This document shows positions 1 through 64,000 of a DNA stretch of 64,000 nt, in pieces. The stretch is taken from assembly GCA_017465885.1 (NCBI GenBank), contig JAFTVG010000032.1:1-64000 (forward strand), written 5' to 3'. Source of the DNA: Clostridia bacterium (GTDB taxonomy: Bacteria > Bacillota > Clostridia > Oscillospirales > CAG-272). The first letter of the stretch is position 1, and every line of letters begins with the position of its first letter. The position numbers and the translations under genes are program-made. The notes under the pieces were generated by a model that saw nothing but the letters and a program-made list of their open reading frames with translations, searched no databases and was not told the DNA's origin.

Positions 1-532
1 ATTCGCCGACGTTTCCCACCAGTACCGGTGTGTTCATTTTAAACAGGCGGTAGTTATATGATTCATCCCTGCACAGTAGAACATACGTATAATCGCCGAC
101 TTTTTCCATAGGAAATTCACTTTTCGGAAGCAGAAATCGAATGTAAATATCCAATGGAGGATCATCCCAATTTTTATGGTATGGAAAAAACCACTTGGTG
201 ATCGCATCATCCCGAGGATCGCATATAAGCATTCCTATATCTTTCACACCATCAATTTCAGTACCCATCCAATTTGACCCCCATATGAAGGACCTCATTA
301 TCTCTTGTATATCCGGCTCAGGCGACTCAGGCGGCTCAATCGGATTTACAGAAGGACTTTCATTGTGCGAAAGCGATACTTCAGCGGACACGTCCGCAGA
401 GCTTTGGTTAGCTGAAGGCACAGCGAATGGTGGCGAGAACTCTTCCAAACTTGTTTTTGCAGGTGTCATACAGCCCGCAAGGGGAAGAAGAAAAGCCAAA
501 ATCAAAGCTGTTAAAGCCACCAATTTACGCAT
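1..532 (-). CDS. lipoprotein, C-terminus beyond the left edge
   Basis: Reading leftward from an ATG at 532, the frame stays open for 177 codons and runs off the window, so the protein is incomplete. Residues 1-21 form a lipoprotein signal peptide: basic MRKL, a hydrophobic core, and lipobox LAGC with the lipidated cysteine at 21. A Ser/Pro/Glu-rich spacer (about 25-75) follows, then a globular part with many Trp and Tyr (about 80-177). I recognise no family. GGAG lies just upstream of the start, and a clear promoter is at 623-651. Codon use is more AT-rich than in the neighbours. It is an envelope protein of unknown function. Confidence 0.85.
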   Translation of the reverse strand, partial: MRKLVALTALILAFLLPLAGCMTPAKTSLEEFSPPFAVPSANQSSADVSAEVSLSHNESPSVNPIEPPESPEPDIQEIMRSFIWGSNWMGTEIDGVKDIGMLICDPRDDAITKWFFPYHKNWDDPPLDIYIRFLLPKSEFPMEKVGDYTYVLLCRDESYNYRLFKMNTPVLVGNVGE

Positions 533-622
533 GGTATGTATCTCCTTTTTCTTGGTTTATTTTTGCAGTGCTTTCCCGGCATAGGGAAGGATGGCACCAA
601 AAGAGAATGTTGTCCGAAATGT

Positions 623-651
623 ATTCTATCAAGTGCCCTGCGTTTTGTCAA
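623..651 (-). promoter_or_regulatory. sigma-A-type promoter of the left-edge lipoprotein
   Basis: On the minus strand TTGACA, 17 bp, TAGAAT. Predicted start near 616 gives a leader of about 80 nt before the ATG at 532. Confidence 0.6.
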
Positions 652-780
652 TGGCGTTGCCAAAAAAGGAATTTACTTCCGCTTTTTGTCCCTCCGTTTA
701 TACAGTCGTATTTTTTGCGAAAAATTCAACCTGATTTTGAAAAAAATTTGATATTTCGGAGAATTTTTTCAAAACTCTTC

Positions 781-845
781 GCTCCCCTCAAACTCGATAG
801 GAGCTCGAGGCGCACCTGCTTTGCTGCAGGTGCGCCAAGGGGAGC
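781..845. repeat. three-stem structured element downstream of spoIIR
   Basis: GCTCCCCT (781-788) pairs with AGGGGAGC (838-845), enclosing two hairpins: CTCGA/TCGAG (about 792-808) and an 11-bp perfect stem GGCGCACCTGC/GCAGGTGCGCC (809-819 and 826-836). No T-tract directly follows either strand, so it is not a classical terminator. The rest of the 533-889 gap holds the lipoprotein promoter and no gene I can support. Confidence 0.6.
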
Positions 846-889
846 TTTTGTCTGCCAAAAAAGCCGTTTGACGCGCCACCCCTCTGTCT

Positions 890-1540
890 TCATCCTTCAA
901 AAAGGCGCAACAGCCGTTGTCCCAGCTCCAAAAAGGCAAATTTCAGCTTGTATCCTCCCGTATTGCCCGTTAAAAGAGCTTGCTCGTCCTCGGTGTACCC
1001 CCCTTTGTCGGCAAGAGAAGAAGAGAGGCAGAGGGGCGGATAGACCACGCACCACCAATTTTTGCCGTTACCACTGCCTATAAAGACCCTTAAGGACAGA
1101 TATTCCCCCGCAGGGAAGGTACAGCTCTCATAGACCCGCAGAGGATAGTTCTCCTTCTCTAACGACAAGGTCACGGGAAGGGGGCAGCCTCGTTCTTCAA
1201 GGGTGCTTTCTGCCCGCGCCTCAAGAGCAGGCAGGAGGGCTCTTAGCGCGGTCTCTGCCTGCTCCTTGTCGGCACAGTCGTTCATCTCCTCTTCAAGCAA
1301 GGCAAGAAGCGCGTCCCGCACCTCTAATTTCAGCTCCTGCGCCTGCGGCTCATCGGAGTCTGCCAGCACGTGCAGTCTGATGGTCTTTTGATAGATCCCG
1401 CCGTATTTTGCCTCTGCAAGGCAGGAAAAGGAGAGGGCAAGGGTCAAAAGAAGACTCAAAAGGACGGCTGCACCAACGGCGATGCCTCTCTTTTTGCCCT
1501 CAAATACCCTTTTTACGTTCGTGTTCATCTTGTTTTTCAT
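890..1540 (-). CDS. spoIIR: stage II sporulation protein R
   Basis: SpoIIR is the forespore-made signalling protein that acts across the septum to trigger SpoIIGA processing of pro-sigma-E in the mother cell. The 216-residue protein has the family layout: a short cytoplasmic lead, one membrane/signal segment (about 19-42), then an extracellular domain beginning IRLHVLADSDEPQAQELK, with the conserved NWWCVVYPPLC block near 160-170. The ATG at 1540 is chosen because AGGAGG precedes it by 8 nt. It overlaps the end of the upstream gene by 41 bp, so the two are probably co-transcribed. Its presence indicates an endospore-forming lineage. Confidence 0.93.
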   Translation of the reverse strand: MKNKMNTNVKRVFEGKKRGIAVGAAVLLSLLLTLALSFSCLAEAKYGGIYQKTIRLHVLADSDEPQAQELKLEVRDALLALLEEEMNDCADKEQAETALRALLPALEARAESTLEERGCPLPVTLSLEKENYPLRVYESCTFPAGEYLSLRVFIGSGNGKNWWCVVYPPLCLSSSLADKGGYTEDEQALLTGNTGGYKLKFAFLELGQRLLRLFEG

Positions 1541-3845
1541 CGGATAGACCTCCTGCTTCGTTGTCTGAAGGATACCCGCTTTTGGGCGTACTATTCAAGG
1601 AAACCGCTTTTTCTTTCCTGTCGGAGGAGTGCAGCATTCTCTTTTGCTGTTCAAGCAGCTTGCGCCGCACCTCCTCCAAGAGTGTGGCGGCGTCGCTCTC
1701 GCTTGCCGCCTCTGCCATCAGCGACAGTCCCCTGCCCCCGCAGGCACGCACCCGTACCGCGCCGCCCTTCATCCTCTTCCGTACGCCTTCGCCTGCGGGC
1801 GATGCCCCAAGACTTAAAAGCAAGGGCAGCTTTTCCTCGGGCGCACAGTCAAGCGTCCTCTCCGAAATACCGAAGGGGCACGCCCGCTCCACCTCCCTCA
1901 AAAGAGTGCCCAGATCGGTTTTCCTTCTGCCCAACGTTTCCAAAAGCAGAAGGGCGGCAAGACTGCCGTCAAGAGGCTCCCTTTGCAAAAGCACTGCCCT
2001 GCGTTCCTCCCCGCCAAGGGCGGCGGCAGACTGCAACGCATAACCAAGAGGGCTGCTCCCCCCGCCCTCCGCAAGGGAAAACAGCGCCTCGGGAGCGCGG
2101 CGGGGAAGGGCGTACACCTGCCCTCCTCTGCCCACCCGATCGTAAAGCAGGATGGCGCAGATATGCCAGAAATCCGCCCAAATCTCCCGATCCTGCCCTT
2201 TTTCCATGGCAGAGCATCGTCTGCCGTCGGGAGAGAGATAGAGATTGATCGCGCCCTTGCCATAGGGCAGGACGGTGTGTCCCAGCTCTTCCAACAGGGA
2301 GGACAGGAGTCTTGAAGACAGGCTTCCCACCTCCATCCCCACCGAAAACGGAGCGATCTCCCCGATGCCCGACAAGCAGGTAAGCGCCCTTTTATAAAGC
2401 GTCCTTCCATCCGCTTCATAGTCCTTGACCCTGCCCACCCTGCCGCAGATCACGGCAGAGGAAAAGCAGTCGCGGATGCGGCGGATCAGCCTGCCGTTGG
2501 CAGGAAGCCCCGCACGGTCAAAAAGGCAGATGCGCCCTCCGCCATCCTGCCCGCGGGTGCACAGCGCCCCCAGAGAAAAGCCGTAAAACGCCGTCAGACC
2601 TCCGCAGTAGGCGTAGAACCCCTCCCCTGCCGCCGCAGGCGTACCGCCCGCCAGGCAGGCGCCTCTTAAAAGCGCGGCACAAACCGCCTGATCGTCGTCC
2701 CGTCCTCCGTGCATCAGCAAAAGAGGTCCTCCCGCCGCCCCCGCAAGGGCATATCCCAAACGAATGAAAAAATCCTCGGGACAGCCTTCCTTCAAAAGCA
2801 GCTCGTTTTCCTCGAACTGCAGCCTTCCCGCAAAGCTGCCCTCCTTGATCCTTCTGCCCGCCTCCAGACGCGTGTCTCCTTCAAGGACCGTTCCCCGCTC
2901 CAGATGACAGCCCTCCCCCAGCACGCAGCCGTCCCCCAACACGCAGTCCTCCTCCAGGATGCACCCCTTGCCCACGATGCATCCCCGTCCGATCACACTT
3001 TGGCTGATATAGCTTCCCTGCTCTACGACCACCTCCTCAAGCAGGACCGACCGCTCCACCCTGCCTTTCACGATGCATCCCTGCCCGATCACGCTTTTCC
3101 CCCCGCTTTCACGCAGGTTGCATGCAAGATACGCCCGCCTGTCGCCCACGTCGTGCCAATAGCCGCCGTCAAGAAAGCCGTAAAGCGCCCGTCCTTGGGA
3201 GAGGAGTGCAGGAAAGATATCCTTGCCAAAGTCGGAGGGAATATCATTTGGAATGCAGTTTAGCACCTCTCTTTCAAAAAGATAGATGCCGCCGTTTGCC
3301 AGATCGGTGGTGGTCTGCGACCAGGTGGGCTTTTCAAGAAAGGAAAGGATGCGCCCGTCCTGCCCCAATTCCACAAGCCCGTATTCCTCGGGATGGCTGA
3401 TCCTCGTTAAAAAAAGAGTGGCAAACGCCCCTCTTTCAAGGTGGCTCTTTGCCATTCCCGCGTAGTCTCTTTTTCCGTAGACGTCACCGCAGACCACGAA
3501 AAAACGATCGCCTCTCAGCAGATCGCCGATCCCCGAAAGACATCCCGCGCTCCCCCTTGGCCGCTCCTCTGCGATCACCCGCAGATCCATCCCAAAAAGC
3601 GCGGGCTCCTCTCTTCCAAAGCGCTCCACTGCCTGACGGATCTGCTCTGCGCCGTAGCCTGCCGTGACGATGCATTGGTGCACGCCCGCCTCTGCCAGAT
3701 CCTCAAGGATCTGCAAAAGAAGCGGTCTGCCCCCTACGGGCAACAGGGGCTTTGGGCAGTGCTCGGTCAAGGGCAACAGTCTTTTACCCTTCCCTCCTGC
3801 CAGGATCAGCGCCGCGGGCATCCCGCCCCGTATTCTTTGCTTCAT
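1500..3845 (-). CDS. sugar nucleotidyltransferase / left-handed beta-helix / degenerate phosphomannomutase fusion
   Basis: A 781-residue three-part protein. Residues 10-245 are a GT-A nucleotidyltransferase (LAGGKGKRLLPLT, then PKPLLPVGGRP), as in GDP-mannose or glucose-1-phosphate pyrophosphorylases. Residues about 250-345 are hexapeptide repeats (IGQGCI, IGRGCI, LGDGCVLGEGC). Residues about 345-720 follow the phosphohexomutase fold but lack the usual TASHNP phosphoserine loop, and where DGDADR should bind metal the sequence reads SPDGRRC. The last mutase domain is present near 695-740. The start at 3845 follows GGGGAGGAGAAGAA. It is probably an active transferase with a regulatory or dead mutase domain; the sugar is unknown. 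It precedes spoIIR, which hints at a sporulation or wall-polymer role. Confidence 0.8.
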   Translation of the reverse strand: MKQRIRGGMPAALILAGGKGKRLLPLTEHCPKPLLPVGGRPLLLQILEDLAEAGVHQCIVTAGYGAEQIRQAVERFGREEPALFGMDLRVIAEERPRGSAGCLSGIGDLLRGDRFFVVCGDVYGKRDYAGMAKSHLERGAFATLFLTRISHPEEYGLVELGQDGRILSFLEKPTWSQTTTDLANGGIYLFEREVLNCIPNDIPSDFGKDIFPALLSQGRALYGFLDGGYWHDVGDRRAYLACNLRESGGKSVIGQGCIVKGRVERSVLLEEVVVEQGSYISQSVIGRGCIVGKGCILEEDCVLGDGCVLGEGCHLERGTVLEGDTRLEAGRRIKEGSFAGRLQFEENELLLKEGCPEDFFIRLGYALAGAAGGPLLLMHGGRDDDQAVCAALLRGACLAGGTPAAAGEGFYAYCGGLTAFYGFSLGALCTRGQDGGGRICLFDRAGLPANGRLIRRIRDCFSSAVICGRVGRVKDYEADGRTLYKRALTCLSGIGEIAPFSVGMEVGSLSSRLLSSLLEELGHTVLPYGKGAINLYLSPDGRRCSAMEKGQDREIWADFWHICAILLYDRVGRGGQVYALPRRAPEALFSLAEGGGSSPLGYALQSAAALGGEERRAVLLQREPLDGSLAALLLLETLGRRKTDLGTLLREVERACPFGISERTLDCAPEEKLPLLLSLGASPAGEGVRKRMKGGAVRVRACGGRGLSLMAEAASESDAATLLEEVRRKLLEQQKRMLHSSDRKEKAVSLNSTPKSGYPSDNEAGGLSDEKQDEHERKKGI

Positions 3846-3962
3846 TTCTTCTCCTCCCCGCCTTAAAAGAGGCGTTTTTCCGATTTTCCCTCCTATTCTT
3901 TGCAATTTGTCCCGATTTATCCCTCCAAAAAGAATATTTTTCCTCCCGCCCTGCCTGCCATG

Positions 3963-3991
3963 AATAAATGTGTCCTCCCACGCCTATATTC
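3963..3991 (-). promoter_or_regulatory. possible forespore (sigma-F/G-like) promoter
   Basis: On the minus strand GAATA, 16 bp, CATTTATT, upstream of the transferase-spoIIR pair, where no good TTGACA/TATAAT pair was seen. It fits the relaxed sigma-F/G pattern, but such short motifs arise by chance. Confidence 0.25.
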
Positions 3992-4038
3992 GGAAAAGAA
4001 CACTTTATTAATAAGCACGAAAAACGAGAGGAGACGCT

Positions 4039-4332
4039 ATGAAAAACAGCACCCGTCAGCGAAGCGCCCTGATCCTTAAGGTGAGCGACAGCCCCTTTTT
4101 TGAGGAAGCCCACCTGATCCTTAAGGAAAACGCTTCCTTAACGCAGGAAGGCGATATGGTCAAGGAGGCGATGCGGATCATTGCATCCTGCCGTCCCTCG
4201 GCAGAAAAAAAGAAGAGCAAGCGCCCCCGCTCTCCCCTTTTTTATTTCCTTTGCGGGCTTTTCTGCGCGCCTGCCATCCTGCTTACGGGATGCCTTTTTC
4301 TTCTGCTTTTAAGCAGATGCGGCGTGCTTTGA
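4039..4332 (+). CDS. small membrane protein, unknown function
   Basis: A 97-residue protein preceded by GAGAGGAG at proper spacing. Residues 1-55 are soluble, with two SDSPFFEEAH/ENASLTQEGD-like polar stretches. Residues about 56-68 are a Lys/Arg-rich stop-transfer stretch, and about 68-93 a single long hydrophobic helix close to the C-terminus, so it is probably tail-anchored with the N-terminus in the cytoplasm. It is divergent from the transferase-spoIIR operon. No family recognised. Confidence 0.65.
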   Translation: MKNSTRQRSALILKVSDSPFFEEAHLILKENASLTQEGDMVKEAMRIIASCRPSAEKKKSKRPRSPLFYFLCGLFCAPAILLTGCLFLLLLSRCGVL

Positions 4333-4348
4333 GCAAAATTACAAGGAC

Positions 4349-4372
4349 GCTTGCCTGAATGCTCAGGCAGGC
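4349..4372 (+). terminator. hairpin after the small membrane protein gene
   Basis: GCTTGCCTGA, loop ATGC, TCAGGCAGGC: a 10-bp stem with one G-T pair. The following T-tract is weak, so termination strength is uncertain. Confidence 0.45.
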
Positions 4373-4407
4373 GCACTTTCGTTCATTATTTGTTCATACT
4401 ATTGCGA

Positions 4408-4435
4408 TTGAAAATTCACAAATATGTGCTATACT
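4408..4435 (+). promoter_or_regulatory. promoter of the RNase J operon
   Basis: TTGAAA, 16 bp, TATACT. Predicted transcription start near 4442, leaving a leader of roughly 280 nt. Confidence 0.6.
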
Positions 4436-4441
4436 GTAAAG

Positions 4442-4719
4442 GACTATCGGGTTCGTGATACAAAAGTGTACCGCTTTGCACAGGCGTGGGTGCAAGGGAC
4501 CAGCGGGCACCATCATCGTCTTTTGAAGGCTTGTGACTGCAACAAGCTCTGTTTTGGCGCAATTTTTCGGCATTTTTGCCTATTTTACCCTCCTTTCTGC
4601 CCAAAATGAGCTCCTCCGTTCAGGAACGGGAAAAAGACGGTATCAAGCAATGAACGAAGCTGCGAGGATATATATAAGTAAGCACACACAAAACGTTAAC
4701 GACGAAAGAAAGGAACATT
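4442..4719 (+). promoter_or_regulatory. long structured 5' leader of RNase J mRNA
   Basis: About 280 nt without a convincing gene. It contains local hairpins (GGCTTGT/ACAAGCT near 4527-4548, CCGTT/AACGG near 4617-4630) and a long-range pairing in which TGATAC (about 4456) matches GTATCA (about 4640), with GTTC/GAAC outside it. No T-box, 6S or SRP signature is recognised. A role in control of RNase J or as an independent small RNA is inference. Confidence 0.4.
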
Positions 4720-6408
4720 ATGGCTAAGAAAACGAAAACGACCAAAGAGATCGGAAAATACAAGGTCATTATGCTGGGGGGACTTTCCGAGATCGGAAAG
4801 AACCTGGCAGTGATCGAATACGAAGACGAAATGATCGTGGTGGACTGCGGCATCGGATTTCCCGACGACGAAATGCCGGGCGTAGATCTGGTGATCCCCG
4901 ATTTCACCTATTTAAAGGAAAATGCAGATAAATTAAAGGGTGTGTTCATCACCCACGGACACGAGGACCACATCGGTGCCGTGCCCTACCTCTTGAAGCT
5001 GATCGATACCCCCGTGTTTGCCACCAAGCTGGCGATCGGTATTTTAAAGAACAAGCTGCGCGACCACGCGCTGGACTACGAGCCCGAGCTGGTGTCGGTG
5101 GAGGCGGGAGACTCTGTAAAGGTGGGTAAATTCTCTGTGGAATATATCCGCGTGAACCATTCCATCGCAGACGCCTGCTGCCTTGCCATCCGCACACCCG
5201 CAGGCACCATCCTTCACACCGGCGACTTCAAGCTGGACACCACCCCCATTGACGGAGAGATCATGGATCTGCCCCGCCTTGCACAGGTAGGCGACGAGGG
5301 CGTGCTGCTTCTGATGTGCGAGTCCACCAACGTGGAGCGCCCCGGCTATACCCCCTCCGAAAAGACGGTGGGCAAAGCCCTTGACGGCATTTTCAGAAGC
5401 AATCCCGACAAGAGACTGATCTTCTCCACCTTCTCCTCCAACGTCCACCGCGTACAGCAGATCATCGATCACAGCGTGCGCTACGGCAGAAAGGTCGCCA
5501 TCACCGGAAGAAGCATGCTCAACATCGTCTCGGCGGCGGTGGAGCTGGGCTATATGGAGGTGCCCGAGCGGGTGCTCATCGACATCTCCGAGATCAAGAG
5601 ATACTCCCCCGAGCAGTTGACCATCCTGTCTACCGGCTCTCAGGGCGAGCCCATGTCTGCGCTTCACAGAATGGCATTCGGTGAGCACGACAGAGTGCAG
5701 CTGGGGCCCAAGGATCTGGTCATCATCAGCGCACACCCCATTCCCGGCAACGAAAAGCTGGTGGACAAGGTCATCAACGAGCTTTACCGCAAGGGCATTT
5801 CGGTGCACAGAGACTCCTCCACCGACGTGCACGTGTCGGGTCACGCCTGCAGAGAAGAGATCAAGCTGATGCACGCACTGACCCGCCCTGCCTACTTTAT
5901 GCCCATCCACGGCGAAAGCAAGCACCTCTTTGAGCACAAAAATCTGGCAGTGGAAATGGGAATGTCCCCCGACCGCATCTTCGTTTCGGAGATCGGCAAG
6001 GTGCTGGAGGTGGGCGCTTCCGGCGCGGCATTTAACGGCACCGTGCCCGCAGGCGTCACGCTCATCGACGGAAACGGCATCGGAGACGTGGGAAACATCG
6101 TGCTTCGCGACAGAAAGCATCTGTCCGAGGACGGATTGATCGTGGTGGTCGCCGTGGTCAACGACTTCGATATGACCTTGGTCTCGGGACCCGACATCAT
6201 TTCCCGCGGCTTCGTTTACGTGAAGGAATCGGAGGAGCTGATGGCAGAGCTGAAGAGCGCCGCATACGAGTCGCTGTCCGACAGTCTCGGTGAGGGGCTG
6301 AAGGACTTCACCCAGATCAAAAACCGCTTAAAGGACGATCTTTCCAAGACCATCTATCAAATGACCAGAAGAAGACCGATGGTCCTGCCCGTCATTATGA
6401 ACGTCTGA
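4720..6408 (+). CDS. rnj: ribonuclease J
   Basis: RNase J is a metallo-beta-lactamase-fold exo- and endoribonuclease that degrades mRNA from 5'-monophosphate ends and matures rRNA. The 562-residue protein carries the zinc-binding HGHEDH motif (79-84), the later HSIAD histidine, HTGDFK, and the beta-CASP signature (STNVERPGYTPSE region). The C-terminal domain near 460-555 is full length. The GAAAGGA site and ATG at 4720 are well spaced. It heads a run with the foldase-like and amidase genes (gaps 43 and 39 bp). A start upstream is unlikely because the leader is not open in frame. Confidence 0.96.
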   Translation: MAKKTKTTKEIGKYKVIMLGGLSEIGKNLAVIEYEDEMIVVDCGIGFPDDEMPGVDLVIPDFTYLKENADKLKGVFITHGHEDHIGAVPYLLKLIDTPVFATKLAIGILKNKLRDHALDYEPELVSVEAGDSVKVGKFSVEYIRVNHSIADACCLAIRTPAGTILHTGDFKLDTTPIDGEIMDLPRLAQVGDEGVLLLMCESTNVERPGYTPSEKTVGKALDGIFRSNPDKRLIFSTFSSNVHRVQQIIDHSVRYGRKVAITGRSMLNIVSAAVELGYMEVPERVLIDISEIKRYSPEQLTILSTGSQGEPMSALHRMAFGEHDRVQLGPKDLVIISAHPIPGNEKLVDKVINELYRKGISVHRDSSTDVHVSGHACREEIKLMHALTRPAYFMPIHGESKHLFEHKNLAVEMGMSPDRIFVSEIGKVLEVGASGAAFNGTVPAGVTLIDGNGIGDVGNIVLRDRKHLSEDGLIVVVAVVNDFDMTLVSGPDIISRGFVYVKESEELMAELKSAAYESLSDSLGEGLKDFTQIKNRLKDDLSKTIYQMTRRRPMVLPVIMNV

Positions 6409-6451
6409 TCCGAGGCAAAAAACCATTTCTTCAAAAGAAAGGACCCCCCTT

Positions 6452-7993
6452 ATGGGAAAGAAAAGCAACAAACAGTTAAAAGAACGGCGCCGTGCTTTGG
6501 AGGCAGAGCGGCGCGCACAGAATAAAAAGCAGACCCTGCGGGTGCTTCTTGCCACCATTTGCATCCTGCTGGCGCTGACCCTGGTGATCTCCGGCGGAGT
6601 GTTTGCCGGAATGGCGATCTACAACGCCGTTTTAGACAGCGGAAGACCCTACCGAAGCATCGTATCCTACAAGACCGAGCACTATCAGATCAACAACGCC
6701 ATGCTCTCCTTCTACTTCTACGATTCCCTTTACGACGGTCTTCTTGAGCGGCTGGACGCAGAGCATCCCGACGAGCTGAAAAGCAAATTCTACACCCTGA
6801 CCAATCAGGAAACGGGCAAGGAGGAGTCAGTATCCTATTTCAACTATTATAACGAGCTGGCTGCCTACGACTTCCAGTCCGACCTGCTGTGCGCGGAGGC
6901 TGCCTCCGACTTCGGCGTCAGCCTGGACCAGCGGGATCTGACCTTCATCCAAAACCGTCTGAAGTCCATTGAAAACAGCGCCTCCTCCCTCGGTCTGAAG
7001 ACAGGAGACTACCTGTCCGTGACCTACGGCAGAGGCGTGAAGCTCAGTGACGTCGAGGACGTGCTGACCATCACCGCGCTGGCAGACAAGCTTTACGCCG
7101 TCTTCTACGCGGGTCAGCAGATTACCGATAGCGAGATCAAGACCTTCCTTTCCGAAAATGATCTGAATTTCACCAAGGTGGACTACTACCTGCACATCCT
7201 TACCATCCCCTCTAACGCCACCGCAGAGGAGCAAGCAAAGCTCAAGGAAATGGCTGAAAAGCTGACAGGATGCCTCACAGACGAGGAATTCCTTGCCGAG
7301 CTGAAGGATCAGCTTACCGAGATGTACGGCGACAGCGAGGACTTCGATATCGAAAAAGAGGTGGAAAGCACCATCCTTTCGGAATACGTTCAGCCCATCT
7401 CGGAGGACACCAACGAGCTGGACCGCTTCCTTTACGATCCCGCCACAAAGCAAGGACAAAACTACCTGAGCGTGGGTCAGCGCTCCTACGGAGTGGTGCG
7501 CATCAAGAGAGCGCAGTATTCCTCCGACCTGCCCCTTGACACCCTGCGTCTCATCCGTTTGGATTACGACAACTTTCCCTCCAAGGCAAGCGCCCTTTCG
7601 GCGATGACCGCCTTGAAAAAGGAGCTGACGGGCAAGAGCGAGCAGGAGTTCATCGCGGCAGTCAAGAAGGAGACCCACGACGAGATCACTGCCTTTTACG
7701 ACGGCTTCTACCCCTTGGACGACGAGCAGGGTACCGTTGAGCAGCTGATCGGCGGCAAGCTTTCCGATGCAAAGGTGGGCGATCTGATCGAGTTTTCCGA
7801 CAGCCAAAGCCTGTGGCTGGCATACTATTGCGGCAAGGGCATCACCGTCAGCGAGGCGTTTGCCGAAGAGTCACTGCGATCGGAAAGATACACCGCACAG
7901 ATCAACGGCCTTGCAGAAAAATACGAGATGAGCTACAGCACCTCCAAGATCAACCGCATCGCTCCTCTTCTGTCGCCCGAAGAGGTCGGCTGA
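6452..7993 (+). CDS. membrane-anchored SurA/PrsA-like foldase candidate
   Basis: A 513-residue protein with a highly basic N-terminus (GKKSNKQLKERRR), one transmembrane helix at about 28-53, and a long extracytoplasmic helical region. The pattern of helices, with YFNYYNELAAYDFQSDLLC and a central segment 225-300, resembles the N-terminal chaperone region of SurA/PrsA-type foldases, followed by a region where a parvulin domain would sit (about 340-470). I see no clear parvulin active-site signature, so isomerase activity is doubtful. It lies between RNase J and a wall amidase, which suggests assistance to exported envelope proteins. The ATG follows GAAAGGA. Confidence 0.55.
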   Translation: MGKKSNKQLKERRRALEAERRAQNKKQTLRVLLATICILLALTLVISGGVFAGMAIYNAVLDSGRPYRSIVSYKTEHYQINNAMLSFYFYDSLYDGLLERLDAEHPDELKSKFYTLTNQETGKEESVSYFNYYNELAAYDFQSDLLCAEAASDFGVSLDQRDLTFIQNRLKSIENSASSLGLKTGDYLSVTYGRGVKLSDVEDVLTITALADKLYAVFYAGQQITDSEIKTFLSENDLNFTKVDYYLHILTIPSNATAEEQAKLKEMAEKLTGCLTDEEFLAELKDQLTEMYGDSEDFDIEKEVESTILSEYVQPISEDTNELDRFLYDPATKQGQNYLSVGQRSYGVVRIKRAQYSSDLPLDTLRLIRLDYDNFPSKASALSAMTALKKELTGKSEQEFIAAVKKETHDEITAFYDGFYPLDDEQGTVEQLIGGKLSDAKVGDLIEFSDSQSLWLAYYCGKGITVSEAFAEESLRSERYTAQINGLAEKYEMSYSTSKINRIAPLLSPEEVG

Positions 7994-8032
7994 GCATCTC
8001 CTTTACAGTCCACGAAAAGCTGAGGTATTTAC

Positions 8033-9010
8033 ATGAATTATTCACCCTTAAACGACCCCGAATTCAACGACTATCGGGAGGCGGTACGCAAGGCGGCTTC
8101 CAAGAAGAGACGCACCAGAGCACTGATCCTTTTGACCATCTGCGCTCTGCTTGCTTTGCTGAGTTTTTCTTTGCTCGCCTTGGCGGCGGCAGACGCCGCT
8201 CCCGCTCTGATCGACTATTTCCAGTCTTTCGGCAAGAGCGAGACCACCGATCCCCCCCTTCTGCCCTCCTCCCCCGAGAGCGCACCCGATCTGCCTCTCA
8301 CCCCCTCCGCTCCCCAACCTTCCTCCAAAAAGGAGGAGCCCTCCCCCTCCAAGAACGAGCCTTCCCCCTCCCCCTCGGACCCCAAGCCCCTGCGGGTGAC
8401 CACCGTTTACCTTGACGCGGGGCACGGCTTTACCAACTCCTACGGCGCCCCCGACGTGGGTGCGGGCGAGGGGTCGGAGTATTACCGTCTCTCCCTTGAA
8501 AAGCTGGGATCGGGTCTTTACGAGGCAGATCTGAACCTGATGATCTCTCTCAAGGTCAAAAAGCTTCTTGAGGATGAGGGATACAAGGTCATTATGTCAA
8601 GAGAAGGCTACGTCAACGACCATCTGACCATCAACGAGCGCGCCATCAACGCCAAAAACTCGGGCGCGGATCTGCTGGTATCGGTGCACGGAAACACCGC
8701 CACCCCCGATGCCTACGGCGCAAGAGTCTTCTACAGCGACCGCAGAAACGACTCTCTTGAATACGCCAAGGCAGTTGCCGCTGCCATCGACGAAAACGGC
8801 GCCACCAGAAAAAAGGCGACCACCAATCTGGACAACACCCTTGCCATGGTCAATTCGGTGGGTATGCCTGCCGTGCTGGTGGAGACCTGCTTCTTGACCA
8901 ACACCCAGGACTCCGAGCTGGCACTTACCGAGGAATGGCAAAACGCCATGGCGCAGGCCATCGTGGACGGCATCGTGAAGGTCTTCCCCTGCCAGACCTA
9001 TTTTGAATGA
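8033..9010 (+). CDS. N-acetylmuramoyl-L-alanine amidase (Amidase_3), membrane-anchored
   Basis: Cleaves the amide bond between MurNAc and the peptide stem of peptidoglycan, outside the membrane. Residues 25-55 form an anchor helix, and 60-120 a Ser/Pro/Glu-rich spacer. The catalytic domain (about 122-322) shows the zinc ligands in DAGHG (His131), YEADLN (Glu164) and SVHGN (His219), and the catalytic Glu284 in VETCFLTN. All four key positions are intact, so it should be active. It is the last gene of the RNase J run and is followed by a strong bidirectional terminator. It is similar in layout to CwlD-type amidases, but a sporulation role is not shown by sequence. Confidence 0.92.
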   Translation: MNYSPLNDPEFNDYREAVRKAASKKRRTRALILLTICALLALLSFSLLALAAADAAPALIDYFQSFGKSETTDPPLLPSSPESAPDLPLTPSAPQPSSKKEEPSPSKNEPSPSPSDPKPLRVTTVYLDAGHGFTNSYGAPDVGAGEGSEYYRLSLEKLGSGLYEADLNLMISLKVKKLLEDEGYKVIMSREGYVNDHLTINERAINAKNSGADLLVSVHGNTATPDAYGARVFYSDRRNDSLEYAKAVAAAIDENGATRKKATTNLDNTLAMVNSVGMPAVLVETCFLTNTQDSELALTEEWQNAMAQAIVDGIVKVFPCQTYFE

Positions 9011-9032
9011 TCCCTCTTTGAGGATCCCGCCA

Positions 9033-9076
9033 AAACAAAAAGGATCTCCCGACCCGTCGGGAGATCCTTTTTGTTT
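9033..9076. terminator. bidirectional terminator, amidase versus SGNH lipoprotein
   Basis: A 16-17 bp stem (CAAAAAGGATCTCCCG and its complement) with A-runs and T-runs on both sides, between convergent genes. Confidence 0.9.
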
Positions 9077-9089
9077 GTTTTCATTCGGT

Positions 9090-10157
9090 TCATTTCTGCA
9101 GGGTCACCGCGTGGGTGCGCAGATAGCTTAAAATAACCTTGTAGCCCTTTTCGCTGATGTGCAGACCGTCTCCCACGCCGTATTCCTCGGGCAGGTATCC
9201 GTCGGCACCGATCAGAGCCGAATAGGTATCGGCATAATAGACCGACATTCCTTTGCCATAGCGGTCTGCCACGAGCTCTCTGATCCAGCCGTTAAACTTC
9301 GTGATCTTGGCGTTGGATATCCACTTGCTGTAGTCGCTGATCTTGGCAACGGGGTAGATGGACTGGACGATCACCGTGGTGGTAGGGGAGACGGCTCTGA
9401 TATTGTCAAGCAGCCAGAAATACAGCTTTTTGAAGGCTTCCTTCTCCATATCCACCGTTACACCGCCTGTCACGCCCAGGGTGATGACCAGATAGTCGGG
9501 CTTTTTCTTCTTCACCGCGTCGATGATGAGCATCTGCTCTCCGGTCTCGGGGTAGATGATCTTCACCGTCTGCACGTAGCCGTAAGTGATGGTATTGCCC
9601 ACCGCCCCTCTCCAGACCTGGGTGGTTTTTTTGCCGCCGGTCAGATCGCCTCTGCTGATCATATGAGCGGTGGTGGAGTCGCCAAGAAAGATCAGGCTGT
9701 CCTGATAGCCGATGCCCGCGTCCGCCGTTTCCTTTAAAAACCAGGGGTCTTCGTTGGGCTCAGGGGTAGGTTCCGGTGTGGGCTCAGGGGTAGGTTCCGG
9801 TGTGGGCTCGGGTGTGGGTTCAGGGGTGGGTTCGGGGGTGGGCTCGGGTGTGGGCTCGGGTGTGGGCTCAGGTGTGGGTTCGGGTGTGGGCTCGGGTGTG
9901 GGCTCGGGTGTGGGCTCGGGTGTGGGTTCAGCCGAAGGAGAGAGGGGCTCTTTTTCGGATGAAGAGGACGCGCCGCCCGCACTTGGCAAGCCGTCTGAAG
10001 GCAAAGCGGGCGAGCTTTGCCCGTCATCCCCTGCGGGGAAGCTTTGCTCCTCGGGAGAGGAGAGGTCAAGGGAGATCTCGCTTTTCTTGCAGGAGCTCAG
10101 CCCGCAAAGAAGCAGGATCAACGCCATCAGGGCGCAAAGCAGTCTTTTTACGTTCAT
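9090..10157 (-). CDS. SGNH/GDSL-hydrolase lipoprotein with a (PTPE)14 stalk
   Basis: A 355-residue surface lipoprotein. The signal peptide ends in lipobox LSSC (Cys23). A Ser-rich spacer is followed by 14 PTPE repeats (about 78-133), an extended stalk, then an SGNH-fold domain with GDST (nucleophile Ser161), an internal Gly/Asn region, and DGLHIS near 330 supplying the Asp-His pair. Such domains are esterases or acetyl-hydrolases on sugars or wall polymers; the substrate is unknown. Its ATG overlaps the stop of thiN by 4 bp, so it is translationally coupled to the thiamine operon, an odd pairing. Its 3' end meets the shared terminator at 9033-9076. Confidence 0.85.
9757..9924 (-). repeat. 12-bp tandem repeat, 14 units, encoding PTPE
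   Basis: Fourteen in-frame 12-bp units (consensus on plus strand GGCTCGGGTGTG, with variants such as GGTTCAGGGGTG). Several neighbouring units are identical, as expected for slippage-driven length change. Confidence 0.95.
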
Positions 10158-10834
10158 AGTCTTCCTCCTTTTTGCGCTCCTTTAAAAAAGAGGAGCGGAT
10201 CTGTAATGCCCTCGGCGATCAGCAAAAACGAGCCGTCTTTGGCTGTTACCGAAGCCGAAATGCCTTTGATGAATTCGTTGCTCACCCCAAGGGGCATAGC
10301 TCTTTGAAGCTTTCCCGAAAAGGGGTATTTGAAGCCCTCAAGGGTCAATTCTCCCTCCTTTTCAAGGGAAAAGACCGAAAAGTAGCCCTCGGTATCCCGG
10401 GGGAAGGTCAGATTTCCATCCTTCAGCAGAAAGGCGGCGATCCCCTTGCCCAGCAGCACCCCCTGCCCGCCTGCCTCTTTTAAGTAGTCTAACAAAGCAA
10501 GGTTGGCAAGAGAGTGGGAAACGCGCTCTCCTCCAAGAGATCCGTGGAGAAGAAAGCGGGTATATCCCTGTGAAAGCCCCCATTTCAGGGCGTAAAGACA
10601 GTCGGTATCGTCCTTTTCTCTGGGCAGACGGAGGACGCGCTCGGCGGGCAAAAGCTCCTCGGGGTCGCCCGTAAAGGAGTCAAAATCGCCCACCGCCAGA
10701 TGGGGCATAACGCCAAGGGCGGAAAGATGGGCAAGCCCGCCGTCGCAGGCAATGACCAGATCCCCCTCCTTTGGAGCAAAGAAGGGCGGGTAAAAGCTGC
10801 CCGCACCTATAAGATGGCAAAAAGAAGTTGACAC
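10154..10834 (-). CDS. thiN: thiamine pyrophosphokinase
   Basis: Transfers pyrophosphate from ATP to thiamine, giving thiamine diphosphate in the cytoplasm. The 226-residue length fits the family. Motifs seen are ACDGGLAHL (about 29-37), VGDFDSF (about 48-54), and the acidic KDDTDC (about 73-78) that binds Mg-ATP, then the [13 protein letters not shown] thiamine-binding stretch. It follows thiT after 51 bp, so uptake and activation of thiamine are encoded together under the TPP riboswitch. Confidence 0.93.
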
Positions 10835-10885
10835 GGCAGATCCTTTCGGCAGGAAGGGTCTGCCCCAAAAAGGCAGTCCTTCTGC

Positions 10886-11722
10886 TCAGTTTTTCTTTTT
10901 TGAAAGCAATGCGGCAACGGCAAAGCAGGTAAGGAAGAGGACGAATGCCACGGCAGAAACCACGATCACGGGCAGGAAGAAGGAAAACTCCGCCTCGGTG
11001 AGGGCAGTCAGGGTGAATTCGCCCGTTTCACCGTCCTGAAGGATGGAGAAGATGCGGGCAACGTCGTAGCAAACCGCACCCACAACAAGTCCGCCGCCCA
11101 CGATCTTCAGCCAGTCTGCCGCAGGCACCGACGTGCGCACGGTACGGGTGGGCAGACGCTTTGAAAAGTCCAGACTGTTGCCAAGATAATAGCAGGCAAG
11201 CATCAGAATGATCGCCTCGGGAAGCATATAGGTGGCGTTGTAGATGAAGGAATAGATCAGCGCACCGCCCGTGGGAATGGACATCCCCGCCCACACGGTG
11301 GCACCCGAGATCACGTGGCAGAGGTAGCGCACCAGGCAGACCAAAAGACCGCCCAGAGTCAGGGCGAGCGCCTGATTTTTCACCTTGTTTCTGAAAAGTC
11401 CGCCAAGACCCGCCGCCGCAAAGGCAAGGATATAGTCAAGCAGGATGATGGCAAGGATCGAATACCAGGTGGAGAAATAGGACAGGGTGTTTAAGCCTAA
11501 GAGCTGTTGGATCACGCCGTAGCAAAGGGCGCAAAGCATACCCTTGCCCGTGCCGTGGCGGTAGGCGATCAGCAGGATGGGAAAAAGGGATGCGGGGGTG
11601 ACCGACCCGCCGTAGGGCAGATCGGCAAGCTTGAGGATGCTGAGAACGGTGGCAAGCGCCAGCATAATGCCGCTTTCCGCAAGGATGAGCAGAGCGGAGC
11701 GGCGGTCGTTTGTTCGTGTCAT
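10886..11722 (-). CDS. thiT: energy-coupled thiamine transporter ThiT (ECF S component)
   Basis: A membrane substrate-capture component that binds thiamine and works with the shared ECF ATPase module, which is encoded elsewhere. The thiamine-binding signature is clear: GATVWAGMSIPTGGALIYS and NATYMLPE (about 140-170), with helices before and after. At about 278 residues it is longer than classic ThiT (about 180-200) because of an added pair of C-terminal helices (about 205-275). The ATG at 11722 is preferred over an ATG five codons upstream because GGAGG lies 8 nt before it. It is controlled by the TPP riboswitch. Confidence 0.92.
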   Translation of the reverse strand: MTRTNDRRSALLILAESGIMLALATVLSILKLADLPYGGSVTPASLFPILLIAYRHGTGKGMLCALCYGVIQQLLGLNTLSYFSTWYSILAIILLDYILAFAAAGLGGLFRNKVKNQALALTLGGLLVCLVRYLCHVISGATVWAGMSIPTGGALIYSFIYNATYMLPEAIILMLACYYLGNSLDFSKRLPTRTVRTSVPAADWLKIVGGGLVVGAVCYDVARIFSILQDGETGEFTLTALTEAEFSFFLPVIVVSAVAFVLFLTCFAVAALLSKKKN

Positions 11723-11739
11723 TTTCGACACCTCCATAA

Positions 11740-11800
11740 AAAGAATTCACCGCAGTACGACATTTTCGACCTGCGGCAACGATCTCTATGGCACGATGGC
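11740..11800 (-). promoter_or_regulatory. expression platform of the TPP riboswitch
   Basis: Between aptamer and thiT, CCGCAG pairs with CTGCGG around a loop holding GTCGAAAATG, the same ten bases that contain the real thiT start. A T-run follows a few bases later. Switch between transcription stop and read-through, or masking of the ribosome site, cannot be decided by eye. Confidence 0.5.
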
Positions 11801-11808
11801 TCTGCTGC

Positions 11809-11935
11809 AAATCTCCCTACGCCGGTATTATCCGTATTCAGGTTAAAGGGTTCGGCACGCGCCGTCTCAGCCGTCAGCAAAGCGCAAAAAGAGGAAATTT
11901 CTTCCCTCAGCGCTCGTGACAGCACCCCTGATTTC
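11809..11935 (-). ncRNA. TPP (thi-box) riboswitch aptamer
   Basis: On the minus strand the hallmark thi-box elements appear in order: GGGGTGC, CTGAGA, GAACCC, ACCTGA, GGATAATACC and GCGTAGGGAG. The closing P1 stem is AAATC/GATTT. The P3 side carries an extra long branch with GAGCGC/GCGCTT and GAGG/CCTC pairings, an allowed variation of the class. It lies directly upstream of thiT-thiN, matching the expected thiamine regulon. Confidence 0.95.
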
Positions 11936-11950
11936 TCATGCGGTAGCCCT

Positions 11951-11979
11951 ATTATAGACCCTTTTTTGCCCGCTGTCAA
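11951..11979 (-). promoter_or_regulatory. promoter of the thiamine operon
   Basis: TTGACA, 17 bp, TATAAT on the minus strand, placed so that transcription starts just before the aptamer. The remainder of the gap to 12167 shows nothing further that I can support. Confidence 0.75.
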
Positions 11980-12167
11980 GGGATTTTTTCTTTTATTCCT
12001 CCTTTTTCATGAAGTACCCTCCCACCGCATAAAATAAAGGGCGTCCGAAAAATGGCATCGGAGCTTTGAAAAGCGACCCGAATGATCTGCCAAAAAACCG
12101 TCCCAAGGAACGATCCCGCATAATCCGTCCCGAAGAAACCACCTCAAATAAGTGTATCGGAGGTCTT

Positions 12168-12410
12168 ATGGATCTGTTTTTTTCTCGCTACAGAGCCGCG
12201 GTGCGGCTTTTGGGCTTGCTTGCCCTCCTCTTTTTCGTCCTTTACTATCTGATCGCCTTCTTTTATTCGGGCGGGGTGTCGGGGCTGCTCTTCCGCATCG
12301 CCACGGGGCAAGAGCAGCCGCCCATCAAAAAAAGCGCCCTCTATCACGCCGAGGATGAACAAAAAGAGGGAGACTCCATTACGGAGCCTCCGCCCGATTA
12401 TCAGCTTTAG
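12168..12410 (+). CDS. small single-pass membrane protein, unknown function
   Basis: Eighty residues from the ATG at 12168, which GGAGG precedes by 5 nt; an in-frame upstream extension lacks a ribosome site. Residues about 12-38 are a membrane helix, followed by a soluble tail ending in acidic residues and PPPDYQL. It converges with the three-gene run to its right, only 11 bp away. No family recognised. Confidence 0.55.
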   Translation: MDLFFSRYRAAVRLLGLLALLFFVLYYLIAFFYSGGVSGLLFRIATGQEQPPIKKSALYHAEDEQKEGDSITEPPPDYQL

Positions 12411-12421
12411 GGAAAATGGGG

Positions 12422-12775
12422 TCACGCGGACGGCGGCAGGGGTGCCTTGATCTGATCGTAGCCAAGCTCCTCCCAATGGGGATAAAGGCGCAAAAACTCT
12501 GCCCAAAGGTCAAAAAACAGATCAAAGGCATCCTCTTCGGAACGGTTTTTCAAAAGAAACGCCGACCAGTGGCTTGTGTTTCGGTACTCTTCTTCATACT
12601 TTTGTTCCACAAACCGTTGAAATTTGGTGTTGAACAGCACCCGCCTGCCCGTCAGGTCAAGGAGCGCCTCCTCGTAACCGGCAAGAGAAAAGGACAGCGC
12701 CCGAAGGTCTTTTTTTCCAAGATATACCGCAGGATGCGCTTGCACGCGTTTTAAAAAATCGTTTAGTTCGTTCAT
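12422..12775 (-). CDS. hypothetical cytoplasmic protein
   Basis: A 117-residue protein rich in Leu, Phe and acidic residues (for example AFDLFFDLWAEFLRLYPHW), with no signal peptide or membrane helix. The ATG at 12775 lies 2 bp after the upstream stop, with GAGGAG inside the end of that gene, so it is translationally coupled. No family recognised. It is the last gene of a three-gene run with a lipoprotein and another hypothetical protein. Confidence 0.7.
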   Translation of the reverse strand: MNELNDFLKRVQAHPAVYLGKKDLRALSFSLAGYEEALLDLTGRRVLFNTKFQRFVEQKYEEEYRNTSHWSAFLLKNRSEEDAFDLFFDLWAEFLRLYPHWEELGYDQIKAPLPPSA

Positions 12776-12777
12776 AT

Positions 12778-13314
12778 TCAAGACTCCTCTTCGCCGCTTA
12801 GCGATTCATCGGGTTCCGAAGGCGAAACAGTTTTTGTAAAGGTCTCTCCTAAAAGAAGCTCGATGCTTTCCCAATCCTCCCAGCTTTTCGTGTAAACGCG
12901 ATATGCATTTTTCCCGTCAAACAGCTTCAAGGACGCATTAAAAAGCGGAATACCTAACCCTTGCACAAAAGAAAACCCGAAGTCTTCATCGGGCTCTTTG
13001 CCCGTGGCGTTTTTAAAATACTGCCTCGCGCCGTCTGCATCTGCAAATTCATAGGCATATATTTCAAACGCAAACTCGTCGCAGGTAAATCTCCCTGCAA
13101 AGCAAGCGCTATAATTCAGTTTTTTCAAATACCGATCCTTTTCGGATGCATCGTATTCTTCAAAGCGCGCCCCCTCAAGGGTGCTGTTTTTCAGCGCCTC
13201 ACACTCACCAATATTTTCAAACATCGGATACTCAAAATCCACAATATCGTGGCAACCGCAAAGAGGCAGGACCATCAAAAGCGAAAGCATCGTGCAGAAA
13301 ATTCTCTTTCTCAT
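12778..13314 (-). CDS. lipoprotein, unknown function
   Basis: A 178-residue protein with signal peptide and lipobox LCGC (Cys21). The exported part (about 22-178) alternates acidic and aromatic residues (FEYPMFENIGECEALK; FAFEIYAYEF) and ends in a Ser/Glu-rich tail. The pattern suggests a small alpha/beta domain, but I do not recognise it. It lies 39 bp after the upstream gene and 2 bp before the next. Confidence 0.75.
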   Translation of the reverse strand: MRKRIFCTMLSLLMVLPLCGCHDIVDFEYPMFENIGECEALKNSTLEGARFEEYDASEKDRYLKKLNYSACFAGRFTCDEFAFEIYAYEFADADGARQYFKNATGKEPDEDFGFSFVQGLGIPLFNASLKLFDGKNAYRVYTKSWEDWESIELLLGETFTKTVSPSEPDESLSGEEES

Positions 13315-13353
13315 TTTTAATTTCCTTTCATCTCCGATTGATTATTTTAAAGC

Positions 13354-13887
13354 TCAGCAAAGCCCCTCAAAGCCAAAGGCCTTGCAAAGGGGCGCGCCAT
13401 TGCCCGAGGGGGACGGCGCACTGCCGACAATGACCAAAAGGCGCTCAAAGCAGGGGTCGAACACGTACAGGTCGGGAGGCAGGATCAGCTCGTCGCACAC
13501 CCCTTCGGGGTGCTTGCACTGCAAGAGGATCTGCGCCGACAGCTCCCTTGGGTCTGCCATGGCAACGTAGTCGTGAAAGGTCCTGCCCTTCACCGTCAGT
13601 CCGCCAAGAGGCGTGCGCTTTAAGGGATCGGACAAAAAGAGCGCCTTTCCCTCCATCCCTTCAAGAAGTCTTAGCGCCTGCTCAAAGCTCAAAGAGGGCA
13701 GATCGGGGGACAGCCTCTCGTAAAGGGGAGCGCTATGGTACCACTCGTCAAAATCCAAGCCCGTTTTTTCAAGGTCTTCAAAGAAGGCGGGCGGTCTTGC
13801 CCCCTTGCATTCCTCTTCATCCAGCACGAAGGCGTCGTAAAAGTCCAAAAAGGTCTTTTCGGGCAGAGCAAAAAACTCGATCTTCAT
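13354..13887 (-). CDS. hypothetical protein
   Basis: A 177-residue protein starting at the ATG at 13887 with AAGGAGG 6 nt upstream. It is acidic and soluble, starting KIEFFALPEKTFLDFYDAF, with a conserved-looking EWYHSAPLYERL segment near 50. No signal peptide, helix anchor or known motif is visible. It leads the three-gene run under the promoter at 13933-13961. Confidence 0.7.
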   Translation of the reverse strand: MKIEFFALPEKTFLDFYDAFVLDEEECKGARPPAFFEDLEKTGLDFDEWYHSAPLYERLSPDLPSLSFEQALRLLEGMEGKALFLSDPLKRTPLGGLTVKGRTFHDYVAMADPRELSAQILLQCKHPEGVCDELILPPDLYVFDPCFERLLVIVGSAPSPSGNGAPLCKAFGFEGLC

Positions 13888-13932
13888 CACACGCCTCCTT
13901 TATAGCAGCTTTTGCGGGCTTTTCCCTTTTTC

Positions 13933-13961
13933 AGTATAGCATAATTTCCCCTTTGATGCAA
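13933..13961 (-). promoter_or_regulatory. promoter of the 13887-12422 operon
   Basis: TTGCAT, 17 bp, TATACT on the minus strand; start near 13926 and a leader of about 38 nt. Confidence 0.65.
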
Positions 13962-14019
13962 GGGGCGCAGGCGAAAAAAGGGCGCTCCGCCCGCTTTGGG
14001 GGACAAAAAAGACTTTTTA

Positions 14020-14048
14020 TTGACATTTTTCGGGCGATATGCTATACT
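14020..14048 (+). promoter_or_regulatory. promoter of the 14226 lipoprotein
   Basis: TTGACA, 17 bp, TATACT, divergent from the 13933 promoter. It leaves an unusually long leader of about 170 nt, in which I see only short dyads (CCGTATACGG, GCGGT/ACCGC) and no known riboswitch. Confidence 0.75.
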
Positions 14049-14225
14049 GAAAAAGGGAACCGTCACCACTGACCGTGCTGTTCAAAGAAACCGCCTTTTT
14101 GCAAAAGAGCAGAGCGGACGGCATTATCATGGCGCAGATCCCGACCGTATACGGAGCACAAAGCGGTTGACCGCGCTAAAAAAGCCCCCAAAAAACACCA
14201 ACGAAAAACCAAGGAGGACCTTCCC

Positions 14226-14870
14226 ATGAAAAAGCTGATTTGCTTGATCCTTGCCCTTGCCTGCGGGGCTGTAGGACTTTGTGCCTGCGTCCCTGAAAGC
14301 AGAGGAAGCGGAAATGCCGGAATGTACAAGCCCGTCATCTATCTTTATCCCGAGGAAGAAACCGACGTCACGGTCAAATTAGACTATGCAGGCGTTTTGA
14401 CCTGCACCTATCCTGCGTATAAAGACGGATGGACGGTGCGCGCCCGCCCCGACGGCAGTCTGACCGATCTTGAAACGGGCTTAGAGTATTCCTATCTTTT
14501 CTGGGAGGGAGAAGCTGAGGTGGACTATGATCTGAGCCGCGGCTACGTGGTGAAGGGCGAGGACACTGCCGCATTTTTACAGCAGACCCTTGCCGAAATG
14601 GGACTTGAGCCCAAGGAATATAACGAATTTATCGTTTATTGGCTTCCTCAAATGCAGGGCAATCCCTACAATCTGATCACCTTCCAACAAGAAGCCTACA
14701 CCAACAGCGCCGTGTTGAACGTCGCTCCCGAGCCCGACAGCCTTTTGCGGATCTTTATGGTCTATAAGGCTCTTGATAAGCCCATCGAGATCGAGCAACC
14801 CGATATAATCCCCTTCAATCGTCAAGGCTTCACGGTGATCGAATGGGGCGGCTGTGCCCTTTCCGAATAG
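14226..14870 (+). CDS. secreted lipoprotein with KPVIYLYP signature
   Basis: A 214-residue protein whose signal peptide ends in LCAC (Cys21). It begins the exported part with KPVIYLYPEE, a signature seen in a widespread family of uncharacterised secreted proteins; a later QGFTVIEWGG block matches the same type. The family function is unknown to me. AAGGAGG precedes the ATG. It has its own promoter and a strong bidirectional terminator, so it is monocistronic. Confidence 0.8.
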   Translation: MKKLICLILALACGAVGLCACVPESRGSGNAGMYKPVIYLYPEEETDVTVKLDYAGVLTCTYPAYKDGWTVRARPDGSLTDLETGLEYSYLFWEGEAEVDYDLSRGYVVKGEDTAAFLQQTLAEMGLEPKEYNEFIVYWLPQMQGNPYNLITFQQEAYTNSAVLNVAPEPDSLLRIFMVYKALDKPIEIEQPDIIPFNRQGFTVIEWGGCALSE

Positions 14871-14893
14871 CTCTGTCCTTTGCAAAAAAAAAC

Positions 14894-14938
14894 AAAGGCG
14901 GCGTCTTAAATGCATTCCGCATTTAAGACGCCGCCTTT
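14894..14938. terminator. bidirectional terminator
   Basis: A 19-bp stem (AAAGGCGGCGTCTTAAATG and complement) with A and T runs, between convergent genes. Confidence 0.92.
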
Positions 14939-14949
14939 TATAACGCATT

Positions 14950-15492
14950 TTATTTCACCATGCCGTAGCCGCCTGCGTACTTGCTCACCTCGGAGGCAAC
15001 CACGAAGACCTTGTTATCGCACACGCGGCGAATGGCCTTTAAGGTCTTTGGAACCTCCTTGCGGGGCAGAACGATGAAGATCATATTCATCTTGTCCTTG
15101 GAGCCGTGGCCTGCAAAGACGGTGTAGCCCTTGCCCTGCTCCTCCAGATATGCGGTGATCTTTTCGGTGCTGTCGTCGCTTGCGATCAGCTCCAAGTTGG
15201 AGGTGCCCAAAGCCAGCTTGCTTTCAATGGTCGAGCCGATGAACAGTCCTGCGGCGTAGCCGATACAGTAAAAGACCAGCAGAAGGGGATTGTCGCCCAG
15301 CGTCCCGATGACGCCTGCCACCACAAGACCCCACAGCAGGCACTCCACAAAGCCAAGTCCCGCCGCCTTTAACCGCTGTCCCTTGACCATCATACAGGTC
15401 TTCAAAGACTGGATGGAGATCTCTACGATCTTTGCCGCACAAATGATCAGACAAAGCGCCGCAACGGGTAAGGTCGCTAAAAGTTCGGTCAT
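14950..15492 (-). CDS. UPF0316/YebE-type membrane protein (DUF5698 + DUF2179)
   Basis: A 180-residue protein: three membrane helices in 1-95, including IVEISIQSLKTCMMVKGQ and FVECLLWGLVVAGVIG, followed by a soluble DUF2179 domain (about 100-180) with the TVFAGHGSKDKMNMIFIVLPRK pattern. This is the standard UPF0316 architecture; molecular function is not known. It follows the MATE gene by 51 bp on the same strand and may share its transcript. Confidence 0.85.
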   Translation of the reverse strand: MTELLATLPVAALCLIICAAKIVEISIQSLKTCMMVKGQRLKAAGLGFVECLLWGLVVAGVIGTLGDNPLLLVFYCIGYAAGLFIGSTIESKLALGTSNLELIASDDSTEKITAYLEEQGKGYTVFAGHGSKDKMNMIFIVLPRKEVPKTLKAIRRVCDNKVFVVASEVSKYAGGYGMVK

Positions 15493-15543
15493 ATCAAAAC
15501 ACTCCTATTCTTTTTCTTGTTTCTTATTTTTTGTCCCGAAGGA

Positions 15544-16893
15544 TCAGTAATGATATCTTTTGCGCAAAAGCACCATAAAAAAGACGCTCACCGCCACAGC
15601 CAGCGCCTCTGCCGCCACCACCGACCACCAGATGCCCGAAAGCTGCCACAGATGGGAAAAGAGCAGGACGAACAGCACCTGAAAGACCACGGTTCGAAGG
15701 AAGGAGATCGCCGCTGACACGGGGCCGTTGTTCAAAGCCGTGAAGAAGGAGGAGCCAAAGATGGCAAGCCCCGAAAAGAGGAAGGACAGCGCGTAGATGC
15801 GGAAGCCCTCAAACGTCATTTCGTAAAGCACCGCATCGTAGCCCGAGAATAACAGGGCAAGGGGGAGGGCAAGAAGCTCTGAAAGCACCAGCATAAAAAC
15901 CGATGCGGACAGGATCAGGATCATACTCTTTTTGAAGAGATTTTTTAACTCCCCGTGGTTCTTGGCTCCGTAATGATAGCCGATAACGGGGGCAACGCCG
16001 TTTGAATAGCCGATAAAGATGCCGATGAAGATGAAGGAAACATACATCATCACCCCGTACGCCGCCACGCCGTCCTCGCCCGCCGCATCAAAGAGGCAGG
16101 AGTTATACAAAAGCCCCACAAGCGATCCCGAAATGCCCGTGACCAGCTCAGAGGAGCCGTTGGTGCAGGCCTGAAGCATCGCTCTCATATCCAAAACGGG
16201 CTTGGTTAAGCGCAAAAGCGATTTGTTTTTGAAAAGGAAATAGAAAAGGGGCAGTCCTCCCCCCACCACCTGCGAAAGGGAGGTGGCGATCGCCGCACCC
16301 GCCAGCTTGAAGCCTGCGGGAAAGAGGGGGATAAAGAGGGCGTCCAGCACCATATTGGTCACACCCGCCATCAGGGTGACGTATAGTCCAAGCTTTGGCT
16401 TTTCGGCGGTGACGAAAAAGATCTGGAACATAAACTGCAAGCTCCAGAAGGGCATTGCCGCAAGAAGGATATAGCCGTAAAGAAGGGCGTCAGAAAGCAT
16501 CTGCCCCTCGGCACCAAGCAGCACGAGGATGGGCTTTAAGGCAAAAAAGCCCGCCGCCGCAAGGACGATCCCAAGTCCGCCGGCGCTGTAAACGAAGAGT
16601 GAAAAAAGGCGGTTTGCCCGCTCCCTTTTGCCCTCGCCCAGCGTTTTTGCCACAAGTGCAGAGCCGCCCGCCCCGAACATAAAGCCGAAAACGCTGATGA
16701 TGTTCAAAACGGGATAGACGAAATTCACGGCGGCAAGGGCGGTCTTGCCCGCAAAATTGGTGACGAACACCCCGTCCACCACGCCGTAAAGAGAGGTGAA
16801 GACCATCATCACCATGGCGGGCAGAGTGAAGCGCAAGAGCGTTTTATAGGTGAAATGGTCCGAAAGGCGCACCTGTTCTCTCTGTCTTTTCAT
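15544..16893 (-). CDS. MATE family efflux transporter
   Basis: A 449-residue, 12-helix sodium- or proton-coupled drug/metabolite exporter. Both six-helix halves show the family pattern: TLPAMVMMVFTSLYGVVDG near the N-terminus, VNFVYPVLNIISVFGFMFG in helix 2, and the corresponding NGVAPVIGYHYGAKNHGE in the second half. The ATG at 16893 is preferred: AGGAGG lies upstream, while an earlier TTG is too close to it. The promoter at 16941-16969 fits. Substrate cannot be read from sequence. A second MATE gene is at 28700-30052. Confidence 0.93.
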   Translation of the reverse strand: MKRQREQVRLSDHFTYKTLLRFTLPAMVMMVFTSLYGVVDGVFVTNFAGKTALAAVNFVYPVLNIISVFGFMFGAGGSALVAKTLGEGKRERANRLFSLFVYSAGGLGIVLAAAGFFALKPILVLLGAEGQMLSDALLYGYILLAAMPFWSLQFMFQIFFVTAEKPKLGLYVTLMAGVTNMVLDALFIPLFPAGFKLAGAAIATSLSQVVGGGLPLFYFLFKNKSLLRLTKPVLDMRAMLQACTNGSSELVTGISGSLVGLLYNSCLFDAAGEDGVAAYGVMMYVSFIFIGIFIGYSNGVAPVIGYHYGAKNHGELKNLFKKSMILILSASVFMLVLSELLALPLALLFSGYDAVLYEMTFEGFRIYALSFLFSGLAIFGSSFFTALNNGPVSAAISFLRTVVFQVLFVLLFSHLWQLSGIWWSVVAAEALAVAVSVFFMVLLRKRYHY

Positions 16894-16940
16894 TACCGTC
16901 AATTCCTCCTTTCACCGTCATTTCTTGCCGTCTTCTTTGC

Positions 16941-16969
16941 AGTATAGCGGTTTTTTTGCCGCTTTTCAA
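16941..16969 (-). promoter_or_regulatory. promoter of the MATE-UPF0316 unit
   Basis: TTGAAA, 17 bp, TATACT on the minus strand. Confidence 0.65.
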
Positions 16970-17011
16970 GCCCTTGCGGGTAAACTTAGTGTGAACGAAT
17001 ATGACAGCGCC

Positions 17012-17494
17012 TCACGCCTCGGTGATCCGCTTGCCGCAAAGATGCTCCACCGACAGCGCTAAAAGCAGGGTGGCTTTGCCGAAATCGGCGATCTCTTTTT
17101 CCACGTAGCCGCCGTCGGAGGTGAATTTTTCTGACAGTCTGCGGCAAACGGCTCTTACCGTCTCTTCATCGTCCACCACCTTGATCCGCCCGAAGACCAC
17201 CAGGCTTTCAAAGCGGTCTGCCCAGGGGAGGTGCTCGTCCTTTCCCCGCTCTGCCATCAGGCAAAAGGATGCCTTGTCACTTTCCCTTATGGCGTCGGCG
17301 CGGTGTCCCTTGCCCCTTCCGCAGTGAAACCAGAGGAGCTTTTGCTCCTCGTCGTAAAAAAAGTTCATGGGCATCCCGTAGGGATAGCCGTCCTGCCCGT
17401 TTACCGACAGCACGCCCCGCTTTTCGCTTTTCAAAAGGGCGATGCACTCTTCAAGGCTTAACGCCTTGTTTTTTCTCTGTAGCTCCCGAAACAT
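17012..17494 (-). CDS. pyridoxamine 5'-phosphate oxidase-like flavoprotein
   Basis: A 160-residue split-barrel FMN protein of the PNPOx/NimA-like group. It shows the typical run ALLKSEKRGVLSVNGQDGYP, then PYGMPMNFFYDEEQKLLWFH and GKGHRADAIRESDKASFCL, which line the flavin pocket. Members reduce small molecules or nitro groups; the substrate is unknown. Its start lies inside the end of the DUF4186 gene (44 bp overlap) with AAGGAGG upstream, so the pair is co-translated. Confidence 0.88.
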   Translation of the reverse strand: MFRELQRKNKALSLEECIALLKSEKRGVLSVNGQDGYPYGMPMNFFYDEEQKLLWFHCGRGKGHRADAIRESDKASFCLMAERGKDEHLPWADRFESLVVFGRIKVVDDEETVRAVCRRLSEKFTSDGGYVEKEIADFGKATLLLALSVEHLCGKRITEA

Positions 17495-17909
17495 TCCTTT
17501 TTCCTCCTTTTTTCTCGGTCTTTTCCCCGTTTTTTGCCTTTTTTGAAAGCGCGGGGCGCGCCAGCTCTCTTTCGATATACGCCATTAACAGATCCACGAT
17601 CTTTTTCTGTTGCTCTTCGTCAAGCGCCCTGCCCTTCTTCACCCGATACCACTTTTCAAGACACCCCCTGCAGCAGCAGGCGCAGGCGTGCTGGGCAACG
17701 AAGCAGGGATGCCCCCGCATAGGGGTCTGCCTGCCGTCGTTTGGCGGCTCGGCGGGGGCAAGGCGGGTTCTTATAAAGTCGGCGCAGTGCCTTCTCACCG
17801 TATCCATCCCCACCCTTTTGACGTACGCCCGATCGCGTTCTGACAGATGAAAGGAGGAGCGAAACGCCGAGCGCTCCAGGCGGTCAAGTGCCTCGTTGAT
17901 GCTTGCCAT
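17451..17909 (-). CDS. DUF4186 family protein
   Basis: A 152-residue protein carrying the DUF4186 signature HPCFVAQHACACCCRGCLEK (about 67-86), where the cysteines probably bind a metal; the following W-Y-R-V and KKGRALDEEQQ stretch is also typical. Residues about 115-152 are a Lys-rich tail that overlaps the next gene and may not be conserved. Function is unknown; the family often acts near nucleic-acid genes, but nothing here shows that. The promoter at 17945-17973 is near-consensus. Confidence 0.85.
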   Translation of the reverse strand: MASINEALDRLERSAFRSSFHLSERDRAYVKRVGMDTVRRHCADFIRTRLAPAEPPNDGRQTPMRGHPCFVAQHACACCCRGCLEKWYRVKKGRALDEEQQKKIVDLLMAYIERELARPALSKKAKNGEKTEKKGGKRNVSGATEKKQGVKP

Positions 17910-17944
17910 ATCCTTCCCCCTTTTTTCTCTCGTTTTCTCCCTAC

Positions 17945-17973
17945 AGTATACCCCGACGTTCCCCCAATGTCAA
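17945..17973 (-). promoter_or_regulatory. promoter of DUF4186-PNPOx operon
   Basis: TTGACA, 17 bp, TATACT on the minus strand. Confidence 0.75.
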
Positions 17974-18323
17974 GACGGCAGAGGGGCAGAGAAGAAAAAA
18001 AGGTGAACCTCGCCTCTGCATTCTTAGCGGAGAAAACACGAACACCACCAAGGAAATCTCTTTGGTGGTGTTCTTTGTTGACGACGGCTAAGCAAAGCCT
18101 CCCTTGTGTAAAGGGAGCCTTATATGCGCCGTTCTTCTGCGGATAGTGGGTTCGGGCTTCTGCCCGATCGTGCGAGGATGTCCACGCGCTATGCTTGCCC
18201 CGGACGCCGGGCGTCGGGAAAGCGGAAAATGCGAGTTCGTAATTTGACTTTTTTATCTTTTTGTGTTAAACTATTGCTGTAAATATTAAAGCAAAAGTTG
18301 AATTGCGTTGGTAAACTGCTTGG

Positions 18324-18352
18324 TGTAAAAGTTTAAAAAAGATATGTATAAT
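18324..18352 (+). promoter_or_regulatory. promoter of the XRE-helical-repeat regulator
   Basis: A perfect TATAAT (18347-18352) with a poor -35 (TGTAAA at 17 bp), the type that often needs an activator or an extended -10. Confidence 0.5.
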
Positions 18353-18396
18353 TAGGGTACAAAAGCGCTTTTGAATTATCACAAAGGAGAATGATT

Positions 18397-19452
18397 ATGT
18401 CTATTGGAACTACAATCAAAAAACTTCGTCGTGACAGAAATATCACACAGGAGCAGTTTGCTGAAATGTTGGGCGTTTCTACAAACGCTGTCTCGCAGTG
18501 GGAGTGCGACAAGACCGCACCCGATATTTCACACCTTCCCGTGTTAGCAAATATTTTTGAGGTCAGCGCGGATGTCCTTCTTGAAATTGATATTGCCAAA
18601 AGCAAAAAGCAATCCGAGATCAAAGAATTTACAGCCAAGTACGCAGAATTTCACAGCCAAGGAAAAACAGAAGAAAGACTAAATCTCTGCCGTGCAATGC
18701 AGAAGAAATATCCAAACGACGAGACCGTGCGTTACTACTTGATGAGAGTATTGCAAAACGGATATATCGACGAAAGCTTTGACGAGATCGTTATGCTCGG
18801 CGAACAGCTTATGGAATCCACAAATATGGAATATAAGATGGGCGCTATTCGCGGTTTATGCTTTACCTATTTGCACATAGGTGATAGAGCCAAAGCATTA
18901 CAGTATGCGGATATGATTCCTCCGACAGAAGATCTACACTTACACGTTTTAGAAGGTAATGAACTTGTAGAGCATTGTCAGAATTATTTTTGGAAAGTTT
19001 GTGACAAAATGTATCTCTATATAAAATACATGCTTGATTGCACAGACGCCGAATATACTCACGAAGAAAAACATGCAATGTGGGAAACGCTTTACAATAT
19101 TTTCCATATGATTTTCACAGATAAAGATTTTGGCTTCTACAATGACCGCCTTGTAAGAATCAGTTTCTTTATGGCACTTGAAAGTGGAAAAGCGGGACAG
19201 TTTGAAAGAGCAATGGAAGAACTTGAAAAGCTGCTTATCTATCTTGAAAATTATAAAGGATTCACGGGAATTTCTCATTCATCTTTGCTCGTCAACAAGA
19301 TCAAAATCGGTCAGCCCAACATTGCCAAGAGCAGTGAAGAAACGCTCGGTCACGCTTATTTGAGATATCTCAATAACAATGAGGCGGTGTTTTCATCGAT
19401 CAAGGATACGCCTCGCTATTTGAACATCAAAGAACGGCTTTCCAATTTATAA
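18397..19452 (+). CDS. XRE-family regulator with C-terminal helical repeats
   Basis: A 351-residue cytoplasmic protein. Residues 1-62 are an XRE helix-turn-helix (IGTTIKKLRRDRNITQEQFA, then VSTNAVSQWECDKTAPD). Residues about 75-350 are helical with TPR-like pairs, as in peptide-responsive RRNPP regulators or other TPR-bearing transcription factors; the ligand is unknown. The ATG at 18397 is chosen over one two codons earlier because AAAGGAG is 7 nt away. The gene is clearly more AT-rich than its neighbours, which points to transfer. Its own promoter and terminator make it autonomous. Confidence 0.85.
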   Translation: MSIGTTIKKLRRDRNITQEQFAEMLGVSTNAVSQWECDKTAPDISHLPVLANIFEVSADVLLEIDIAKSKKQSEIKEFTAKYAEFHSQGKTEERLNLCRAMQKKYPNDETVRYYLMRVLQNGYIDESFDEIVMLGEQLMESTNMEYKMGAIRGLCFTYLHIGDRAKALQYADMIPPTEDLHLHVLEGNELVEHCQNYFWKVCDKMYLYIKYMLDCTDAEYTHEEKHAMWETLYNIFHMIFTDKDFGFYNDRLVRISFFMALESGKAGQFERAMEELEKLLIYLENYKGFTGISHSSLLVNKIKIGQPNIAKSSEETLGHAYLRYLNNNEAVFSSIKDTPRYLNIKERLSNL

Positions 19453-19457
19453 TCCTC

Positions 19458-19484
19458 GCCCCGCCTCGCGCGGGGCTTTTCTTT
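19458..19484 (+). terminator. terminator of the XRE regulator gene
   Basis: GCCCCGC, 5-nt loop, GCGGGGC, then TTTTCTTT. Confidence 0.88.
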
Positions 19485-19716
19485 GGGTTCTGCATATCAA
19501 AAGCCACCACGAAAAAACGTGGTGACTCATTTCAATTTTACCGCAATTTTTGCACGCACTCACCCCTGCAACTTTGTTTTGGAAATACTCCGTTTCCACC
19601 CACAAAACGCAGTTATCAAAGCGGGAGAAGCGTTTTGCGGCGGCGCAAACCGAATTTCAATTTGCCTCTTTTCACCGCTTTACCTCCGAAGTGCCTCTGA
19701 ATTTTCTTGCAGTCTG
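19485..19716. other. intergenic stretch, no gene supported
   Basis: Contains one hairpin CCACCACG/CGTGGTGA-type (19505-19524, six-A loop) and no ribosome-binding site ahead of any open frame. A frame of 88 codons on the plus strand has no known similarity or start signal. Confidence 0.4.
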
Positions 19717-19745
19717 TTGCAATTTTCTTCTTTTGATGCTATACT
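19717..19745 (+). promoter_or_regulatory. promoter of the hydrolase-peroxiredoxin pair
   Basis: TTGCAA, 17 bp, TATACT; leader of about 50 nt. Confidence 0.7.
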
Positions 19746-19800
19746 GTAAAAGAGCGGTCGAAACGAAACGATCAACGAGCCGACCGTCATCGGAGGAGCC

Positions 19801-20574
19801 ATGACCTTTTTCAAAAGCAAAAAAGGAAAAATACTGATCGCCGTCCTGGCATCAGTCCTTTCACTCAGCCTGCTTTTAACGGGCGGCTGCGCCCTTTATC
19901 TTGCCGATTATTATAAGACCGACAAGGAGCAATCGGGACGCCTTTGCGCAGAGCTTTCATCGACAGACGTGGAGCGCACCACCCTTTCTGACGGCACGCT
20001 TCTTTTTATGCCCCCCGATCCCGCGGCGGGCTTCATCTTCTACCCCGGAGGCAAGGTGGAGTATACCGCCTACCTGCCCCTGATGGAGGCGCTTGCCGCA
20101 AGGGGGATCTGCTGTCTGCTTCTGAAAATGCCCTTCAATCTGGCAGTTTTTGACGTTGACGCCGCAAAGGGTCTTGCCGACCTCTACCCCGAAATTGAAG
20201 ACTGGTATATCGGCGGTCACTCTCTTGGCGGCTCGATGGCGGCAAGCCATCTTGCAAAAAACACCGGCGACTATCGGGGGCTTATACTGTTGGCATCCTA
20301 TTCCACCGCCGACCTGAAAGGCTCGGGGCTGTCCGTCCTTTCGGTATACGGAAGCGAGGACGGGGTATTAAACCTTGAAAAGTATGAAAAATACAAGGAA
20401 AACCTGCCAAAAGACCATAAAGAGCTGGTGATCGACGGCGGATGCCACGCCTTTTTTGGCTGCTACGGCGCGCAGAAGGGGGACGGCACCCCCACCCTCA
20501 CAGTAAAAGAACAGATCGAGCAGACGGCGGATGCCGTTGCCTCGCTGACCGTGATCAACGAACTCAAGCCTTAA
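19801..20574 (+). CDS. membrane-anchored alpha/beta hydrolase
   Basis: A 257-residue protein with an N-terminal membrane or lipoprotein-like signal (about 10-33; LTGGC is a non-ideal lipobox) and an alpha/beta-hydrolase domain. Nucleophile Ser141 lies in GGHSLGGS; the later VYGSEDGV (Asp) and DGGCHAFFG (His) complete the triad. FYPGGKVEY near 80-88 forms the oxyanion region. This fits the Abhydrolase_5-type extracellular esterases; the substrate is unknown. GGAGGAGCC precedes the ATG. The peroxiredoxin gene follows after 12 bp. Confidence 0.87.
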   Translation: MTFFKSKKGKILIAVLASVLSLSLLLTGGCALYLADYYKTDKEQSGRLCAELSSTDVERTTLSDGTLLFMPPDPAAGFIFYPGGKVEYTAYLPLMEALAARGICCLLLKMPFNLAVFDVDAAKGLADLYPEIEDWYIGGHSLGGSMAASHLAKNTGDYRGLILLASYSTADLKGSGLSVLSVYGSEDGVLNLEKYEKYKENLPKDHKELVIDGGCHAFFGCYGAQKGDGTPTLTVKEQIEQTADAVASLTVINELKP

Positions 20575-20586
20575 AGGAGCAACGAT

Positions 20587-21039
20587 ATGTTAAAGGAAAA
20601 TTCTCTCGCCCCCGATTTCACCCTGCCCGACAGCAAGGGACAAGCCCGCACTCTTTCGGAATTCAGAGGAAAAAAGGTGGTGCTTTACTTCTATTCCAAG
20701 GCAGGCACCCCCGGTTGCACCCGTCAGGCGTGCGCCTTTGGACAAGCCTTCGACGCCTTTGAAGAAAAGAACGCCGCGGTCATCGGCGTCAGCAAGGACA
20801 GCCCCGCCGCCCTTGCCCGCTTTGAAGAAAAGCACGGTCTGCCCTTTTTGCTGTTGTCCGACGCCGACCTAACGGTGAGCAAAAGCTACGAGGTGTGGCA
20901 GGAAAAGAAGCTTTACGGCAAAACCTCCTTCGGCGTGGTGCGCTCCACCTATATTATAAACGAGGAGGGCGTCATCACCCACGCCCTATATAAGGTCAAG
21001 CCCGACGAAAACGCCGAGCAGGTGCTTGCCCTTTTATAA
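20587..21039 (+). CDS. bcp: thioredoxin-dependent peroxiredoxin (BCP/PrxQ)
   Basis: Reduces hydrogen peroxide and organic peroxides with electrons from thioredoxin. The 150-residue protein shows APDFTLPDSKG, the active site GTPGCTRQACAF with peroxidatic Cys44 and resolving Cys49 (the PrxQ alpha-2 type), and the FGVVRSTYIINEEG end motif. AAAGGAG precedes the ATG. Cytoplasmic, 12 bp after the hydrolase gene, and followed by a repeat element that ends the transcript. Confidence 0.94.
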   Translation: MLKENSLAPDFTLPDSKGQARTLSEFRGKKVVLYFYSKAGTPGCTRQACAFGQAFDAFEEKNAAVIGVSKDSPAALARFEEKHGLPFLLLSDADLTVSKSYEVWQEKKLYGKTSFGVVRSTYIINEEGVITHALYKVKPDENAEQVLALL

Positions 21040-21048
21040 AAAACAAAT

Positions 21049-21254
21049 CCGCCGCAGTGCCTTTGGCACTGCGGCAAAGCGTTTGATAAACCTCTTTTCA
21101 AAAGAAAAAAGGGGTGGCAAGCCACCCATTCTTCCAAAGTTTTTGAGGGTTTTTAGGGGACTTTTTACAAAAAGCCCCCTAAATGGGGATTGGGGCAAAG
21201 CCCCAAATGCTTTTTCAACAGACTGCCGCCGCAGTGCCAAAGGCACTGCGGCGG
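21049..21254. repeat. MITE-like intergenic element, copy 1
   Basis: About 206 bp bounded by inverted copies of one palindrome (CCGCCGCAGTGCC with its complement at 21049-21075 and 21226-21254). The core (about 21095-21212) holds stacked hairpins: CCCCT/AGGGG around ACTTTTTACAAAAAG, GGGGC/GCCCC, and a GGGTGGC/GCCACCC-type stem. In opposite orientation the core matches the elements at 26494-26610 and 42790-42865. It separates two convergent genes and its ends can act as terminators. No reading frame for a transposase is inside. Confidence 0.8.
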
Positions 21255-21263
21255 AGCGTTTAT

Positions 21264-21935
21264 TCATTCGGTTAAATGAGCGTTGACGCGTTCAAGCAGA
21301 TGCTCTGCCAGCTCGTCCAGTCCCTGTCCCGTTTTGGCAGAAACGAAAAACACCTTGATCTCGGGGTTGCGCATTCTGGCGTTTGCCACCACCCTTTCGG
21401 TGTCGAAATCGAAATAGGGCAAAACGTCCACCTTGTTGATAACCAGCACCGAGCAGGTCTCGTACATCAAGGGATACTTCAAGGGCTTATCGTCGCCCTC
21501 GGGCACCGACAACACGGTCATATTGAAGTGTGCCCCCGTGTCAAACTCGGCAGGGCAGACCAGATTGCCCACGTTTTCAAGCACCACCAGATCGTAGCCT
21601 TCAAAGCCCAGCTCCAAAAGCCCCTGCCTTGTCATATCGGCATCCAGATGGCACATTCCGCCGGTGTGGATCTGAATGGTGTCCACCCCTGCTGAAAGCA
21701 TGGTCTTGGCATCCACCGCAGAGTCGATGTCCGCCTCCATCACCCCAAGGCGCAGACGTTCCTTAAACCGACGGGCAAGGCCCAGAAGCAGGGTGGTTTT
21801 TCCCGAGCCGGGCGAGGACATCAGATTGATCAGAACGGTCTTCTTTTCCTTCAGCTCGGCGCGCAACATCTCGGCGTCCTTGTCGTTATCCTCAAAAACG
21901 CTCTGCTTCACCTCTATGATCCGTATTTCATCCAT
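21264..21935 (-). CDS. hypB: nickel-incorporation GTPase HypB
   Basis: HypB uses GTP to hand nickel to [NiFe]-hydrogenase (or, with partners, to urease). The 223-residue protein has Walker A SSPGSGKT (40-47), EADIDSAVD, the metal-site residues Cys95 and His96 in GGMCHLD and Cys127 in NVGNLVCPAEFD, and NKVD. The N-terminal CxxCGC high-affinity nickel motif and His-rich stretch of some HypB proteins are absent. It overlaps the Fe-S gene by 8 bp. No hydrogenase, HypC-F or urease gene is in this window, so the client is unknown. Confidence 0.93.
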   Translation of the reverse strand: MDEIRIIEVKQSVFEDNDKDAEMLRAELKEKKTVLINLMSSPGSGKTTLLLGLARRFKERLRLGVMEADIDSAVDAKTMLSAGVDTIQIHTGGMCHLDADMTRQGLLELGFEGYDLVVLENVGNLVCPAEFDTGAHFNMTVLSVPEGDDKPLKYPLMYETCSVLVINKVDVLPYFDFDTERVVANARMRNPEIKVFFVSAKTGQGLDELAEHLLERVNAHLTE

Positions 21936-23019
21936 CTCGTCCGTCCTCCTTGCTCTCCTCCCAGATCTTCAGATCCAGGTTGTAGTCCTTGAGGAAATAT
22001 TCGTGCAGGTCCTCTCTCATAGGCATGGTCTGCTTGATGGAGATCACCCCGGGCTTACACTTGCTCTTGCAAATGCCGCATCCCACGCACAGCTCCTGAT
22101 TGATGCGCACCTTGCCGTCCTCACCAAAGGAGATGGCTTCCACGGGACAGCCGTTTGCACCCGACACGCACTGCTTGCAGCCAACGCACCCGGTTCTGTC
22201 TGCCACGGCAGTCCAACCCGAGGGATGGAAGCGGTGACGCTCCTTTTCGGTGGCGTTACGGGCAAGGCGCATGGCGATGCAGCAGCAAGGACAGCAAAAG
22301 CAGATCTCCAAAAACTTGTCCATCTGATCGTTGCGGATGCCCCAGAGGAGCTGCTCCACCTCCACCCAGACCGCCTGACCCATCAGACCGTATTCCGCCG
22401 CCTTGTCCACTCTGCGGCAGGCTTCCTCGTAGTCGATCTCCTTGCCTAAATTGTGCTTGACGATCACTCTGCCCGCTTCACCGAGGAAAAGACAGCCCAC
22501 GTCGTGGGGGAAGTCCTTGCAGTCGTTTGCCTCGCGGCAAAGGCAGGAGTCCATCCCGCCAATGAAGGTGGCGTTCTTTAACGACTTTTTGATCAGATCC
22601 ATGGGCACCACCACCTTTTGACTCTCGTCGGTGATGTCCACGTGCAGGGGCATGACCACGGTGGAGGTGTGCGCCTCCATATCGGGTGAGAGCATAATGC
22701 CCTTTTTGTAGATCTTGCCCTTGATGCCCCCCTCCTTCATCCAGACCGAAAACCTGATGAACATCTTGTAAAGCTTCAAGGCAAGGGGCCAGCGCTTGTC
22801 GCTCATATAAATGAGATGCTCTTTTAAAAAGTTATAGATGCCAAGACCGTTTGAGTGGTTTTTAAAGGGCGGGAAGCCCACTTCCTTTCTCTTTAACCGC
22901 TCTTTGTCAAGATAGAGCACGTTTCCCTGCTCGTCGATATTTTCTTCGCTCAGCGGGCAGTCCACCTTTAAGGTGTGATGCTGCTGCTCTGCTTCCTGCT
23001 TGTTGGTTTGCTCTTCCAT
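21928..23019 (-). CDS. cysteine-rich multi-cluster Fe-S protein
   Basis: A 363-residue cytoplasmic protein. After a soluble N-terminal half, a CLCREANDC-x8-C set (Cys159, 161, 167, 176) and a dense CFCCPCCC block (240-247) resemble the CxCR/CCxCC Fe-S proteins of anaerobes. Two ferredoxin-type sets follow: CVGCKQC-x6-CP (278-291), with a longer last gap than usual, and CVGCGICKSKC (311-321). It could hold three or four clusters and pass electrons. The ATG at 23019 is better spaced from GAGG than one two codons earlier. Its place between HypA-like and HypB proteins suggests it serves the same metal centre; this is inference. Confidence 0.8.
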   Translation of the reverse strand: MEEQTNKQEAEQQHHTLKVDCPLSEENIDEQGNVLYLDKERLKRKEVGFPPFKNHSNGLGIYNFLKEHLIYMSDKRWPLALKLYKMFIRFSVWMKEGGIKGKIYKKGIMLSPDMEAHTSTVVMPLHVDITDESQKVVVPMDLIKKSLKNATFIGGMDSCLCREANDCKDFPHDVGCLFLGEAGRVIVKHNLGKEIDYEEACRRVDKAAEYGLMGQAVWVEVEQLLWGIRNDQMDKFLEICFCCPCCCIAMRLARNATEKERHRFHPSGWTAVADRTGCVGCKQCVSGANGCPVEAISFGEDGKVRINQELCVGCGICKSKCKPGVISIKQTMPMREDLHEYFLKDYNLDLKIWEESKEDGRDG

Positions 23020-23054
23020 ACTCATTCCTCAAAAACGTTTTTTTCGCGGGGGTC

Positions 23055-23297
23055 TTAATAGCCGATCTCCTTGATGATCAGCCCCTTGCCGGGGGCAAGA
23101 GCGATCTTTAGTTCGGCATCCCTTAATCGGGGGTAGCTTTCCTTTGCAAGGGGAAAAAGCTTTTCAAAAAAGACGGGCACGAAGGTGGACTCGGTGCCCA
23201 CCTCAAGGGTCATGAATTTGATCCGCTCAATACCGTTTTGCTCGGCAATACCGTTGACCTTGCTCACCGCTCTGCTGAGCACTCCAAGCTCGTGCAT
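23055..23297 (-). CDS. HypA-like protein lacking the zinc domain
   Basis: Eighty residues beginning MHELGVLSRAVSKV, the HypA start with the nickel-binding His2, followed by the usual IERIKFMTLEVGTES and VPVFFEKLFPLAKES elements. Normal HypA is about 113-120 residues and ends in a CxxC...CxxC zinc ribbon; here the protein stops at KEIGY with no cysteine, and only 35 bp remain before the next start, so no frameshifted zinc domain is hidden. The ATG at 23297 follows AGGAAAAGGA. It may be a nickel-delivery variant working with HypB. Confidence 0.8.
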   Translation of the reverse strand: MHELGVLSRAVSKVNGIAEQNGIERIKFMTLEVGTESTFVPVFFEKLFPLAKESYPRLRDAELKIALAPGKGLIIKEIGY

Positions 23298-23333
23298 TTC
23301 CTTTTCCTGCCTTCTTTGAGATGTTTTTATCCT

Positions 23334-23361
23334 AAAAAAGCCCCTAAGTGGGGCGCTTTTT
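23334..23361 (-). promoter_or_regulatory. terminator-like hairpin in the hyp leader (possible attenuator)
   Basis: Directly after the promoter, GCCCC/GGGGC with a 5-nt loop is bounded by an A-run before and TTTTTT after. That is the shape of an intrinsic terminator placed in the 5' leader, about 35 nt before the HypA-like start. Confidence 0.5.
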
Positions 23362-23363
23362 AA

Positions 23364-23392
23364 AGTATAGCACATCAGCCGTCTTTTTTCAA
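23364..23392 (-). promoter_or_regulatory. promoter of the HypA/Fe-S/HypB operon
   Basis: TTGAAA, 17 bp, TATACT on the minus strand. Confidence 0.7.
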
Positions 23393-23486
23393 GCATCTTC
23401 AAAGAAGATAGGAGGATTGTGCAAAAAAGGATCTTTTTTGAGATAAAAGGTCAAAAAGAAAACAAGACCCAACGGGCACGCCTGCT

Positions 23487-23522
23487 AAAAAGCCCCCTGC
23501 AGCATAATACCGCAAGGGGCTT
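23487..23522 (-). terminator. terminator of the 23573 lipoprotein gene
   Basis: On the minus strand AAGCCCC and GGGGGCTTTTT close a long stem with inner GCGGTAT/ATGCTGC partial pairing, then TTTTT. Confidence 0.75.
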
Positions 23523-23572
23523 GCCTTTAAAAGCGTTTTTGAGTGCATTCGCTGACCGATACGATCAAAGCA

Positions 23573-24046
23573 TTACTCTCCGGGCCACGCATTCAGGATC
23601 TTTCCATTCTGCTTGGATATAGCAATACTAAAGCACGCTCCCGGAATGGGCACCTCCAAACCAAAGTCCACGACCCAAACCTCGTCTTCGGTATCGAAGA
23701 ATACACCGATTAATACGTAACCATTTTCATTCCGAGTCCGAAGCCTTTCAAATTCCTCACAGGCAATCGCAATTGCCGTCTCTTTATCGGGAACCTTATT
23801 TTCAGAGCCTTCAGCTTCAGCCGAGTCCCACATTTCTCCGTAGTATTTGCTGTACACGCCCTCTTGATAATCGATCTCCCTTGAAGGTTCTCCCTCCATT
23901 ATTGAAGATTCTCCCTCCGTTATTGAAGGATCTGATTCAGAAGCACCTTTCTCAGAGTGCCCGTTATTACCGTTTCGGCTGCATCCGACCAATGTCAAGA
24001 CCACCAAGATCAAAATGAGAACAACCATCCATTTTCCTTTTTTCAT
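23573..24046 (-). CDS. lipoprotein with YbbC/YhhH-type NTF2-like domain
   Basis: A 157-residue protein with signal peptide and lipobox LVGC (Cys22), a Ser/Glu spacer (25-60), then a domain from about 75 with the pattern DKETAIAIACEEFERL, EVWVVDFG and SIAISKQNGKILNAWPGE. This order (helix, then VWxV strand, then IxKxxGKxL..W at the end) matches the YbbC/YhhH NTF2-fold family often annotated as immunity proteins. A toxin partner is not visible. The ATG at 24046 is spaced 10 nt from AAAGGAG. It is AT-richer than its neighbours. See the related protein at 25290. Confidence 0.65.
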   Translation of the reverse strand: MKKGKWMVVLILILVVLTLVGCSRNGNNGHSEKGASESDPSITEGESSIMEGEPSREIDYQEGVYSKYYGEMWDSAEAEGSENKVPDKETAIAIACEEFERLRTRNENGYVLIGVFFDTEDEVWVVDFGLEVPIPGACFSIAISKQNGKILNAWPGE

Positions 24047-24075
24047 ATTGAACACGCTCCTTTCTCATCACTTTC

Positions 24076-24104
24076 ATTATGTCATAAAATGCAAATAAAG
24101 TCAA
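24076..24104 (-). promoter_or_regulatory. promoter of the 24046 lipoprotein
   Basis: TTGACT, 17 bp, CATAAT on the minus strand. Confidence 0.6.
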
Positions 24105-24255
24105 CACAAAATAGAAAGTTTTCCGTTTTTCAAGGAATTAGAAACGACAATTTTCGTCCTTTTCACACCCTTCTTTAAGGAAACGCCCAAAATCGTACGT
24201 TCATCGGAAAACGGTGTCGTCTCAACTCTTCATTTGAGCATCGTTTTTTAAGGGC

Positions 24256-24678
24256 TTACTGCTCCTGCAAACGCCCGTTGAGCTTCCTTGATACCCCCTT
24301 CACCGCCAAAAAAACGGTCAGCCAGATGATGGCGTAGCCGACGACGAACACCAGAGTGAAGATTGCCACCACGCCGATCTCAAAGGGAATCCAGGAATTG
24401 ACCAGATAACAAAGCACGTAGCAGACGTACAAAAGCGAAAAGTGGCAAAAAAGGCTCTTTGGCAGTGACCACTCCTCAATCTGATTGAACACGCTCCCCC
24501 CTGCCTGAAAAAAGGCAAGCAGATAGGTGGATAAAATGGCAACCAGCACCTGCCACCCGTCAAGGGAAAAGTTCTCAAGCGTTCCTTCAAGTATAGCGTA
24601 AATAATGCCCAGAATGATGGGTCCGAAGCCCCCGAAAGCAAGACCTCTGAACAAAAAATCCTTTGCATATTTTTTCAT
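24256..24678 (-). CDS. DUF3021 membrane protein
   Basis: A 140-residue protein with four membrane helices (about 10-30, 40-60, 75-97, 102-128), the layout of DUF3021. These proteins are usually encoded right after a LytTR DNA-binding protein, as here, with a 4-bp ATGA overlap; they are thought to modulate that regulator. The ATG at 24678 is preferred to an upstream alternative because of the coupling. A short basic tail lies in the cytoplasm. Confidence 0.88.
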   Translation of the reverse strand: MKKYAKDFLFRGLAFGGFGPIILGIIYAILEGTLENFSLDGWQVLVAILSTYLLAFFQAGGSVFNQIEEWSLPKSLFCHFSLLYVCYVLCYLVNSWIPFEIGVVAIFTLVFVVGYAIIWLTVFLAVKGVSRKLNGRLQEQ

Positions 24679-25106
24679 AATCCGAATCTCTCCTTTACTT
24701 TTTTCACACATCTTCTTGAAACGTAATCGGTATAGCCGTTTTTAAAGCGCACCTTCAGCGTCCCCGAGATCGAAGCGTCAAAGCGCTCGATCTGCTTCAC
24801 CGACGCAAGGCAGGACTGATTGATTTTCAAAAAGTCTTGCCCCAGCTCCTCCTCCAACTGATAAAGGCGGCTTTTCACCGTCAGCCGCTCCCTTCCCGTA
24901 AGGGCAAAGATCTTTCCCTCCTCGGTAATAAAGCAGCAGACCGCCATCGGGTCAAGAATCACCGCTTCCTCCCCCCGATAGCCCACGAGAGGGCGGTCTT
25001 CCTCTTTGCACAGTGCCCTTAACCGGTCGGCAAACGTCCCGTCCTCCTTTAAATATGCCCGCACCTCCTGGGGGCGGTCCTTTTCAAAAAATATACGTAG
25101 CTTCAC
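24675..25106 (-). CDS. LytTR-domain transcriptional regulator
   Basis: A 143-residue protein without a receiver domain. Residues 1-45 are a short N-terminal part, and 46-143 a LytTR DNA-binding domain: ITEEGKIFALTGRERLTVKS, then LYQLEEELGQDFLKINQSCL and VSRRCVKKVKERF at the end. The GTG at 25106 follows AAGGAGG by 8 nt, while longer readings have no ribosome site. It forms the standard LytTR-DUF3021 pair, which in other Firmicutes controls membrane transporter genes and itself; no target site can be assigned here. Confidence 0.9.
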   Translation of the reverse strand: MKLRIFFEKDRPQEVRAYLKEDGTFADRLRALCKEEDRPLVGYRGEEAVILDPMAVCCFITEEGKIFALTGRERLTVKSRLYQLEEELGQDFLKINQSCLASVKQIERFDASISGTLKVRFKNGYTDYVSRRCVKKVKERFGL

Positions 25107-25154
25107 TCTTTCTTCCTCCTTGCAAAAGGACTGCGCGCACGCCCTTGCAACAAC

Positions 25155-25183
25155 ACTATAGCACATCCTTTTCTTCTTTTCAA
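25155..25183 (-). promoter_or_regulatory. promoter of the LytTR-DUF3021 operon
   Basis: TTGAAA, 17 bp, TATAGT on the minus strand. Confidence 0.65.
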
Positions 25184-25238
25184 GGGCTTTTGCCTATGCG
25201 GTCGCTTTCGGGGGGGTATGCGGTCATAGTCGGCATGC

Positions 25239-25267
25239 TTGACAACCTTCGTCTTCTGTGGTATACT
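25239..25267 (+). promoter_or_regulatory. consensus promoter of the 25290-26485 operon
   Basis: TTGACA, 17 bp, TATACT. The start near 25274 leaves only about 15 nt before the first ATG, close to a leaderless arrangement. Confidence 0.8.
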
Positions 25268-25289
25268 AAAAAAGGGGTTGTATTGTATT

Positions 25290-25718
25290 ATGAAAAATAA
25301 AAAAAGACTTTTGGTCGTCTTGCTCTCACTTTTGCTTGCTTTGTTGCTCCTTCTCGGCGCTCTACCCTTTTTGCTTTACGGACTGATCGTCACGCCCAGA
25401 TTCAAGGGGGACTTTTCGGTGGAAGGCTACACCGCCTACATAGAAGAGGAGCGCTATCAAAGCGATCTGACCTACGGAAAAGTTGAAAACAAAACCGAAG
25501 TGGTAAAGGCGGCAAAAAAAGCCTTCGCTGACCGCTTTGATGACAAGGACGGACTTTTAAGTCCTCGGATGTATTCCATTTATCACGATAAAGAGGCTGA
25601 CGTCTGGCTTGTGGAAAGCCACAGTGCGCTCTTGCTTCTTCCCTTTGCCTTGGGTGGAGGGCACTATCTGCTTTTAAACTCCGACGGCACCGTTCTTGCA
25701 ATATGGGGCACGAAATAA
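25290..25718 (+). CDS. membrane-anchored NTF2-like (YbbC/YhhH-type) protein
   Basis: A 142-residue protein starting at the ATG at 25290 (a longer reading from 25239 begins inside the -35 box and is rejected). Residues about 6-32 are a membrane helix. The rest shows TEVVKAAKKAF, ADVWLVESH and HYLLLNSDGTVLAIWGTK, the same order of elements as the lipoprotein at 23573. The ribosome site AAGGGG is far (14 nt), so expression may be modest. The CPBP protease gene follows after 38 bp. Confidence 0.65.
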   Translation: MKNKKRLLVVLLSLLLALLLLLGALPFLLYGLIVTPRFKGDFSVEGYTAYIEEERYQSDLTYGKVENKTEVVKAAKKAFADRFDDKDGLLSPRMYSIYHDKEADVWLVESHSALLLLPFALGGGHYLLLNSDGTVLAIWGTK

Positions 25719-25756
25719 CCGCCCAAATTTTATAAAACGGCGGAAAGGATCACTGT

Positions 25757-26485
25757 ATGAAACGCTTTCACCAAAAAAGTCCGCTCTTCTTCGCACTCAC
25801 GCTCATCGGCATCTACGTGGCGGGAGCAAGCATCACCGATGCCCTCTCTGCCGCGATCGGCGTTGAAAAGGCGCTGACCCTGCCCTTTTTTGCCGCTTTT
25901 TCGCTCATTTTGCTGCTCTTTTTAAAAAAAGAGGGGCTGTTTGCCGAATACGGGCTTTGCAAGCCCGCCTACCCTGCAAGACGCTTTCTCTTTTATCTGC
26001 CTCTGCTGCCCGCCCTTTCCTGCAATCTGTGGTTTGGCGTCACCCTCAACTATACGCCGCTTGAGAGCGTCCTTCACCTGTTGTCCATGCTTCTCGTGGG
26101 CTTTTTGGAGGAGCTGATCTTCCGCGGCTTTCTCTTTCGGGCAATGGCTCAAAAGGGGGTCAAGAGCGCGATGATCGTCTCCTCTCTCTCCTTCGGCATC
26201 GGTCATATGGTCAATCTGATCAACGGAAGCGGTGCCACGCTGATCGAAAACCTCTGTCAGGTGCTTGGTGCCTGCGCCTTCGGACTGCTCTTCGTTTATC
26301 TCTTTTACAAGGGCAAGAGCCTGCTTGTCTGCATCGCCGCCCACAGCATCATCAACGGTCTTTCGGTCTTTGCCGTGAGCCCGACAAGCGGGGGCGTGAT
26401 CGCCAGCGGTATCGCAATGACCCTTTTTGCTCTTGGCTACACCCTGCTTCTCACCAAAACGCTGAAAAGCGCCTCCTCCCAATAA
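25757..26485 (+). CDS. CPBP family intramembrane glutamic protease
   Basis: A 242-residue polytopic membrane protein with the CPBP/Abi active-site motifs: EELIFRGF (Glu118, Glu119, Arg123), FGIGH (His150) and AAHSIIN. Eight hydrophobic segments fit the family. Such proteins cleave inside the membrane or serve in bacteriocin self-protection; the target here is unknown. It is co-transcribed with the NTF2-like gene before it and ends at a repeat element. Confidence 0.9.
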   Translation: MKRFHQKSPLFFALTLIGIYVAGASITDALSAAIGVEKALTLPFFAAFSLILLLFLKKEGLFAEYGLCKPAYPARRFLFYLPLLPALSCNLWFGVTLNYTPLESVLHLLSMLLVGFLEELIFRGFLFRAMAQKGVKSAMIVSSLSFGIGHMVNLINGSGATLIENLCQVLGACAFGLLFVYLFYKGKSLLVCIAAHSIINGLSVFAVSPTSGGVIASGIAMTLFALGYTLLLTKTLKSASSQ

Positions 26486-26493
26486 AAAATGAT

Positions 26494-26610
26494 TTGGGGC
26501 TTTGCCCCAAACCCCATTCAGGAAACTTTTTATAAAAAGTTTCCTGAAAACCTTCAAAAATTTTGGAAGAATGGGTAATATAAAACCCGCTTTTCTTTTG
26601 AAAAGCGGGG
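26494..26610 (+). repeat. MITE-like intergenic element, copy 2
   Basis: Shares with copies at 21049 and 42790 the order GGGGC/GCCCC hairpin, ACCCCATTCAGG, a long AT-rich palindrome (CAGGAAAC...GTTTCCTG), then CAAAAATTTTGGAAGAATGGG, and CTTTTCTTTTGAAAAG. Sits just after the CPBP gene stop. Confidence 0.75.
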
Positions 26611-26620
26611 CATCGACATC

Positions 26621-26663
26621 CTCAAAACGGGCGATCTCTTAAAACAGATCGCCCGTTTTTGAG
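26621..26663. terminator. bidirectional terminator
   Basis: CTCAAAACGGGCGATCT and its complement with A and T runs on both sides, between convergent genes. Confidence 0.9.
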
Positions 26664-26675
26664 TTTTGCATCCTT

Positions 26676-27068
26676 TTATTTGTTTTTCAAAAGCAAAATG
26701 CCCACCGAGACAAGACCAATGCCCGCCATAGAAAAGCCGCCCTTCAGATCAAGCCCGCCCAGCAGTGCCGTCACCACCAGCGCCACGCCCATGGCAACGG
26801 GGATCGCCCGCAGGATCAGATCCGCAAGATAGCCCGCCCCCTTATGCCCCTGCGGGGGCTGTTTTTTTGCGCCCAACAGCTCCTCCACCGACACCCCCAG
26901 GATCTCTGCCAGGGCAGGAAGCGATCCCGTGTCGGGATAGGAAGCATCCCGCTCCCATTTGGACACCGCCTTGTCGGTGACGTTCAATTTTTCGGCAAGC
27001 TCCCTTTGGGTCATTCCTTTTTCTTTTCTCAGGCTGCAGATCAGCTCGCCCATGGTTTTGTTATTCAT
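26676..27068 (-). CDS. XRE-family regulator with membrane C-terminus
   Basis: A 130-residue protein: residues 1-66 are an XRE helix-turn-helix (MGELICSLRKEKGMTQRELA, then VTDKAVSKWERDASYPD), and two hydrophobic helices lie at about 82-103 and 110-127. It is therefore a membrane-tethered repressor-type protein, possibly sensing a membrane state. GGAGAAGGACG precedes the ATG. Operator-like repeats lie upstream of its promoter (27147-27175), consistent with autoregulation. Confidence 0.88.
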   Translation of the reverse strand: MNNKTMGELICSLRKEKGMTQRELAEKLNVTDKAVSKWERDASYPDTGSLPALAEILGVSVEELLGAKKQPPQGHKGAGYLADLILRAIPVAMGVALVVTALLGGLDLKGGFSMAGIGLVSVGILLLKNK

Positions 27069-27108
27069 CGTCCTTCTCCTTTTTCTTTTCCTTGTGGGAT
27101 CTGCTCAT

Positions 27109-27137
27109 AGCATAACGCAAAGGGAGCAAAAAGTAAA
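27109..27137 (-). promoter_or_regulatory. promoter of the XRE membrane regulator
   Basis: TTTACT, 17 bp, TATGCT on the minus strand; weaker than most promoters in this window. Confidence 0.4.
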
Positions 27138-27146
27138 CCGAAAAAT

Positions 27147-27175
27147 GGTAGAATCGAGTCTACTCCAGGTAGAAT
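27147..27175 (-). promoter_or_regulatory. operator-like repeat pair upstream of the XRE gene
   Basis: ATTCTACC occurs twice exactly 21 bp apart, two helical turns, with GTAGA/TCTAC dyads between. Located just upstream of the -35 box, so it could bind the XRE protein. Confidence 0.45.
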
Positions 27176-27245
27176 TGGCGGATTTTTACCATTTTTTGTA
27201 AAAAGCAGGGCTTTTGCCCAAAAACCGCGTCAGGTCAAACAAGCT

Positions 27246-27821
27246 TCAATGCCCCGCCTTCTTTTCTTCCTTGTCCTCCCGCACCCTGCCATTTTGCCGA
27301 TCGATCAGCCTTAAAAGCGTGGGGCGATTGAAGCGCTGAAGGAGGATGAACACCGTATCCACCCCCGCCGCAAAAAGAGAGGTGAGGAGAAAAACGGGCA
27401 GATCTCCGAAGGGAATGGCAAGAAGCAAGGGCAAAAAGGAGAGAAAAACGATGATGAGATGCACCGTTTCCGCTTGACAAGTCGCCATGGCAAGCTGTTC
27501 AAGGCTTTTGTCCTTGATGGAAAAGGTGTCGGGATCGTAGGTCGGGATCTTCTTTTTCCACTTTTTCACCCGCAAAAAGGCATACAGCCTTTTTTCAAAG
27601 GGCAGAGGGGCAAAGCGCTTTGACCGATAGTTCATCTGATTGTGAAAGAGGGCGTTGACCGTCCATCCCACCAAAAGGCGCATCCCGAAGTGATAGGCAA
27701 AAACGCCGAGGGTGACGGTCAGCGTTAAAAGCACGCCTCCGCCAAGGATCAGCCTGCAAGCAAGGCTCAGTATAAACAGGATGGAAAACACAAGAGCACA
27801 GCCCTTCATTTTCTTTGCCAT
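27246..27821 (-). CDS. CrtO-like membrane acyltransferase family protein
   Basis: A 191-residue membrane protein. The pattern KRLYAFLRVKKWKKKIP (about 75-91), EQLAMATCQAETVHLI and the late LLQRFNRPTLLRLI resembles the glycosyl-4,4'-diaponeurosporenoate acyltransferase (CrtO) family, whose homologues without carotenoid genes are common in Clostridia and have unknown substrates. Helices are near 10-30, 35-55, 125-140 and 145-165. The ATG at 27821 has GGGAG upstream. No carotenoid gene is nearby, so the name describes similarity only. Confidence 0.6.
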   Translation of the reverse strand: MAKKMKGCALVFSILFILSLACRLILGGGVLLTLTVTLGVFAYHFGMRLLVGWTVNALFHNQMNYRSKRFAPLPFEKRLYAFLRVKKWKKKIPTYDPDTFSIKDKSLEQLAMATCQAETVHLIIVFLSFLPLLLAIPFGDLPVFLLTSLFAAGVDTVFILLQRFNRPTLLRLIDRQNGRVREDKEEKKAGH

Positions 27822-27859
27822 CGGCTTTTCTCCCTTCAATTTGATCGGTTCTTATAGGC

Positions 27860-27888
27860 AGTATACCACAACCGCCCGCCTTTTTCAA
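27860..27888 (-). promoter_or_regulatory. promoter of the CrtO-like gene
   Basis: TTGAAA, 17 bp, TATACT on the minus strand. Confidence 0.65.
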
Positions 27889-27890
27889 GG

Positions 27891-28613
27891 TCAGCACCCT
27901 CTTTTTTTGTGATCCTCCTCCACCTCGCGCTTCCAGTCGGCGGCAACGCTCCCCTCTGCGCGCATACGGTGCACCGCCTTGTTCATTGCCTCATAGTTCA
28001 GCCTCGTGCCCTTGCTGTCGGCGCAGTAGTTTACCGCGTGATCGGAGGAAATCCCCATACTCTTTGCCGTGAGGATGGCGTCCACATTTGCCCCGATGAA
28101 GAGAAACTCCCAGCCGTAACGTCTCTTTTGCCGCTCGATCATCTCTTTGATGCCCTCTGCGTTATAACGGCGGCTGGCGTTTTCCATCCCGTCGGTGGTA
28201 ATGAGGAAGAGGGTATGATCGGGCCGATCCTCGGGACGGGCGTACTTGTGGACGTTGCCGATATGGTGAATGGCAGAGCCCACCGCATCAAAAAGGGCGG
28301 TGGTGCCGCGGGTGACGTAGTCTTTCTCGGTCAGGGGGGATACCTCCGTCAGGGGAACGCGGTCGTGAAGGACGACCTGCTCGTGGTCAAAAAGAACGGT
28401 GGACACAAGGCAACCGCCCTCCTGTCTCTTTTGCTTTTCGATCATTGCGTTAAAGCCGCCCACGGTGTCCCCCTCAAGCCCGCTCATCGAGCCGCTTCGG
28501 TCAAGGATGAAGACCAGCTCTGTCAGTCCTGCCCGATCGCTTTTTTCTTTTGCCCCGGCTTGGTTCTCTTTTGCTTTGGTCACTTTTGCTTCGACATTTT
28601 TGAAATCGCTCAT
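27891..28613 (-). CDS. von Willebrand factor A domain protein
   Basis: A 240-residue cytoplasmic protein. After a Lys/Ala/Glu-rich start (1-30) comes a VWA domain with intact metal-ion site DRSGSMS (about 38-44), a TRGTTALFDA loop (Thr ligand), and TTDGMEN (Asp ligand). VWA proteins mediate metal-dependent protein contacts, often with AAA+ or kinase partners, none of which is adjacent. The ATG at 28613 follows GAGAGGTG. Expression probably depends on the promoter held in the loop of the upstream terminator. Confidence 0.88.
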   Translation of the reverse strand: MSDFKNVEAKVTKAKENQAGAKEKSDRAGLTELVFILDRSGSMSGLEGDTVGGFNAMIEKQKRQEGGCLVSTVLFDHEQVVLHDRVPLTEVSPLTEKDYVTRGTTALFDAVGSAIHHIGNVHKYARPEDRPDHTLFLITTDGMENASRRYNAEGIKEMIERQKRRYGWEFLFIGANVDAILTAKSMGISSDHAVNYCADSKGTRLNYEAMNKAVHRMRAEGSVAADWKREVEEDHKKRGC

Positions 28614-28620
28614 AAAAAAC

Positions 28621-28668
28621 ACCTCTCTTTTCTTTGGTGGCTACAGTATACCACAAGAAAAGAGAGGT
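28621..28668 (-). terminator. terminator of the MATE gene with a promoter element in its loop
   Basis: A perfect 14-bp inverted repeat, ACCTCTCTTTTCTT/AAGAAAAGAGAGGT (28621-28634 and 28655-28668), followed on the minus strand by TGTTTTTT. The 20-bp loop contains TATACT (28645-28650) in the context GGTATACTGTA, matching the -10 of other promoters here. Confidence 0.75.
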
Positions 28669-28699
28669 ATGGTCGCCCGAGAGGCGACAAATGATTTTT

Positions 28700-30052
28700 T
28701 TAAAGCCTTTTATAAACGGTGATCCACATGGTGGCAAAGCAAGCCGCCCCGCCGATGGCGTTGGAGATGGGCTCTGCCAAAAACACCCCCTTGACTCCCA
28801 GCCCCAGAGCAGGCAGGAGGAGGGTCAGGGGCACCACGATCAACGCCTTGCGCAAAAGCGAGAAAAAGACTGCCTTTTTCGCCTTGCCAAGGGCTTGGAA
28901 GGTGGTCTGCCCCGCAAATTGGAGCGCCATTAAGAAGAACCCAAAGAAATAGAGGTTCATCATCTCCGCGCCGATCCTTACCGTGTCGGCAGAGTCGGTG
29001 AAGAGCGCCATCAGCGCCCGTGGGAAGAGCATAATGAACACCCACGCCACGATCGTATACGCCGTGCCGATGACGGCGGTGAAGCGGATGCCCTCCTTCA
29101 CTCTGTCGTTGCGCCTTGCCCCGTAGTTGAAGCCCAGAACGGGCTGTGCCCCGCTGCTGATGCCCATAACGGGCAGGGTCACCAGGTCTCTGACCGAACC
29201 GATCACCGCAAGCACCCCCACGTAAAGGTCGCCAAGCTCCCCGCCGTAAAGCTGGAGCTGGTTGTTTGACACGATCTGCACAAGGCTTCCCGTTGCCTGC
29301 ATCACGAAGGCGGGAAGACCCAGCGAGCAGATGCGCGCCGTTGTTTTGAGCGAAATACGGAAATATTCCTTTTTCAAGCGCAAAATAGCCTTTTTGCCTA
29401 CCAAGAACCACAAGACCCACAGGCAAGAAACCCCTTGGCTGATGACGGTAGCAAGGGCGGCACCCCGCACCTCCATAGAAAAGCCGCAAATAAAGAGGGC
29501 GTCAAGCGCAATGTTCAGCACCGCGCCGAGAACCGTGGTCAGCATCCCGATCTTCGGGAAGCCCTGCGCGTTGATATAGCCGTTTAAGCCGGTGGAGATC
29601 ATGGAAAAGAAGGTGCCGAACAGATAGATCTCCAAATACGACTCGGCATAGGGAAGCGACCCCTCCCCCGCACCGAAGAGCAGGAGGATGGGGGCTTTGA
29701 ACAGATAGCAGAAGGCAAAAAGCACCACCGAGAAAAGGGAGAGCAGGGCAAAAACGTTGCCAAGCACCCGCTCTGCCTCCTCCTTTTTTCCTTCACCGCG
29801 GGCAATGGAAAAGAGGGTGGCGCCTCCCGTGCCGAAAAGGCTGGTGAAGGCGGCGATGAGCACGATGACGGGGAAGGTGACCCCCAAGCCCGACAGCGCC
29901 ATCTCGCCCACGTCCTCCAAATGCCCGATGAAGATGCGGTCCACCACGTTATATAAAAGCTGGACCGCCTGGGCAAGAGTGAGGGGGAGAGCCTGGGCAA
30001 GGATGCGGCCCTTCACCGACCCCGATGAAAAATCGTATTTTGAACCGTTCAT
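28700..30052 (-). CDS. MATE family efflux transporter (second copy)
   Basis: A 450-residue, 12-helix multidrug/metabolite exporter of the MATE class: LAQALPLTLAQAVQLLYNVVD (helix 1 region, shown in part), VIVLIAAFTSLFGTGGATLF in helix 2, and the second-half GAQPVLGFNYGARRNDRVKE. It is only moderately similar to the copy at 15544. The start lies 2 bp after the macrodomain gene stop, so both are co-transcribed from 31121-31148. Substrate unknown. Confidence 0.93.
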   Translation of the reverse strand: MNGSKYDFSSGSVKGRILAQALPLTLAQAVQLLYNVVDRIFIGHLEDVGEMALSGLGVTFPVIVLIAAFTSLFGTGGATLFSIARGEGKKEEAERVLGNVFALLSLFSVVLFAFCYLFKAPILLLFGAGEGSLPYAESYLEIYLFGTFFSMISTGLNGYINAQGFPKIGMLTTVLGAVLNIALDALFICGFSMEVRGAALATVISQGVSCLWVLWFLVGKKAILRLKKEYFRISLKTTARICSLGLPAFVMQATGSLVQIVSNNQLQLYGGELGDLYVGVLAVIGSVRDLVTLPVMGISSGAQPVLGFNYGARRNDRVKEGIRFTAVIGTAYTIVAWVFIMLFPRALMALFTDSADTVRIGAEMMNLYFFGFFLMALQFAGQTTFQALGKAKKAVFFSLLRKALIVVPLTLLLPALGLGVKGVFLAEPISNAIGGAACFATMWITVYKRL

Positions 30053-30054
30053 CT

Positions 30055-31086
30055 CTATGCCCCCAAAACGCTTTGATCGAAGGCGAACAGCGCCTCGTTG
30101 ATCTCGAAAATGTTATAATTGCCCCGCTCAATAAAATATTTTACGATCAGATCGGAGCGGCTGCTTGAGGAAAGGGCAAAGCCCGCCTTCTTCAAAAGTG
30201 CCTCGGTCTCCTTCAAGTCCAGCTCCAGCGCGATAGCAAAGGCAAGGACGGTGGGCTTGGAGGGACGGTAAAACTCGTCCTTTCTGATCTTTGAAAAATG
30301 CTTTCTGTCCACATTTGCCTTTTTGTAGCACTGAACGTCGGTCATACCCTTTTCGTCAATCAGACGCAAAAGAGCTCGTGAAAAGCTTTCGTCAAGCTCT
30401 TCAAGCAGGGTGTAAAGCGCTCTTCTTTCGCCCTCTGCCAAAGGATCGGGGGCAGTGTCCGCAAGACGGTCGTACGCCTTCTTTGCCTGCCTGCGCTCCG
30501 TATGATCCCGCGCCAACATCTGTCGACGCATTCTTTGCTCCCTCTCCTCTTCCCGAAGAAGGGCATAGCCGTCGTCTATATATGCGGCAATATCGGCAAA
30601 AAGCTTGCTCCCGAGAGCAAAGGAGGCCTTATCAAAGATCACCAGATAGACGGTGATCTCATAGCCTAAGACGTACTCCTCCAACACCCCCAGCGCCACC
30701 CGCAGAGCCTCTCCCTTCGGATAGCCGTACGCTCCTGCCGAAATGAGGGGAAAGGCGATGCTCTCAAGCCCTTTTTCAAGGGCAAGCTCCATCGAGGAGC
30801 GGTAGCAGGAGGCAAGCAGCTCCCTTTCGTTCTGCCCTCCGCCCTGCCAGACGGGTCCTACGGTGTGGATGACGTACCGCGCAGGCAGATCGTAGCCTGC
30901 CGTGATCTTGGCTTTTCCCGTCTCACATCCCCCGAGGGTGCGGCACTCGGCAAGCAATCCCTGCCCTGCCGCCAGGTGGATGGCGCCGTCCACGCCCCCG
31001 CCTCCCAAAAGAGTGTGGTTGGCGGCGTTGACGATGGCGTCCACCTGCATTTTCGTGATGTCCTGTCTGACGATGTAAAGCGGCAT
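30055..31086 (-). CDS. macrodomain protein with C-terminal helix-turn-helix-like extension
   Basis: Residues 1-160 are a macrodomain of the O-acetyl-ADP-ribose/ADP-ribosyl-hydrolase type: [20 protein letters not shown] (about 17-36) and [15 protein letters not shown]. The rest (about 165-343) is helical; near 255-343 the run [20 protein letters not shown], then [20 protein letters not shown], looks like a degenerate XRE-type fold also fused to other Clostridial macrodomains. It probably removes or reads ADP-ribose marks. The ATG at 31086 follows GGAGAGG. It is co-transcribed with a MATE exporter. Confidence 0.85.
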
Positions 31087-31348
31087 AGTCCTCTCTCCCC
31101 CTTCCCGATTTCCTGTTTTTATTATAGCACGATCCTCCTTTTTTTCAAGAGGCTGTGCCAAAAAAAGGCTCTGCCCTCTCCAAAAAAGAGGCGGCTTCCG
31201 CCCTCAAAGACGGCAGGACAATCAAGAGACCCTCTCTTTTGTTTGCTTTTTGTTCATATTTTCGCAAAATAAACCTAACAAAGGTCTGCTTTTGTCTCCG
31301 TGATGTTAAATTTTCTCACTTTTTTCGAGAGAAAGAGTCTTTACCCTC
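31087..31348. other. intergenic region between divergent operons
   Basis: Holds the macrodomain promoter and, further right, an AT-rich stretch before the rny promoter. No gene, repeat or RNA family recognised. Confidence 0.4.
31121..31148 (-). promoter_or_regulatory. promoter of the macrodomain-MATE operon
   Basis: TTGAAA, 16 bp, TATAAT on the minus strand. Confidence 0.65.
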
Positions 31349-31377
31349 TTGACAGATTGACATTTTTTGTTTACAAT
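31349..31377 (+). promoter_or_regulatory. promoter of rny
   Basis: TTGACA, 17 bp, TACAAT. The leader of about 80 nt has one hairpin (CGGAGGAA/TTCCTTCG, near 31389-31410). Confidence 0.7.
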
Positions 31378-31462
31378 AGAGTAAGATGCGGAGGAATGTA
31401 TTTTCCTTCGGATCCTGAACTTTGAAAACAAAATATTACCAAACGAAAAGGAGGTGCAAATT

Positions 31463-33019
31463 ATGTTGCCCATTTACGTAACGATCATCGTCGGTGTGGT
31501 TTGCGCACTGCTCTTTTCCGTGGTCGGTGTTTTTGCGGGTATCCAATACCGCAAAAAGATCGCCGAGGCGGAGATCGGCTCAGCCGAGCAGGAAGCAAAG
31601 CGCATCTTAGAGGAAGGAACGCGTACCGCAGAGCAGAAAAAGAAGGAAGCGCTCATCGAAGCAAAGGAAGAGATCCTGCGCAATAAGAACGAGTCCGAAA
31701 AAGAGCTCAAGGAACGCCGCAACGAGGTCTCCCGACTGGAAAGACGCTGTGCTGCCCGTGAAGAGACGCTGGACAGAAAGCTGGACCAGCTGGAAAAGAA
31801 GGAAGAGCAGTTAAACGTCAAGATCAAGGACTACGAAAGCAAGGCAGCCGAGGTGGAAGAGGTGAAAGCCCGCCAGATCGAAAAGCTGGAGGAGCTTTCC
31901 GGACTGACCGCCGAGGCGGCAAAGAGCCTGCTCATCGCACAGGTCGAGGAGGAAGCGCGCTTCGAGGCGGCACAGAAGCTGACCGAGATCGAAGCACAGT
32001 TGAAGGAAGATGCCGACGAGAAGGCAAAGAATATCATTTCTCTTGCCATTTCCAGAGTGGCTTCCGAGCAGGTGGCTGAAGCAACCGTTTCGGTGGTTGC
32101 CCTGCCTAACGACGATATGAAGGGACGCATCATCGGCAGAGAGGGCAGAAACATCAGAGCCGTGGAGACGGCTACCGGTGTAGACCTGATCATCGACGAT
32201 ACCCCCGAAGCCATCACCCTTTCAAGCTTTGACCCCATCCGCCGCGAGGTGGCAAGGCTGACCCTTGAAAAGCTGATCGCAGATGGACGCATCCATCCCA
32301 CCAGAATTGAAGAAACGGTGGAAAAATGCAAGAAGGAAGTGGAGACCCGCATCAAGCAGGCAGGCGAAAAGGCGGTCTTTGAAACGGGCATTCACGGCCT
32401 CAACAACGAGCTTGTAAAGATCCTCGGACGTCTGATGTACCGTACCAGCTACGGACAAAACGTCTTGAACCACTCTGTGGAGGTCTCTTACATTGCAGGC
32501 ATCATTGCAGACGAGTTAGGCGTGGACGGTACCCTTGCAAGACGCGCGGGACTGCTGCACGACATCGGTAAGGCAATGACTCAGGAGATCGAAGGATCTC
32601 ACGTACAGATCGGCGTGGACATCGCCAAGAAGTACAAGGAAAAGGCGGACGTGATCCACGCGATCGAAGCCCATCACGGCGACGTGGAGCCCCGCACCAT
32701 TACCGCTCTCATCGTGCAGGCGGCAGACGCCATCTCGGCGGCAAGACCGGGGGCAAGAAGAGAGGACATCGAAAACTTCATCAAGCGTTTGCAGAAGCTT
32801 GAGGAGATCGCGTCGAGCTTCGGCGGGGTCGAAAAGGCGTACGCCATTCAGGCAGGACGCGAGGTGCGCGTGATGGTCAAGCCCGAGCAGGTCAACGACC
32901 AGTCCATGGCACTGCTTGCCCGCGACATCGCAAAGAAGATCGAGGGCGAATTAAAGTATCCCGGTCAGATCAAGGTCAACCTGATCAGAGAAAGCCGGGC
33001 ATCCGAATACGCAAAATAA
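31463..33019 (+). CDS. rny: ribonuclease Y
   Basis: Membrane-bound endoribonuclease that starts decay of many mRNAs. In 518 residues: one N-terminal membrane helix (about 3-25), a long Glu/Lys coiled coil (about 30-200), a KH domain with [13 protein letters not shown] (about 218-230), and an HD domain with [12 protein letters not shown] and the HH of EAHHGD. All catalytic residues are present. The ATG at 31463 is 8 nt after AAAGGAGG; a GTG three codons upstream overlaps the ribosome site. It is followed by a structured spacer, then ymdB. Confidence 0.97.
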
Positions 33020-33047
33020 CCGACTGCCGCCACGCGGCTTGATATAG

Positions 33048-33114
33048 AATAATATAGAGCTTCTTTGAATACTCTCTTCGCTTCGGCGGAGTGTTATAGA
33101 TCCATTATATTATT
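33048..33114 (+). promoter_or_regulatory. structured rny 3' region
   Basis: AATAATATA (33048-33056) pairs with TATATTATT (33106-33114), closing a loop that holds a second stem (ATACTC/GAGTGT near 33068-33094). No open frame. Possibly a processing signal. Confidence 0.4.
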
Positions 33115-33132
33115 TTGGTAACGATGCGTTTG

Positions 33133-33166
33133 GGGCGATCGGGATGGATCCCGATCGCCCTTCTTC
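33133..33166 (+). terminator. hairpin between rny and ymdB
   Basis: GGGCGATCGGGA, loop TGGA, TCCCGATCGCCC, then TTCTTCT. A strong stem with an imperfect T-tract, so partial read-through into ymdB is likely. Confidence 0.7.
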
Positions 33167-33183
33167 TATCTGAAAGGAACGAT

Positions 33184-33969
33184 ATGAAAATTCTATGCCT
33201 TGGTGACGTGGTGGCGCAAAGCGGTCTTGACGCCGTCTGCAAAAGCCTGCACCACTTAAAAAAAGAGCTTTCCGCCGACGCCGTGATCGTCAACGGCGAA
33301 AACGCCTCTATGGGTCAGGGAAACGGACTGACGGCTTCCGATGCCGCCGCCCTGCTTGATGCGGGTGCCGACGTGATCACGGGGGGCAACCACTCCTTCC
33401 GCCAGAAGAGCCTTTACGGGATGCTGGACGACCGAAGCGACCTGCTTCGCCCTGCCAATCTTCACGGCTCCTGCCCCGGCAAGGGCTATACCGTCCTGCC
33501 CGTGAACGGCGTCAATCTGCTGGTGGTCAACCTCCTTGGCAGAGTGGACACCGATCTGCCCGCCTCCTGCCCCTTTGAAACGCTTGATAAGATCTTGAAG
33601 GAGGAGCAAGGGCACTACGATGCGGCGGTGGTGGACTTCCACGCCGAGGCAACAAGCGAAAAGCTTGCCCTTGCCCACTATTTTGACGGCAGAGTGCAGG
33701 TCTTTTTCGGCACCCATACCCACGTGCCCACGGCAGACGCCCAGATCCTGCCAAAGGGCTGCGGCTACGTCACCGACCTTGGTATGTGCGGTCCCTCCTG
33801 CAGTGCACTGGGTCTTCGCCCCGATATCATCGCAAGAAAGCTGATCACCGGGCTTCCCTGCCGCTTTGAGCCTGCCGACACCCCGCCCGTTTTGCAAGGG
33901 GCGCTCTTTACCCTCTCCTCCTTCCTTTCCTCCTGCACCAAGGTGGAGCGGATCGAGAAAAAGCTGTAA
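33184..33969 (+). CDS. ymdB: YmdB-type metallophosphoesterase
   Basis: A dimetal 2',3'-cAMP/calcineurin-like phosphodiesterase that affects mRNA levels and multicellular behaviour in Bacillus, where it also lies beside rny. In 261 residues the metal ligands appear in order: CLGDVVA, NGENAS, GGNHSF, VDFHAEATSEK, GTHTHVPTAD. The ATG at 33184 follows GAAAGGA; a longer reading to the left runs through the terminator hairpin and is rejected. Confidence 0.93.
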   Translation: MKILCLGDVVAQSGLDAVCKSLHHLKKELSADAVIVNGENASMGQGNGLTASDAAALLDAGADVITGGNHSFRQKSLYGMLDDRSDLLRPANLHGSCPGKGYTVLPVNGVNLLVVNLLGRVDTDLPASCPFETLDKILKEEQGHYDAAVVDFHAEATSEKLALAHYFDGRVQVFFGTHTHVPTADAQILPKGCGYVTDLGMCGPSCSALGLRPDIIARKLITGLPCRFEPADTPPVLQGALFTLSSFLSSCTKVERIEKKL

Positions 33970-33986
33970 GCAAGATCGTATAACCC

Positions 33987-34034
33987 AAATAGCAAGCCGC
34001 TTCCGATCACGAGGAAGGACGGCTTGCTATTTTT
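33987..34034 (+). terminator. terminator of ymdB
   Basis: AAATAGCAAGCCG and complement, with an inner CTTCC/GGAAG stem, then TTTTTG. Confidence 0.88.
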
Positions 34035-34120
34035 GTTCAAGCGGAGTACCCGCTTACAAGGCGGTTTCAAAGCCCTCTCAAAAAGTTATAAAATTTTCTG
34101 AAAAAGTTACGCAAACCCTA

Positions 34121-34149
34121 TTGACAATCACGTGACTATGTGATATACT
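34121..34149 (+). promoter_or_regulatory. promoter with dyad operator, DUF1836 gene
   Basis: TTGACA, 17 bp, TATACT. The spacer contains ATCAC-N8-GTGAT (34127-34131 and 34140-34144) and the palindrome TCACGTGA (34128-34135), so a dimeric regulator could sit between the -35 and -10 boxes. Confidence 0.7.
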
Positions 34150-34280
34150 ATGCTCACAGAAGGAAAAGGAGACGCTTCCCGCTCACACGGAGCGAAAAAG
34201 CGGCGGCAGGCGCGCAGCCTTGCTTTTCCTTCAAACGTGCAAAAAGCAGAAAGGAGACTCTGTATTTCAGAGAACACGCC

Positions 34281-34841
34281 ATGAAACTGACCTATCTTCC
34301 GGGAACGACCCTCACTTTAAAGGAGCAGGACGACTGTATAAAGACCCTCGACGGCATTTTTGCCGCAGGCGGGCTGGTGCTTTCTCAGGTCACCGCGCTT
34401 CTCGGAGTGGAGGGCTACTCGGTGCAAAACTGGATCAAGAGACAGTTCGTTTCGCCGCCGGTGAATAAAAAATATTCCCGCAGGCAGTTTTGCAGGCTTG
34501 CCATCATCAATCTGTTAAAGGATAGTCTGAGCATTTCAGAGATCGTGGGACTGTTGTCTTACGTCAACGGTCAGCTTGATGACGAAAGCGATGACATCGT
34601 GGGCGACGAGCAGTTCTACGAATACTTCGTCACCACCCTTCTGCTCTCCCCCAGGCGAACAGCCGAAAGCTTTGAGGAGGCGGCGCGCCGGGCGCTTGCC
34701 GACTACAAGGAGCCCGTGGAAATGGGCAAGGAACGGCTGATCTCGGCACTGACGATCATGGGCGTTGCCTATTCCTCCTCGGTGCTCCAGCGGCAGGCAA
34801 AGGAGCGCATCGCCGCGCTTTCCGCCGCAAAGACCCTTTAA
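34281..34841 (+). CDS. DUF1836 regulator (MerR-like N-terminus)
   Basis: A 186-residue protein of the DUF1836 family, with the characteristic VEGYSVQNWIKRQFVSPP and KKYSRRQFCRLAIINLLKDS (about 40-85), a fold related to MerR-type DNA binding. The C-terminal half is helical and acidic. The ATG at 34281 has no close ribosome site, but AAAGGAG lies 24 nt upstream with a CTCTG/CAGAG hairpin between, which would bring it close. The promoter contains a dyad, consistent with autoregulation; targets are unknown. Confidence 0.82.
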   Translation: MKLTYLPGTTLTLKEQDDCIKTLDGIFAAGGLVLSQVTALLGVEGYSVQNWIKRQFVSPPVNKKYSRRQFCRLAIINLLKDSLSISEIVGLLSYVNGQLDDESDDIVGDEQFYEYFVTTLLLSPRRTAESFEEAARRALADYKEPVEMGKERLISALTIMGVAYSSSVLQRQAKERIAALSAAKTL

Positions 34842-34938
34842 GCATCGACCCCCGACCTCCCCGTCTTTTCTCCCGCGCCTACGGGCGGCGCAACATTCAT
34901 CATCCCAAATCATTTTTTAAACTTGAAAGGAGTTTACT

Positions 34939-36345
34939 ATGGAGTATTTATTTATCGGTATTGGAGCAGTCGTTCTGCTCATCGTCCTCTTTTTCTTGGC
35001 AGGCTATCTCAAGGCGCCCCCCGACACGGCGTACATCATCTCGGGTCTTCGCAAAAGAAGGATCCTCATCGGTAAAGCGGGCTTCCGCGTGCCCTTCTTT
35101 GAAAGAGTCGATAAGCTGTCGCTGAAGGTGATGCAGGTGGACGTGAAGACCTCCGAGGCAGTGCCCACCAACGAATTCATCAACGTGACGGTAGACGGCG
35201 TTGCCAACATCAAGATCTCCTCCAAGCCCGAGCTGCTCGAAAGATCGGCAGAGGCGCTGCTGGGTAAGACTCATCAGGAGCTGACCGCACTGGTGACTCA
35301 GGTGCTGGAAGGTAATATGCGTGAGATCGTGGGCTCGGTGGGCTTGAAGGAAATGGTGCAGGACCGTCAGGGCGTTGCCAAAAAGATCACCGAAAACGTG
35401 GTGCCCGATATGGAAAAGCTGGGTATCGAGGTGGTGAACTTCAACATCCAGAACTTCAAGGATGCGGCAGGCACCATTGAAAACATGGGTATTGACAACG
35501 TGGAGCAGATCCGCAAGAACGCCCAGATCGCAAAGGCAAACGCACAAAGAGACATCTCCATTGCCACCGCAAACGCTCAGGAAGAGGCAAACGCCATCAA
35601 AGTGCAGGCAGAAAAGAAGATCGCCGAGCAGAACGCCGACCTGGCTATCCAGCAGGCTGAAATGCAGGTGAAGGCAGATACCAAGAAGGCAGAGGCAGAC
35701 GCCGCATACTCTATCCAGCAAGAAAACCAGCGTAAGACCATCGAGATCACCCGCTCCAACGCCGACATCGCAAGAAAGGAAAAGGAAGCAGAGCTGGCTG
35801 AGAAGGAGATCGCGCTCAAGGAAAGAAAGCTGGACGCCGAGGTTCGTAAGCAGGCAGACGCCATGAAGTACCGCGCCGAGAAGGAAGCAGAGGCTGATCT
35901 GATCCGCCGTCAGAAGGATGCAGACGCGAAGGCATACGAGGCGATCAAGGAGGCAGAAGCCCGCAAGGCAGAGGCAGAGGCAATGCGCTACGCTATGGAG
36001 CAGGAGGCGGAGGGTATCCGCGCCAAGGGTCTTGCAGAGGCAGAAGCCATCGAAAAGAAGGCTGAGGCACAGAAGAAGATGGGTGAGGCATCCGTCCTTG
36101 AAATGTACCTGCAGGCTCTGCCCGAGGTGGTGAAGAACGCCGCCGCTCCTCTTGCACAGACCGACCGCATCGTGATGTACGGCGACGGCAACGCCACCAA
36201 GGTGGTCAAGGACGTGATGTCCAGCACCAGCCAGGTCATGGAGGGCGTGAAGCAGTCCACGGGTCTTGATCTGTCTGCCCTCATTTCGGGCATGGTGGGC
36301 GGCAAGGTGGTAAGCAATGCCGCAGCCCCCGCTGACAACGGCTAA
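34939..36345 (+). CDS. floT: flotillin-like SPFH protein
   Basis: Membrane scaffold of functional microdomains. In 468 residues: an N-terminal membrane segment (about 4-24), an SPFH domain (about 30-190), a long Ala/Glu/Lys-rich coiled coil (about 195-375), and a C-terminal oligomerisation tail ending in Gly/Ala-rich sequence. The length and coiled coil fit FloT/YuaG rather than the shorter FloA. AAAGGAG precedes the ATG. The usual NfeD partner gene is not adjacent; the next gene encodes an unrelated two-helix membrane protein. Confidence 0.93.
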   Translation: MEYLFIGIGAVVLLIVLFFLAGYLKAPPDTAYIISGLRKRRILIGKAGFRVPFFERVDKLSLKVMQVDVKTSEAVPTNEFINVTVDGVANIKISSKPELLERSAEALLGKTHQELTALVTQVLEGNMREIVGSVGLKEMVQDRQGVAKKITENVVPDMEKLGIEVVNFNIQNFKDAAGTIENMGIDNVEQIRKNAQIAKANAQRDISIATANAQEEANAIKVQAEKKIAEQNADLAIQQAEMQVKADTKKAEADAAYSIQQENQRKTIEITRSNADIARKEKEAELAEKEIALKERKLDAEVRKQADAMKYRAEKEAEADLIRRQKDADAKAYEAIKEAEARKAEAEAMRYAMEQEAEGIRAKGLAEAEAIEKKAEAQKKMGEASVLEMYLQALPEVVKNAAAPLAQTDRIVMYGDGNATKVVKDVMSSTSQVMEGVKQSTGLDLSALISGMVGGKVVSNAAAPADNG

Positions 36346-36375
36346 ACAACGCTTTTAACCGCTATAGCTCTTAAG

Positions 36376-36413
36376 CTCTCCCCTCCCCGCCCTTTTTGGC
36401 GGGGAGGGGAGAG
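36376..36413 (+). other. very stable G-C hairpin without T-tract
   Basis: A 16-bp stem, CTCTCCCCTCCCCGCC and complement, six-nt loop. Neither side has a T-run, so it is more likely an mRNA stabiliser or processing barrier between the flotillin and next gene than a terminator. Confidence 0.6.
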
Positions 36414-36440
36414 AAATCGTATAAGAAAGAAGGGCAGAAA

Positions 36441-37061
36441 ATGAATCTCGACGAAGCAAAACGCTATAAAGATCCCGACATCATTCTTATCCGCGTCTGT
36501 ATTGCTATTTGGGGGGCATTTGTCGGTCTTTCCGCCATACTCATGTATCCTGAAATCAAAAACGGAAATACAGTCCCGTTGGTCATGCTATTCCTTTTGA
36601 TCGCGCTCTCCGTATCACTTGCAATAGCGATTTCCCATATATTCGGCACGTTCGAAGTCAGCCGCTATACCATCACTTGGCGGTGTCCCCTCCACAAAAC
36701 GGTCACCCTCTCCGTTGCGGATTGCGTATCCGTGGGAATTTATCATTTCTCACGAAAACCAATCGGAAAACCCCAAGTGGACGCTTACTTCATTTATCTT
36801 TCCAAAGAGCCCCTTTCCAAAAAAGCCAAAGAAAAGCTCACCGCAAAGGCTCCCAGAGAGGGACTTATATGGTTCCCCTATTCCGACGAGATCTGCCTTC
36901 ATCTGATCAAGGTTCTGCCCGTGAGCAAAACACGATCCCTTGAAGGCTTTTACAATCAAAGACAGGACGAAAAAAGAGAGCTTGAAAAAATAAAGGCAAG
37001 GCGCAAGCGATTAAAAGAAAAGGAAAGGCAGAGAAAAAAAGAGCAAAAGCACAAAAAGTAA
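36441..37061 (+). CDS. two-helix membrane protein with basic tail
   Basis: A 206-residue protein starting at the ATG at 36441 (weak GAAGGG upstream). Two helices at about 17-38 and 45-70 are followed by a domain (about 72-165) with the beta pattern FEVSRYTITWRC...VTLSVADCVSVGIY, similar to bacterial PH-like domains of membrane proteins, and a very basic tail (about 178-206, almost all Lys/Arg/Glu/Gln). Function unknown; it may interact with lipid or RNA. It is probably co-transcribed with the flotillin gene. Confidence 0.6.
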   Translation: MNLDEAKRYKDPDIILIRVCIAIWGAFVGLSAILMYPEIKNGNTVPLVMLFLLIALSVSLAIAISHIFGTFEVSRYTITWRCPLHKTVTLSVADCVSVGIYHFSRKPIGKPQVDAYFIYLSKEPLSKKAKEKLTAKAPREGLIWFPYSDEICLHLIKVLPVSKTRSLEGFYNQRQDEKRELEKIKARRKRLKEKERQRKKEQKHKK

Positions 37062-37071
37062 AGAATTCATT

Positions 37072-37109
37072 AAATCCCCCTCTTCCCCACGGGAAAGAGG
37101 GGGATTTTT
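37072..37109 (+). terminator. terminator after the flotillin unit
   Basis: AAATCCCCCTCTT and complement AAGAGGGGGATTT, then TT. Confidence 0.9.
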
Positions 37110-37209
37110 CTGTAAAAAAAAGGGGGGGAACGGGCAGATATGACAAAAGAGCTCTACGAAGGGTAGAAGCAGGAATAAAAAAAGCGGGGCAAGTTCTTTT
37201 TTTCGTTTG

Positions 37210-37238
37210 TTGACTTTGGCGGGCTTTTTTGCTAAAAT
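37210..37238 (+). promoter_or_regulatory. promoter of the 37326 lipoprotein
   Basis: TTGACT, 17 bp, TAAAAT; leader of about 80 nt. Confidence 0.65.
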
Positions 37239-37325
37239 GAGTTTACAAACAAACCGTTTTGCAAGGAAGTCCTCAAGCAACGGCAAAAGACAAGGCTCAA
37301 AAAAGACGTAAAAGGAGAACGCACG

Positions 37326-39971
37326 ATGACCAAACGCATCATTTCCCTGCTTCTTGCCGCACTTACGGCAGGATCGCTGGTTGCCTGCACCAAGGGGCAA
37401 AAAACCACGGATGAGCCCGACCTCCCCCCCGAAGAGTCAGCACCTGCCCTTCTTACAAGCGTGCAGGGCAGTCCGTCAAGCACGTCTGTTTCAAGCCCTG
37501 CTTCGGACGATCAGGCAGATCCCATTACCCTCTCGGAGGCAGATATGAAACTCTATCAAGGAAGCTACGACATTCTCCATGACCGCATCACCGACCGCGG
37601 CTACGCCATCACCTCGCTGACGGGCACCTACGTTGGTATGTTCACCCGCGACAGCTCTATTCAGGCTATGGCACACCTTTCAAACGGCGACCCCGACGCC
37701 GCCCGCGCCATTTTGCGCTATCTGCTCTCCTACCACGCGGTGCTGGGTCTGAAGCGGGGCACCCACATCGTGGACGAAATCAAGGACGAGGAATACGGCA
37801 ACCACTATTTAAGCACCGTTGCAGGTTCTGACGAGAGTGGGCAAAGCGGGGAGCGGTACGTCGCCCAGCGCAAATGTGAGCAAGGCATCTATCTCCTCAA
37901 CCTGCCCAACAACAGTGCCTGCCAGCCCTTCGTGCCCTGCACCGACAGCATCTACGGCGCAGAGCTTTATCTGACGAGGACGGCGGGCACCGATGAAGTC
38001 AATATTTCGGTGCGCACCGACTACAAAGACCCAAAAACCGCCATCGCAGAGGTCCTTTACACCTTCGGCACCAACGGGGACGGCTGGCAAAGCGTCTATT
38101 TTGAAACACCCCTTTCGGTTACTCCGGGCAAGACCTACTATCTGGTGGCAAGCGCCCCCGAAGGCTCGGGCAAGGTGATCTGGAACGGCACCACCAAGCC
38201 CTGCAACAGCCTCAATTCTTACAACTACGACGTCGCCGCCTTTGGCGGATGGACAGAAAAGCCCTATTATCTCGCCTATGAGATCCTCTCAGCACCCGCA
38301 GGTGGGACGGTAGCGCAGGGCTTTAAGACAAGAGGCAACAGCGTTGAAGGGGTGGAAATCAACGTCCTCGCGCCAAAGGCAGGGGGAAAGATCAAGGTTG
38401 AGCTGCGGAAAGACTATGCCGACCCCGCCACGGCTCTTGGTACCGTGGAGACAGAGATCACCCACACGGGCGAGAAGAGCTACGTCCTCTCCTTCAAAGA
38501 GCCTCTTTCCGTTACCAACGGCAGCGACTATTATACCGTCATCACCCTCATAGACACCGCCAACGGCTCCCGCATTCTTACAAACCCCTCAGTAACGGCA
38601 AGCTCCTATGCAAGCACCGACGACGGCTGGCAAGACGTCGGCTACACCTTTTTGGCAAGTCCCCTCTTTGATTCCGACCGTGCTCCCCTCGCCAACCTTG
38701 AAGAGGGTCTGGCTGTGGTGCAGGAGATCCCCTGCGACGGGGAGATCATCACCGCCGTACGCCTTCTGCTCTCGGCTGAGCAGGGCTCAACGGGCAGGAT
38801 CAAAGCCACCCTTTATAAAGGAAGCGGGGAGAATGCCCGGATCATCGACGTAAAAACTGTAGCTGCCTCCGCGCTGTCCACCAAAGCAGAGTGGTTCACC
38901 TTCAAGTTTGACCTGCCTCTGTTTCAGATCAGCAAAAAGGGCAATTACTTCATTAAGGTAGAGGCAGAAAGCCTCTCGGGAAAGGTCGCTCTGCACGGCT
39001 CCTCTGCCATCGACCGCTACGAAAGCTACACCGAACAAGGCGGCACCAAGACCGCGCTTACCGGCGAAGTAGCCTTTGAAGCCCTCTTTTCCCACGTCCG
39101 TCTGATCAGCGATTACACTCAGACAGACGCCACCTATATGCTCATCCATGCATGGGCGATGTATGTGAATAACAATCACGGTACTCCCGAGGACGAGCAG
39201 TTCATCAAGGATTCCTATCCCATCATCAAGGGCTTTGCCAACTACTACCTTACCAACCAGCACTATAACAAAAAGCTGGGTCTGATCCTCAACCCCTCTT
39301 TGGAGCATTCCAAGCAGGGACGCTATTGGATCGCCTACGATCTGATCACCAACGTTTTTGCTTCGCAGGCATTTTACGAGCTTTCGGACATCGCGGCTTC
39401 AATGAACGACGAGACATCCACCCAAAAGTGGGCAGACTATTCGGAAAAGATCAAAAACGGCATCCACAAAAATCTGGTGGCTGAGGTGGACGGTAAAACG
39501 ATCTACGCCGAATTCTACGCGGTGGAGGAGGACATGAAGTTCTATCCGGGTATTTCTTGGGTAAACTTCGCTCCCGTTGCCGCAGAATGGTACGGTATGG
39601 ATCTTGAAATTATGAAAAACACCTACGAGGTCTACAAAAAGCACGCCACCATCTCCATGAACGGCTTTAAGGGCCTTGCCACCGACGCAGATCTGCTAAG
39701 CGGGCAGGTCAGCTTCCAGATGATCGGCAAGGGCATTTCATGGGAATTGATGTTCTGCAATATGATCGGCGACACCGAGCGGGTAAAGCAGCTTGTGAAC
39801 TTTGAGCTGGCAACCGCCAAGCGCTACAATCTGTCGGTCTACCCCGAATTCTGGGCATCCGAAAGCTACGTTTCCGACCCCGGAAACCAAGAGCATTGCT
39901 CTTGGGCGGTCTACGCCATGAGCCGTGTCTTTCCGGAACTTGTGAAGCAGGCGGGCAAGGGCGACGCTTGA
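37326..39971 (+). CDS. lipoprotein with split six-hairpin glycosidase-like domain
   Basis: An 881-residue lipoprotein (lipobox LVAC, Cys21). Residues 73-165 begin an alpha-helical (alpha/alpha)6-type domain, with YVGMFTRDSSIQAMAHL resembling the TRD(S/T) loop of glycosidases and debranching-type enzymes. Three related beta-sandwich modules then intervene (about 185-320, 322-445, 448-588), each with a repeating AVxLxL, DPATALG, PLSVTxGxxYY pattern. The helical domain resumes at about 595-880 (DATYMLIHAW; NPSLEHSKQGRYW). The catalytic acid/base cannot be assigned with certainty. It probably acts on extracellular polysaccharide. GGAGAACGCACG precedes the ATG. Confidence 0.72.
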   Translation: MTKRIISLLLAALTAGSLVACTKGQKTTDEPDLPPEESAPALLTSVQGSPSSTSVSSPASDDQADPITLSEADMKLYQGSYDILHDRITDRGYAITSLTGTYVGMFTRDSSIQAMAHLSNGDPDAARAILRYLLSYHAVLGLKRGTHIVDEIKDEEYGNHYLSTVAGSDESGQSGERYVAQRKCEQGIYLLNLPNNSACQPFVPCTDSIYGAELYLTRTAGTDEVNISVRTDYKDPKTAIAEVLYTFGTNGDGWQSVYFETPLSVTPGKTYYLVASAPEGSGKVIWNGTTKPCNSLNSYNYDVAAFGGWTEKPYYLAYEILSAPAGGTVAQGFKTRGNSVEGVEINVLAPKAGGKIKVELRKDYADPATALGTVETEITHTGEKSYVLSFKEPLSVTNGSDYYTVITLIDTANGSRILTNPSVTASSYASTDDGWQDVGYTFLASPLFDSDRAPLANLEEGLAVVQEIPCDGEIITAVRLLLSAEQGSTGRIKATLYKGSGENARIIDVKTVAASALSTKAEWFTFKFDLPLFQISKKGNYFIKVEAESLSGKVALHGSSAIDRYESYTEQGGTKTALTGEVAFEALFSHVRLISDYTQTDATYMLIHAWAMYVNNNHGTPEDEQFIKDSYPIIKGFANYYLTNQHYNKKLGLILNPSLEHSKQGRYWIAYDLITNVFASQAFYELSDIAASMNDETSTQKWADYSEKIKNGIHKNLVAEVDGKTIYAEFYAVEEDMKFYPGISWVNFAPVAAEWYGMDLEIMKNTYEVYKKHATISMNGFKGLATDADLLSGQVSFQMIGKGISWELMFCNMIGDTERVKQLVNFELATAKRYNLSVYPEFWASESYVSDPGNQEHCSWAVYAMSRVFPELVKQAGKGDA

Positions 39972-39991
39972 TGCGATAAAACACCACCGCG

Positions 39992-40032
39992 AGGGCTGAA
40001 AAAAATGCGACGCATTTTTTCAGCCCTTTCTT
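39992..40032 (+). terminator. terminator of the 37326 gene
   Basis: AGGGCTGAAAAAAATGCG and near-complement, then TTCTTTT. Confidence 0.85.
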
Positions 40033-40038
40033 TTACCC

Positions 40039-40067
40039 TTGAAAAGTTCACAATTTTGTGGTACAAT
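40039..40067 (+). promoter_or_regulatory. promoter of the LTA synthase operon
   Basis: TTGAAA, 17 bp, TACAAT, beginning directly after the previous terminator. The spacer holds a CACAA/TTGTG dyad (40049-40060). Confidence 0.65.
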
Positions 40068-40146
40068 AAAGAGGATTTGGCGTTAAAACAACCGAAAACG
40101 AGGGCTAAATGCCCATTTGTCAACTTTCGTAAAGGGATAGAAAACA

Positions 40147-42366
40147 ATGCTTCACACTTTCAAAGAAAAATTCAAAAAATGTCTGATATTTTTAAAGTCC
40201 TGCCCTGCCGATCGGGTGGCGATCCCCACCCTTGCCTTGGGATTGCTTTTAAAAAATATTCTGCTCCAGATGTTCATTTCGGGCTCCAACAGCTTCAAGC
40301 CCCATTTTGGCATCGACCCCGCCCTCTTTTTCAGAGGCACGTTCTTCAGTCTGATCACCATTCTCCTGCTGCTCTGCCCCGTCCTCCTCTTCAAAAAGGC
40401 GTCGGGCAAGATCGGCTACGGCTTGACCGTCAGCCTGCTGATGACCACTCTGCTCATCGTTGACGGCTGTTATTTCAGAGGATTTTCGGAGATCCCCTCC
40501 ATTTCTATCCTGTCTGCGGCAGGCACTGCCACCGACACGGGTAACGCCGACGCCGCAACGGTCTTCAGTCTTCTTTCACCCTACGACCTGCTCTATTTCG
40601 TAGACTACGCCCTGCTGCTCCTCTTTGCCCTTCTTCGCCGCTTCTACAAGCCCGAGGGTCTCGGATTAAAGGAAAAGCTTTTGGCGCAAAAAAAGCATCT
40701 GCCCGCCTTCTTTGGCGAAAAGAGCCTGCGCTTCAGGGCTCTGCGCTTCGGTGCACTCTGCCTTTGTTGCGGCGTGATTCTCCTCTTCTTACCCGCCTTA
40801 AACGCCCTCGGCGCGCTGAGTGACGCCTACTACACCGTCTACCAGCCCTCCCACACCAAAAACACCGTTTTCTACTTCACCCCCATCGGCTACCACATTG
40901 CAAACATCGTGGACACGGTGGAAAAGAAGGTGGAGTCCACCCGCACCAAGGACCCCGACGATCCCTCCGAAGAACGGGAGGAAACCCCCGAGGAGCGCCG
41001 TCAAAGAGAGCTGATCGAGGCATTTTATAAGTATAACGCCCCCCTTGCCGACAACGAGTACGCGGGCATCTTCAAGGACAAGAACGTCATCCTCATCCAG
41101 GTGGAGTCTCTTGAAAACGGCGTGATCGGTCAGTCTGTGGAGGGCGTGGAGATCACCCCCAACTTAAACAAGCTGATCTCCCAAAGCGGCTCCTCCCTCT
41201 ACTTCCCCCACATCTACGACCAGGTGAAGGCGGGCAACAGCTCGGACTGCGACCTGATGATCAACACCTCCCTCTTACCCACGGGCGAGGTCTTCTTCCG
41301 CAACCACAACGAAAAGCTTTTGCCCTCCCTGCCCGTACTTCTGCGCAGAAAGGGCTACGGCACCTACTACTATAACGGCTCCGGTCCCACCAGCGTGTGG
41401 CCCTACAACACCGTTTACGGCAACGTTTTCGACTACGTCACCGACCCTGAGGACGAGGACTGCAATTTCCATATGATTGAGGCACTTCTGCCCGAGGAAA
41501 AGGTCTACCGCTACTCCTCCGATGAAAACACCTTCAATTTCGTTTTAGAGGATCTTTCAAAGAACAAGGACAAGAACGAAAGCTTCTTCTCCCAGATCAT
41601 CCTCTGCTCCAGCCATACCCCCTTCCGCTACGACAATCTGGCAAAGGAAGAAAACCGTAACCCCATCCCCGCAGAATACTGCCTGCCCACCCCCTCAGAC
41701 AGAAAGCTTGCCGCAAGCAAGACCTTCCACTATTTCAACGGTCTGCACTACGTGGACGCACAGATCGGCATCTTCCTTGAAAAGGCGGAGAAGGAAGGAC
41801 TGCTTGAGGACACCGTGGTGCTCATCTACGGCGACCACCTGGGCATTCACAAGTATTTCCCGCAGGATGCGGAGTCGGTGGCAGAGACCTATCCCGACTA
41901 TGCCTTCATCAACGAGGGCGAATACTTCTCCGTCCCCCTGATCATCCACGATCCCTCGGGAAAGACCGAAGGAAAGACCTTTGACATCCCCGGCGGACAA
42001 AGCGACATTATGCCCACCCTGCTCTACCTTTTGGGGGCAAAGCAGGAGGAATACGCCTTTGCAATGGGCAAGGTGCTGGTGAATACCGACAAAAACTACA
42101 CCCTGATCGCAAACGGCACCATCATCGGCGATCAGCCCGACGAGGAGGTCAAGGAGATCCTTGAAATGATGTACAAGGTCTCGGACTACATCGTGGAGCG
42201 GGATGAATTCGGCGATCTGGTAAAGGACGAGCGGGCGGCGGCAAAGGAGCGCGCCGAGCAGGCGGCAAAGGAAGAAAAGAACACCGATGCAAGCCCCTCC
42301 CACCCGGAAGCCCTGCAAAAGGAGAAACGCCTCCTCCCCTCAAAAAACGAGGACGAGATCCGCTGA
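40147..42366 (+). CDS. ltaS: LTA synthase family sulfatase-like phosphotransferase
   Basis: Polymerises glycerol-phosphate (or related) chains outside the membrane. In 739 residues: about five membrane helices in 1-225, then an extracellular domain with the catalytic elements of LtaS: VESLEN (metal Glu), AGNSSDCD at the nucleophile position, where Staphylococcus LtaS has KTSD so a Ser here replaces Thr, and YGDHLGIH (metal Asp-His) near 560. The C-terminus ends in a long Glu/Lys/Ala-rich tail (about 685-739). AAAGGGATAG precedes the ATG. Whether it makes LTA or another phosphopolymer is open. Confidence 0.88.
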   Translation: MLHTFKEKFKKCLIFLKSCPADRVAIPTLALGLLLKNILLQMFISGSNSFKPHFGIDPALFFRGTFFSLITILLLLCPVLLFKKASGKIGYGLTVSLLMTTLLIVDGCYFRGFSEIPSISILSAAGTATDTGNADAATVFSLLSPYDLLYFVDYALLLLFALLRRFYKPEGLGLKEKLLAQKKHLPAFFGEKSLRFRALRFGALCLCCGVILLFLPALNALGALSDAYYTVYQPSHTKNTVFYFTPIGYHIANIVDTVEKKVESTRTKDPDDPSEEREETPEERRQRELIEAFYKYNAPLADNEYAGIFKDKNVILIQVESLENGVIGQSVEGVEITPNLNKLISQSGSSLYFPHIYDQVKAGNSSDCDLMINTSLLPTGEVFFRNHNEKLLPSLPVLLRRKGYGTYYYNGSGPTSVWPYNTVYGNVFDYVTDPEDEDCNFHMIEALLPEEKVYRYSSDENTFNFVLEDLSKNKDKNESFFSQIILCSSHTPFRYDNLAKEENRNPIPAEYCLPTPSDRKLAASKTFHYFNGLHYVDAQIGIFLEKAEKEGLLEDTVVLIYGDHLGIHKYFPQDAESVAETYPDYAFINEGEYFSVPLIIHDPSGKTEGKTFDIPGGQSDIMPTLLYLLGAKQEEYAFAMGKVLVNTDKNYTLIANGTIIGDQPDEEVKEILEMMYKVSDYIVERDEFGDLVKDERAAAKERAEQAAKEEKNTDASPSHPEALQKEKRLLPSKNEDEIR

Positions 42367-42387
42367 AAGGCAAAAGGAGTGAACACC

Positions 42388-42777
42388 ATGAACGAACGAG
42401 TATATGACGCAACGCTCTGCCGTACCGTCACAACAGAGCAGACCGCAAAGGCAATGGGCAGCGGCTCGCTTGCCGTCCTTGCCACCCCCGCCCTCGTGGC
42501 GTTGATGGAGGAATGCGCCTGCAAAGCCCTTGAAGGGTTCTTGGAGGAGGGACAGACCTCGGTGGGCACCGCCCTGACCATGCACCACACCGCCGCAACG
42601 CCGGTCGGGATGGAGGTCAGGGTAAAAGCGGAGGTCAGCAAAATCGACGGCAGAAAGATCGTCTTCACGATCACCGCCGAGGACGAAAAGGGCGAGATCG
42701 GCAACTGCACCCACGAACGCTTTTTGGTGATGGCGGAACGCTTTACCGAAAAGACCTATCAGAAGCTTGAAAGATAA
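42388..42777 (+). CDS. hotdog-fold thioesterase (FlK-like)
   Basis: A 129-residue protein with the hotdog-thioesterase pattern: LVALMEECACKALEGF in the long helix, QTSVGTALTMHHTAATPVG, then MEVRVKAEVSKIDGRKIVF. It matches fluoroacetyl-CoA-thioesterase-like proteins, which hydrolyse small acyl-CoAs; the catalytic Thr/His/Glu equivalents are plausibly Thr/His of TMHHT and Glu in MEEC. The ATG at 42388 is 8 nt after AAAGGAG. It follows the LTA synthase gene by 21 bp. Confidence 0.85.
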   Translation: MNERVYDATLCRTVTTEQTAKAMGSGSLAVLATPALVALMEECACKALEGFLEEGQTSVGTALTMHHTAATPVGMEVRVKAEVSKIDGRKIVFTITAEDEKGEIGNCTHERFLVMAERFTEKTYQKLER

Positions 42778-42789
42778 AACGCAAAGCCT

Positions 42790-42865
42790 ATGGGGCGTTG
42801 CCCCATACCCCATTCAGGAGACTTTTTAAAAAAAGTCCCCTGAAAACCCTCAAAAACCTTGACCG
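42790..42865 (+). repeat. MITE-like intergenic element, copy 3 (partial)
   Basis: TGGGGC/GCCCCA hairpin, ACCCCATTCAGG, a palindrome around ACTTTTT/AAAAAGT, then CTCAAAAACC. Colinear with copies at 21049 and 26494 but lacking the distal part. Confidence 0.7.
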
Positions 42866-42913
42866 GCGAAGGCATATCCTGCCTTTCCCCGCACAAAAGC
42901 TTCGTTGACAAAC

Positions 42914-42963
42914 AAGGCAGCTGCAACACGGCAAAGCCGTATTGCAGCTGCCTTATTGTTTTT
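42914..42963 (+). terminator. terminator downstream of the thioesterase gene
   Basis: AAGGCAGCTGCAA and complement around an inner GGC/GCC, then ATTGTTTTTT. Confidence 0.85.
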
Positions 42964-42980
42964 TAAATGATCTGCATACA

Positions 42981-43011
42981 AAAAAACGAGAGCGAAACGC
43001 TCTCGTTTTTT
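42981..43011 (-). terminator. terminator of the OB-fold lipoprotein gene
   Basis: AAAAAACGAGAGCG, loop AAA, complement; T-run on the minus strand. Confidence 0.88.
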
Positions 43012-43028
43012 ATGTTCATTTGGTTCAA

Positions 43029-43850
43029 TCAGCCCTCAACAACGGGGGTCACTGCGGTGATGTGGGGGTTTACGCCCTCGTACCAGTAAAGGAAGCCCTC
43101 AGCGTCGATCTTGTCGCCAACCTTCAGCTCCTTAACTGCCTTGTATACGTCGGTGTCAGCGCCGCACAGATAGCTTTCAACGGTGAAGGAGTAGGTGTTC
43201 TCACCAACGGTGACCTTGAAGTACAGGTCGTCGCCCTCCTGACCGGAGCCGTCCCACTTGTAAAGGAATGCAACGTCCTCGCCGTCAGCGTTTTTGGATG
43301 CTGCAACGGTCAGACCCTTGAATGCTACGAACTGGTTCTGGCTCTTGATGAGCTCGTCGGTGCCCAGCAGAGCGGTTACGTCCTTAGCGGTAGCAACGAA
43401 GTTGCCCTCAAGGATCTCGAAGGTTGCGTCAACGATCTCAACCTCGCCGGACCACTCAGCCTTGTAGCCGTTTACACGGATCTTGGTGCCTGCGGTCAGC
43501 TGATCGTACTCAGCCTTGGTGCAGGGCATCTCGTAAAGGAAGTATGCGCCCTCTTCGTTCTGGGTGTAGAAGGTGCCAACGCCCTGGCCTTCCTTTTCCC
43601 ACCAGCCCTGCTTAGCCTGAACGTAGGTCTCAACGCAAACCTTGGTATCAATGGCTGCAGCAACGAACTGCTCGTAGGTCATAACGGTTACTTCTTCAGT
43701 ACCGGAGGTGGAAGGAGCGGTAGACTCCTCGGTGGATCCTTCTACGCTTGCAGAAGGCTTTTCTGCTTCGTCGGTGGTCTGATTGTTGGTGCATGCTACG
43801 CAAGAGAACACCATTACCAAAGCAAGCAGCGCGATAACGATTCTTTTCAT
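43029..43850 (-). CDS. lipoprotein with tandem OB-fold-like domains
   Basis: A 273-residue protein with lipobox CVAC (Cys20) and a Ser/Thr/Glu spacer (25-55). Two related domains follow (about 58-148 and 165-272), each ending in the same pattern: TAGTKIRVNGYKAEWSG and KVGDKIDAEGFLYWYEG. That suggests two OB folds that bind oligosaccharide or peptide. It is common in gut Clostridia beside sugar transporters, but no function is known to me. Its promoter overlaps the end of the ABC substrate-binding gene, so it is transcribed separately. Confidence 0.75.
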   Translation of the reverse strand: MKRIVIALLALVMVFSCVACTNNQTTDEAEKPSASVEGSTEESTAPSTSGTEEVTVMTYEQFVAAAIDTKVCVETYVQAKQGWWEKEGQGVGTFYTQNEEGAYFLYEMPCTKAEYDQLTAGTKIRVNGYKAEWSGEVEIVDATFEILEGNFVATAKDVTALLGTDELIKSQNQFVAFKGLTVAASKNADGEDVAFLYKWDGSGQEGDDLYFKVTVGENTYSFTVESYLCGADTDVYKAVKELKVGDKIDAEGFLYWYEGVNPHITAVTPVVEG

Positions 43851-43906
43851 TTGTTTTTCTCCTTATTCTTTAAAATACTTTTTGACACTTTGAAAAGTTC
43901 CCTACC

Positions 43907-43934
43907 ATTATACTGCAAATCTTCAGGAAGTCAA
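43907..43934 (-). promoter_or_regulatory. promoter of the OB-fold lipoprotein
   Basis: TTGACT, 16 bp, TATAAT on the minus strand; its -35 box overlaps the last codons of the upstream ABC substrate-binding gene. Confidence 0.6.
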
Positions 43935-45527
43935 GTCCTTTTTTTTGAATTTTTTGCATTTTTCAAAGATTACGTACCCTCCGATGGCAAGCCAGATCAC
44001 AATAAGGGTACCGATGAGCCATTTTGAGCCGTCAGGCAGTGCGCCCAGCTCTCTTTTGCCATCGCCTTTCTCGATCTGATCCAGACGGTAAAGGGCGCTC
44101 ACTTCCTTGAAGATCTCCTCGTAGTCCACCTTTTCGCCCCTGCGCATTCTCTTTGCCACGTCCTCAATAAGCTGACCCGCCGCACTGCGAAGGGATGCCG
44201 AGCCGTTAAAGACGGGGGTGACGAAGGTGTTTGCGGTATTGTCAAGAAGGAGCTTTGTGGCGTCCATCTTCACGCTGTAATGCAGGTCGTTGTCGCTTCC
44301 CGCGGCGGCAAGATAGCTTTGGTACTCCTCGCTCTGCTGCGCCTTCAAGGTGACGGGCACGTAGCCCTCGGTCTGTGCGTAGGCGATCTGCACCTCGTTT
44401 GTCAGCAGATATTGGGTAAAGAGCCAGGAAGCCAGCACCTCGCCGCTATCCTCCTTGTTGAAGACGCAGACCGAGGGGCCTTGAGAGATCATCTTGGGGT
44501 TGTCCACGTCAAACTGGGGAATGGTCATCACTTTGGTTTCAAAGTCGTACTTCTCACTTTCGTGAATGTCGCTTAACGGCGCATCCGACCCCATCCAGGT
44601 GGCACCCGCCGTAGAGTCGATGGCAAAGATGCACTGTCCCTTGTTCAAGAAGTTGCCCGGGTAGCTGGAGATCTTGAAGGTGGAGAAGGCGCGGGCGCCC
44701 GCGGGATTCTTCACCATTTCAAGCAGCTCTTTGGTGGTATCGTTGAAGATTAAGATCTGTCCGTCGGCGGTGGAATAGCCCGCATCCTTTTGCTTCAGCA
44801 TCTGGATCATCATATTGTCGGTGGACTTGTAGATGAAGGGGATCATCACCTTCTGTCCGTTGACCTTGAAGTTGCCCGCGGCATCCTTTTCCATCGCGGC
44901 GGCGGACACCTCGAAAATAAAGTCCCAGGTCAGCTTTTCGGGCAGGGTGTAGCCCAGCTTTTCCACCAGATCCACGTTGATGTAGCACGCCTCGGTGGAG
45001 CGCATATAGGGCAGAGCGTAATAGCCGCCCCCGATCTTGCATTCGCCGATGAACTTGGGCACCAGCTCCTCAAAGGTGGGGCCGTCAAAGCGCAGATCGC
45101 TTCCTCCAAGACCGTACTTGGGGTCTGCAAAGAGGCTGTCTAAGGGCACCACCGTGTTTTCGCCCGTCATATAGGTGGCGATGTGGTCGGGATAGGTGAT
45201 GCAAACGTTGGGGGTAGTGGCGGTGGGGATGTTGGTGATCACGTCGTTGTAGATCTTCCCGTAGTCGGTATAGAGCTTCAATTTCACCTTCACGTTGGGG
45301 TAAAGCGCCTCAAAATCGGCAATCGCCTTTTCGTAGATGCGCGTCTGGGTCACGTTGGTATCGTTTTTTGCCCAGAAGGTGATCTCATAGCTCTTGCTCT
45401 CGTCAAACTGCTCGGGCAGATCGAAATCGTGGCTCTTTTTCGCTCCGTGGCAGGAAGAAAGCAGGGGCAAAAGGGTCAAAACCGAAAGCAAGAGGGCAAA
45501 AATACGCAAAGCATTCATTCTTTTCAT
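43923..45527 (-). CDS. carbohydrate ABC transporter substrate-binding lipoprotein with C-terminal membrane helix
   Basis: A 534-residue UgpB/MalE-type binding protein. Signal peptide with LSSC (Cys26), then a long periplasmic-binding-protein fold: EITFWAKNDTN, YPDHIATYMTG, YYALPYMRSTEACYINVDL, and a C-terminal lobe with LASWLFTQYLL. Unusually, residues about 505-525 form an extra hydrophobic helix followed by a basic tail (KKFKKKDLTS), so the protein would be held by lipid at one end and a membrane segment at the other. The start overlaps the permease stop by 4 bp. Transported sugar unknown. Confidence 0.88.
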   Translation of the reverse strand: MKRMNALRIFALLLSVLTLLPLLSSCHGAKKSHDFDLPEQFDESKSYEITFWAKNDTNVTQTRIYEKAIADFEALYPNVKVKLKLYTDYGKIYNDVITNIPTATTPNVCITYPDHIATYMTGENTVVPLDSLFADPKYGLGGSDLRFDGPTFEELVPKFIGECKIGGGYYALPYMRSTEACYINVDLVEKLGYTLPEKLTWDFIFEVSAAAMEKDAAGNFKVNGQKVMIPFIYKSTDNMMIQMLKQKDAGYSTADGQILIFNDTTKELLEMVKNPAGARAFSTFKISSYPGNFLNKGQCIFAIDSTAGATWMGSDAPLSDIHESEKYDFETKVMTIPQFDVDNPKMISQGPSVCVFNKEDSGEVLASWLFTQYLLTNEVQIAYAQTEGYVPVTLKAQQSEEYQSYLAAAGSDNDLHYSVKMDATKLLLDNTANTFVTPVFNGSASLRSAAGQLIEDVAKRMRRGEKVDYEEIFKEVSALYRLDQIEKGDGKRELGALPDGSKWLIGTLIVIWLAIGGYVIFEKCKKFKKKDLTS

Positions 45528-46399
45528 CCTTTCAGTCCTCCTCTCGCAACGCCCTGCATGATCTTGTTTCGAAACAGCAAAAACAAAACGATCAGCGGCA
45601 GAGAAATGACCACCACCGCCGCCATCATGGCAGGGATATTCTCTCTGCCAAAGCCGTTTTCGCGGATGGACTGGATACCGTTGGATACCAGGAAATACGC
45701 CTCCTCATCGGTGATCAGACGAGGCCACACGTAGGAGTTCCAGCACTCGATCACCTTCAAGATCACCACCGTGACCACGGTGGGGCGGCAGATGGGCAGG
45801 ACCACCTTCCACATATACTTGAAGTCGGAGGTGCCGTCCACCTTGGCGGCGTAGTATAGCTCGTCCGGGATCTGTGCGAAGTTTTCCTTTAATAAGTAGA
45901 TATAGAAGACCGACATCACCGAGGGCAGGATCAATCCCGCAAAGGTGTTGCGTCCGCCAAGCTCGGTGACGGTGACGAAGTTGGTGATGACCGTCAGCTC
46001 GGTGGGGATCATCATCAGCGCCAGAAGCAGGGTGAAGACGGCGTCCTTGCCCTTGAAGCGCAGTCTTGCAAAGGCAAAGGCGGCGGGCACGATGACCACC
46101 ATCATCAGCGCCGTCGTGCCAAGGGTAAAGACGAGGGTGTTGACGAAATACTTTGCCAGAGGAACTGCGGTGAAGGCGGTGACGAAGTTGTCAAAGGTGG
46201 GAGACAGGGTATACAGCTTTGGGATATATTCGGAATTGTAGGCGGAGTAGCTTTTAAAGGAGGTGAGGATCATCCAATAAAAGGGGAACAGCACCGCCAG
46301 GGCACAAAGGACGAGGAAGGCGTAGACCACCGTCTTGAACGCCGCCTCCTTCACTCTGGCACCTCGGTCAAGAGAGGGGATATTCTTTTGGTTTTTCAT
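45524..46399 (-). CDS. carbohydrate ABC transporter permease (UgpE/MalG type)
   Basis: A 291-residue, six-helix permease. The EAA motif is visible as DELYYAAKVDGTSDFKYMWK near 185-204, which couples to the ATPase. The N-terminal cytoplasmic stretch (about 1-22) is basic. AAGGAGG precedes the ATG, 12 bp after the upstream permease. It forms the second membrane half with the next gene. Confidence 0.93.
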   Translation of the reverse strand: MKNQKNIPSLDRGARVKEAAFKTVVYAFLVLCALAVLFPFYWMILTSFKSYSAYNSEYIPKLYTLSPTFDNFVTAFTAVPLAKYFVNTLVFTLGTTALMMVVIVPAAFAFARLRFKGKDAVFTLLLALMMIPTELTVITNFVTVTELGGRNTFAGLILPSVMSVFYIYLLKENFAQIPDELYYAAKVDGTSDFKYMWKVVLPICRPTVVTVVILKVIECWNSYVWPRLITDEEAYFLVSNGIQSIRENGFGRENIPAMMAAVVVISLPLIVLFLLFRNKIMQGVARGGLKG

Positions 46400-46411
46400 A
46401 AATACCTCCTT

Positions 46412-47305
46412 TTAACCGTTGAACACGTGCTTTTTGCGCACCAGCAGGTTGATGACGGTGACGGTCAGCACGATGACGAAGAGGACGATGGCAGCAGCCG
46501 CCGCGTAGGAAGGATAGCCGCCGCTGTCGCCGTACAGCATATCGTAGATGTAGCCCACGATGGTGTTCATCTCGGCGGCGTTTAAGTTCACGCCGAAGAG
46601 GGCGACGGCATCGCCGTACGCCTTGAACGCTCCGATAAAGCCGGTGATCACCAGATAAAAGAGCATGGGAGAGATCATGGGCAGGGTGATCTTATAAAAG
46701 ATGCGGAAGCGGGAGGTGCCGTCGATACGGGCGGCGCTGTAGTATTCCTCCTTCACCGAGGCAAGGGCGCTTGTCAGCACCAGGATCTTGAAGGGCATGA
46801 CCGTCCAGACGGTATAGATGCACAGCACCATCATCTTTGCCCAATAAGGACCCTCGATGAAATCCACGGGAGAAAAACCCACTCCCTCAAGGATCAGATT
46901 GACAAGACCGTTTGAATAATCGGTCTGATCAAAAAGGATCATAAAGACCATACCAACCGCCAACGTGTTTGTCACGTAGGGCAGAAAATAGACGGTCTGA
47001 AAGAGCTTGCGCAGCTTTTTGATGGAAGAAAGCGCCAGAGAAATGAGCAAAGCAAGCAGAGTGGAGGCGGGCACGGTGAGAAACACCAGGATCAGGGTGT
47101 TTTTCAGCGCCTGCAGGAAATAGGGATCGCGCAGGACGTAGGAATAATTATAGCTTCCCCAGCCGAAAAACTCCTGAGACGCCGAATTGTAGCCCTCCTG
47201 CGCCGAGTAGATCAGCACGTCGATCAGCGGATAGACTAAAAAGACGGCAACGAAGAGCAGGGCGGGCAGTAGGTAAAGCCATCCCTTTTTTTGATTACGT
47301 TCCAT
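46412..47305 (-). CDS. carbohydrate ABC transporter permease (UgpA/MalF type)
   Basis: A 297-residue, six-helix permease with the EAA loop SVKEEYYSAARIDGTSRFRI near 190-210 and typical N-terminal YLLPALLFVAVFLVYPLIDV helix (split here for display). It pairs with the product of 45524-46399. The gene lies 9 bp after the ATPase stop, with AAGGGGG upstream. Confidence 0.93.
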   Translation of the reverse strand: MERNQKKGWLYLLPALLFVAVFLVYPLIDVLIYSAQEGYNSASQEFFGWGSYNYSYVLRDPYFLQALKNTLILVFLTVPASTLLALLISLALSSIKKLRKLFQTVYFLPYVTNTLAVGMVFMILFDQTDYSNGLVNLILEGVGFSPVDFIEGPYWAKMMVLCIYTVWTVMPFKILVLTSALASVKEEYYSAARIDGTSRFRIFYKITLPMISPMLFYLVITGFIGAFKAYGDAVALFGVNLNAAEMNTIVGYIYDMLYGDSGGYPSYAAAAAIVLFVIVLTVTVINLLVRKKHVFNG

Positions 47306-47314
47306 AAGTCCCCC

Positions 47315-48412
47315 TTACTTCACGCGGATGCGCTCTTGGCTCTCGCCGTCAAACAAGAAGACCTTTTCACTCTTTAAGCAGAAGCGCACCGAGGAAGAAG
47401 ACAGATCCACCGCTCTTCCCTGCTCGGAGGAGACGATGGCACGGATGGCACCGCTTCCGCAAAGAGGATGCTCTGCCACGATGCTCACGTCTCTGCCCAT
47501 CACCTCTACCCCCTTGAGCGTACAGGTGAAGGCACCCTTTTCATCAGGCACGAAGCCCTCGGGACGGATGCCCACGAAGACCTTGCCGTCCTCTGCACCC
47601 GAAACGGACAGCACGTCCTCGTTTCCGATATACAGTCTGCCCTTTTCCACCCGTCCTTCAAAAACGTTGATGGGCGGGGTGCCAAGGAACTTTGCAACGA
47701 ACAGATTTGCAGGATCGTCGTAGACCTGCTGAGGAGCGCCGATCTGCTGGGCAACGCCCTCCTTCATCACCACGATGCAGTCAGAAATGCTCATTGCCTC
47801 CTCCTGGTCGTGGGTCACGAAGACGGTGGTGATGCCCGTTTCCTTCTGAATGCGGCGGATCTCCTCGCGGGTCTGCAGACGCAGACGGGCGTCAAGGTTT
47901 GAAAGGGGCTCGTCAAGAAGCAGGACGCCCGGCATCTTTACAAGGGCTCTTGCAATGGCAACTCTCTGCTGCTGACCGCCCGAAAGCTCGGCGGGGCGGC
48001 GATCAAGCAGTCCCTCGATCTGCACAAGACGGGCACAGGTCAGCGCCCGCTCCATTTTCTCTTCCTTCTTCATCTTCTCCTTGCCCTTCAGATTTTCAAG
48101 GGGGAAAAGGATGTTGTCAAGGACGGTCAGATGGGGATAAAGGGCGTAGTTCTGAAAGACCATACCCACCCCTCTTTTTTCGGGCGGCAGGTCGGTCACG
48201 TCTTTTTCTCCAAAGAAGATCTTGCCCGAGGTGGGCTTTTGCAGACCGCAGATCATATTTAAGGTGGTGCTCTTTCCGCATCCCGAGGGCCCCAAAAGCC
48301 CGATCAGGCTGCCGTCGGGGATCTCAAAGGAAAAATGATCCACCGCCACCACCTCACCCTTTTTCTTGGGTGCAGGGAAATGCTTGGTCAGCTCGCTTAA
48401 TACCACTTTCAT
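47315..48412 (-). CDS. carbohydrate ABC transporter ATP-binding protein (UgpC/MsmX type)
   Basis: A 365-residue ATPase that powers the permease pair. Walker A GPSGCGKST, Q-loop, signature LSGGQQQRVAIARA, Walker B LLLDEPLSNLD and the H-loop VTHDQEEA are all intact. The C-terminal part (about 235-365) is the TOBE regulatory domain of CUT1-type ATPases. The ATG at 48412 is preferred over a reading 16 codons longer because GGAAG precedes it. It lies 16 bp after the M48-like gene. Confidence 0.94.
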   Translation of the reverse strand: MKVVLSELTKHFPAPKKKGEVVAVDHFSFEIPDGSLIGLLGPSGCGKSTTLNMICGLQKPTSGKIFFGEKDVTDLPPEKRGVGMVFQNYALYPHLTVLDNILFPLENLKGKEKMKKEEKMERALTCARLVQIEGLLDRRPAELSGGQQQRVAIARALVKMPGVLLLDEPLSNLDARLRLQTREEIRRIQKETGITTVFVTHDQEEAMSISDCIVVMKEGVAQQIGAPQQVYDDPANLFVAKFLGTPPINVFEGRVEKGRLYIGNEDVLSVSGAEDGKVFVGIRPEGFVPDEKGAFTCTLKGVEVMGRDVSIVAEHPLCGSGAIRAIVSSEQGRAVDLSSSSVRFCLKSEKVFLFDGESQERIRVK

Positions 48413-48428
48413 TCGTTGTTCTTCCTTT

Positions 48429-50477
48429 CTATTCCGCCTTATACACAAGGCTTCCTTCAATCTTTCCGATCTTTTTCATCACGGCCTTCAAAGAATCATC
48501 GTAAACGAAGAGAGAAAAATGCCACTCCTCGGGGCGGGTGTCCAAATGGTTGAAGATCTTATCGTAGACCCGCTCCATCTTCTCATCCTCCGCCCCCTGC
48601 TTGAAATGCAGGATGAAGAAGCTGCAGAAATACTCGTCGGTGATCTGCTTTCTTACCAGATACACCCGATCGAGCACCTCTTCGTCTGCCTTTTTAATGA
48701 AGGAAAGGATGTCGTCAAGCATTTCCTTCGGCATGGTTTCTGCACTAAGGTGATCCTTCACGGTCAGCTCTCCTGTGTGGCTGACCTCGTCGATCTGCTT
48801 CTGACCGTAGGTCATCGCCCTCCTGCGGTATTCTTCAAGCCCCTCTTCGTTGCCGGTCAGACAGCAATACTCGCCGATTGAAAAGAGGCCCTGCTCCACG
48901 TAGTTGGGGTTTAACTCCATCGCCTGATAGATCTGCTCAATGCCCTCGTCGTCATAGCGCCCAAGAAGGATGCAGCCCTTGGTGTAACGGGCGTGAGCGG
49001 TGGCAAATTTGTTTTCGGTGCTTTCAAGAAGTCGGTCGCACAGCTCCTCCGCCTCCCGGTAATAGCTGAACGCCATCAGGGCGTCAAAGACGGGGCGGGC
49101 TTCCTCGGCGGGCAGGGTCTGTCCCGTTTTTCTGTACTCCTCGATCACGGCAAGGGGCTTTAAGTATTGCTCCTTGCGCACCTCCTCGTAGTTTTCCTTG
49201 ATGGCTTCGGCGATCTCCTTTGAAACAGCCTGTGCCGCCCTCTTACATTCCGCACCGTAAGCATCGGTATGGTCGGGCAGGATCACCGTAAAGTCCTTCA
49301 CCCCCAGCGCCTCCATACGGTAGCGCAGGATGGGGTGGGAAGCCGAGCGGGGCTGAATCTCCTTTAAAAGCAGGCTTTTGTAAAAGTCTCCTCTTTCGAT
49401 CACGGCACGGCGAAACGCCTCGTTTACCACCCCGCAGGTGTTTTCTCTGGGCTGCTCTGAGGAATAATAATGGTCTTCGATAAAGCGCTGAAGCTCCCTT
49501 TCAAAAAGGTGATGGTAGCCAAGCTTTGCCATACCGTTGATGGCGGTCTGCGGGTCGCCCTTTTCAAAAATGGCGCGGTCGGCACATTGCTCGATGACGA
49601 CCGAGGCGGTAAGACGGTAAACGTAGTATTCAAAGGTATAAAAGGCGTCGGGCAGGGCAAACAGAATATTGACCAGCCCGTCAAAGCCGGTGCTTTCTCT
49701 CTCGGCAAGAGCGGAAAAGAGGGCGTATTCCTTGTCGGTGGGGTTGCCGTCCTTGGTCAGGTGGGCAAATTCGTGCAAAAGCACCTCATAAAGCTCTTCC
49801 CTGCTCATCACGTCCAGCAGATTCACGCCCAGCTGCAGAGAATAGGTCTTGCCGATCCTTGCAATGCCGGCGTTGCAGTCGTTTAAGAAGACGATGCGCA
49901 CGGGACCGTCCTCTCCCACCGCCGTTGCCGCCTTGTGGGCAAGGGCGTGCAGCTCGGGATAGTCCTCGGGATTGCAGTAGCCCTCAAAAGTATACTTTTC
50001 TTTGTAGGGAAACAGTCTTGAGAGCGCACCGTAGCAAAGGTACATGGGGAAAACGGCAATTGAGGCGCTCACGTCTCCGCCGCCCCCCAAGCCGAATAAA
50101 AAGGAAATACCCAAGGCAAAGACGAGCAGTGCCCAAGCACTTCCCTTCATCAGATACCGAAAGCGCTTGACTCTTTTTACCACCGCCTGCAGATCCCGCT
50201 CTGCCTCCTCCTTGCGGGAGAGCAGATATTCCTGCTGCTTTTGCAGGCTAACCTGCTTGCTCTTTTTATAAAAGTAGGCACCCGCCCAGCTAAGGGCAAG
50301 AAGCAGGATCAGCGCCGCCGACAAAATCAGAGCGGGAACGCCCAGCGCATCCCTCGTTTTCTGCGGCAGTCCGTCGCCCAAAAGGATGCCTGCCAAGGAA
50401 AAGGCGATGACCGCAAGGCAGGAAAGGATCAGCCGCGCCACGATGACAGCGGCTCTTCTTTTTTTGTTTTGTTGCAT
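48429..50477 (-). CDS. M48-like membrane metallopeptidase with TPR-like C-terminus
   Basis: A 682-residue protein. Two N-terminal helices (about 10-33 and 46-70), a coiled coil (about 75-105), a second helix pair (about 110-155), then the peptidase domain with HEFAH (235-239) and a later ExxAD (IEQCADRA) as the third zinc ligand region. Residues about 400-680 are helical repeats. The catalytic residues appear intact. It opens the run that includes the sugar ABC transporter, so it may process envelope proteins linked to uptake; that is inference. GAAAGGAATGCT precedes the ATG. Confidence 0.82.
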   Translation of the reverse strand: MQQNKKRRAAVIVARLILSCLAVIAFSLAGILLGDGLPQKTRDALGVPALILSAALILLLALSWAGAYFYKKSKQVSLQKQQEYLLSRKEEAERDLQAVVKRVKRFRYLMKGSAWALLVFALGISFLFGLGGGGDVSASIAVFPMYLCYGALSRLFPYKEKYTFEGYCNPEDYPELHALAHKAATAVGEDGPVRIVFLNDCNAGIARIGKTYSLQLGVNLLDVMSREELYEVLLHEFAHLTKDGNPTDKEYALFSALAERESTGFDGLVNILFALPDAFYTFEYYVYRLTASVVIEQCADRAIFEKGDPQTAINGMAKLGYHHLFERELQRFIEDHYYSSEQPRENTCGVVNEAFRRAVIERGDFYKSLLLKEIQPRSASHPILRYRMEALGVKDFTVILPDHTDAYGAECKRAAQAVSKEIAEAIKENYEEVRKEQYLKPLAVIEEYRKTGQTLPAEEARPVFDALMAFSYYREAEELCDRLLESTENKFATAHARYTKGCILLGRYDDEGIEQIYQAMELNPNYVEQGLFSIGEYCCLTGNEEGLEEYRRRAMTYGQKQIDEVSHTGELTVKDHLSAETMPKEMLDDILSFIKKADEEVLDRVYLVRKQITDEYFCSFFILHFKQGAEDEKMERVYDKIFNHLDTRPEEWHFSLFVYDDSLKAVMKKIGKIEGSLVYKAE

Positions 50478-50516
50478 AGCATTCCTTTCTGTAAGTAGAG
50501 TTCACAAAACGTTCAA

Positions 50517-50539
50517 GGAGGCGCCCTACGGGCACCTCC
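50517..50539 (-). terminator. hairpin between argS and the M48 gene
   Basis: GGAGGTGCCC, loop GTA, GGGCGCCTCC on the minus strand, then TTGAACGTTTT. Stable stem, modest T-tract. Confidence 0.6.
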
Positions 50540-50562
50540 GTTGATATGCTTATAGATCGATC

Positions 50563-52332
50563 TTACATCACGTCGACCGTCTCGATGCCCAAAAGGTGGG
50601 TCAGGAACTCCATCTTTTCCTTGGTCATACGGCAAAGGGCAAGACGGTTTGCCCGCTTTGCTTCGTCCTCCTCGGAAAGGATGCGGTCGTCGTGGTAGAA
50701 GACCGAGAAGGCAGAGGCGATGCGGTACGCCGCCTCGGCAATGTAGTTGGGCGCGCGCTCGGTGACTGCCTGCTCAAAATACTCGCCCACGTCGGCAAGG
50801 GTCAAAAGCAGCTCCTTCTCGGCAGGAGAAAGGGCAACGGCGGTGTCAAGGCTCTCGGGAATAACCGCTCCCTCCTTTTGCGCCTTTGCAAGAAGGCTTG
50901 TGATACGGGTCACGGTGTAAAGCAGGTACGCACCCGTCTTTCCTTCGCAGGAAAGGAAGCGGTCAAAGTCGAAGACGTAGTCCTTTGAGCGGTTGTTGAT
51001 CAGATCGCCGAACTTCACCGATGCCACCGAAAGGCGGTCGGCTACCTCTTTTCTATGCTCTTCGTCTCTGAATTTTGCGGGATCAAGGCTGGCAAGTGCC
51101 TTTTCATAGGCGGTATCCAGCAAAGCGTTTAACTGCATTACCCCGCCGTCTCTGGTCTTGAAGGGCTTTCCGTCTGCACCGTTCATGGTACCGAAGCCCA
51201 GATGCTCGCAGGCGCACTCCTCCTTTAAGATCCCCGCCAGCTTCTCGGCGCGGAAGATCTGGGTGAAGTGAAGGCCCTGGCGCTTATCCACCACGTACCA
51301 CACGTAGTCGGGATCAAAGAGCCTTCTTCTCTGGATCATGGTGGCAAGGTCGGTGGTAGCGTAGATGTTGGAATTGTCCGACTTCTTGATGATGACGGGA
51401 GGCATAGGGGCATTGTCGTCCTCGCGGGAGACTCTTACCACTCTTGCGCCCTCGCTTTCCTCAAGCAGGTTCTTCTCTTCAAGCAGGGCAAGCAGCTCCT
51501 CCACGTAGTCCTCGGCATCCGATTCGCCGTACCAATATTCAAAATCCACGTTCAAACGGTCGTAGATGCCCTTCATATCGGCCTTGGATACCTCCATAAA
51601 GGACTTCCAAAGGGCGTAGTAGCCGGGATGCTTCTTCTGCAGCTCGGCGGTGACCTCGTGGGCAACGCGGGAGTATTCGGGGTCGGTCTTGCTCTTGCCC
51701 GAGGCGCAGGGGTAGACCTCGTTTAATTCCTTCACGTCAATCGGAGGGACGGTGTCCTTTTCGGGATCGAAGTCGGAGGCAAAGCATCGCCAATCGGGGT
51801 GGCGCTCCCGAAGCTCGGTGATGACCAGACCCATCTGCAGACCCCAGTCACCCAGGTGCGTGTCGCCAAAGGCATCGCCGCCTGCGGCAAGGGAAATGCG
51901 CTTGATGGACTCACCGATGATGGCAGAACGTAAATGTCCGATGTGCAGGGGCTTTGCCACGTTTGGTCCGCCGTAGTCCACCAGCACCTTTTTGCCCGCA
52001 AGAAGCTGAGGCATGCCCTTGGCGGGGTCGGCGGCGGTCTTGTTGATATAGTCGGTGAGGTATTCGTTTTTCAAGGTCAGGTTGATGAAGCCGGGCATTG
52101 CCATCTCCACCTTTAAGAAGGCGGGATGATCGGCAAGCTTTTCGGTAACTGCGGCGGCGATCTTGAAGGGCGGGAGCTTATAAAGCTTTGCCCCCTTCAT
52201 GGCACCGTTGCACTGGAACTGGCAGAGCTCGGGGCGGTCGGACTTGGTCACTACGCCAAGGGCGCCGTCGTATCCGCAGGCTTCAAACGCCTCCTTTAAA
52301 AGAAGGCTCAGGGTTGTGGTAATGGTATTCAT
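50563..52332 (-). CDS. argS: arginine-tRNA ligase
   Basis: Charges tRNA-Arg with arginine. In 589 residues: the Arg-N domain, GGPNVAKPLHIGHLRSA with the HIGH signature, the central catalytic fold with DWGLQMG, and the KMSKS-equivalent region FKTRDGGVMQLN (class Ia ArgS often lacks exact KMSKS). The anticodon-binding DALR domain near 475-589 is complete. The ATG at 52332 has GAAAGGACG upstream; longer readings enter the alr gene. It is 31 bp after alr, so both may share a transcript. Confidence 0.96.
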   Translation of the reverse strand: MNTITTTLSLLLKEAFEACGYDGALGVVTKSDRPELCQFQCNGAMKGAKLYKLPPFKIAAAVTEKLADHPAFLKVEMAMPGFINLTLKNEYLTDYINKTAADPAKGMPQLLAGKKVLVDYGGPNVAKPLHIGHLRSAIIGESIKRISLAAGGDAFGDTHLGDWGLQMGLVITELRERHPDWRCFASDFDPEKDTVPPIDVKELNEVYPCASGKSKTDPEYSRVAHEVTAELQKKHPGYYALWKSFMEVSKADMKGIYDRLNVDFEYWYGESDAEDYVEELLALLEEKNLLEESEGARVVRVSREDDNAPMPPVIIKKSDNSNIYATTDLATMIQRRRLFDPDYVWYVVDKRQGLHFTQIFRAEKLAGILKEECACEHLGFGTMNGADGKPFKTRDGGVMQLNALLDTAYEKALASLDPAKFRDEEHRKEVADRLSVASVKFGDLINNRSKDYVFDFDRFLSCEGKTGAYLLYTVTRITSLLAKAQKEGAVIPESLDTAVALSPAEKELLLTLADVGEYFEQAVTERAPNYIAEAAYRIASAFSVFYHDDRILSEEDEAKRANRLALCRMTKEKMEFLTHLLGIETVDVM

Positions 52333-52363
52333 TTCTATATAACGTCCTTTCGTTCTCTCTTGC

Positions 52364-53545
52364 TTAAAGGTCTTCCCCCTCGGGCAGAATGTTGGAGATG
52401 CTCTCCACCTCATCCCCCCGCATATACACTCTGGGCACGCGGCGGTTCACGTTGCATAACAGCTCGTAGGCGATGCCCCCGCAGGATGCCATCACCCTGT
52501 CCGCTCCCAGCCTCAGCGTCCCTTCCTTGCCGAAGAGCACAGCCTCGTCTCCCACCTGCAGACCCTCAACGTGGGTGGCGTCGATCATCAGCTGATCCAT
52601 ACACACCCTGCCGATGATGGGGGCGTACTGCCCCTTCACGATCACGTACCCCTTGTTTGAAAGAAGTCTGGGCACGCCGTCACCGTAGCCTGCGGAAATG
52701 GTGGCAACCACCGTTTTTGTCTTTGTACGGTAGGTGCTTCCGTAGGAAATGACCGTTTGCGGCGGCACGGTCTTCACCTGGATGACCCTGCTTTTCATGG
52801 TCATCACGGGGCGCACTCCGATGGGACAGCCGCTTGTCTCTTCAAGAGGCGAGATGCCGTAAAGAAGGATGCCTTCTCTGACCATATCGTGGGGAGAGCT
52901 CATGGTGCAGGTGGCGGCGGAATTGTATAAATGGAGAAGGGGAACGGTATAGCCCCGCTCCTTCAGCCTGCAAGCGGTGCTGTCAAACAGCGCCTGCTGG
53001 TCTTCGGAAAAGCCGCCGTCGGGTGAATCGGCGCAGGCAAAATGACTGAAGATCCCCTCGATCTCAAGCTCCGTTCTTTCAAAAAGAGCGCAGATCTCCT
53101 CAAAATGCTTTTCGGAGGGTAAAAAGCCGATCCTGCCCATACCGGTATCCAGCGCAATATGCACCCTTGCCCGTCTGCCCGCAGTCCTTGCAGCCTCTGC
53201 AATGGCAACGCCGTCCTCAAAGCTGCCCACGGTCAGCGTCACGTTCCTTTTGATCAGCCCTTCAAGCTGGGCGTGGGGAACAAGCCCCAAGACCAGAATG
53301 GGCGCGTCGATGCCCGCCCGGCGCAGCTCGTACGCCTCCTCCGCCATTGCCACCGCAAAATAGCGGCATCTGCCCGAAAGGGCTTTTGCAACGCGGATGG
53401 CACCGTGTCCGTAGGCGTCTGCCTTCACCACGGCGCAAATGCCCGTATCCTCGGGCAGAGAACGCTTGATGGCTTCAAAATTTTCTTCCAGCGCCCCCAG
53501 GTCGATCTCCACCCAGGTGCGGAATTTGCTTAAATCTCGTTTCAT
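52364..53545 (-). CDS. alr: alanine racemase
   Basis: PLP enzyme making D-alanine for peptidoglycan. In 393 residues: the cofactor lysine lies in AVVKADAYGHG (Lys41), the catalytic tyrosine region is VISYGSTYRT, and the GRVCMDQLMID block is present. Both domains are complete. It lies 33 bp after the D-amino-acid transaminase gene; together they supply D-Ala and D-Glu. Confidence 0.96.
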   Translation of the reverse strand: MKRDLSKFRTWVEIDLGALEENFEAIKRSLPEDTGICAVVKADAYGHGAIRVAKALSGRCRYFAVAMAEEAYELRRAGIDAPILVLGLVPHAQLEGLIKRNVTLTVGSFEDGVAIAEAARTAGRRARVHIALDTGMGRIGFLPSEKHFEEICALFERTELEIEGIFSHFACADSPDGGFSEDQQALFDSTACRLKERGYTVPLLHLYNSAATCTMSSPHDMVREGILLYGISPLEETSGCPIGVRPVMTMKSRVIQVKTVPPQTVISYGSTYRTKTKTVVATISAGYGDGVPRLLSNKGYVIVKGQYAPIIGRVCMDQLMIDATHVEGLQVGDEAVLFGKEGTLRLGADRVMASCGGIAYELLCNVNRRVPRVYMRGDEVESISNILPEGEDL

Positions 53546-53578
53546 GCTTTCTCTTGCTTCTCTCTGCTCTGCCGATGC

Positions 53579-54421
53579 TCAGCCACCGGTCTTTTCTATA
53601 AAATCGGCAGTTACGCCGTCCTGCAATCTCTTCAAAAGTGCCTCGTCTTTGCCGCCGATGCCCTGCCCGTCAAGGAAGAGGGCTCTCTGGGCAAAGGCAC
53701 CGGAGGAAGAAACGATAACCTCGTCGGCGTTTTTCAGCTCCTCCATGGTGAAGGGGCGCTCCTCCACGGTGATCCCCTCTCTTTCACAGCATTCCATCAG
53801 CTTCTTTCTTGCAATGCCCGCAAGAATATAGCGGTCGGCAGGATGGGTGATGAACACGCCGTCCTTCAATATATGAATATTGGAATGAGCGCATTCGGTC
53901 ACCGTTCTTCCTCTGTGGAAGACGCACTCCTGCACCCCTTGCTCCCTTGCCTTTTCCGATGCCATCACCGAGGGGATCAGATTCAAGGTCTTGATATCGC
54001 AATGCAAAAAGCGGGTATCTGCCGTTTCGGTCAGCGAAATGGGCTTAGACAGGTCGGCGGCGTGCATTTCCCAAAGGGCGATCCACAAATTGGAGGAGGA
54101 CTTTTGGGGGAAGGCGTGATTGCGCATGCCCGTGCCTCTGGTCACCTGAAAATAGACGATCAGCTCGCCGCAGTCCATCTTGCGCACCATAGCGTAAAGC
54201 TCCTTTGCCAGCTCGTCCTTGGACATAGGGGGCTCGATCCTCAGCTTTTCCATGCTGGAAAACAGACGGTCGATATGCTCGTCAAGACAATAGATGATAT
54301 AATTCCTTGCCAGCGTGGCATCGTACACCCCGTCGCCAAAGTAGCAGACACGGTCGTTCATAGGGATCGTCATCTCGTCAAGCTCGCCAAATTTTCCGTT
54401 ATAATAGCCAAGAGTCTTCAT
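53579..54421 (-). CDS. dat: class IV aminotransferase, D-amino-acid type
   Basis: A 280-residue fold-type IV PLP enzyme. The Schiff-base lysine is in CDIKTLNLIPSVMA (Lys144), preceded by YFQVTRGTGMRNHAFP, and followed by TECAHSNIHIL and the glutamate E of VTECAHS that contacts the cofactor. The sequence is closer to D-amino-acid aminotransferase than to branched-chain transaminase, and the alr neighbour supports that: D-Ala gives D-Glu for the wall. Branched-chain or aminodeoxychorismate-lyase roles cannot be excluded. Confidence 0.85.
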   Translation of the reverse strand: MKTLGYYNGKFGELDEMTIPMNDRVCYFGDGVYDATLARNYIIYCLDEHIDRLFSSMEKLRIEPPMSKDELAKELYAMVRKMDCGELIVYFQVTRGTGMRNHAFPQKSSSNLWIALWEMHAADLSKPISLTETADTRFLHCDIKTLNLIPSVMASEKAREQGVQECVFHRGRTVTECAHSNIHILKDGVFITHPADRYILAGIARKKLMECCEREGITVEERPFTMEELKNADEVIVSSSGAFAQRALFLDGQGIGGKDEALLKRLQDGVTADFIEKTGG

Positions 54422-54493
54422 CCGCGCTTCCTTTCACCGCCTTTTTCGGCGCTCCCTGCCCCTTTGGGGCAAAGGGTATATTTTTACTTTTAC

Positions 54494-54522
54494 AGTATAG
54501 CACGAAATGAAGCAAATGGCAA
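54494..54522 (-). promoter_or_regulatory. promoter of the dat-alr-argS operon
   Basis: TTGCCA, 17 bp, TATACT on the minus strand. Confidence 0.7.
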
Positions 54523-54625
54523 TAGTTTTTTTAAAAGGAACGGTCAAAGAGGCAAAATGCCTTTTTTCCCATCCCTTCCGCAAAAAAGAAGGAGGGCGGC
54601 GTGAACTCAACTGACAATCAACAAA

Positions 54626-54648
54626 AATTTATCGTTTTTCGATAAATT
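54626..54648. promoter_or_regulatory. inverted repeat between divergent promoters
   Basis: AATTTATCG, TTTTT, CGATAAATT: a perfect 9-bp dyad ending 4 bp before the -35 box of the DUF2975 promoter. It looks like an operator, possibly for the small XRE protein of the operon. Confidence 0.55.
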
Positions 54649-54652
54649 CCTA

Positions 54653-54681
54653 TTGACAAACGGCAAACGCTGTGCTATACT
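54653..54681 (+). promoter_or_regulatory. consensus promoter of the DUF2975 operon
   Basis: TTGACA, 17 bp, TATACT; leader of about 42 nt before the ATG. Confidence 0.8.
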
Positions 54682-54729
54682 GCAACCAACGACGGGGGCG
54701 CGTCGTCAGAGCGCCCGAAAGGAGAAGTC

Positions 54730-55200
54730 ATGAATCAAAAAAACAAGCTTTCACTTTATATCTCACTGGTCCTATCCATCACCGTTTTCGCGGTGATCCT
54801 ATCCCTTTGCTTCTTCCTTCCCCGATATATCGAATGGAAATGCACCAACACCCTTTCGATGTTCACGGGCGACCTGCCCACCCTTAGCGAAAAGATCTTT
54901 ATTTACTGTCTTTCCTATCTGCTCTTAGCCCTTGCGGCACTTGAAGACGGAGCGCTCATCTTCCTGCTCTTGCGCATCAAAGCGGGGCTGACCTTCACCG
55001 ATAAAACGGTGAAGGCTTTGAAGGGTATCTCCCTTTTGATCATGGTGATCGGCGCCCTGTTCATTCTCCTGACACCCTGGTTCAAAATGGCGTGCGCCGT
55101 GGGACTGCTGGTGGTCTTCGTGGGCGTGGTCATCGGCGTGGTCAAAAACGTGCTTGAGGAGGCAACCGCCATCAAGAACGAAAACGACTTCACCATTTAA
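54730..55200 (+). CDS. DUF2975 membrane protein
   Basis: A 156-residue protein with four membrane helices (about 8-30, 55-80, 95-118, 122-145), the layout of DUF2975. Members are nearly always encoded just before a small XRE protein, as here (gap 12 bp). They are thought to control that regulator's activity at the membrane. GAAAGGAG precedes the ATG. Confidence 0.88.
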   Translation: MNQKNKLSLYISLVLSITVFAVILSLCFFLPRYIEWKCTNTLSMFTGDLPTLSEKIFIYCLSYLLLALAALEDGALIFLLLRIKAGLTFTDKTVKALKGISLLIMVIGALFILLTPWFKMACAVGLLVVFVGVVIGVVKNVLEEATAIKNENDFTI

Positions 55201-55212
55201 GGAGGTGCCATC

Positions 55213-55434
55213 ATGATCGTGATCAACTTAGACGTGATGATGGCAAAAAGAAAGATGTCCCTTTCCGATCTTTCGGAAAAGGTGGGCATCACCATTGCCA
55301 ATCTGTCCATTTTAAAAAACAACAAAGCCAAAGCCATCCGCTTCTCCACCCTTGACGCTATCTGCAAAGCCCTTGACTGCAAGGTGGAGGATATTCTTGA
55401 ATTCAGACCCGACGAAAAGGAGGAACAAAAATGA
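55213..55434 (+). CDS. small XRE-family regulator (DUF2975 partner)
   Basis: A 73-residue protein that is only a helix-turn-helix (NLDVMMAKRKMSLSDLSEKV, then IANLSILKNNKAKAIRFSTL), similar to YozG/Cro-type partners of DUF2975. AAGGAGG precedes the ATG by 7 nt. Its end overlaps the next gene by 4 bp. It is the likely DNA-binding controller of the operon through the dyad at 54626-54648. Confidence 0.9.
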   Translation: MIVINLDVMMAKRKMSLSDLSEKVGITIANLSILKNNKAKAIRFSTLDAICKALDCKVEDILEFRPDEKEEQK

Positions 55435-57419
55435 ACGCCAATCCCACCCTTCCCGGCGCCTTTGCAAACGCCATCCACCCTATGGGGCAAGAGGAAAAAC
55501 GCCGCCCCGTCTTTGACAAAAAAACGGTAGCAGGCGCCTGGCTCTCCTTCCTCGTGGGCTATCTTTACTGCCGCGCCTTCTTCATCTGGCAAAAGCCCGT
55601 TTCGGGACTGATCTTCACCGTCCTGCTTTTTGCCTTTGCCCTGGTTTTCGTAGAAAAGGAGCAAATAAAAAGGGCAAAAACCGCACTCTTTTACCCCGTT
55701 TCGGCATTGATCCTCTCCCTTGGCTTCTTCCTTGCCTCCGCCCCCTTTTTAAGACTGCTCATCGTCACCTACGCCCTTTTGGCATTCTTCCTCTTCTGCC
55801 ACAGAGCGGGGGCAAACGCCCTTGAAAAAAGGGCGGGCGGACTCTTCCTCTTTGATGCAATAAAGGCGGCGTGTTCCCCCTTTCTTGCCCTTGGCGACAG
55901 CTTTTTTGCCATCTCCTCGGGCAAAAGAGGAAAAAAGCTGGGTGTATCCATCCTGCTCGTGCTGGCAGGTCTGACGGTCGCCCTCCTCCCTGCGCTGATC
56001 GTCTTTCTTCTGCTGTCCTTTGACGAGAATTTCAACAGCACCCTTGAGAGCATCTTCCGCTTTTTGGGTGAGGAATTCTTTGCCAGACTCACCGCCCTGC
56101 TCTTCGGCATTCCCGCAGGCGCCCTCTTCTTCGGCGCCATCCGCTCGGCAAAGAAGGGCTCTTTTGAAAAAATGATGACGAAGGAGCAATGCGCAGGCGC
56201 GCGAAACGCCATTGCCTTCTGCCCCGCGCTGGTGGGCTTTACCGCCCTTTTGCCCCTGCTCTTCCTTTACGGCGTCTTCATTTTCGCCCAAAAGGACTAC
56301 TACGCCGCCGTTTTTTCGGGAACGCTTCCCGCAAGCCACACCTTCTCCTCCTTTGCCCGTGACGGCTTCTTCCGTCTTTGCGCCGTGGCGGTGATCAACG
56401 CCCTTGCCCTGATGACCCTCAGGCTCTTCACCAAGAAAAACGGCAAGGGGAAGGTCTCTGCCGCCGTAACGGTGGGCACGGTGATCCTCTCGCTGGTCAC
56501 GCTGATCCTTTGCGCTACCGCCCTTTCCCAGATGATCATGTACGTTTCCGCCTACGGACTGACCCGCTTAAGGCTCTATACCCTGTGGTTTATGGGACTG
56601 CTCGCCCTCTTTTTCCTGCTGCTGACCCTCTGCAGACTTATTCCAAAGCTGCCTTTCGCCCCCGTTGCTATCCCCCTCTTCTTCCTCTGCTTTTCGCTGC
56701 TTGCTCTGCCCGACACCGACGCCTTTATCGCAAGACACAACTACGACTGCTACAAAAAAGGCACCGTCGAGCGTCTGGACGTAAACTACCTTGCTTCGCT
56801 TGGCGACTCCGCCATCCCCACCCTTTGCACCTTCCTTGAAGAGTGCGAGGACGACGCTCAAAGGCAGCTCGCCTTTTCCCACCTTTCCGACTATCTGAAG
56901 GAGCGCACCCGCGGGCTTGAAGGACTGACCCTGCCTGCCCTTCTTGCAAACGGGGCGATCGACGATCTGCCGGGCGAGTATCTGCACCGTCTGAAGGTTA
57001 CGGCAATTTTTGACGATGCCCAAAAGACCCCCGAAACGGCAAGCGGCATTCTTGACGTTCACCACTCCGAAAAAAACGATCCCGCAGGGCTTTACGCCTA
57101 CTCTTTAAGCATCTACGGATACCTTGAAAGCACTCCCGAGGAGCTTGTGGAAATGGGCTACGAGATGCTCAAAAAGGAGGATCTTGACCGGATTTCACCC
57201 CTGCTTTCTTCGGCAGACGCCCATCTTCAGGGCACGGACTACGTGAAGGAAAAGCTCCTCTACCCTCTGAAATACCCCCTGACAACAGATCCCGACACCT
57301 GCTTTTACTACCGTCTGACAGCGGTGGAAAACGATCCCGAAAAGGGCTATATGCTTGAGATCTGTGACCGAAGAAACCGCAGCTTCTGCACGATCAGATA
57401 CTTTGGAAAGGAAAACTGA
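55431..57419 (+). CDS. DUF4173 multi-helix membrane protein
   Basis: A 662-residue protein with about 11-12 membrane helices in 1-435, including YVSAYGLTRLRLYTLWFMGL, the DUF4173 signature, then a soluble C-terminal half (about 440-662) with ARHNYDCYKKGTVERLDVNY and helical repeats. Family function unknown. GGAGG in the preceding gene serves it. It is the third gene of the five-gene run and the largest. Confidence 0.85.
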   Translation: MNANPTLPGAFANAIHPMGQEEKRRPVFDKKTVAGAWLSFLVGYLYCRAFFIWQKPVSGLIFTVLLFAFALVFVEKEQIKRAKTALFYPVSALILSLGFFLASAPFLRLLIVTYALLAFFLFCHRAGANALEKRAGGLFLFDAIKAACSPFLALGDSFFAISSGKRGKKLGVSILLVLAGLTVALLPALIVFLLLSFDENFNSTLESIFRFLGEEFFARLTALLFGIPAGALFFGAIRSAKKGSFEKMMTKEQCAGARNAIAFCPALVGFTALLPLLFLYGVFIFAQKDYYAAVFSGTLPASHTFSSFARDGFFRLCAVAVINALALMTLRLFTKKNGKGKVSAAVTVGTVILSLVTLILCATALSQMIMYVSAYGLTRLRLYTLWFMGLLALFFLLLTLCRLIPKLPFAPVAIPLFFLCFSLLALPDTDAFIARHNYDCYKKGTVERLDVNYLASLGDSAIPTLCTFLEECEDDAQRQLAFSHLSDYLKERTRGLEGLTLPALLANGAIDDLPGEYLHRLKVTAIFDDAQKTPETASGILDVHHSEKNDPAGLYAYSLSIYGYLESTPEELVEMGYEMLKKEDLDRISPLLSSADAHLQGTDYVKEKLLYPLKYPLTTDPDTCFYYRLTAVENDPEKGYMLEICDRRNRSFCTIRYFGKEN

Positions 57420-57421
57420 CG

Positions 57422-57847
57422 ATGAAAACGCTTAAATTCAAGTCTTTTTTCGCTTTGATGCTGGCTTTATGCTGTCTTTCCTTCATCGGGTGCGCAAAAA
57501 AGACCTACGAGCTTGCCTGGGACGGCTTTTGCTATTCCCTTTCAGAGGCAGGAGAAGTGCGCATCATATTGGACGGCAAGGATAAAGGATATATTATCGG
57601 TCTTTTAAACGATGGAGCATGGCAGGATGGACTTGCTGCGTCAGAGGAGGACGGCGACTATCTTTTCATCACTCAACGGCAACGCCTTTCCTATTCCACT
57701 CAAAGCGGTACGTTTTTGGATCTGACCGATAACAAGACCTTGATCCTTTCCGAAAAGCAACGAAACACCGTCAACGATCTGTTAAAGAACCACGATCTTG
57801 AAGATCATGAAAAAACCGAGCCTACTTCAAAGGAGACTTTACGATGA
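57422..57847 (+). CDS. small lipoprotein, unknown function
   Basis: A 141-residue protein with signal peptide and lipobox FIGC (Cys24). The exported part shows beta-type repeats (AGEVRIILDGKDKGYIIGLL; EEDGDYLFITQRQRLSYST). No family recognised. It starts 2 bp after DUF4173 and overlaps the last gene by 4 bp, so the operon is tightly coupled. Confidence 0.75.
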   Translation: MKTLKFKSFFALMLALCCLSFIGCAKKTYELAWDGFCYSLSEAGEVRIILDGKDKGYIIGLLNDGAWQDGLAASEEDGDYLFITQRQRLSYSTQSGTFLDLTDNKTLILSEKQRNTVNDLLKNHDLEDHEKTEPTSKETLR

Positions 57848-58557
57848 ACATCACCCCCGAAAAGAAAACGAACAAAAAAAGCCCCGCCGCCCTTTTGGAA
57901 GGGCTTGCCCACCGCATTTTCGATGAGAAAGCCCCCAAGCAAAAGAAAAGCAAGGAGAAAACGCCCCGCTCGGAGTTTACCTCCTTTCTGCTGTCGTTAG
58001 GTATCTTTGCCCCACTTTTTGCCCTTCTTCTGCCCCTTTTCGTTCTGTTTTTCACAGACGACCACGTGGTTGTCACCGACTCTTTTGACCTGATCGCAGG
58101 ATACGTAAAGGTCTTTACCAAGGGTCTGGGCGGACTTTGCCCCGCTCTCTTCTCCCTTGGCGCATGGGCTCTGCTTTTGGGGCTCATCCGCCTGATCTTC
58201 AAAAAGAAGGTAAAGAAGCACTGCATCACCAAAACCACCGTCCTTTCGGTAACGGCAGGACTCTGCGCCTCGGCAGGCGTTTACGGAGCGGTCAGCGCGG
58301 TGCTTTCCTTCATCACCCAAAGCTCCCACAACCGCCATCCCCTTGGCATCGGGGTGGGGATCCTGCTGGTGCTTGCCGCCCTTGCAGGACTGATCGTCTG
58401 TCTGGCGCTTTATATTTTGACCCGCATCAAAAGGTTCACTTGGGCAGGTCTTGCCTTCGATCTGCTCACCGTCATCCTTAGTGCCTTTTCCCTCTTTTCG
58501 CTGGGCGGCGTGGCAGAGCATCTGCTTTCGGTAGCTGTCCACCTGATGGGTTGGTAA
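57844..58557 (+). CDS. membrane protein with four helices
   Basis: A 237-residue protein. Residues 1-45 are basic and soluble (KKSPAALLEGLAHRIF, then KQKKSKEK), four to five helices lie at about 50-72, 95-118, 128-155, 165-190 and 205-230. No motif or family recognised. It is the last gene of the operon, followed by a strong terminator. Confidence 0.75.
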   Translation: MNITPEKKTNKKSPAALLEGLAHRIFDEKAPKQKKSKEKTPRSEFTSFLLSLGIFAPLFALLLPLFVLFFTDDHVVVTDSFDLIAGYVKVFTKGLGGLCPALFSLGAWALLLGLIRLIFKKKVKKHCITKTTVLSVTAGLCASAGVYGAVSAVLSFITQSSHNRHPLGIGVGILLVLAALAGLIVCLALYILTRIKRFTWAGLAFDLLTVILSAFSLFSLGGVAEHLLSVAVHLMGW

Positions 58558-58633
58558 GCCCCTCTTCCCTTTAAATACGCACTTTTCCTCCAAAATAGAT
58601 TACTGCAAACCCCAAACAGTCTTTTCGACAGAC

Positions 58634-58673
58634 AAAAAAACGACTTTGACCTCACGGTCAAAGTCGTTTTTTT
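58634..58673. terminator. bidirectional terminator
   Basis: AAAAAAACGACTTTGACC and complement, loop TCAC, with A and T runs; ends both the DUF4173 operon and the GH97 gene. Confidence 0.92.
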
Positions 58674-58700
58674 AATTGATCAGTTTTTCAGATCCTCGCT

Positions 58701-61700
58701 TTATGCGTTTCTTCTCTTCTTCGAAATCAGAAGGATCAGCCCGCCCATGCTCATCACTGCAACGAGCAGAAGGAGTGCGGTGCCATCGCCGGTTACGGGA
58801 GGCTCAACGGGAGGCTCTACAGGAGGATCTACAGGAGGATCTACAGGAGGATCCACGGGGGGATCCACGGGATCGTCTTCCACCACCTTCACGGTCACGC
58901 CCGCTCTCATACCGTTTGCCGTTGCAAATACAAGGTATTCGCCTGCGGTGTTCAGATCAAGACCGTCGGTGATCCACTGTACTGCCACGTCAGAGGTCTT
59001 GCCGGTGTTGTAGTAAAGGGGCAGCTTTTCGGGAAGTCCTGCGCTCTCAGCGCCCTTCTTCACCCGGATCACGGCGGGAGCCAGCAGCTGGCAGCCCTCC
59101 TCCTCGGGGATGAAGGGGATCAGCTCACCGTTTACGGTGAAGTTCTTGTAGGTCACCTGCTTCTCTGCGCCGTAAGAGCCCGATCTTGCAATCAGGCCGA
59201 TCTTCAGATCCTTTGCGCCTGCCACCGAGGCAGAGGTGAGCTCGGAGATCTTGGTCCAGCTTTCGCCGTCGTAGCTGTAATAGCCGATGAAGTTGTTTCC
59301 TTCCTTCACGAGCTTTAAGAAGGCGTTGGCGTTTGCCTTGCTTTCGGGAGTGTGCTTTTCCACGTAGGTGTTGGTGTAGGTGGAGATGCAGAAGACATTG
59401 GTTCCGGTGAAGTAGGAGTGGTGACGTCTTTCAACGGCGATCAGATTTTCGTCGTTGGCATATGCCACCAAGCCCACAGACTGGAAGTCCTTCGTCAGAC
59501 CGCCCGATACCTCCACGATCACCTCAAAGTCGCCGTCGGGCGCATCGGTCAGCACCAGATTCTTGATCTGGTTGTTGATGTCGCCGGTTAAGATGGTCAG
59601 CTTCAGGGTGGTGGGAGCGGAGGGAGAAAGCACGGGAGCCTTGTCCCCGCCCGTGGGATTGATCACTTCCCAAATGCCGCTGTCGGCAGACTGCTCGGTG
59701 TATACCGCGATCACGGCGGTCTCGGTCTTGCCTGCCTTGCTCGTCATAGTCAGGGCGGTCACGCCGGGGGCGATACCGGTCACGGTACCGTCTGCCGATA
59801 CGGTTGCAATATTCTCGTTGCCGATCTTGTAGGAAATGTCGGTCATCTTGCCGCCGCCCAGGATCTTGCCTGCCACTACGGTCACGGTACGGCTGACCTT
59901 TACGGGGTAATACGCCATACCGTAGTCCTCATCGCCGTTGTAGACCCGCACCTCTACCGTTGCAGAAACGCCTGCGGCGGGGCTTGCATAGCTGATGGTG
60001 GTCACGCCGGGCGCCTTTGCGGTCACGGTGCCGTCATCGGCGATCACCGCCACCGAAGGATCGCTGTAAACGATCTGCAGGTCGGTGAGATCGGCATTGG
60101 CAGGAGTCACGGTGAAGTTCACCTTGAAGGTGTCGCCCGTCTTCACGGTGACCACAGACTTGTCTGCCTCAATGGAGGTGGGCAGCTTTGCGCTGTCCTT
60201 GGGCAGCAGCATCACGGTCACGCCGCCCTGCTTGCCCATATGAAGGGTGATCTCGTCGTTCTTCTTCACCTTCAGGCTTCTGACGGCGATATCGTTTCTG
60301 CCCTCGCCGTCCTCGTAGATCACGGCGATGTATTCCTCTCCCTCGGCAAGGAAGTCAAGGGTCACGGGCACGTCAGCCGCACTCTGGGTCACGCCGCCCA
60401 TATACCAGTTCTCGCCCTGACGGCGCGCCAAAACGGTGTAGCCCGCCACGCTGCCGTCCACGAATTCCAGCTCATCGAAATGAGTGGGCAGGTTCTTCAA
60501 GAAGAACTTCACGTTGCTCTCGTAGTAGGTCTCGGGGTTGCTTGCCATACAAGGCATACCCGATTCAAAGACGATGTTTAACGCCAGCTGCTGTGCGGCG
60601 GTGGTGGTGGAGGAGGGAGTGGGATAAAGGTGGGGAGTGATGTCCATCGCACCGGTCACGCCTCTGGTGTAGGGCCAGATGGTGGTATCGGTGGACCATA
60701 CGCCGCCGTATTCCTGTCCCTTTAAGGACTCTCTGTTGATGATGTTGGGCCAACGGGAAATTTCACCGGTGGGCTTGTTGAAGCCGTGTACGTTGACGAT
60801 CAGCTTCTCCTCAAGACACTTGTCGTAGATGCGCTCCATGATCTCGATGCGGTCTACGCCCTCGGACTCGATGAAGTCCACCTTGATGCCCTTGATGCCC
60901 TTGTCTGCCCACTCTTCAAGGAGTGACAGCTCTTCCACGGTGTCAAGGTCTCTCATCTTGACCCAAGCAACGAAGTAAACGTCCCGCTCTGCGGCGTAGT
61001 CTACCAGATCGTCGAAGTAGTCAAAATAGCCCTCGTATACCTTACCGGGGGTGGTGGCGCCGGGCTGCCAGCCCTCGTCAAGGATCAGATAGGTCCAACC
61101 CATCTCGTGGGCAAGATCCACGTATTTCTTCAGAGTGGATTCGGTTCTCTGTCCCTGGAAGCCCTCGGACAGCCACATCCAGGCGGTCACGCCGGGTCTG
61201 ATCCAGGAATAATCGCCCTCTGCTCTTTCGTTTAAGTTTTCGATCAGGTCGTTTTCAACGATGGTCTCCAGATCCCCCACCACGCCGTATCTCCAGGGGG
61301 AGGTAAAGGCGGGGTCAAGGGTGACCTTCACGCTGCTTGCCGCCATGGGAGCGGGATGCAGCTCTAAGGCTCTGCCGCCGATGCCCTTTAAGAGCGAGCC
61401 GTAATACAGATCCCCAAACAGATCCGCCTCGTTGATCAGGGTGTACAGCCCGTCGTCCACACGGACAAGAGATGCAAAGGCAAGATACTTGCCGTTGGTG
61501 GCGTCCACGGTGTATGCGGGGAAGCCCGACTCATAGGAATATCCGTTTTTCAGGCTGTCCTGACCAAGCTCGGATGCCCAGATGGTGGAGCCGGCGGGGA
61601 AGGTGAAGTTGGTCACTTCGTCGGTGAAGGTGATGGTGGTCTGATTGCCGCTTTTTGCCTCGATCTCGGTTCTGTAGGCAAAGCCGTCGTCGTAGGCACG

Positions 61701-62831
61701 CAGGATCACGGTGAAATAGTAGTCGCCGCAGGCGAATTTCACAGACTGCTCCTTGCAGTAATCGTGGCCCTCGCTATAGCTGCCCGAATACTTCTTGTAG
61801 CTCTCGTTGACGGTCTTTGCGGTGGACTTGGATACGTAGGTGAAGTCCTTGACGAAGTTCACGTCGCCCTTGAAGCCGATCACGGAGGGCTCAACGACCG
61901 TCTTGCCGTCGGTAAATACCGAGTAGCGCAGTCCGTTTGCGGTGTTTTCAAGAAGAATCTGTACCTTGCCCTCGGGAGAAGCCAGAAGGAAGGACTTTTC
62001 GGAGTTTTTGCCGATGCAGTTGACCTTTACCTCAGCCGTGGCGGTCTTGCCGTCCTTGACTGCCTTCACGGTCACGGTCGCCGCACCCTCGCCCTTTGCC
62101 GTGACCGTACCGTCTGCGGAAACGGTGGCAATGGCGGTGTTGGAGGAGGTGAAGCTCATCTTCAGCTTGCTTGCTGCAATTTCCTCGCCCTTAAAGGACA
62201 GGGCAGTAAAGTCGATCTTGGCACTCTCCCCCTCGGCAAGGACCGAAACGGGCAGGCTTGCTTCGACAGAATTCAAGAGATCGCCCACGGAAGGGTCTAA
62301 AACCAGCTTGGCATCACACCAAACGGTGTGATCGGCGTAGTTGCTGCCGTCTGCCTGGGTGGTGATCAGAGAAAGCTTTTCCGTGCCCTCGGGAATGGTC
62401 ACGCGGATGAACTCTGCAGGAGATGCAAATTTCAAAATACCCGATTTGTAGATGGACACGCCGTCTGCCTTCACCTCAAAGTCGGCGGAAGCATAGTCCT
62501 CGTATCCCTGATTGCCCTCGTTGATGCCGATGTAGGCAGTCAGCTCGGTGGCGGGGATATCGGTGATATCGTATTCGATCAGCGAATCAACGTGGGCAAA
62601 CAGACCCTTTTCAAAGGTGATGGGGTCGCCTCCGTTGTTCAGCTTCAGCGTGCCGCCGTTTAAATTCTCGTCGTAATGCACGCTGTTCCAGCCTGCCGTT
62701 GCCACGGTGGGAGTCAGGTCGCTGAGGTAAATGGTGGGCTCCTCGGCAGAACCGCCGAAGCAAAGCGCACTCACCGTCAGCACCACTGCCGCCAAAGCAA
62801 GGATCGCAGTCAAGATTTTACTCTTTTTCAT
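58701..62831 (-). CDS. multidomain GH97 glycoside hydrolase, wall-anchored
   Basis: A 1376-residue secreted enzyme. Signal peptide 1-29; NPCBM-type sugar-binding module about 33-180 (GLFAHVDSLIEYDI); Big2 domain about 190-272; GH97 N-domain about 280-500; catalytic barrel about 520-790 with TYLILDEGWQ, IKVDFIES (Asp652) and NRESLKGQE (Glu701); GH97 C-domain to about 895; two Big2 domains about 905-1080; a concanavalin-like module about 1085-1255 with YYSYDGESWTK; an Ig-like part; a PPVDPPVEPP linker; and PPVTGD plus a final helix with KKRRNA, a sortase-type anchor. GH97 members act on alpha-glucans or alpha-galactosides; Asp652 favours a retaining, galactosidase-like type, but this needs an alignment. 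Confidence 0.88.
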   Translation of the reverse strand: MKKSKILTAILALAAVVLTVSALCFGGSAEEPTIYLSDLTPTVATAGWNSVHYDENLNGGTLKLNNGGDPITFEKGLFAHVDSLIEYDITDIPATELTAYIGINEGNQGYEDYASADFEVKADGVSIYKSGILKFASPAEFIRVTIPEGTEKLSLITTQADGSNYADHTVWCDAKLVLDPSVGDLLNSVEASLPVSVLAEGESAKIDFTALSFKGEEIAASKLKMSFTSSNTAIATVSADGTVTAKGEGAATVTVKAVKDGKTATAEVKVNCIGKNSEKSFLLASPEGKVQILLENTANGLRYSVFTDGKTVVEPSVIGFKGDVNFVKDFTYVSKSTAKTVNESYKKYSGSYSEGHDYCKEQSVKFACGDYYFTVILRAYDDGFAYRTEIEAKSGNQTTITFTDEVTNFTFPAGSTIWASELGQDSLKNGYSYESGFPAYTVDATNGKYLAFASLVRVDDGLYTLINEADLFGDLYYGSLLKGIGGRALELHPAPMAASSVKVTLDPAFTSPWRYGVVGDLETIVENDLIENLNERAEGDYSWIRPGVTAWMWLSEGFQGQRTESTLKKYVDLAHEMGWTYLILDEGWQPGATTPGKVYEGYFDYFDDLVDYAAERDVYFVAWVKMRDLDTVEELSLLEEWADKGIKGIKVDFIESEGVDRIEIMERIYDKCLEEKLIVNVHGFNKPTGEISRWPNIINRESLKGQEYGGVWSTDTTIWPYTRGVTGAMDITPHLYPTPSSTTTAAQQLALNIVFESGMPCMASNPETYYESNVKFFLKNLPTHFDELEFVDGSVAGYTVLARRQGENWYMGGVTQSAADVPVTLDFLAEGEEYIAVIYEDGEGRNDIAVRSLKVKKNDEITLHMGKQGGVTVMLLPKDSAKLPTSIEADKSVVTVKTGDTFKVNFTVTPANADLTDLQIVYSDPSVAVIADDGTVTAKAPGVTTISYASPAAGVSATVEVRVYNGDEDYGMAYYPVKVSRTVTVVAGKILGGGKMTDISYKIGNENIATVSADGTVTGIAPGVTALTMTSKAGKTETAVIAVYTEQSADSGIWEVINPTGGDKAPVLSPSAPTTLKLTILTGDINNQIKNLVLTDAPDGDFEVIVEVSGGLTKDFQSVGLVAYANDENLIAVERRHHSYFTGTNVFCISTYTNTYVEKHTPESKANANAFLKLVKEGNNFIGYYSYDGESWTKISELTSASVAGAKDLKIGLIARSGSYGAEKQVTYKNFTVNGELIPFIPEEEGCQLLAPAVIRVKKGAESAGLPEKLPLYYNTGKTSDVAVQWITDGLDLNTAGEYLVFATANGMRAGVTVKVVEDDPVDPPVDPPVDPPVDPPVEPPVEPPVTGDGTALLLLVAVMSMGGLILLISKKRRNA
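58798..58869 (-). repeat. 12-bp tandem repeat, 6 units, Pro-rich linker
   Basis: Six in-frame 12-bp units (GGAGGATCTACA and variants) encode the PPVD/PPVE spacer before the anchor of the GH97 protein. Confidence 0.9.
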
Positions 62832-62913
62832 AGTCGTTCTCCTCTTTGTTATTCTTCCCTGTTTTAAAGAAGGGGAAGTGCTTCTGAAAACGGGATCTCC
62901 CGTTAAAGCCCTT

Positions 62914-64000
62914 TTAATTGCCCGACAGATAGTTCAACAGCGCGGTCACGTCGGAAATGGATTCCTTACCGTCGCCGTCCAGGTCGGCGGTTGCCTCTTT
63001 GATCAGTGCGCCCTCAGCGCCCGACAGATGGTTCAAGAGCACGGTCACGTCGGAAATGGACTCCTTGCCGTCGCCGTCCAGGTCCCATCCCACAACGAGA
63101 AGCGCCTTCACGGTAAGACCGTCCACGCTGCCCTCGATTTCGTAAACACCGGGACGGGTGAGGTCTGCTCCTTGGGTGTTCCACTCCACTGCCTGCTCTT
63201 CAAAGATGCCCGACTCCATATAGCAGAGCAGCGCTTCGGGAAGTGCCGATGCCTCTGCGCCCACGGGAAGTCTGTAGATCTCTTCGCCGTATGCGACACA
63301 CGCCTTATCCGCCACACAGAAGGGGATCAGGGTGCCGTTGTAGTAAAACTCGCTGTAGGTGCCCCGCTTGTCAGAGCCGTAAGAGCCCGATCTTGCAATG
63401 AGTCCCACCTTCAGGCTTTCGCAAGAGCCTACCGTGACGTTTTCCTGAGGATCTGCCACAGCCGTCCAGCTCTCGCCGTCGTAGCTGTAGTAGCCGGTGA
63501 ACTTGTTGCCCTCCTTCACCAGTCTGACCCACGCCGCGGCATCCTTATCGGTGTCTGCCACGTAGGGCTCGTAGCCGCCGTTTTCATAATCGGTGAGGCA
63601 GAAGACGTTGCCGCCGAAATAGGAGTGGCTTCTGCGCTCCATTGCCACGCCGTTTTCGGCGTTGGCATAGGCAACCAGACCGATGGATTCAAAATCTTGT
63701 GAAAGACCGCCGCTGACCTTGACGCGGATATCGAAATCCTCGGTGGCGGGGGTCAAAAGAACCATATTGGAAATGGTCCTGCCCGCGCCGAAGTCGCCGG
63801 TGGGAATGCCGATGACTGCGGTGGTGCCGTCAAAGGACGGGGTGTCGCCGTTGGGATTGACGATCTGCCAGGTGTCCTCGTCAAAGGCGTTCATCTTGTC
63901 GGAGAAGACCTGCAGGATAAAGCGCTGGCTCTCATCACCCTTGGTGGCAGTCACCGAGGTGATACCGGGCTTGATACCGGTCACAAGACCCTTTTCATCC
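62914..64000 (-). CDS. dockerin-bearing modular secreted protein, N-terminus beyond the right edge
   Basis: The frame is open to 64000, so only the last about 361 residues are seen. In order: the end of a Big2 domain (GLVTGIKPGITSVTATKG), a concanavalin-like module closely matching that of the GH97 protein (SIGLVAYANAENGVAMERRS; YYSYDGESWTAV; LKVGLIARSGSYG), an Ig-like part, and a type-I dockerin with two copies of DLDGDGKESISDVT at the C-terminus. The dockerin would dock the enzyme onto a cohesin. No cohesin is in this window. The missing N-terminal part probably holds a catalytic domain, perhaps another glycosidase. It is 82 bp upstream of the GH97 gene. Confidence 0.85.
   Translation of the reverse strand, partial: DEKGLVTGIKPGITSVTATKGDESQRFILQVFSDKMNAFDEDTWQIVNPNGDTPSFDGTTAVIGIPTGDFGAGRTISNMVLLTPATEDFDIRVKVSGGLSQDFESIGLVAYANAENGVAMERRSHSYFGGNVFCLTDYENGGYEPYVADTDKDAAAWVRLVKEGNKFTGYYSYDGESWTAVADPQENVTVGSCESLKVGLIARSGSYGSDKRGTYSEFYYNGTLIPFCVADKACVAYGEEIYRLPVGAEASALPEALLCYMESGIFEEQAVEWNTQGADLTRPGVYEIEGSVDGLTVKALLVVGWDLDGDGKESISDVTVLLNHLSGAEGALIKEATADLDGDGKESISDVTALLNYLSGN

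Follow-up and report, generated by a model that had tools for sequence, protein, structure and literature searches.

The window, by which is meant the whole 64,000-nucleotide stretch of DNA analysed here, ends in two adjacent genes whose proteins share several accessory modules but carry different attachment signals: one is a GH97 glycosidase with a tail of the wall-sorting type, the other a non-catalytic protein that ends in a dockerin. The preferred reading, to which we give a probability of roughly 0.58, is that of an old gene duplication: one of the two copies would have lost the catalytic core and received a dockerin in place of its sortase signal, and would now dock on a lipoprotein cohesin near the wall enzyme. 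The sequence-based parts of this reading are the modules, the gene order, the lack of a recognisable catalytic domain in one copy, the presence of cohesins and a sortase, and the relationships among the modules. The window is part of contig C17 of a genome (G000) of 1.92 Mb that is 80.6% complete and belongs to a set of five genomes of one genus (G000-G004); two of the congener genomes originate from roe deer cecum and water deer rectum.

The GH97 protein comprises 1376 amino acids and is encoded at 58701..62831 on the minus strand, as are all features of the window described below (open reading frame and Pfam matches). Its order is signal peptide, NPCBM, Big2, GH97 (N-terminal, catalytic and C-terminal domains), further Big2, concanavalin-like module, Big4, proline-rich linker and a terminal PPVTGD-helix-KKRRNA; signal peptides in this protein and its neighbour were called by eye. 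The accessory modules recognised by Pfam are NPCBM, Big_2, DUF1349/GH43_C2 and Big_4. The NPCBM module is of the CBM51 type (62304..62735; 101.5 bits in Pfam); in both proteins it matches PDB structures 2vmg/2vmh, which we take to be CBM51, and 7js4. The concanavalin-like module (DUF1349/GH43_C2) lies at 59130..59570 and the Big_4 Ig-like module at 58911..59051, both by Pfam. The three GH97 domains (60207..61985; Pfam and structure match) score 136.8 (GH97_N), 154 (catalytic) and 73.5 bits (GH97_C), all above cut-off, and identify the protein as a GH97 glycoside hydrolase. The nearest structure to this core is 3a24, an alpha-galactosidase, and residue D652 corresponds in the alignment to the Asp altered to Gly in 5e1q; the Asp is conserved, and the position is presumably that of the nucleophile of retaining GH97 enzymes. 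The enzyme probably resembles the retaining alpha-galactosidase subgroup, a statement of likeness and not of membership (the NCBIfam model for retaining alpha-galactosidases, NF053844, gave 233.8 bits and did not reach its cut-off of 800). The GH97 N, catalytic and C domains and the conserved Asp are thus held in common with the retaining alpha-galactosidase 3a24 and its variant 5e1q, whereas here CBM51, Big2, lectin-like and Big4 modules surround the GH97 core, and the protein has a wall signal.

Only the C-terminal part of the upstream neighbour lies within the window (62914..64000), but the gene is complete on the contig, where it extends to about 65505 and encodes 863 amino acids from the likely start (open reading frame and Pfam). 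The protein is composed of a signal peptide, NPCBM, Big2, a concanavalin-like module, Big2, a second concanavalin-like module (63322..63741; Pfam, structure model and structure search), a Big4-like domain and a two-repeat dockerin (62926..63084). NPCBM, Big_2, DUF1349/GH43_C2 and Dockerin_1 are all over their Pfam cut-offs, while Big_4, at 20.7 bits against 22.1, is just below. The dockerin scores 26.4 bits against a cut-off of 22.9 and both calcium-binding repeats are visible, which marks it as type I. The preliminary description of this locus had correctly noted the Big2, concanavalin-like and Ig-like parts common to the two proteins, which are borne out by the reading frames and Pfam, and the contrast between a PPVTGD-plus-helix end and a two-repeat dockerin. 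It had also taken the pair for two enzymes, with the catalytic domain of the neighbour lying to the right of the window edge; the complete gene on the contig was read and rules this out. No catalytic domain was recognisable in the whole open reading frame with Pfam or NCBIfam, and the neighbour is therefore not a recognisable enzyme; from its modules it looks lectin-like. A model of its C-terminal part reached a mean pLDDT of 67.6, with values of about 80-95 over much of the concanavalin-like module. The modelled module was matched best by 3mep (Z 19.7) and 3o12 (Z 19.3); its matches comprise DUF1349-type proteins, CBM66 and the accessory domain at the C terminus of GH43 beta-xylosidases. A candidate assignment of this module to GH16-type enzymes found no support, since the model matches accessory domains instead. 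The modelled fold fits glycan binding without catalysis, with the proviso that the model is of moderate quality and that likeness of fold does not demonstrate a function.

The two co-directional genes are separated by 82 bases (62832..62913), in which no terminator-like site was found. Immediately before the first gene, that of the dockerin protein, there are a promoter-like site (10 of 12 positions, extended -10) and a strong terminator-like hairpin; these sites are consensus matches only, and the one promoter-like site compares with 1.2 expected by chance. The short gap without a terminator-like site, together with the promoter-like site and terminator-like hairpin before the first gene, makes co-transcription likely, and the two genes look like one operon. 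A small hairpin, AACGGG/CCCGTT, occurs within the gap just 3' of the dockerin gene and is kept in three genomes while the gap sequence around it varies. Its candidacy as a strong terminator was not supported (no site called; fold z of -1.2).

The modules common to the two proteins are NPCBM/CBM51, Big2, the concanavalin-like module and Big4. Their C-terminal blocks are 41.8% identical over 340 columns (E 7.6e-81) and their NPCBM blocks 45.5% identical over 145 columns, and the likeness of both blocks is far beyond chance. To call the modules closely similar, as was done at first, nevertheless overstates the case, as 42-46% identity compares with 82-92% between GH97 orthologues of the genus (for the C-terminal block, 92.2% and 82.5% in two congeners); the orthologue from genus g8, a member of the same family, reaches 55.3% in this block. 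In a tree of the NPCBM module three dockerin proteins are sister to a group of four GH97 proteins like the present one (83/97); these four, which include one from another genus (G011), group apart from the dockerin proteins (91/93). A tree of the joined blocks unites dockerin and GH97 proteins in one clade (100/99), with the GH97 group at 86/92, and a within-genus duplication is rejected (p-AU 0.04). The trees do not include the gene of G101, only the C-terminal part of which was available, and they could be misled by more rapid change along the dockerin line. Because the within-genus alternative is rejected and the NPCBM and joined-block trees agree with this, the duplication is probably old, preceding the split of the two genera; on this view the other genus would have lost its dockerin copy. 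The duplication with a change of attachment that had been proposed for this pair is accordingly kept, as these trees make a common origin of the shared modules likely, and by the alignment of the modules it is probably an old event. Modules of this kind are mobile in surface proteins, and the two sets could instead have been assembled by independent shuffling, an explanation that gains from the order of splits among the concanavalin modules, which their tree alone does not settle. We consider it unlikely, as the order of the N- and C-terminal blocks is preserved, the two genes adjoin in three genomes and the joined blocks give a single clade.

The pair is found with order and strand kept in three of the five genus genomes (G000, G002 and G003), records L023 and L022 being the same two records as G002 and G003 and not further cases; in G001 and G004 the only GH97 is a more distant one, and the pair was not found. 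Within an evenly drawn set of 146 genomes of the family the full neighbour occurs once, in G000 itself, and a GH97 relative was seen in G011 and G101. G002 and G003 gave no match in that set and evidently lie outside the draw.

The end of the GH97 protein (58704..58802) has the layout of a class-B-sortase-type wall-sorting signal, with the motif PPVTGD, a hydrophobic helix and the basic KKRRNA; its scores for LPXTG models are 19.0 bits in Pfam (cut-off 20) and 14.9 in TIGR01167 (15.9). The genome search for a sortase proposed along with the duplication was carried out. A whole-genome search with Pfam PF04203 gave none, and the resulting candidate statement that the genome lacks a sortase was overturned by a profile built from three class B sortases of congeners, which matched a protein on contig C35 (C35:3675-4769 for the profile match; L109:3669-4754) that Pfam then confirmed as a sortase (44.1 bits, cut-off 26.6). 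The class B model TIGR03064 gives it 134.5 bits against a cut-off of 153.75. This protein was missed by the whole-genome search although it scores 44.1 bits with the same PF04203. The congener profile matches in all five genus genomes, in G001 as two fragments, whereas the family search was positive in 39 of 59 genomes and found none in G000 or G001; the remaining absences call for the same caution, as that in G000 proved false. For genome scanning in general this is a reminder that a class B sortase may escape a family search and be wrongly scored as absent.

PPxTGD tails recur in this genome (PPQTGD twice, PPRTGD and PPVTGD). Among orthologues of the GH97 protein the corresponding sequences are PPVTGD (G000), PPSAGD (G002), PPTAGD (G003), VQPGD (G011) and, in a sister genus, PPQTGD (G101). 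Since such tails recur and the sister-genus orthologue has PPQTGD, the tail was probably a sorting signal in the ancestor that is kept in the window copy. With a class B sortase present as well, these same observations make it likely that the window copy is anchored to the wall, as predicted from its sequence. The Thr that precedes the sortase cleavage site is missing in three of the five orthologues, so that anchoring of the GH97 protein may be under no strong selection. The same replacement, which in G002 and G003 occurs despite their class B sortases, speaks for a different reading, in which the tail is a mere C-terminal membrane anchor and its VTG triplet a relic of a sorting signal or a chance likeness to one; the other GH97 proteins of these genomes end in a plain helix and lysines with no motif, and the window tail scores slightly under the LPXTG cut-offs. 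This seems to us rather unlikely for the window copy, given the sortase, the recurrence of PPxTGD on other proteins and the PPQTGD of the sister genus. Substrates of C. difficile SrtB carry (S/P)PXTG motifs, and passages of one source describe the SPKTG sorting motif in that species (PMC4371152). The likeness here is that of a class B sortase with PPxTGD tails; the difference lies in the three of five substrate orthologues that lack Thr and in sorting being predicted from sequence. Two adjoining proteins of unknown family on contig C33 (L108:3591-5768) both end in PPQTGD and are candidate class B sortase substrates.

The cohesin search that had likewise been proposed detected three cohesins in the genome, on three separate proteins. 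Two are side by side on contig C29, each a single-cohesin protein with an N-terminal signal that ends in a lipoprotein-type Cys (LLAGC and CCAGC, by eye); this couple (L005:7771-9030) is itself a duplicate pair, 58% identical. The third, on contig C33 (L006:8114-8818), is a secreted protein of 234 amino acids with a signal peptide, a cohesin and a dockerin. Cohesin lipoprotein genes adjoin a VanY/amidase-type gene in the genus, two each in G000, G002 and G003 and one in G004; the VanY/amidase domains were scanned for the G000 protein, which is a lipoprotein. No cohesin is shown for G001, which has 18 dockerin matches. When the best cohesin locus in each of 29 relatives was inspected by eye, a clear lipoprotein-type signal was seldom seen beyond the genus (G055), and several other cohesin loci had a C-terminal membrane helix.

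Dockerin matches in the genome number 14. The first repeat of 12 of them, the neighbour's included, has the pattern I-[ST]-D-x-[TS]-x-[LI]-L-N; those that depart from it are the C33 adaptor and a protein of contig C12. The domains recognised in the 14 proteins are transglutaminase-like, BspA-type leucine-rich repeat, endonuclease/phosphatase, F5/8C and cohesin, besides those of the neighbour itself and proteins with none recognised. A glycoside hydrolase domain was found by Pfam in none of the 14, a count of recognised domains only, as two proteins are cut at contig ends (the start of C14 and the end of C11) and several have long domainless stretches. None of the cohesins identified is on a cellulosomal scaffold, their carriers being two single-cohesin lipoproteins and a cohesin-dockerin adaptor, although with the genome 80.6% complete a missing or divergent scaffold may exist. 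The scaffold predicted for the neighbour in the preliminary description has therefore to be modified, cohesins being present but on proteins of these kinds. The lipoprotein cohesins are the probable anchors of the dockerin system. It might be argued that the neighbour is one component of an ordinary cellulosome-like complex of many enzymes, with the main scaffold encoded in the missing fifth of this 80.6% complete genome or in a neighbouring species; the divergent dockerin of the C33 adaptor does imply another cohesin somewhere, and proteins with several cohesins are present in other members of the family (e.g., G013, contig C12). The lack of a Pfam glycoside hydrolase domain in all 14 dockerin proteins, and the recurrence of single-cohesin lipoproteins in four of the five genus genomes, render such a complex improbable.

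By the duplication and attachment-change reading, the ancestor would have been a wall-anchored GH97 gene, its product carrying a CBM51 at the N terminus and a lectin-like module at the C terminus and being probably of the retaining alpha-galactosidase type. After duplication of this gene, one copy would have lost its catalytic core, where a second lectin-like module now stands, and had its PPxTGD sorting signal replaced by a dockerin. The GH97 enzyme would be secreted and, in this strain, most likely joined by the class B sortase to peptidoglycan. The dockerin protein would also be secreted, and docked on a cell-surface cohesin, most likely one of the two lipid-anchored single-cohesin proteins, with its CBM51 and lectin-like modules holding glycan close to the enzyme. 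We infer the sortase cleavage, the cohesin bound, the substrate and the cooperation of the two proteins, and it is from the shared binding modules that both are suggested to act on the same glycan. A broader proposal, which we put forward tentatively and hold to be possible but doubtful, is that in one genus of uncultured hindgut Clostridia dockerins are borne not by enzymes but by non-catalytic glycan-binding and repeat proteins, which lipid-anchored single cohesins hold on the cell, while a class B sortase puts glycosidases on the wall, the pair representing one gene split by duplication into an enzyme and a separately anchored binding half.

All parts of this arrangement are already known, and it is an unusual arrangement and not a new system; what is new, as a variant, is how they are combined, together with a set of dockerin proteins on which no glycosidase was recognised, cohesin lipoproteins being its probable holders. 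No paper on this pair was recognised among the publications listed on noncellulosomal or lipoprotein cohesins and on GH97-dockerin, CBM51-dockerin-sortase, NPCBM-cohesin-dockerin and Christensenellales-dockerin combinations, a few of which were read in passages. As one architecture occurs here in two neighbouring genes, in one with a sortase signal and in the other with a dockerin, the costs and benefits of the two attachment routes could be tested on otherwise similar proteins. The genome also provides an example of a cohesin-dockerin system without recognisable dockerin-borne glycosidases.

Comparable systems are known in part. According to passages of one report, about half of the dockerins of Ruminococcus flavefaciens FD-1 are on carbohydrate-active enzymes, GH97-dockerin proteins being listed too, and others are on leucine-rich-repeat, transglutaminase-like and unknown proteins (PMC2930009). 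The types of cargo are similar here, but no carbohydrate-active enzyme was recognised on the dockerins. Passages of a second source state that Ruminococcus cellulosomes are often fixed by a sortase-linked anchoring scaffoldin, and describe microbes, Lachnoclostridium sp. MSJ-17 among them, that contain scaffoldins and are presumably non-cellulolytic (PMC11557425). As described there, such microbes resemble the present genome in having single-cohesin membrane-associated proteins, many dockerin proteins and hardly any cellulosomal enzyme, and differ in their C-terminal membrane helices, where N-terminal lipoprotein signals occur here. The mucinolysome of Limousia, as portrayed in sections of PMC12997984, is likewise a non-cellulose cohesin-dockerin system of gut Clostridia; unlike here, its dockerins bear mucin-degrading enzymes, and it has up to five cohesins per scaffold and an LPxTG anchor.

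Adjoining cohesin proteins that also have dockerin repeats occur in one congener (G003, L096 on contig C218) and point to a second scaffold layer. Clusters of three, two and two adjoining dockerin genes, with long parts without known domain, are found at L101:3-11749 (contig C14), L099 and L100.
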